From Basidiobolus meristosporus CBS 931.73 (Eukaryota; Basidiobolomycota; Basidiobolomycetes; Basidiobolales; Basidiobolaceae), in contig MCFE01000974.1 in the NCBI GenBank assembly GCA_002104905.1, positions 1-22,629 on the forward strand: a DNA stretch of 22,629 nucleotides. The letters are read 5' to 3'. The notes beneath the pieces were generated by a model that had not been told where the DNA came from, ran no database searches, and saw nothing but the letters and a program-made list of their open reading frames with translations. Positions 1 to 22,629 of this stretch are shown here, in pieces (position 1 is the first letter of the stretch; every line of letters starts with the position of its first letter). The translations under genes were made by a program, and so were the position numbers.

Positions 1-28
1 TGATACCAAATAGTCCAATATTTCAACA
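1..28 (-). repeat. Terminal fragment of a Copia family-1 LTR
   Basis: These bases match the right-hand ends of the LTRs that finish at 2582, 6392 and 7631, including the terminal CAACA (the complement of the LTR's TGTTG start). The rest of this LTR lies outside the window. It marks a further insertion of the same Copia family directly beside the Gypsy relic. It is followed by GGTTC, the same five bases that follow the LTR ending at 6392. Confidence 0.75.
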
Positions 29-383
29 GGTTCTTGGTATTTAATATGTTTCTTCAAGAATTCATACTCTACTAGCCTGCCATACAGCTTGTTCTCTCTT
101 AGCTTCTTCCAGACCTTTTCTATGTGCACCAAGTGTTCCTCTTCTGTCTTGCTGTATATCAATATGTTGTGTAGGTAGATTACCACAAGCTTGTCAAAGT
201 ACTCCGGGCAGACTGTTTGCTCTATTGAGTTGTTCCAAATGCTCATCAATCTAAGGTATGGGGTACTTATTCCACATGGTATCTGAGTTGAGGACTCTGT
301 AGTCAATGTATGTCCCAAGTGTTCCATCCTCCTTTTGCACAGAGAGTACTGGTGCTCCCCAAGGTGACTAGCTGGGTCTGATA
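29..383 (-). pseudogene. Ty3/Gypsy reverse transcriptase fragment
   Basis: Read on the minus strand this contains two recognisable pieces of a Gypsy-type reverse transcriptase. The upstream piece (about 383-230) has [13 protein letters not shown], a degenerate VDYR region and a KYP-IP-IDE segment. The downstream piece (about 210-30) has the thumb motif ILIYSKTEEEH followed by a helix rich in K, L and E. The stretch between them that should carry the palm core is deleted. The catalytic YLDD box reads YLHN, so the enzyme would be inactive even if joined. There are in-frame stops and a frame change. It is not the same copy as the Gypsy element at the right end of the window, because both ends are broken. 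Family assignment is confident from motif order; the exact edges are approximate. Confidence 0.72.
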
Positions 384-620
384 TCCTATGAAAAGTAATG
401 GTAGTGATCCCACCAAAAAGCTGTTACAGATTCTAAGTCCTATGATTAAGAGGTACTGATCCCATCAGGACACCATGCAGAGACCATTGAAAGATAATTG
501 CACCCCATATTTCACAAAAAACTTGGTCAAAATTTTTCATAACATCAATATATAAGTGACTTTTGATTGGTTCCCTGCCACTTTCTAATCTCAGACACTC
601 AACACCTGTAGATTTTCTGC
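384..620. repeat. Direct repeat block, copy A (upstream partner of 1441-1670)
   Basis: This roughly 235-bp block aligns by eye along its length with 1441-1670. Shared words include CTATGAAAAGT, ACAGATTCTAA, CTAAGAGGTA and CCATCAGGACAC. I see no coding signal in it. Together with the homologous protein relics that follow, it defines a tandem duplication whose second unit starts at about 1441. Confidence 0.6.
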
Positions 621-1440
621 TGTATCACTCTGTTTCCATGACTTTGGTGGGTGCCCAACAGCTTTGTGCAACTGTTCATTCAATGCAAGGACTTTTGGTG
701 CTACTTTGTCTGCATGCCTCTTGTAATGAACTACATTTTCTCGTAGATAAGTTCTGCTCTGATGCATCTGTTTTGGCATGCTTGTCTCTTACTGGCACAC
801 TCCTGGCAATCTAATGTTTCTTTTCCGCTTGTTTGGAGCTCTTTGCTGTAGTTGTGAAAGGCTTGAGAGAAAGCTGCTGGTCTTTATCACTGCCAAGTCC
901 GTCACTACCACTTTGACTGAGTGCTTCTTGAGTGGTACTATTCTTTTTCCTTGATAAATGTTGTGCTGGTGCCTCCATGTCTGCTTGCTATCACTTATTG
1001 GCATTCTTCCAGCTACCTGACATCTTTTTGACACTTGTTGGCAGCTTTTGGCCCTGCTTGTAATGGGTACTTGAGGAAGCACCTGGTTTTTAGCCATTGA
1101 ACCCTTGTTCTTCTACCTTTTGATAGTTTTGGCTACTTTTAAGATACTTTCTTAGCATACCAATGCCATCCTAAAATCAGTTTGCCCATTTAAATCCAGG
1201 ATAGTGCTCATGGAGCAGGTCAAGTGCATTCTACTTGGCCTTGAGTTGCTGATGGTCCCATGGTGTGCTGGCTGAAAGGTGATGGCATGCTAGACTTCTG
1301 ATGACCTCTTGAATACTAGCCCACTCTTCACTATTGCACTCAATGGCATCACAGATGTTCAATGCCTTTTGATTTTTAAGCTTTGTATAAATACCAAATT
1401 GTCTACCTCCCATGCTGTGATAGGTTTTTCTGTGGGCTTT
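591..1440 (-). pseudogene. Unrecognised repeat-containing protein, relic copy A
   Basis: I do not recognise this family. On the minus strand, from about 1440 downward, it runs through a cysteine-containing segment (KNQKALNICDAIECN), then RSLACHHLSA, then EHYPGF, then a lysine-rich linker, then two diverged internal repeats. The repeats have the pattern DKHAKTDASEQNLSTRK and QADMEAPAQHLSRK, and are followed by NEQLHKAVGHPPKSWKQS. Several in-frame stops and frame changes break it. Its homologue, copy B, preserves the same order, and the two differ by many substitutions that keep amino-acid similarity, which supports past coding. It lacks the N-terminal part present in copy B at 8010-8290. It may be the accessory protein of a transposon, because copy B lies head-to-head with a Tnp2 transposase relic, but that is inference. 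Confidence 0.5.
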
Positions 1441-1670
1441 ATCTCTATGAAAAGTTACTATTATGATCCTGTCAAAAGGCTGTCACAGATTCTAACTCCT
1501 GTGACTAAGAGGTAATGATTCCATCAGGACACTGGGCAAAAATTATCAAAAAAAATTGCATTCCATACAACCAAAATTTGGCCATAATATATCATCATGA
1601 CAATACAAAGGTGGCTTTCATATGGTTCTCTGCTAATTTTCTCACTTTTGGATCACAGACACTCTACCCC
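1441..1670. repeat. Direct repeat block, copy B (partner of 384-620)
   Basis: This is the second copy of the non-coding block at 384-620 and it begins exactly where the coding similarity of copy A stops. It therefore marks the junction of the tandem duplication. From 1671 to 1776 I see nothing recognisable. Confidence 0.6.
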
Positions 1671-1776
1671 CTTCTACATTTATGTGCATTGATTGGCTAT
1701 TGCCTCTTTTTCACACTCCTTACTTCTTAACTCAACATTTTCTCTTATTTTGTTCAAACAAATTGATTTACTTCTG

Positions 1777-1980
1777 TTAAAACTTCAGTTGTGCCACAAT
1801 TGCCAATCTTATTGACCTATACATGTCCCTATACCCTACACTAATATTAAGCCCAACCCTACATTCAACATGTAGCTTCATTAAAATCCACCACTTAGGT
1901 AGTATTTCTGCGGTAACACTTTGTTGGCAAGACTTTGGTAGGAACCCAACAGCTTTATGCCACTGCTCATTCACTGATTC
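1777..1980 (-). pseudogene. Unrecognised repeat protein copy B, C-terminal piece
   Basis: The minus-strand reading NEQWHKAVGFLPKSCQQS matches NEQLHKAVGHPPKSWKQS near 690-600 in copy A, so this is the C-terminal end of copy B. It is separated from the rest of copy B (resuming at 6393) by the Copia element inserted at 1981. The five bases before the insertion are GATTC and those after it are GGTTC. Confidence 0.5.
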
Positions 1981-2582
1981 TGTTGCAATTTAAGAAGTGA
2001 TTAGAGTACAACAGACTTATCAAGAAATAGAGGTAAGTGCTGAACTGTTGTTTATTCATGAAGATGATCCGTATTTATACCTTTGTGGAAGTACTACAGC
2101 TGTAACACTAAGTGTGGAGGGTTTCTCAACATTCAGGAGCACTCTGTAAATGTTTCAGGGTTAGTACATGATGATTGGTAAAAAGTGTTAATCTGATCTT
2201 GACTATGGGAAAACAATCATAGGATCATAGATCTGAAGAAACTGGCTAAATTAGGGCTGTAAAATGTTTCCAAAACAATTACTTAACAGAAATATTTCTT
2301 GCAAAAAGAATACCAAAAATATTTAAGTGGCAAGTTTTTACATATATCTGCTTGCAAATATTATAGCTTTGCCAAACATATTGATACTAATACAAGATAT
2401 CCCGCCTTTGTTTTTGTCAATGGAGTCCAACGCTCAAGGCTGATGATTTAAGTTTTATCTTAGGGCGTCAAGGTAACAAGTTATACGTTGGGGAAAGCTT
2501 GGATACTAAAGAGAAAGGTCATGTAGAATTGCTAAAAAATTTATAGCTGCTGAATGATACCAAATAGTCCCATATGTCAACA
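1981..2582 (-). repeat. 3' LTR of Copia element 1
   Basis: This LTR of 602 bp begins (plus strand) with TGTTGCAATTTAAGAAGTGA and ends with GTCAACA, giving TGTTG...CAACA ends. It aligns with the solo LTR at 7263-7631, except that it holds about 260 extra bases at roughly 2263-2522. Its partner 5' LTR (6186-6392) lacks those bases and also lacks part of the left half. Confidence 0.85.
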
Positions 2583-2591
2583 CTCTTCCTC
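2583..2591 (-). other. Polypurine tract of Copia element 1
   Basis: The minus strand reads GAGGAAGAG immediately before the LTR start TGTTGACATATG. Such a tract directly 5' of the 3' LTR primes plus-strand DNA synthesis in LTR retrotransposons. Confidence 0.75.
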
Positions 2592-4185
2592 AGCTAAATA
2601 ATTTCTAAATCTTAGTTCCTCTCTGAGATACTCAAATTGTGGTCCAACTAGTGATTTTGTCAATATATCTGCCACTGTTCTGTCTGTTGGACAGTAAACT
2701 AACTCTACTAAGCTATTTTCTAAAGCTTCCGTTGCACATTAGTGTTTTATATCTATGTGCTTAGTCCTGGCATTATTGGTTGGATTCCTAGCTAATGAAT
2801 TTCAATCTTAATTATCTTTGTGAATATGTGTTGGTGCATCTTTGCTGAAACCCAAGACTTTGAATATTTCCATAGCCATATGGCCACTTTAGTGGCTTGG
2901 CATGCAGCCATATATTCAGCTTCAGTTATGGAGAGGGCCACAGTTGCTTGTTGCTTGCAATTCCAAGTATTAGCTGCACCAGCATAAAGAAATACATACT
3001 CAGTAATTGAGCATCTGTTAGTCAGATTCCTATCCCAATCTAAACCACTATTGCCATCAAATTGTTACCTATTAGCCACTCCAAAGTATTCCAGTACCCT
3101 ACTTATGATACCTTGTAGATATCTCAAAATCCACTTAACTACTGTAATTTGATCTAATCCATCATTCTGCATGGATTGGCTTACTATTATGACTACCACT
3201 GTAATATCCGGACATGTAAACGCCATCAAGAACATCTGGCTACTAACTATTGATTGATAGGCACAGTTTTGGTCCATACTTGTGCCATTTCACCTGAAAC
3301 TGGCTGCAATTTGCTCAGTTTTAGATTATTGTCCATAGGGGTAGCTGCAGGTTTGCAATTTTTCATTCTAAAGCATTTAAAATGACTTAGATGTACTTGT
3401 ACTGATTCAGCACAATTTTCTGCGCAGGTATATCATTTTTACTTTAATTCCAAGAAAATTGCTCAATTCCCAAGATCTTTCAGCTCAAACTTGCAGAAGA
3501 GATCTGATTTTGTTAGGTTAAGTGCCTCCCAGTCACTGTAGCTATTATGAGGTTGTCCATGTAAAGAACTAGAATCATCAAACCCTTTTTGAGCAACTTA
3601 ACATATATATCATGATCTGCAGTGCTACAAATGAACCCAATCTTCTTTAGACATGTGCCAATCTTGTTAAACCATGCTCTAGATGCCTGCTTAAGCCTGT
3701 ATAACAATTTCACAAGTATGTATACCCTATGGGGGCCTTTTAGATTAGTTATATCTTCTGGCTGCTCTATATAAGTAGTTTCTTGCAAATCCCCATTTAG
3801 AGAGTCTATTTTAATGCCCATTTGTTGTAGATCTTGACTGTGTACAGCTGCCAGGGCTAGTACTGTCTTAATGGAGTTAAACCTGGCAACTAAAGCAAAT
3901 GTTTCCTTAAAGTCTCTTCCCTGAATCTCAAAATTGCCTTGAGCCACTAATTGAGTCTTGCACCTATCAATGCTAAAACTTGAGGTTATCTTGATCTAGT
4001 AGACCCATCTATATACTATTGGCTTTCTCCCATTTGGTAAATCCACCAGTTCCCACATTTTTGCCTTGATCAGTGATTGGTACTTCTCTTGCATGGCTTG
4101 TTGCCACATAATAGCATTTAAACTCTGCATTGCCTGTTCTTGATTCTGAGGTTAGGCACATAAGGCAAGATAAGCTTCTTCACAA
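2592..4185 (-). pseudogene. Copia element 1 reverse transcriptase and RNase H relic
   Basis: The minus-strand reading from about 4185 gives the start of a Copia-type reverse transcriptase (QAMQEKYQSLIKAKMWELV). A long uninterrupted piece at 3947-3513 follows with the RT core (RLKQASRAWFNKI). The catalytic YVDD box is changed to YMDN. Further down, 3277-3065 holds the C-terminal RT segment around PDITVVVIIVSQSMQN and WILRYLQG. RNase H sequence follows (TEAEYMAACQATKVAIWLWK near 2950-2880), fading out at the polypurine tract. Stops and frame shifts separate the pieces. The enzyme copied element RNA into DNA in the particle, but this copy is dead. Confidence 0.82.
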
Positions 4186-4279
4186 TCATTGGATGTCTGT
4201 CACCAGGATCCAGGGGCACTTCTTGTCCTGGTAGATTTTCTAACTGGGATAATGTGCTCTGATCTGAAATTATCTAGTG

Positions 4280-4984
4280 ATGCTGCTTGGCATCTATTCT
4301 TGATATGTACTGAGATAGTAACAAGCTCTACCCAAAAACCTGTAGTTCATTTCCTTAACATGTATCATGGATCTTCCCATCACTACTTTTGCACTATATG
4401 CACATTTGGCTACTCAATTTTGCTGCGGAGTATGTGGAACAGTGGTGTGCTAAAGTATACCACTAGATGAGCAATACTTTGCAAACCTCTTTGAGCAGTG
4501 TTCCCCTCCATTTTCACTTCAAAGCACCTTCAATTTACACCAAGTTTGTATTTCTACCATGTTCTTGAAGTGTTTCAACATCTCTAAATCCTCATCCTTT
4601 GTTTTGAGGAAGTACACCCATGTATGTCTTGTCTTGTCATCAGTAAACATCATAAAGTATCTCTTGGCTCCAAAGGATAGTGTTCTCATGGGCCCACATG
4701 GAATTGAGTGTACAATATCAAATAATTTGGTGGTACTGATGCCTACTGAGCTCCTGAAGTGTTGCCTAGCCTGCTTGCAATATGAACATCCCCTATATAC
4801 ACTCAATTTGATTGGAATTGAGTGGTTGAGGCCAAAAATATGCTGACTCCTCACCAATTGGCTCATTTTCTGTTCCCCTATGTATGCTAGCCTCCTATGC
4901 CGCATCACCCAGTTAATTTCATCAGTTTCAGCAATGTTTGCATACTCAGTAATAGTGATCTTGCATTGTAACATGTCTATATTG
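4280..4984 (-). pseudogene. Copia element 1 integrase relic
   Basis: The open piece 4974-4519 reads from the pre-integrase zinc region into the catalytic core. It contains RHRRLAYIGEQ, then C-SYC-KQARQHF, then a core with FTDDKTRHTWVYFLKTK. Beyond it the frame continues with SENGGEH, where families normally have SDNGGE, and PQQN followed by VAK, where E is expected. The second acidic residue is therefore altered and the third is replaced, and stops interrupt the frame. Integrase inserts the cDNA into the genome; this copy cannot. Confidence 0.8.
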
Positions 4985-6150
4985 TGATTGCTGATTTCTG
5001 AGGCTAATTTTTGTCAATTTTTACTCATTATTGAGCAGCTGAGCATATTAAAAAAATGTCAGTCCCTGGGCAGTTGCTTTCCTGACTGAGAGTAGGTTCT
5101 TAGCTATTGCAGGTATATGGAGTATGTCAGTCAATTTTACTGTTGTAGCCCATGAGATATTACTCATATTTAGTAGTAAAGACCCACTGATGGTAGCATC
5201 CAGTGCAGAGTTGTCTCCCAGATAAGCCTTTCTTACAGGAGTAGTCTTTGAGATGCTGACTCACTCCTTTATACCACAAATATGCTGTGATACTCCAGAT
5301 TCAATATACCATACATTACTTTGGTTACTTGCACTCCCTTGTACAGTTACAAATAACTGTTCATCAGTAGTTGTATGGTTTGCCTGCTCCAGTTTCTGTT
5401 TTTTGTCTGCTTGCTTCTTCTTACATTCTCTTGCCCAGTGTTCTGGCTTCTTACAATAGTTACAGCATCCTGGTTTGCTTTGGTTTTGTGGCTTTCCATT
5501 CTTTTTGGTGTGCCTTCCTGAGCTGAATAAAGCATTGACTTCAATTTTCTCTGCTTGATTATAATATCTGAGTTCTTCATGGGGAAGTCTCCCTTTAACC
5601 TAGTCTAAAGTCAAATTGTCTTCTCTGCTCTCTAAAGACAGTATGAGTGGCTCATACTTGTCTGGTAGGCTGCAAAGTAGGCAGAGTATTACTTCTTCGT
5701 CATCTACACCAATATTGATACTGTAAAGTCCTTCTGCAAGTGTCTCTGTTCTAGTAATGAGTTTTAGCATGTCATCATCTGTCTTTTTCCTCATGCTGAA
5801 CAACTTTTGCTTTAACTAAAGCTTGCTTGGCACTGACTTTGCTCTAAATATGTTCTCTAAGGATTCCCATTATGCTTTGACAGTGTTTGAAGTATGATTT
5901 GCCCAATGAAGGAATTTTGCACATTGCTACATATAGCATTGAATGCCTTTCTCTCCTTCTCTTAAGACATTTACACTTCTACTGCTGTTCCTCTGGGCTC
6001 AACTTCTTTTACTGTCACTATATTCTTAAAGCTTTTTTTTCCTCAAAATGGATCTGCATCTTGATTCTCTAAAGTTTGTAGTTTTTCTCATCAAATCTTT
6101 CCATTACAGGGAAGATATTTGTGTTGCTCTGTCTTCTGGTGGAAGTCATC
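4985..6150 (-). pseudogene. Copia element 1 Gag, zinc knuckle and protease relic
   Basis: The minus strand from about 6120 gives a Gag start region (VMERFDEKNYKL). A UBN2-like Gag segment lies at 5803-5600 with LPDKYEPLILSLESRED. A perfect CCHC zinc knuckle (CNYCKKPEHWAREC) lies near 5465-5420. A lysine/glutamine linker leads to the aspartic protease at about 5320, where the catalytic DSG reads WYIESGVS: the aspartate has become glutamate and the flanking alanine valine. The downstream protease part carries LGDNSALDA and IPAIAKNLLSV. Several stops break it. Gag would form the particle and the knuckle binds the RNA. Confidence 0.8.
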
Positions 6151-6170
6151 TTTAGAGCAGATTAAAGCAA

Positions 6171-6185
6171 TTGGGGCTCATAACT
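6171..6185 (-). other. Primer binding site of Copia element 1
   Basis: Directly inside the 5' LTR the minus strand reads AGTTATGAGCCCCAA. The core TTATGAGCCC is complementary to the conserved anticodon stem-loop of eukaryotic initiator tRNA-Met (GGGCUCAUAA), not to a tRNA 3' end. That is the half-tRNA priming type known for Drosophila copia and yeast Ty5. The ATG inside it opens only a nine-codon frame here. Confidence 0.7.
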
Positions 6186-6392
6186 TGTTGCAATTTAAGA
6201 GGTGATTTGCTTATAATGAGCTTATAGGTGTTAATTTGATCTTGACTATGGGGGAATAATCATAGGATTCTAAATCTGAAGAAACTAGCAAAGTTGGGGC
6301 TGTAAAATGGCCTAACAGTCACTAGGACTAGTCTAGAATTGTCAAGTAAGTCTTAGCTGCTGAATGATACCAAATAGTGCAATATTTTAACA
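6186..6392 (-). repeat. 5' LTR of Copia element 1, internally deleted
   Basis: At 207 bp this is much shorter than its 602-bp partner. It keeps the TGTTGCAATTTAAGA and TTTTAACA ends. Relative to the solo LTR at 7263-7631 it has lost about 165 bp after GAGCTTATAGGTG. The deleted part includes the region with ATTTATACC, which probably held the promoter, so this copy is unlikely to be transcribed from its own LTR. Confidence 0.8.
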
Positions 6393-7262
6393 GGTTCACA
6401 CATGTCCTGGTCTTCAGCCAGCACTGTAGGGTCTAGCACCTCATTTGCCAGTTGTTGCAATAAATCCTTACAATATTTAAGTACATTTTCTTGAGCACTG
6501 CTCTTGAAGAAGTGCTGGAATCACTTGGTATGCCTATTAAAGATCCAAACTCCACCTCAAGCATTGTGATAATCCTTGAGTTCTTGACGTTCCTACTTTG
6601 TCTGTCAGTGGGATCCCTACTATGCCAATAATGGAGGATGTGAATGCTGTGGTTGACAAATTGCCTTTCTCTGCAAATCCATCTACCTCACTAGAGTGTA
6701 GCTTAACTGGATGTGCTTCCAACTCTTGTGAAAGCAGCTGTTTTCTTGTTGGTGATTCTTCTTGGCTATGATGGGATACCGTCTGTTCCAGGCTCACCGC
6801 ATTAATTGGCAAGAACTGCAGCTTTTTTCTTAAGTTTCCCTGCCTCTGGCTTGATTAGACTCTTTCCCTTTATCATTCCTTTATCACTGTCAAATCTTTG
6901 ACTGCTACTTTGTCTGAGTGCTTTTTGTATTGAACTATATATTCTTGTTGATAAATGCTGATCTGATGCATTTGTTTTGGCCTGCTTGTCCCTTGCTGGC
7001 AATCTGCAGGCAACTTGTTTCAATCTCTCAGCCCATGCTGTGCTGGGCTCCTGTGGTAGCTGCTCATTTTTATCACTTCCAGGGCATTAAAAGCATCCTT
7101 GACCAATTGCATCTTCAGTAGAACTACACTATTTCTGGATAAATATTGCGCTGGTGCATCTGTGTCAGCCTGCTTTTCCCATATTGGTACTCTTCCAACT
7201 ACCTGTTGCCTCTTTGATGCTTGTTTGAAGCTTTTGCCCTGCTTGTGATGAGCTCTTGAGGA
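6393..7262 (-). pseudogene. Unrecognised repeat protein copy B, middle piece
   Basis: The minus-strand reading from 7262 contains KASKRQQVVGRVPIW, then the repeat units WEKQADTDAPAQYLSRN (near 7180-7130) and RDKQAKTNASDQHLSTR (near 6995-6945). Each unit is followed by a serine/glutamine-rich segment such as QKALRQSSSQRF. Copy A has the same pair of units at about 990-940 and 790-740. Sequence between about 6885 and 6393 is present here but absent from copy A; it reads as coding in pieces, for example SAQENVLKYCKDLLQQ. Function unknown. Stops and frame changes show it is a relic. Confidence 0.5.
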
Positions 7263-7631
7263 TGTTGCAATTTAAGAAGTGATTTGGATATAAGGAACTT
7301 ATCAAGAAATAGTGATAATAGTTGAACTGTTGTTTATTCATAAAGAAGCTCAGTATTTATACCTTTGTAGAAGTAATACAGCTGCAACACTAAGTAGGGA
7401 GGGTTTCTCAATATTCAGGAGCATTCTGTAACAGTTTCAGGGTTAGTACATAATGTTTGGTAATAGTGCTAATTTGATGCTGACTATAGGGGAATAATCA
7501 TAAGATCATATATCTGGAGAAAGTGGCAAAGTTAAGGCAGTAAATGAGTCCTACAGTGACTAAGACTAGCCTAGAATTGTTAAGTAAATTTGTAGCTGCT
7601 GAATGATACCAAATAGTCCAATATTTCAACA
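7263..7631 (-). mobile_element. Solo LTR of Copia family 1 with perfect target duplication
   Basis: A 369-bp LTR with TGTTG...CAACA ends, flanked by GAGGA on both sides (7258-7262 and 7632-7636). The uninterrupted equivalent is visible in copy A as CTTGAGGAAGCACCTGG (GAGGA at 1073-1077). This proves an insertion after the A/B duplication, or at least only in copy B, followed by LTR-LTR recombination that removed the interior. Confidence 0.93.
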
Positions 7632-8290
7632 GAGGAAGCCCCTGGTTTTTAGCCATTTCTCCCTTGTTCTTCTGCTTTTGATAATTTCTGCAATTCTTAA
7701 GATACTTTCTTGGTATACCAATGCTGGCCCAAAAACCATTTGCTTGTTTGAGCCCAGGGTAATGCTCATTGAGCAAGTCAAGTGCATTCATATTGACCTT
7801 GAGTTCCTGATAGTCCCATTGTATCCCAGCCTTAATGTGTTGGCATGCTAGACTTCTGACAGTCTCTTAAATATTAGCATACTCTTCATTATTGCACTCA
7901 ACGGCTTCACAGATCTTCAATGTCTTTTGATTTTTGGGCTTTGGCATACATACTACATTTTCTCCCTCCCATGCTGTGATGGACTTTTCTGTGGGCTTTA
8001 TCTTTAGGCTACTTACTAACACAAGTGGTAGAAATGTTATGACAGCCACTTTCTGGTCTTCCAATTAAGGTACTGCATTTACTATATTTTCATCTGCCTC
8101 AGCAACATGGTCAGCTTGTGGCTCCACAGAGACTCCTAATTGCCCACTTGACTGAGAATCTGAGCAGTCCACATTATTACCTTCAGTGGGCACACTGTCC
8201 ACAGGGTCTTTTTTTGTTATAGCCCTGTTTGTTGCACTGAATATCACAGTAGGCTGTTGTCCCACTGTTCTTCTGTTGCTGTCAGCAGTG
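7632..8290 (-). pseudogene. Unrecognised repeat protein copy B, N-terminal piece
   Basis: Read from about 8280 on the minus strand this gives VGQQPTVIFSATNRAITK, an acidic stretch (QADHVAEADENIVNAVP), a stop near 8066, a hydrophobic run (VITFLPLVLVSSLKI) and KSITAWEGENVVCMPKPK. These are followed by KICEAVECNNEEYANI, a stop near 7866, and EHYPGLKQANGFWASIG at about 7770. It continues after the solo LTR at 7262. The CxxxxxC-like cysteine segment and EHYPG are shared with copy A. It is divergently placed, about 50-80 bp from the Tnp2 relic starting near 8340, an arrangement seen for two-gene CACTA-type elements; partnership is inference. Confidence 0.5.
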
Positions 8291-8339
8291 GGGTTTAGTT
8301 AGGAACCAGACAGCTTTGCTTTATTTCTATAACTGCATC

Positions 8340-9764
8340 TGGCCATACTTGTGACCTTGCACAAACTGGGTCAGGTGAGCTTTTGAAGCCTTTAGACTCA
8401 CCTCAGCCTTCTGATATGGAGCACAGAGTGATATCTCTGAAGAAGCAGGCTCACTGATGGATTGTGAGCATATCAACCCTACCAACAGTACCTTGCATGA
8501 GCCCAGCAAAATCCCATTATTGAATGAGACTATGCCCATGGAAAAAAATGCCAAGAAAACCTTAAGCAAATAAGTGAGCCAAGTAATTCATCTACTGGTG
8601 AATGATGTTATGTTGTGGCTAGGGAAGTGGCTCATTTCCACTAATATTAGTAATGGGGGCTTTGAGAATATACTACTACTTCTTGCTAATATCATCCCAG
8701 GATGCAACTTTCCATATACAGTGTATAAATGGGAAACCATCATATGGCTGGCAAAATATGACCCAGAGATGATCCTGATACCAGCATGTGTTAGCAGTTG
8801 CATGGTGCTCACATCAGAAAATGCCACCATTGTAAGGTGTCCAACTTAACAGGAATCCACCACCATTGGGGGAAAACATTGTTCACACTCTAGACATATT
8901 CCAGTTATGCCCCATATAAAGAAGCTCATGCAGTCCAACAAACATTGTGATGCTATAAAGTGCCGCACTCAGTGTCAATCAAGCATAAATATATCCAATA
9001 TATTTTATGGTAAACATTACAAGCAGCTAAGAAGCAAGGGCTATTTTCAAGGTATGTATAATCATGTCTTTGCCTTGGCACTTGATGGATTCTCATTAGA
9101 CAAGTATTTTACTAGCAAATCCTACTGGCAACTGATTCTCATGAACCTGAATCTGCAGCCTATCTTACAATATCAGAGCCAAAATCTGATGTTAGTCTCA
9201 CCAGTATCTGTACCTAAATCACCATGCAACCTGGATAGCTACTTATACTCATTGCTGGATGTATTTTGTATGCTTTCCAACAGGATAACAGTAAATGCCA
9301 TCATGTAAAAGCATATATTATTATCTGCATTGGAAATACCCCAGCCATTAGCACAGAGCTGGATTTTCTGGGCACAATGGATGGCATTGCAGTCAAATAT
9401 GTGGGATCCAGTAGGCTTACTCCACAGCTCATGTGCATTATTATTTCCCTAAAACCAAAACTTAGAACATCATCTGTCCACAGAGAGAATGTACAGAAGT
9501 CAGCATGCATTGCAGCAAATTTGGCAAGCTCTAAGTCATTGGCCAGAATATGGAATCAATTGGAAACCAGAGATACTCAAGATAGAGGGTATCTGTTGGA
9601 GCAAGAGTTTTTCACTGAGAGCAATGCATTTGCTGTTCATCAATATTCCTATACTGATGAACTATTTGCACATGGGACATTTCAAGATAAATGAGCCCTT
9701 TGAGATACTGGAGAAATCTAAAAGAATTGGCAATATATTACAGAGTATCCACTACCCTCAGCAC
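8340..9764 (+). pseudogene. Tnp2-type (CACTA-like) transposase relic, copy 1
   Basis: The plus-strand reading contains an acidic N-terminal stretch (EEAGSLMDCEHINPTN). Next is VIHLLVNDVMLWLGK, and the frame continues at 8574-8849 with ISNGGFENILLLLANIIPG. The segment 8907-9308 carries the Tnp2 family signature: LALDGFSLDKYFTSKSYW, NLNLQP, then LDSYLYSLLD. After a frame change, 9489-9764 has ILKIEGICWSKSF followed by MHLLFINIPILM, which corresponds to the family's segment before the helical C-terminus. The order agrees with the more complete copy 2 at 15040-12695. The transposase would cut and paste its element. This copy ends abruptly at 9764, where a Copia LTR begins; the missing 3' half is not found after the matching 3' LTR. 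Confidence 0.75.
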
Positions 9765-10113
9765 TGTTGTAAAAGTTTGTACTTCCACCCACATATTCAC
9801 CTAACTTAGTCACTTAGATCATTACCTTCAAATCCTAGAGAACACTGACCAAATTCCTTCTCAGGATTCACTCAGAATACTTTCCCCAAAGTACCAGGTA
9901 CCAAGAACAGGAAAATTCACAAAGTTGTCCAAATAGCCTCAAACTTTGCACACATGATCTTGGGACCTTCCTTAGCCTATTCTATGTATTACTTATGCCA
10001 AGACCATGTAAAAGTATAAATACTAACTTTACATTCAATAAATCATTAAGTGAAAAGCACATAATCTACTTGTCCTCCCAATCACTTCCAATATCTCCAA
10101 GACTCTAACAACA
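9765..10113 (+). repeat. 5' LTR of Copia element 2
   Basis: The LTR begins TGTTGTAAAAGTTTG and ends CTAACAACA, 349 bp. A TATA box (TATAAATA, 10015-10022) and an AATAAA signal (10037-10042) lie about 90 and 70 bp from its 3' end, in the arrangement expected for a promoter and polyadenylation region. Confidence 0.9.
10015..10022 (+). promoter_or_regulatory. TATA box in the 5' LTR of Copia element 2
   Basis: TATAAATA is conserved at the same place in the sister LTRs (17123-17130, 20021-20028 and, on the minus strand, 18105-18112), while surrounding bases vary. This supports it as the element's core promoter. Confidence 0.65.
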
Positions 10114-10126
10114 GGTTATGAGCCCC
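10114..10126 (+). other. Primer binding site overlapping the first Gag ATG
   Basis: GGTTATGAGCCCC starts at the first base after the LTR. It is complementary to the anticodon stem-loop of initiator tRNA-Met (GGGCUCAUAACC), so priming is expected from a tRNA fragment cut in the anticodon region. The ATG at 10118-10120 lies opposite the CAU anticodon and opens the Gag frame. Confidence 0.75.
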
Positions 10127-11368
10127 AAGCTATCACTCTCTGAAATGTCTACTACTGCTATTACTGGAATTTCTCCCTCTGCTGAAAATTTGGATAGATC
10201 TAACTACCAAGTGTGGAAGGTGAAGATGGAGATGCTGCTACAAGAAAGAGGCCTTTGTGATATTGTCATGGGAGAAGAATGCACACCTAAAAACATAGGA
10301 GAGGAAGCCCTAAAGTACCAGAAGAGATAACAAAGTGCCTTTAACTGCATTTGCCTTAATGTCAAGGACAAATTGCTCAATCATTGCTCAAGAGCAAAAA
10401 CAGCAAAGAATGCCTGGACGGTATTGAAAGACACCTACCAGTCATGTAGAGCTGCTAAGAGAATGTATCTGAGACAAATATTCTTTACTACAAAGATGCT
10501 GCCAGGAGAAGAAATGAAAAATCTAATTAACAGAATTACCCTGCTGGTAGATGAAATGGAATCTGTGGGTGTACCCACTATTGATGAGGATATGATAGTT
10601 TCCATCCTGAATAGCTTGACAGACAAGTTTCAGGGCCTTGTATCAGCCCTGGAGTCCAGAACTGAATATTTAACCTTAAATTATGTATATGGAAGGCTCC
10701 TGGATGAAGAATTAAGAAAATCAAGCGCCAATTAGAAGGAAAAAGAAAATGCTTTGATAAGCAATGATAACCAACAAAGGAGGTATCCAAGACCCTACAA
10801 AGGCAACAGCAACCGGTTCTGTAGCTACTGCAAAAGGAAAGGACACACATCAGACCAGTGCTTCAAAAAGAAAGATAGTCAGCAGAAAAAGCCTGAATTT
10901 GGAAATGCTGCAACAGCTGAAGATAGACTATTCATATCTGCACTAAATATGACCACAAACAAGGATTGTCAGACATGGTATATTGACTCTGGAGCATCTT
11001 AACACTTTACACACCAAAAAAAACTTTTTACCCAATATCAAGAAATTCCAATTAAAAAGGTTTTCCTGGGTGACAATAGAACACTTAATGCAGTGGGAGA
11101 AGGAACTATCCAAGTAAGCCTTAGCAGCAGTGAAGGAAGCCATACATTGACCTTTAAAGAAGTACTCTATGTACCAGGTATGACCAAGAACCTACTATCT
11201 GTATGCAAGGACATAGCAGAAAGACTCAGCTTCAGCTTTGACAATTCTTGATGCAAGATCACTGGTCAAAATGGTGCCCATATTACTTTGGGTATCAGAG
11301 ATCAGAATCTATACAAGTTGACTTATATTCCATCATATTTGGAAGCTAATATAAGTAGCTTAAATGAA
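10118..11368 (+). pseudogene. Copia element 2 Gag, zinc knuckle and protease
   Basis: One frame runs from the ATG inside the primer site (MSPKLSLSEMSTT; the second Met, 9 codons on, is an alternative start). It passes through a UBN2-like Gag domain (NYQVWKVKMEMLLQERG, then LPGEEMKNLINRITLLVDEM and LNSLTDKFQGLVSALESR). A CCHC knuckle (CSYCKRKGHTSDQC) lies near 10825. The protease has an intact WYIDSGAS at about 10979-11002, followed by LGDNRTLNAVGEG and VPGMTKNLLSV. Four or more stops interrupt the same frame: at 10328 (TAA where element 4 has GAA), near 10732, at 11000 directly after the protease motif, near 11249 and near 11369. The frame itself is conserved, so decay is mostly by point change. 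Confidence 0.85.
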
Positions 11369-11989
11369 TAAACACCAATGCTTTGGCGCTGGAGATTTGG
11401 GCATATCAACTTGGATTATTTGCGCAAAATAATCAAATATCAGCTAATTTCTGGAGTAAAAACTGATCCCCCAGCTAATTTGGAGCACTGTGAAGCTTGC
11501 AAATATGGCAAACAAGCCAGACAACCATTCAAGAGTTCTGGGCTAATAAGAACTAATAAAAATTTAGATCCAATTTACTCAGATATATTTGGACCTGTGC
11601 AAAACATATCCTTGGGTAGGATGAAATATTTAATGAAGTATTTAATCACTTTTATTGATGATTATACAAGATACACATGGGTCTACCTCATGGAGAGAAA
11701 GGAAGAAGCTCTGTCAAGCTCAGGGAGCTTAAAGCCATGGTGGAGAGAGAAACTGGTGAAAATGTCAAGAAAATACTCTCTGACAATGGTGGAGAATATA
11801 CCACAAAACTCTTCATCCACTTCTGCAAAATTCATGGGATAATGCAAGAGACTACTGTATCATCCTCCCCACAGCAAAATGGAGTAGCAGAATGTGCCAA
11901 CAGATTAATAATTGGTATGGCAAGGTCTATGATCCATGATCAAAAAATATCCTCTGATTTTTGGGTGGAATCAGTTGCCACTGCTGTAT
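11369..11989 (+). pseudogene. Copia element 2 integrase, 5' part
   Basis: The HHCC region reads LWRWRFGHIN followed by C-EAC-KYGKQARQPF; the first zinc histidine is arginine. The core has SDIFGP (first D), FIDDYTRYTWVYL, then after a one-base frame change near 11715 SDNGGEY (second D) and PQQNGVAE (the catalytic E). The reading then reaches FWVESVATAVY and stops making sense at about 11990. The homologous scrap at 17222 continues there with a normal integrase segment. The break is the left edge of the nested Tnp2 element. Confidence 0.83.
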
Positions 11990-12694
11990 ATGGCACTCTG
12001 TTGGTCCTCTGGCACAATCTGGCCCATAAGTGCTTTGTATAGGTTTTACTTTAGGGCTAATATTTAAGTCTAGTGCCAGATTTTTGGTCTGTGGGTGGAT
12101 CCAATCCAGATCAGCCATCAGGATCCCATTTAGAGACTGTCATATTACCAGCAGCTTGGAATAAGCAACCCTCTTAACAATCTTATGACGGGATCACAAC
12201 AGCATTTTGCAAATTTTATAGCCGAATAAAGTGATAAAACTTGACAAGATTTGATTGGAGCTGTGACAATAATTGCATTGTATTGTTACAGTCCTATTGC
12301 ACTCTATAACTATTGTAAATGAATTGAACCAGCCAGGACATCCAATTGCCTTATATGGCAAGATACTTGATGGTATTTTGATGGCCTCCCATCAAGACTC
12401 TGATTGTACTATAATGGCAGTATGGTGGCCTACTGCTGGTTTTGTATAATGCTATTGTATCAATTTACCAAATGGTATTTCCTGTTTCTACCTCCCCTTG
12501 TGCAAATCATATATTCCACTGTAGAATTACCCCTCTTTATTTGCTTACCCACTACTACCTTGGGTATTCCACATATATCTTGAATCTAATAAAACTATGG
12601 CCTCCTGCTGACTACCCTCTACCAATGCTCACACCTACCACAATTAACATACTTCTATCACCTCAACTTTATGGCTTTTTAATGTGATACTTGC
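11990..12694. other. 3' terminal region of the nested Tnp2 element, no gene seen
   Basis: About 700 bp downstream of the Tnp2 reading frame. Neither strand gives a recognisable protein; short open stretches do not resemble any family I know. The left 100 bp hold the subterminal motif CTGGCACAA and a related AGTGCCAGA near 12072. It is probably the untranslated 3' side of the transposon. Confidence 0.4.
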
Positions 12695-15040
12695 AAAGTT
12701 GCATATACCTTGTATTGCTGGTAACATATACAGCTTGCAAGCATATGCTTGGTTGTTGCCACTTCTGCCATGAATACCTCCTGAATATCCGCAAAGAACT
12801 TATTGGTATTTAGCCAATATATGCCTTCTCCCTGATGGATTCAAGCCCCCCTTATAGGGGTGCTCTGGCTTTTATTTGTGTGAATTCCATATTGAATGGT
12901 GTAGTAGTTTGCTTGTGACCAAGAGAAATCTGGCATACCTTGGTAGAGTTTTCCTAATAGAAATTAGTTACTTGTTGCACCCACCCACCTTTGCATCACT
13001 TAACTGATTACCCACACAGTAGGGCTGCTTAGCTTCTTGATGCCATAGGCATAGGTGTCTCCATATGCATATCTGTCCTTAGTATTTTCAAACCCTATGT
13101 GGCTGTCCTCCATGTGACAGCTCATCACATCCATGATGGACTTGAAGGTAATATTCTTGATGAGATTGGGGCATGGTGTACCTGTAACTTGACTTGTCTT
13201 CCTATCTCCCTACACATCTGCTCCATAGGAAACTCCCAGAAGGTGAAGTAAGGCCCAATATTCTCCACACACCATGCAAGATGGAATAGAGAATGGATAC
13301 AGTAGAAGCAGAGATATATGCATTGAGCTTTATGTTTGTAGTATAGCTGCTCATATCCTGTCACAAACTCCTTGCACAACAGCTGTAAATGCTTCAAGTT
13401 GGCATTGGTGATCTGCTTCTGGATAAATATTCCTACAATGTCCACATATGACTCCCAATGCTTCCAATGTACTCTTGGTAGGAATGGCTTCAGAACACCA
13501 CATGTATAAACATATATCCAGTTCATCCAGTTTTTGCATTTATATTGTTGTATATGAGTATGAATATTGCTTGGAGCCCATGAGAAGTACTTAGGGTAGC
13601 GGACACTCTGTAATATCTTGCCAATTATTTCAAATTTCTTTGGTATCTCAAAGGGCCCATTTAGCTTGAAATGCCCCATGTACAACTTGATCATCAGCAC
13701 AGGGATATTGTTGAAAAGCAAATGCATTGTTCCCAGTGGAAAACTCTTGGTCCAAGCAATACCCTCTATCTTGAGTATCTCCAGTTTCAAACTGATTCCA
13801 TATTCTGGCCAATGGGTGATAACGTGCCAACTTTGCTGCAACTGCATGCTGTCTTCTGTACATTCTCTCTGTGGGAAAATGATGTTCTTGGTGCTAATGT
13901 TTGGGTAATAATAATATGCTTGAGATATAGTAAATCCCCTGGATCTCACATGTTTGACAGCAATACTGTCCATTATGCCCAGAAAAACCTGCTACATTGC
14001 TGATGGCTTGGGTATCTCCAATGCAGATAATGATATGTGCTATTACTTGACAGCCATTTACTGTTATCCTGCTGGAAAGCATACAAGTTTCATCCAGCAA
14101 TGGATACAGGTAGCTATTCAGGTTGGATAGTGATTTAGGCCTAGATACTGGTGAGACTACCATCAGATTACTGCTCTGATGCCATAAGATGGGCAGCAAA
14201 CTCAGATTGATGATAATCAGCAGCCAGCAGGATTTGCTGGTAGAGTACTTGTTTAATGCAAATCCATCAAGTTCTAAGGCAAAGGCATGGTCATACATAC
14301 TTTCAAAGTAGCCCTTGCTTATTTGCTGATTGTAATGTTTGCCATCAAATATATTGGATATGTTTGTACTTAATTGATACTGAGTACAGTACTGTATAGC
14401 TTTGCAATATTTGTTCGACTGCATTAGCTTCCTCAGGCAGGATATTACTGGATTATATCCGGAGTGTGAACATTATTTTCCCTCAATGATGGTGGAATTC
14501 TTACAGGTTGGAAATGTTGCAATGGTAGCATTTTTGGATGTGAATGCAATGCAACTGTTAACACATGCTGGAATCAGGACATTCTCTGGATCATATGTTC
14601 CCAGCTGCATGACAGTTGTCCACTAGTACCATGTACATGGTAAGTTGCATCCTGGAATGATTTTGGCAAGAAGTAGTAATAAGTTCTCAAGTCCCCCATT
14701 ACTGATATTAGTGGAAACACACCACATCTCTAGCCACAACATTACGTCATTCACCAGTAGATGGATTACTGGGCTCACTTGGCTCCATAAAGTATCCTTG
14801 GCATTTGTTTCAGCAGGTGTTGTCTCATTGCATATTGGGATTTGACCAGGCTCATATGTCGTACTGTTGTTAGGGGAGATAGGCTCAAAATCCATCAGAG
14901 AACCTTCTTTGTCAGAGCTATCACTCTGCATGCCATATTCAGAAGGCTGAGGGGAGCCTAAAGGTGTCACAAACTTGCCTGACTCAATTTGTGCCAGGTG
15001 TCAAATACAGCTAGGTGCCAACATAGAAATATCAAAATAT
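12695..15040 (-). pseudogene. Tnp2-type (CACTA-like) transposase relic, copy 2
   Basis: The minus strand from about 15040 gives an acidic N-terminus (SDSSDKEGSLMDFEPISPN) and PVIHLLVNDVMLWLEMW. The Tnp2 signature follows at 14424-13894: LELDGFALNKYSTSKSCW, then LNSYLYPLLDE, then GHNGQYCCQTCEIQG, the family's cysteine-containing GHxG...C motif. After a frame change near 13960, one open stretch of 282 codons (13973-13125) carries ILKIEGIAWTKSFPLG and MHLLFNNIP. It ends with the C-terminal signature HSLFHLAWCVENIG and FWEFPMEQMCREIG. Weaker similarity (FFADIQEVFMAEVA) reaches about 12695 past further stops. It is more complete than copy 1 and lies in the opposite orientation; the two are clearly diverged. 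Confidence 0.8.
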
Positions 15041-15045
15041 GACAT

Positions 15046-16861
15046 CAGATGATGACAAAACCTGATCTCAAGACCACCAATTGTCAGAGTTGAATCAGAG
15101 CAATACAATGAAATCTTTCTCATTCCAGAGGACTCTAAAACTATGGTTTAGCCTGTATCAGTGCCCATGAAGTCCTCAGAAGTGATCATTCTAGTATCAA
15201 ATGCTAGGAGATCCAACCAGACATGAAATAGCCTATGTTACTATATCAATGAGGGTACAAACTTAGCCTATGCCTCTTCAGTTCATATTGATGAGCCCCA
15301 GACTGTAAAAAAGGCTCTAAATGACCCTCTGGCAGAGTTTTGGAGATCTTCAATGCCTGAGGAGTATCAGGCCCGGATGGAGAATCAAACTTGGGACTTA
15401 TTCAAATTACCAATGAGCCAAAAATCAATTGGATGCAGCTAAGTCTTTGAGGCAAAGTACAAGGCTGATGGTACAATTGAAAGTTGCAAGTCAAGACTTG
15501 TGACCAATGGATACTCTCTAACAAAAAGACGACTATACTGAGATCTCTGCAATGGTAGTCAAGCTTAATTCCATCATATTAATAATGGCTACTGCAGCCA
15601 AGTTAAGTTTTTTATATATCAAATGAAAGTAAAGGCTACATTTTTTAACAGAGAACTAGATGAAGTTGTGTATATGGACCTGCCTGATGGGTTTGCTAAC
15701 CAACATAACCCCCATTTGGTCCACAAGCTTAAAGAATCTCTATAAGGTCTCAAACAAACACCAAAATCCTGGAATTGCAAGATAGATTCTTATTTGGAAT
15801 CTTCAACTTTCAAATGGAGTAATCCTGACAATAGTATATACTATAATCCAGATAGAGTAAGCTCATTTCTATTTGCTCTATATGTGGATCATCTAATTAT
15901 AGCCACTAATAATCTAGAAACATTGGAAGAGACTAAATACAGCCTATCTAAAGAGTTCAAGATGTCCAATTTAGGAGAACTCAATTACTACTTAAAGATA
16001 AAGCTCTCTATAGATGGAAGTACCCAGACTATTGCCCTAAGCCAATCCAAGTATATCCAAGATATACTAAACAAGTGCCAGATGGAAGACTGTAAACTGG
16101 CAGCTACCCCAAGGCAGACATACCTCAACTTGGTCAAAACATAACCAAATCAAGAGAGCTTAGTGCCATCTGAAAGCACTGACTTTCCTTATGAATCTAT
16201 GGTCAGCATTCTGATGTATGTTATGCTTGGACCACATCCAGATATCTCATATTCAGTGGGAGTTGTTAGCCAGCATAATCAGAACTATGGATCTGATCAT
16301 ATTGCAGCAGTTAAGTGGATTTTTAGATATCTAAAAGGAACTGCTGATATCTGGTTAAGGTATAATTATAAAGATTTGGAACAGGATTTTGTGGGATACT
16401 TTGATGCTGATTGGGGACATAACTTAGAAGATTGTAGATCCACCACAGGATACACCTTTCATTATTGTAAAGGAGAAATTTAATGGAACTCAAGAAAGCA
16501 ACCAACCATAGTACTCTCTACCACAGAGGCAGAATATATGGCAGCCTGTGAAGCTACAAACAAAATAATGTGGCTAAGAAAGCTTTTTACAGATTTAGGC
16601 CTATGTCAAAAAAGGCCTTTTACTTTATTTCAAGATCATGAAGGATGTATACAATTAAGTAGAAATCCAACTTTTCATGCTAGAACCAAGCACATAGATA
16701 TTAGACATCATCTCATACATGAAGTTATAGAGAATAGCTTAGTTAGCTTAGTTTACTCTCCTACAGATGAAATGGTTGCAGACATATTTACCAAACCATT
16801 AGCCAGAGACAAGTTTGAATATCTTAGGTCAAAATTAGGACTAGTCAGTATGAACATTTAG
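15046..16861 (+). pseudogene. Copia element 2 reverse transcriptase and RNase H
   Basis: After a poorly conserved linker, the RT begins near 15290 (EEYQARMENQTWDLFKLP). It continues in the same frame as Gag, with stops near 15440, 15540 and 15745. The palm has YMDLPDGF, a broken GLKQTPKSW, and the catalytic YVDD changed to YVDH in ALYVDHLIIATNN. RNase H follows with VGYFDADWG, TTEAEYMAACEA, and the C-terminal block MVADIFTKPLARDKFEYLRSK, ending in TAG at 16859-16861. The last ~100 residues are identical to those of the inverted element 3. Confidence 0.85.
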
Positions 16862-16872
16862 CTGAGTGGGAG
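16862..16872 (+). other. Polypurine tract of Copia element 2
   Basis: TGAGTGGGAG abuts the LTR start TGTTG at 16873 and begins one base after the pol stop codon. The same sequence is present at the mirrored position in element 3 (18363-18374). Confidence 0.75.
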
Positions 16873-17221
16873 TGTTGTAAAAATTTGTATTTCCACCTAA
16901 ATATTCACCTAACTTAGTCACTTAGATCATTACCTTCAAATCCTAAAGAATACTGACCAAATTCTGTGTTGGGATTTACTTAGAATATTTTCACCAAAAT
17001 ACCAGGTACCCAGAACATGAAAATTAGATAAGCTGTCCCAGCAGTCCCAAACTTTCTGCACATGTTCTTGGGACCTTTCTTGATCCATTCTATGTGTTTG
17101 TAATGCCAAGACCATGTAAAATTATAAATACTACTTTTACATTCAATAAATAACTTAGTGAAAACCACATAATCTACTTGTTCTCCCAGTCACTTCCAAT
17201 ATCTCCAAGACTCTTTCAACA
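16873..17221 (+). repeat. 3' LTR of Copia element 2
   Basis: 349 bp, TGTTGTAAAAATTTG to CTCTTTCAACA. It carries TATAAATA (17123-17130) and AATAAA (17145-17150). It differs from the 5' LTR at many places, often C in the 5' copy against T here (for example CACTCAG against TACTTAG). Its first ~50 bp are nearly identical to the LTR of element 3 instead. Confidence 0.88.
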
Positions 17222-17574
17222 AAAATAGAGTTTCAGAATGGGCCAACAGATCAATAATTGATATAGCAATACCTATGATCTCAGATCAAGAATTATCCAA
17301 CAATTTTTGTGTGGAGTCAGTTGCCACAGATGCATATCTTGAAAATAGGAATTACAAAAGAATACCTGGTGGTTTTATTCCATCAAAGGAGAGGTATAAA
17401 TATAGACAAAGTGCAGAACATCAAAAAATATATATGGGTCTACAGCATATGCCAAGAAACTGCCCAGAAATCAATCAGAATTTGAGCCACAAAGTTAAAA
17501 TGCATATTTTTGGCCTACTGCAATGGGAGTAAGGCATGCAGACTGTATGATACCAAACCAAAGAAGCAAGATCT
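17222..17574 (+). pseudogene. Copia integrase fragment of a further element
   Basis: The reading NRVSEWANRSII followed by NNFCVESVATDAYLENRN aligns with the integrase of element 2 at 11875-11989 (NGVAECANRLII ... FWVESVATAVY). It then continues into the normal downstream integrase region that element 2 lost to the nested transposon: a KERYKYRQS-like linker and a degenerate stretch before 17574. The catalytic glutamate region reads SEW. It has stops and a frame change. It is a third family-2 copy into which the LTR ending at 17221 appears to have inserted. Confidence 0.75.
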
Positions 17575-17719
17575 CATGTTCTGGACATCTGGTGTTTTGC
17601 AAAAATACTCTAAGTAAATGCCAAAGAGACACTTTTTCAGGATTCTCTAAGATTTTTAGGTAATGATCTAATGGACCATGTTAGGTGAGTATCTATGTAA
17701 ATTACAAGCTTTTGCAACA
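17575..17719 (-). repeat. Decayed family-2 LTR fragment
   Basis: Aligns with 18230-18362 (the 5' portion of the minus-strand LTR of element 3). Shared words include TTCTGG, TCTAAGTAAAT / TCCAAGTAAAT, TTAGGTGAGTAT / TTAGGTGAATAT and the terminal TTTTGCAACA. Strongly diverged. Confidence 0.62.
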
Positions 17720-17721
17720 AC

Positions 17722-17893
17722 ATATGTGTGCATAGTTTGGGGTCTTTGGGACAGCTTTGAGAAAGATCATAATATGAACACCTGATAATATGTGAAAATA
17801 TTTCAAGTAAATCCCATCAAGAAGCTTTGCAGGACAAAGTGCTAGTCACAGTATAAGATCTATGTGACCAAGTTGCCATGAATATTTAGGTAA
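17722..17893 (-). repeat. Second, older LTR relic
   Basis: GTTTGGGGTCTTTGGGACAG through TTTCAAGTAAATCCCATCAA to GAATATTTAGGTAAC follows the same order as 18180-18345 in the element 3 LTR, with heavy divergence. It abuts the previous LTR fragment, so at least two LTRs were stacked here. Confidence 0.55.
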
Positions 17894-18013
17894 CAACTTA
17901 ATTGAAGAAGTAACTTCTAATTCAATGTGTATATCTGCTGTAATTATTAAGCTGAGTACATGTGTATATACTGTTGGACAATGTATTAGTCCTGTATGAA
18001 ACATATGTAAGCT
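17894..18013. other. Unassigned AT-rich spacer
   Basis: About 120 bp between the LTR relic and element 3. I see no coding sequence or match to other parts of the window. Confidence 0.4.
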
Positions 18014-18362
18014 TGTTGTAAGAGTCTTGGAGATATTGGAAGTGATTGGGAGAACAATTAGATTATATGGTTTTCACTTAATGATTTATTGAATGTAAGA
18101 GTAGTATTTATACTTTTACATAGTCTTGGCATCACAAACACATAAAATAGGTTAAGGAAGGTCCCAAGAGCATGGGTGTAGCTTTTGGGGCTGTTTGAAC
18201 AACTTTGAGAATTTTCTTGTTCTGGGTACCTGGTATTTTGGTGAAAAAATTCCAAGTAAATCCCAACACAGAATTTGGTCAGCATTCTCTGGGATATGAA
18301 TGTAATGATCTGAGTGACTAAGTTAGGTGAATATTTAGGTGGAAATACAAATTTTTGCAACA
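18014..18362 (-). repeat. 3' LTR of Copia element 3
   Basis: 349 bp with TGTTGTAAGAG and TTTTTGCAACA ends (plus-strand view). It holds the complement of TATAAATA at 18105-18112 and of AATAAA at 18085-18090. The polypurine tract (minus: GCTGAGTGGGAG) follows at 18363-18374. Confidence 0.88.
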
Positions 18363-18373
18363 CTCCCACTCAG

Positions 18374-19769
18374 CTAAATGTTCATACTGACTAGTCCTAA
18401 TTTTGACCTAAGATATTCAAACTTGTCTCTGGCTAATGGTTTGGTAAATATGTCTGCAACCATTTCATCTGTAGGAGAGTAAACTAAGCTAACTAAGCTA
18501 TTCTCTATAACTTCATGTATGAGATGATGTCTAATATCTATGTGCTTGGTTCTAGCATGAAAAGTTGGATTTCTACTTAATTGTATACATCCTTCATGGT
18601 CTTGAAATAAAGTAAAAGGCCTTTTTTGACATAGGCCTAAATCTGTAAAAAGCTTTCTTAACCACATTGCTTCTTTTGCAGCTTCACAGGCTACCATATA
18701 CTCTGCCTCTGTGGTGGAAATTGCTATGGTTGTTTGCTTTCTTGAATTCCATGAAACTGCTCCTTTACAATAAAGAAAGGTGTATCCTGTGGTTGATCTG
18801 CTATCTTCTAAGTTATGTCCCCAATGAGCATCAGAGTATCCCACATGATCCTGTTCTGAATCCTTATAAGTGTATCTTAATCAGATATCAGCAGTTCTTT
18901 TTATATATCTAAAAATCCACTTAACTGCTGCAATATGATCAGATCCATAGTTCTGATTATGTTGGCTGACAACTCCCACTGAATATGATAGATCTGGACA
19001 TGTTCTAAGCATGATATACATCAGACTGCTGACCATAGATTGCTAAGGCAAGTCAGGGCTTTCAGATGGCACCAGGCTCTCTTGATTTGGTTGAGTTCTG
19101 ACCAAGTTAAGTTGTGTCTCCATTGAGGTTGCTGCCAGTTTACAGTGTTTCATTTTGTACTTCTTTAGTATATCTTGAATATACTTGGATTGACTTAGGG
19201 TGATAGTCTGGGTACTTCTGTCTAGGGAGAACTTAACCCCTAAGTAGTTACTAAGTTCTCCTAGATTGGACATCTTGAACTCCTTAGATAGGCTGGATTT
19301 AGTCTCTTCCAATGTTTTAGGTTATTGGCAGCTATAATAAGATCATCCACATATAGAGCTAATAGAACTGGATTTGCTCTATCTGGCTTATAGTATATAC
19401 TATAGTCAGCATTACTCCATTTGAAAGTTGAAGATTCCAAATAAGAATCTATCTTGCAATTCCAGGCTCTTGGTGATTGTTTGAGACCATATAGTGACTT
19501 TTTAAGCTTGCAGACCAAATGGGGGTTATTTTGGTCAACAAACCCATCAGGCTGGTCCATGTACATGTCCTCATCAAATTCTCCATTCAGAATTGCAGTT
19601 TTACATCCATTTGATGAATAAAAAACTTATATTTTGCTGCAATAGCCAATATTAATCTGATGGACTTAAGCTTGTCTACTGGTACAAAGGTCTCAGTATA
19701 ATCAAGTCTTTTTGTTTGAGAGTATCCTTTGGCCACAAGTCTTGCTTTGTATCTTTTAATTGTACCATC
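18374..19769 (-). pseudogene. Copia element 3 reverse transcriptase and RNase H
   Basis: From 19769 downward: TIKRYKARLVAKGYSQ, DYTETFVPV and FIHQMDVK, then after a small break MYMDQPDGFVDQNNPH, KKSLYGLKQSPRAW and an intact catalytic ALYVDDLIIAANN. A frame change near 19320 leads to ETKSSLSKEFKMSNLGEL. Stops lie near 19043 and 18880. RNase H (18844-18374) is open for 156 codons with GYSDAHWG (an acidic residue of DADWG replaced by H) and TTEAEYMVACEAA, and ends in a C-terminal block identical to element 2. Of the Copia RTs in the window this is the only one with YVDD preserved. Confidence 0.87.
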
Positions 19770-20119
19770 TGTTGTAATAATTTGTATTTCCACCTAGATA
19801 TTCATCTAACTTAGTCACTTAGATCATCACCTTCAAATCCTAGAGAATACTGACCAAAATTCCTTGTTGAGATTGACTTAGAATATTTTCACCAAAATAC
19901 CAGGCACCCAGAACATGAAAATTCTCAAAGTTGTTCAAACAGCCCCAAACTTTGCACACATGTTCTTGGGACATTCCTTAACCTATTCTACATGTTTGTA
20001 ATGCCAAGACCAGGTAAAAGTATAAATACTACTCTTACATTCAATAAATCATTAAGTGAAAACCACATGATCTACTTGTTCTCCCAATCACTTCCAATAT
20101 CACCAAGACTCTTACAACA
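19770..20119 (+). repeat. 5' LTR of Copia element 4
   Basis: 350 bp from TGTTGTAATAATTTG to CTCTTACAACA, with TATAAATA at 20021-20028 and AATAAA at 20043-20048. The primer site GGTTATGAGCCCC follows directly (20120-20132). Confidence 0.9.
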
Positions 20120-20132
20120 GGTTATGAGCCCC
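20120..20132 (+). other. Primer binding site of Copia element 4
   Basis: Identical to the site at 10114-10126 and in the same position against the LTR. The contained ATG (20124-20126) again opens the Gag frame. Confidence 0.75.
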
Positions 20133-20949
20133 AAGCTGTTACTCTCTGCAATGTCTACTACTGCTATTACTGGAATTTCTCCCTGTGCTGAAAAGTTGGA
20201 TGTATCTAACTACCAAATGTGGAAGGTGAAGATGAAGATGCTGCTACAAGAAAGAGGCCTTTAGGATATTGTCATGGGAGAAGAATGCCCTCCTAAAAAT
20301 GTGGGAGAGGAAGCCTTAAAGTACCAGAAGAAAGAACAAAGTGCCTTTAACTGCATTTGCCTTAATGTCAAGGACAAATTGCTAATTCAATGCTCAAGAG
20401 CAATAACGGCAAAGAATGCCTGAAAATCATTAGAAGACACCTATCAGTCATGTTCAGCTGCCAAGAAAATGTATCAGAGACAAAAATTCTTTACTACAAA
20501 GATGCTGCCAGGAGAAGAAATGAAAAATCTAATTAACAGAATTACCCTGCTGGTAGATGAGATGGAATCTGTGGGCATACCAACTACTGATGAGGATGTG
20601 CTAGTTACTATCCTGAATAGCCTGACAGACAGGTTTCAGGGCCTTGTATCAGCCCTAGAATCCAGAACTGAAGACTTGACCTTAAATTACGTATATGGAA
20701 GGCTCCTTGTTGAAGAATTATGAGAATCAAGTGCCAATAAGAAGGAAGAAGAAAATGCTTTAACAAGCAATGATAACCAACAAAGGAGGTACCCAAGACC
20801 ATACAAAGGCAACAGCAACCTGTTTTGCAACTACTGCAAAAGGAAAGGACACACATCAGACTGGTGTCTAAAAAAGAGAGATAATCAACAAAAGCAGCCT
20901 GAATATGGAAATGCTGCAACAACTGAAGATAGACTATTCATATCTGCAG
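20124..20949 (+). pseudogene. Copia element 4 Gag and zinc knuckle, truncated
   Basis: The reading MSPKLLLSAMSTTAIT starts in the primer site and is collinear with element 2 Gag. It covers YQMWKVKMKMLLQERG, a stop at 20262-20264 (TAG where element 2 has TGT), the KNLINRITLLVDEM and SLTDRFQGLVSALESR regions, a stop near 20721, and the CCHC knuckle CNYCKRKGHTSDWC near 20830. Reading frame and most residues are shared with element 2, but the stops are at different codons apart from shared weak spots. This shows independent decay of two copies from a coding ancestor. It ends at TCTGCAG, where the Gypsy LTR begins. Confidence 0.85.
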
Positions 20950-21101
20950 TGTTATGAATAGACACAAGGCAGGAGGAAAAGCTAGGCACGGCAGGAAAGG
21001 ACTTAGGTGTGGACCATCAAGGCAAGGCAGGATTCAAGGCAAGGCTGTTTATTCAAGACCTGTGTTTATCAGACTGAGGAATACTTAAGGGGGGATAGGA
21101 C

Positions 21102-21109
21102 TATATATA
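21102..21109 (-). promoter_or_regulatory. TATA box of the Gypsy LTR
   Basis: TATATATA, about 360 bp into the LTR from its 5' end in the element's orientation, a usual distance for a U3 promoter. It is the only strong TATA-like word in this LTR. Confidence 0.5.
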
Positions 21110-21354
21110 CTTTTTGGCTATACTGATGCCAAGAGATATTAGCTAATACTAATGGGGTTGTGGGGTGAGGCACAGCAATGGTGCTGGGGGTAATGACATA
21201 GATGACACGGCACTGAGACAGGATGGGGAAATGGATTGGGTCACCTGATCATGTGACTAAGTCATGTGACCTGGTATTTCCATATATGGTACTGGACTAT
21301 GAAAAATACGATGGAGAGCTTCCATGGAATGTTCCATTGTGTAACAATGGCTTG

Positions 21355-21397
21355 GAATGTTCAGGAACTTTCTGGAAGGTGGTAGAAGGTTCCAGAA
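21355..21397. promoter_or_regulatory. Heat-shock-element-like pentamer array
   Basis: Starting at 21355, every five bases reads GAA, TTC, GAA, TTC, GAA, (TGG), GAA, TTC, GAA: eight of nine alternating nGAAn/nTTCn pentamers. This is the binding pattern of the trimeric heat shock factor Hsf1, which normally needs three units. It lies about 250 bp upstream of the TATA box in the element's orientation. A further GAA-TG-TTC pair is at 21327-21334, out of register. Confidence 0.72.
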
Positions 21398-21470
21398 GGA
21401 ATTTCTTAGAAATTGAGCTAGGAAGCTGAAACTTGGCATGGGTTTTCATGGTTGTCATGTGATCATGACA

Positions 21471-22629
21471 CTATTCTCCTCTTCCAGGCAAAGCTCTGTT
21501 TCCCTTTGGGGCAGGTTTTGCAGGATATTGTTGGTGGAACTGGGTAACTAGATCTTGACAATTAGTGAGATGGGTAGCTGGTTCCCATGTTTGGTCACTT
21601 GGATCATAACCAATCCAGTCTACTAAGTAGTACAGCTTTGACTGGATATACTTGGAGTCTAGAATCTGTTTAACTTTAAATTCTTGATGTTGGTCAACCT
21701 GGATGGCTTGGGGCTTTGCTTCTTGCCGGTTTGGCAATGTGTTCCTACAATACGGCTCTAGGAGGGACACATGGAAAGTATCATGGATTTTCATACTTGC
21801 TGGTAACTGTAGCTGATATACTATAGGGCTAAGCTTCTTCTTGATCTTGAAGGGACCAAGTTTCTTGAAATCCAACTTGTCACAAGGGCGGTTGGTGCTG
21901 ATGTTTCTTCTGAGCAACCATATAGAATCTCCTTCATTAAGATCAGGGCTGGGATGCTGTTTTAGATTGGCAAATTTCTTGTAGCTTTCCTGAGCTAAGG
22001 ATAGCTCTTCCTTGAGGGTGTTCTGGATGTCCTGGATTGCTTGGGCATGTTCAGCCGCATGTGGGCTCATTGGGTTTGTTGGAATCTGGATATCAAACTG
22101 AGGGTGGAATCCATAGTTTGCATAGAATGGTGTAAAACCGGTTGCACTATGGCTTGAGTTGTTGTAGGCAAACTCAGCAACAGGGAGTAGATCAACCCAA
22201 TTGTCTTGCTGGTAATTGATATAGCACCGGAGGTATTGCTCTAGAATCTGGTTGATTCTTTCAGTCTGGCCATCAGACTGTGGATGGAAGGCAGTAGAGA
22301 GCTTGACTTGAACACCAAGGTATTGCATGAAGTGTTTCCAAAACTTGGACACAAACTGTGAGCCTCTATCTGACACAATATCACTGGGGATACCATGAAG
22401 GCGGAAAATATTCTTCAGGACTAAAGCAGCAGTTTCTTTTGCATCAGTGTTCTTACAGCAAGGGATGAAGTGAGCCATCTTGGTCAGCCAGTCAGCCACT
22501 ACAAGTATAGCATTGAAGCCACATGACTCAGGGAGGTCAGTAATGAAGTCCATAGATATAGATCTCCATTGGTGTTCCGGGATAGGCAAAGGTTGAAGAA
22601 GTCCATAGGGCTGGTGTCTGGCTGTTTTT
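21471..22629 (-). CDS. Gypsy Pol: integrase core and chromodomain (partial)
   Basis: A single open frame of about 386 codons runs from the window edge to TAG at 21473-21471; no true start is inside the window. It enters with the spacer between the integrase zinc region and core (HQPYGLLQPLPIPEHQW). The core follows with MDFITDLP (first D), SDIVSDRGSQF (second D) and FHPQSDGQTERINQ (catalytic E), then the GPY/F-like region (DKLDFKKLGPFKIKKKL) and HVSLLEPY. The C-terminus is a chromodomain: VKQILDSKYIQ, LYYLVDWIGYDPSDQTWEP, LVTQFHQQYP. Its aromatic residues (Y/Y, W, W) fit a methyl-lysine-binding cage that steers integration to heterochromatin in chromoviruses. No stop or frame shift was found, so it may be functional. 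Its stop codon touches the LTR, so the polypurine tract is coding. Confidence 0.93.
   Translation of the reverse strand, partial: KTARHQPYGLLQPLPIPEHQWRSISMDFITDLPESCGFNAILVVADWLTKMAHFIPCCKNTDAKETAALVLKNIFRLHGIPSDIVSDRGSQFVSKFWKHFMQYLGVQVKLSTAFHPQSDGQTERINQILEQYLRCYINYQQDNWVDLLPVAEFAYNNSSHSATGFTPFYANYGFHPQFDIQIPTNPMSPHAAEHAQAIQDIQNTLKEELSLAQESYKKFANLKQHPSPDLNEGDSIWLLRRNISTNRPCDKLDFKKLGPFKIKKKLSPIVYQLQLPASMKIHDTFHVSLLEPYCRNTLPNRQEAKPQAIQVDQHQEFKVKQILDSKYIQSKLYYLVDWIGYDPSDQTWEPATHLTNCQDLVTQFHQQYPAKPAPKGNRALPGRGE
21474..21485 (-). other. Polypurine tract of the Gypsy element
   Basis: The minus strand reads GGAAGAGGAGAA then TAG, followed at once by the LTR start TGTCATGA. The tract encodes the last residues of Pol (PGRGE). 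Confidence 0.75.

Follow-up and report, generated by a model that had tools for sequence, protein, structure and literature searches.

A candidate heat shock factor array in the LTR of a self-priming chromodomain Ty3/Gypsy element of Basidiobolus meristosporus

The 3′ LTR of a Basidiobolus meristosporus retrotransposon, lying near the end of the 22,629-nucleotide stretch of DNA analysed here (the window), contains an array of nine pentamers at 21355..21397 in which eight triplets, GAA or TTC, alternate. The array is likely to be a functional HSF site of the LTR family to which it belongs (family A), a reading to which we assign a probability of about 0.7. With a near-complete array, a putative signature of selection, an inferred transcript start and a motif resembling that of several host hsp70 genes, this fungal LTR makes the question of heat control directly testable. 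The sequence leads us to predict that Hsf1 binds the array, that heat induces the LTR and that transposition is affected, and heat may wake the element.

Read directly from 21355, the triplets are GAA, TTC, GAA, TTC, GAA, TGG, GAA, TTC and GAA, all in one register, with the five GAA at exact 10-bp steps over 43 bp. The array, to which no strand is assigned, has the repeated nGAAn units of a heat shock element (HSE) of the alternating P, gap or step type, and its coordinates, triplets and single register are those given in a preliminary description of the same DNA. When the window was searched for the eight-triplet pattern with up to three mismatches, a single exact match was returned, and the same search in 100 dinucleotide shuffles returned none. 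The best nine-triplet register score is 8 in the LTR, compared with 3 in the window from 1 to 20949 and 2 from 21471 to 22629, and it reaches at most 4 in 100 shuffles of the window and in 5000 dinucleotide shuffles of the LTR. On the LTR shuffles we reject a chance origin of the array, and these bear out the earlier statement that such an array is improbable by chance in the LTR, with no more than four of nine triplets in shuffles against eight of nine observed.

The LTR (20950..21470, minus strand) is 521 bp long, runs from TG to CA, and was delimited by full-length matches to copies with the same ends, many of which are flanked by 5-bp target-site duplications or have Pol or internal sequence at one end. 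It belongs to a minus-strand chromodomain Ty3/Gypsy element that occupies the end of the window. In Pfam, the C-terminal part of Pol (21471..22628, minus strand) contains, in order, an integrase core (PF00665), a Tf2-1-type SH3 domain (PF24626) and a chromodomain (PF00385), the arrangement of Tf1/sushi-type elements, and the Pol stop codon (21471-21473) lies directly before the LTR. The frame is open at the window end, with the last 385 residues alone inside the window; the contig end cuts the element, and the earlier remark that Pol looks intact therefore covers these residues only. A homology search with Pol returned 5315 matches, with Parasitella parasitica, at 48% identity, among the best 120. 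Elsewhere in the window, an inverted repeat pairs 15918-17222 with 18013-19317 (1305 bp, 90% complementary), and a gag-like stretch with a zinc knuckle, recognized by eye, adjoins the LTR at 20500-20949 and may derive from an older Copia element. Depletion of CpG in the LTR was considered as a sign of methylation escape, as in ONSEN, and was set aside: the observed/expected ratio is 0.14 in the LTR and 0.06 in the window, and the depletion is uninformative because the entire window is CpG-poor.

Queried with the LTR plus the Pol end, the genome yielded 530 first-look candidates, and with LTR sequence outside the array it yielded 681; 40 were scored in each case. A 33-base piece from the opposite end of the LTR, at a distance of 400 bp from the array, had 197 genome matches with at most three mismatches. 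The family A sample comprises the first 100 of the 197 matches listed, all with zero mismatches to the 33-base piece, and selection by this piece makes the sample blind to the array and biased towards copies with an unchanged LTR end. An older relative of A, family A2, was first met at locus L133; a search with 291 bases of L133, array included, gave 392 candidates, of which 40 were scored, and the A2 set (n = 21) consists of L133 and 20 of these 40.

Of the 96 sampled family A copies that cover position 21360, 94 carry G there; their second triplet therefore differs from TTC, and the family form has seven of nine triplets. The eight-of-nine array is thus exact in the window copy, as the preliminary description had it, but is a rare variant: the TTC of the window at triplet 2 was found in two sampled copies, and the five-in-a-row run occurs at six genome sites, five of them in the family A LTR. 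In A2, 19 of 21 copies carry TTC at triplet 2, and the form seen in the window is therefore perhaps the more ancient. The core of six triplets (numbers 3-5 and 7-9) is present at 231 genome sites and its reversed control at 0, and the first 100 core matches listed all belong to family A by eye. With 231 core sites, an HSE is common to the copies of the family, as expected of an ONSEN-type element, and the scan of other LTR copies that had been proposed for the register retrieves the core and shows a triplet 2 other than TTC in the 94 copies above. At least three consecutive GAA steps are kept in 90 of 95 sampled A copies and in 16 of 21 A2 copies. Among 15 LTR pairs, each assigned to a single element from the spacing and orientation of its members, three are 100% identical, indicating that family A moved recently, and the LTRs with matching 5-bp flanks (34 of 118 rows, with one place, L075 = L140, counted twice) are probably solo LTRs.

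The TATA box (TATATA at element position 362; 21104..21109, minus strand) sits in an 11-bp block (21100-21110) that is exact in 88 of 100 sampled copies, with two copies not covering it, and AATAAA at 21048..21053 (minus strand) is, from the letters themselves, a possible poly(A) signal in R. A second short HSE-like block, TTCCATGGAATGTTCC (21320..21335, no strand assigned), has GAA-n2-TTC in step and a TTC 7 bp before; it is whole in 77 of 100 sampled family A copies, four not covering it, and its GAA-n2-TTC is found in 16 of 21 A2 copies. At 21280..21289 (no strand assigned) stands CCATATATGG, which we take to be a CArG-like or second TATA-like box; it is exact in 77 of 100 sampled family A copies, four not covering it, and in 11 of 21 A2 copies. 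An exact match to the block GATCATGTGACTA.GTCATGTGA at 21247-21269 is present in 10 of 21 A2 copies; this block and the one at 21280-21289 are possible sites for other factors.

An 11-nt self-primer at 21065..21075 (minus strand) places the putative 5′ end of the transcript. In all, 33 rows were treated as 5′ LTRs on the basis of their first five internal bases; in the eight that are listed, the internal sequence after the LTR is GTTTTATCAGACT, and its 11 bases TTTATCAGACT recur in the LTR at 21065-21075, on its plus strand, a match reached by chance in 1 of 2000 shuffles of 20 internal bases. The 11-mer is exact in 92 of 100 sampled copies, one not covering it, and the A2 copy in L133 has an identical 11-mer with TATATA nearby. 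In Tf1-type self-priming, the 5′ end of the mRNA pairs with a complementary primer-binding site (PBS), as described in the accessible part of PMC4600332, and the 11-nt match would provide such a PBS in a putative Tf1/sushi-type element, given an mRNA end deduced from the same match. We infer a transcript start near 21075, 34 nt after TATATA (21109-21104), which puts the array at about −280 to −322. The HSE would then precede the transcript start within the LTR, as expected of an ONSEN-type element, and its first reported location in U3, upstream of the TATA box, agrees with its location upstream of this independently predicted start.

Within family A, diversity is 0.032 at the eight triplets versus 0.048 in the LTR beyond its first 60 bases, and in the 100-copy sample the lower variation of the core relative to base-matched LTR positions is non-significant (p 0.14 for eight and 0.23 for six triplets). 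The missing within-family signal fits copies that decay freely after insertion. Decay of the array at the rate of its flanks, one of the outcomes that the preliminary description had named as refuting its reading, is compatible with the data inside family A; a signal is present between families only. In U3, A and A2 share about 69% identity, and the array aligns without gaps. Between A and A2, the 24 triplet positions have an identity of 0.82, compared with 0.45 for the 19 spacer positions and 0.685 for the rest of U3; when majority sequences are compared, 21 of 24 core positions agree versus 9 of 19 spacer positions (Fisher p 0.0057), and the window copy agrees with A2 at 22 of 24 core positions (Fisher p 0.0018). 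Phase 0 alone of the five phases tested has a clear excess, and among 289 offsets along U3 the true offset alone reaches the triplet/spacer contrast. This contrast is a single comparison of two lineages, for which base-matched resampling gives p 0.002, and it rests partly on unusually diverged spacers, as seen from the p values for the core alone (0.048) and the spacers alone (0.009).

The conservation between A and A2 is unevenly distributed along the array. Identity is 0.86-0.99 at triplets 3, 5, 7, 8 and 9, and 0.62-0.66, near the U3 average, at triplets 1, 2 and 4. The kept triplets define a conserved unit, GAA-n7-GAA-n7-GAA-n2-TTC-n2-GAA (21365..21397, no strand assigned), which by identity to A2 is the best kept part of the array and which has 320 genome sites compared with one for its reversed control, the first 100 matches listed resembling A or A2 words by eye. 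At triplet 1 all 21 A2 copies carry GAG, and at triplet 4 TGC stands in 19 of the 21; since triplet 2 differs from TTC in 94 of 96 sampled A copies, and triplets 1 and 4 depart from the pattern in A2, the full eight-triplet form is not kept. Conservation of the triplets against A2 has the appearance of a sequence signature of selection on them.

The host genome encodes candidate readers of such an array. HSF DNA-binding domains above the Pfam cut-off lie at 19 loci, counted by hand from 25 matches, which is many for a fungus. An Hsf1-like open frame on contig C935 covers profile positions 28-100 of the HSF DNA-binding domain, resembles HSF2 and HSF1 structures by sequence and has, by eye, a coiled-coil stretch behind the domain. 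Host hsp70 genes served as a control, with about 500 bp taken upstream of each of the 19 full-length Hsp70 among 28 matches. In 7 of these 19 regions there are three GAA at 10-bp steps, 134-166 bp upstream of the point where the Hsp70 match begins, compared with a mean of 0.12 and a maximum of 2 of 19 in 1000 shuffles in two-base blocks; the other 12 are without the step motif, and independent cases number fewer than seven because three share nearly the same word and four lie in one cluster on contig C416. A perfect three-triplet alternating HSE is found in 2 of 19 regions (shuffle mean 0.11, maximum 2). The LTR array, at 280-322 bp before its predicted start, is farther away than the motif in the host hsp70 regions. 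The C416 cluster (C416:1828-15285) comprises five hsp70 genes in about 13.5 kb, four of them with upstream step-type GAA motifs.

Under the preferred reading, the array would be an Hsf1 binding site that serves, from some 300 bp ahead of the transcript start, as an upstream activating sequence in the promoter of a Tf1-like self-priming chromodomain Ty3/Gypsy element of B. meristosporus. Heat or another protein-damaging stress would bring several Hsf1 trimers onto the row of GAA and TTC, and Hsf1 on the array would raise LTR transcription, leading to reverse transcription and new copies. It is also conceivable, albeit unlikely, that the array binds an HSF-domain protein for basal, oxidative-stress or developmental expression and not for heat induction, the factor being constitutive Hsf1 or a Skn7/Sfl1-like paralogue. 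The 19 HSF-domain loci of the hand count leave room for such a factor, and in the accessible text of PMC4894976 the Hsf1 targets of Candida albicans are either constitutive or heat-induced, a difference linked to the arrangement of GAA units, while overlapping or opposing roles of Hsf1, Sfl1 and Skn7 are described in the corresponding part of PMC12772356. Against a role apart from heat stands the step of the array, which is that of several host hsp70 genes, a class expected to be heat-inducible.

The remaining alternatives do without HSF. That the array is a factor-free by-product, either of 10-bp tandem duplication or of a chance run, is consistent with the occurrence of GAA every 10 bp and with the non-significant conservation within family A; it is nevertheless very improbable, as conservation between A and A2 tracks the triplets and not the spacers, and shuffled sequences never come near the score of the array. 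A rhythm for DNA bending, for nucleosome positioning or for a different factor recognizing GAA/TTC could also underlie the GAA spacing, which is exactly 10 bp throughout the 43 bp. This explanation is hardly credible in view of the TTC of triplet 8, which lies half a turn off the GAA rhythm and is kept at 0.95 against 0.86-0.99 for GAA triplets 3, 5, 7 and 9.

HSF-like arrays also occur in an unrelated LTR family, B, a hint that A is maybe not a single case in the genome. Four perfect alternating triplets are present at 25 genome sites (reversed control, 5), of which 5 belong to family A, 13 to repeat B and 7 to others. Exemplified by L138:3132-3935 (C213), with 12 other sites, B has an LTR of about 803 bp with deduced ends, and a search for it gave 1767 first-look candidates, of which 40 were scored. 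Inspection of its interior by eye shows a gag-like and a protease-like open frame and a tRNA-type PBS, and Pfam gives only a sub-cut-off match to DUF4100 there. Two HSE clusters precede a TATTTAAGG box in the LTR of B. The 13 B sites were selected by carrying the HSE pattern; in three B rows not selected in this way, the first cluster has 3 of 4 triplets each and the second cluster 3, 2 and 3. In a sister of B (67-77% identity), GAA-TTC-GAA of the second cluster is whole in 3 of 9 rows, which gives no sign of conservation of B between lineages. One of the seven other sites with four perfect alternating triplets is L146:3514 (C613), about 200 bp before the open frame of a DUF3472 and chitin-binding protein that belongs to a multi-copy family. 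We tentatively raise the idea, itself doubtful, that HSF arrays in U3 of A, A2 and the unrelated B reflect recurrent capture of the heat-shock response by Basidiobolus LTR elements; were this so, several families would be switched on together by a single heat pulse, and HSF sites would be scattered genome-wide.

Several known systems bear on the family A array. MAGGY of Magnaporthe is a chromodomain Ty3/Gypsy element. Like MAGGY, family A is a fungal Ty3/Gypsy element, and activation of the MAGGY promoter by stress is reported in PMC3978060, which cites Ikeda 2001, a paper with heat shock in its title; the term heat shock element is absent from the accessible text of PMC3978060. In Cryptococcus, putative HSEs are described in the LTRs of TCN12 (one) and TCN3 (two), both of which mobilise at 37 °C, according to the available portions of PMC12810828 and its preprint PMC12139950. 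Family A resembles TCN12 and TCN3 as a fungal LTR element with a putative HSE in its LTR; unlike these elements, known to mobilise at 37 °C, it is known by the eight triplets in one register of the window copy and by conservation against a sister family. With MAGGY, TCN12 and TCN3 as precedents (PMC3978060, PMC12810828; accessible text), the novelty first attached to the array, that of having no known case in a fungal chromovirus, was too strong, and it is well supported that the family A array joins a known kind. Among the matches listed in a literature search that left aside most subscription journals, no title names a heat-responsive LTR in Basidiobolus.

The closest functional parallel outside fungi is ONSEN, a Ty1/Copia element of Arabidopsis, whose activation by host HSF under heat is shown in the accessible text of PMC3907296. 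ONSEN is a plant Copia element studied with HSFA1/HSFA2 mutants and gel shifts, whereas family A is a fungal chromodomain Ty3/Gypsy element for which the evidence comes from sequence. Host HSF control of a retrotransposon is thus shown in a plant (PMC3907296), and heat-shock-induced activation via host machinery is stated in the available part of PMC12810828 (2026), on Cryptococcus, to remain undescribed in fungi. Self-priming and the Tf2-1-type SH3 domain liken family A to Tf1/Tf2 and Tj1 of Schizosaccharomyces (PMC4600332, accessible part), from which it differs in host lineage. With the step-type HSE of fungal Hsf1 targets, nTTCn7TTCn7TTC in the available text of PMC4894976, the array and 7 of 19 host hsp70 regions share the 10-bp step; unlike those targets, the array runs through five consecutive GAA steps with intervening TTC, and it does so in a mobile element.
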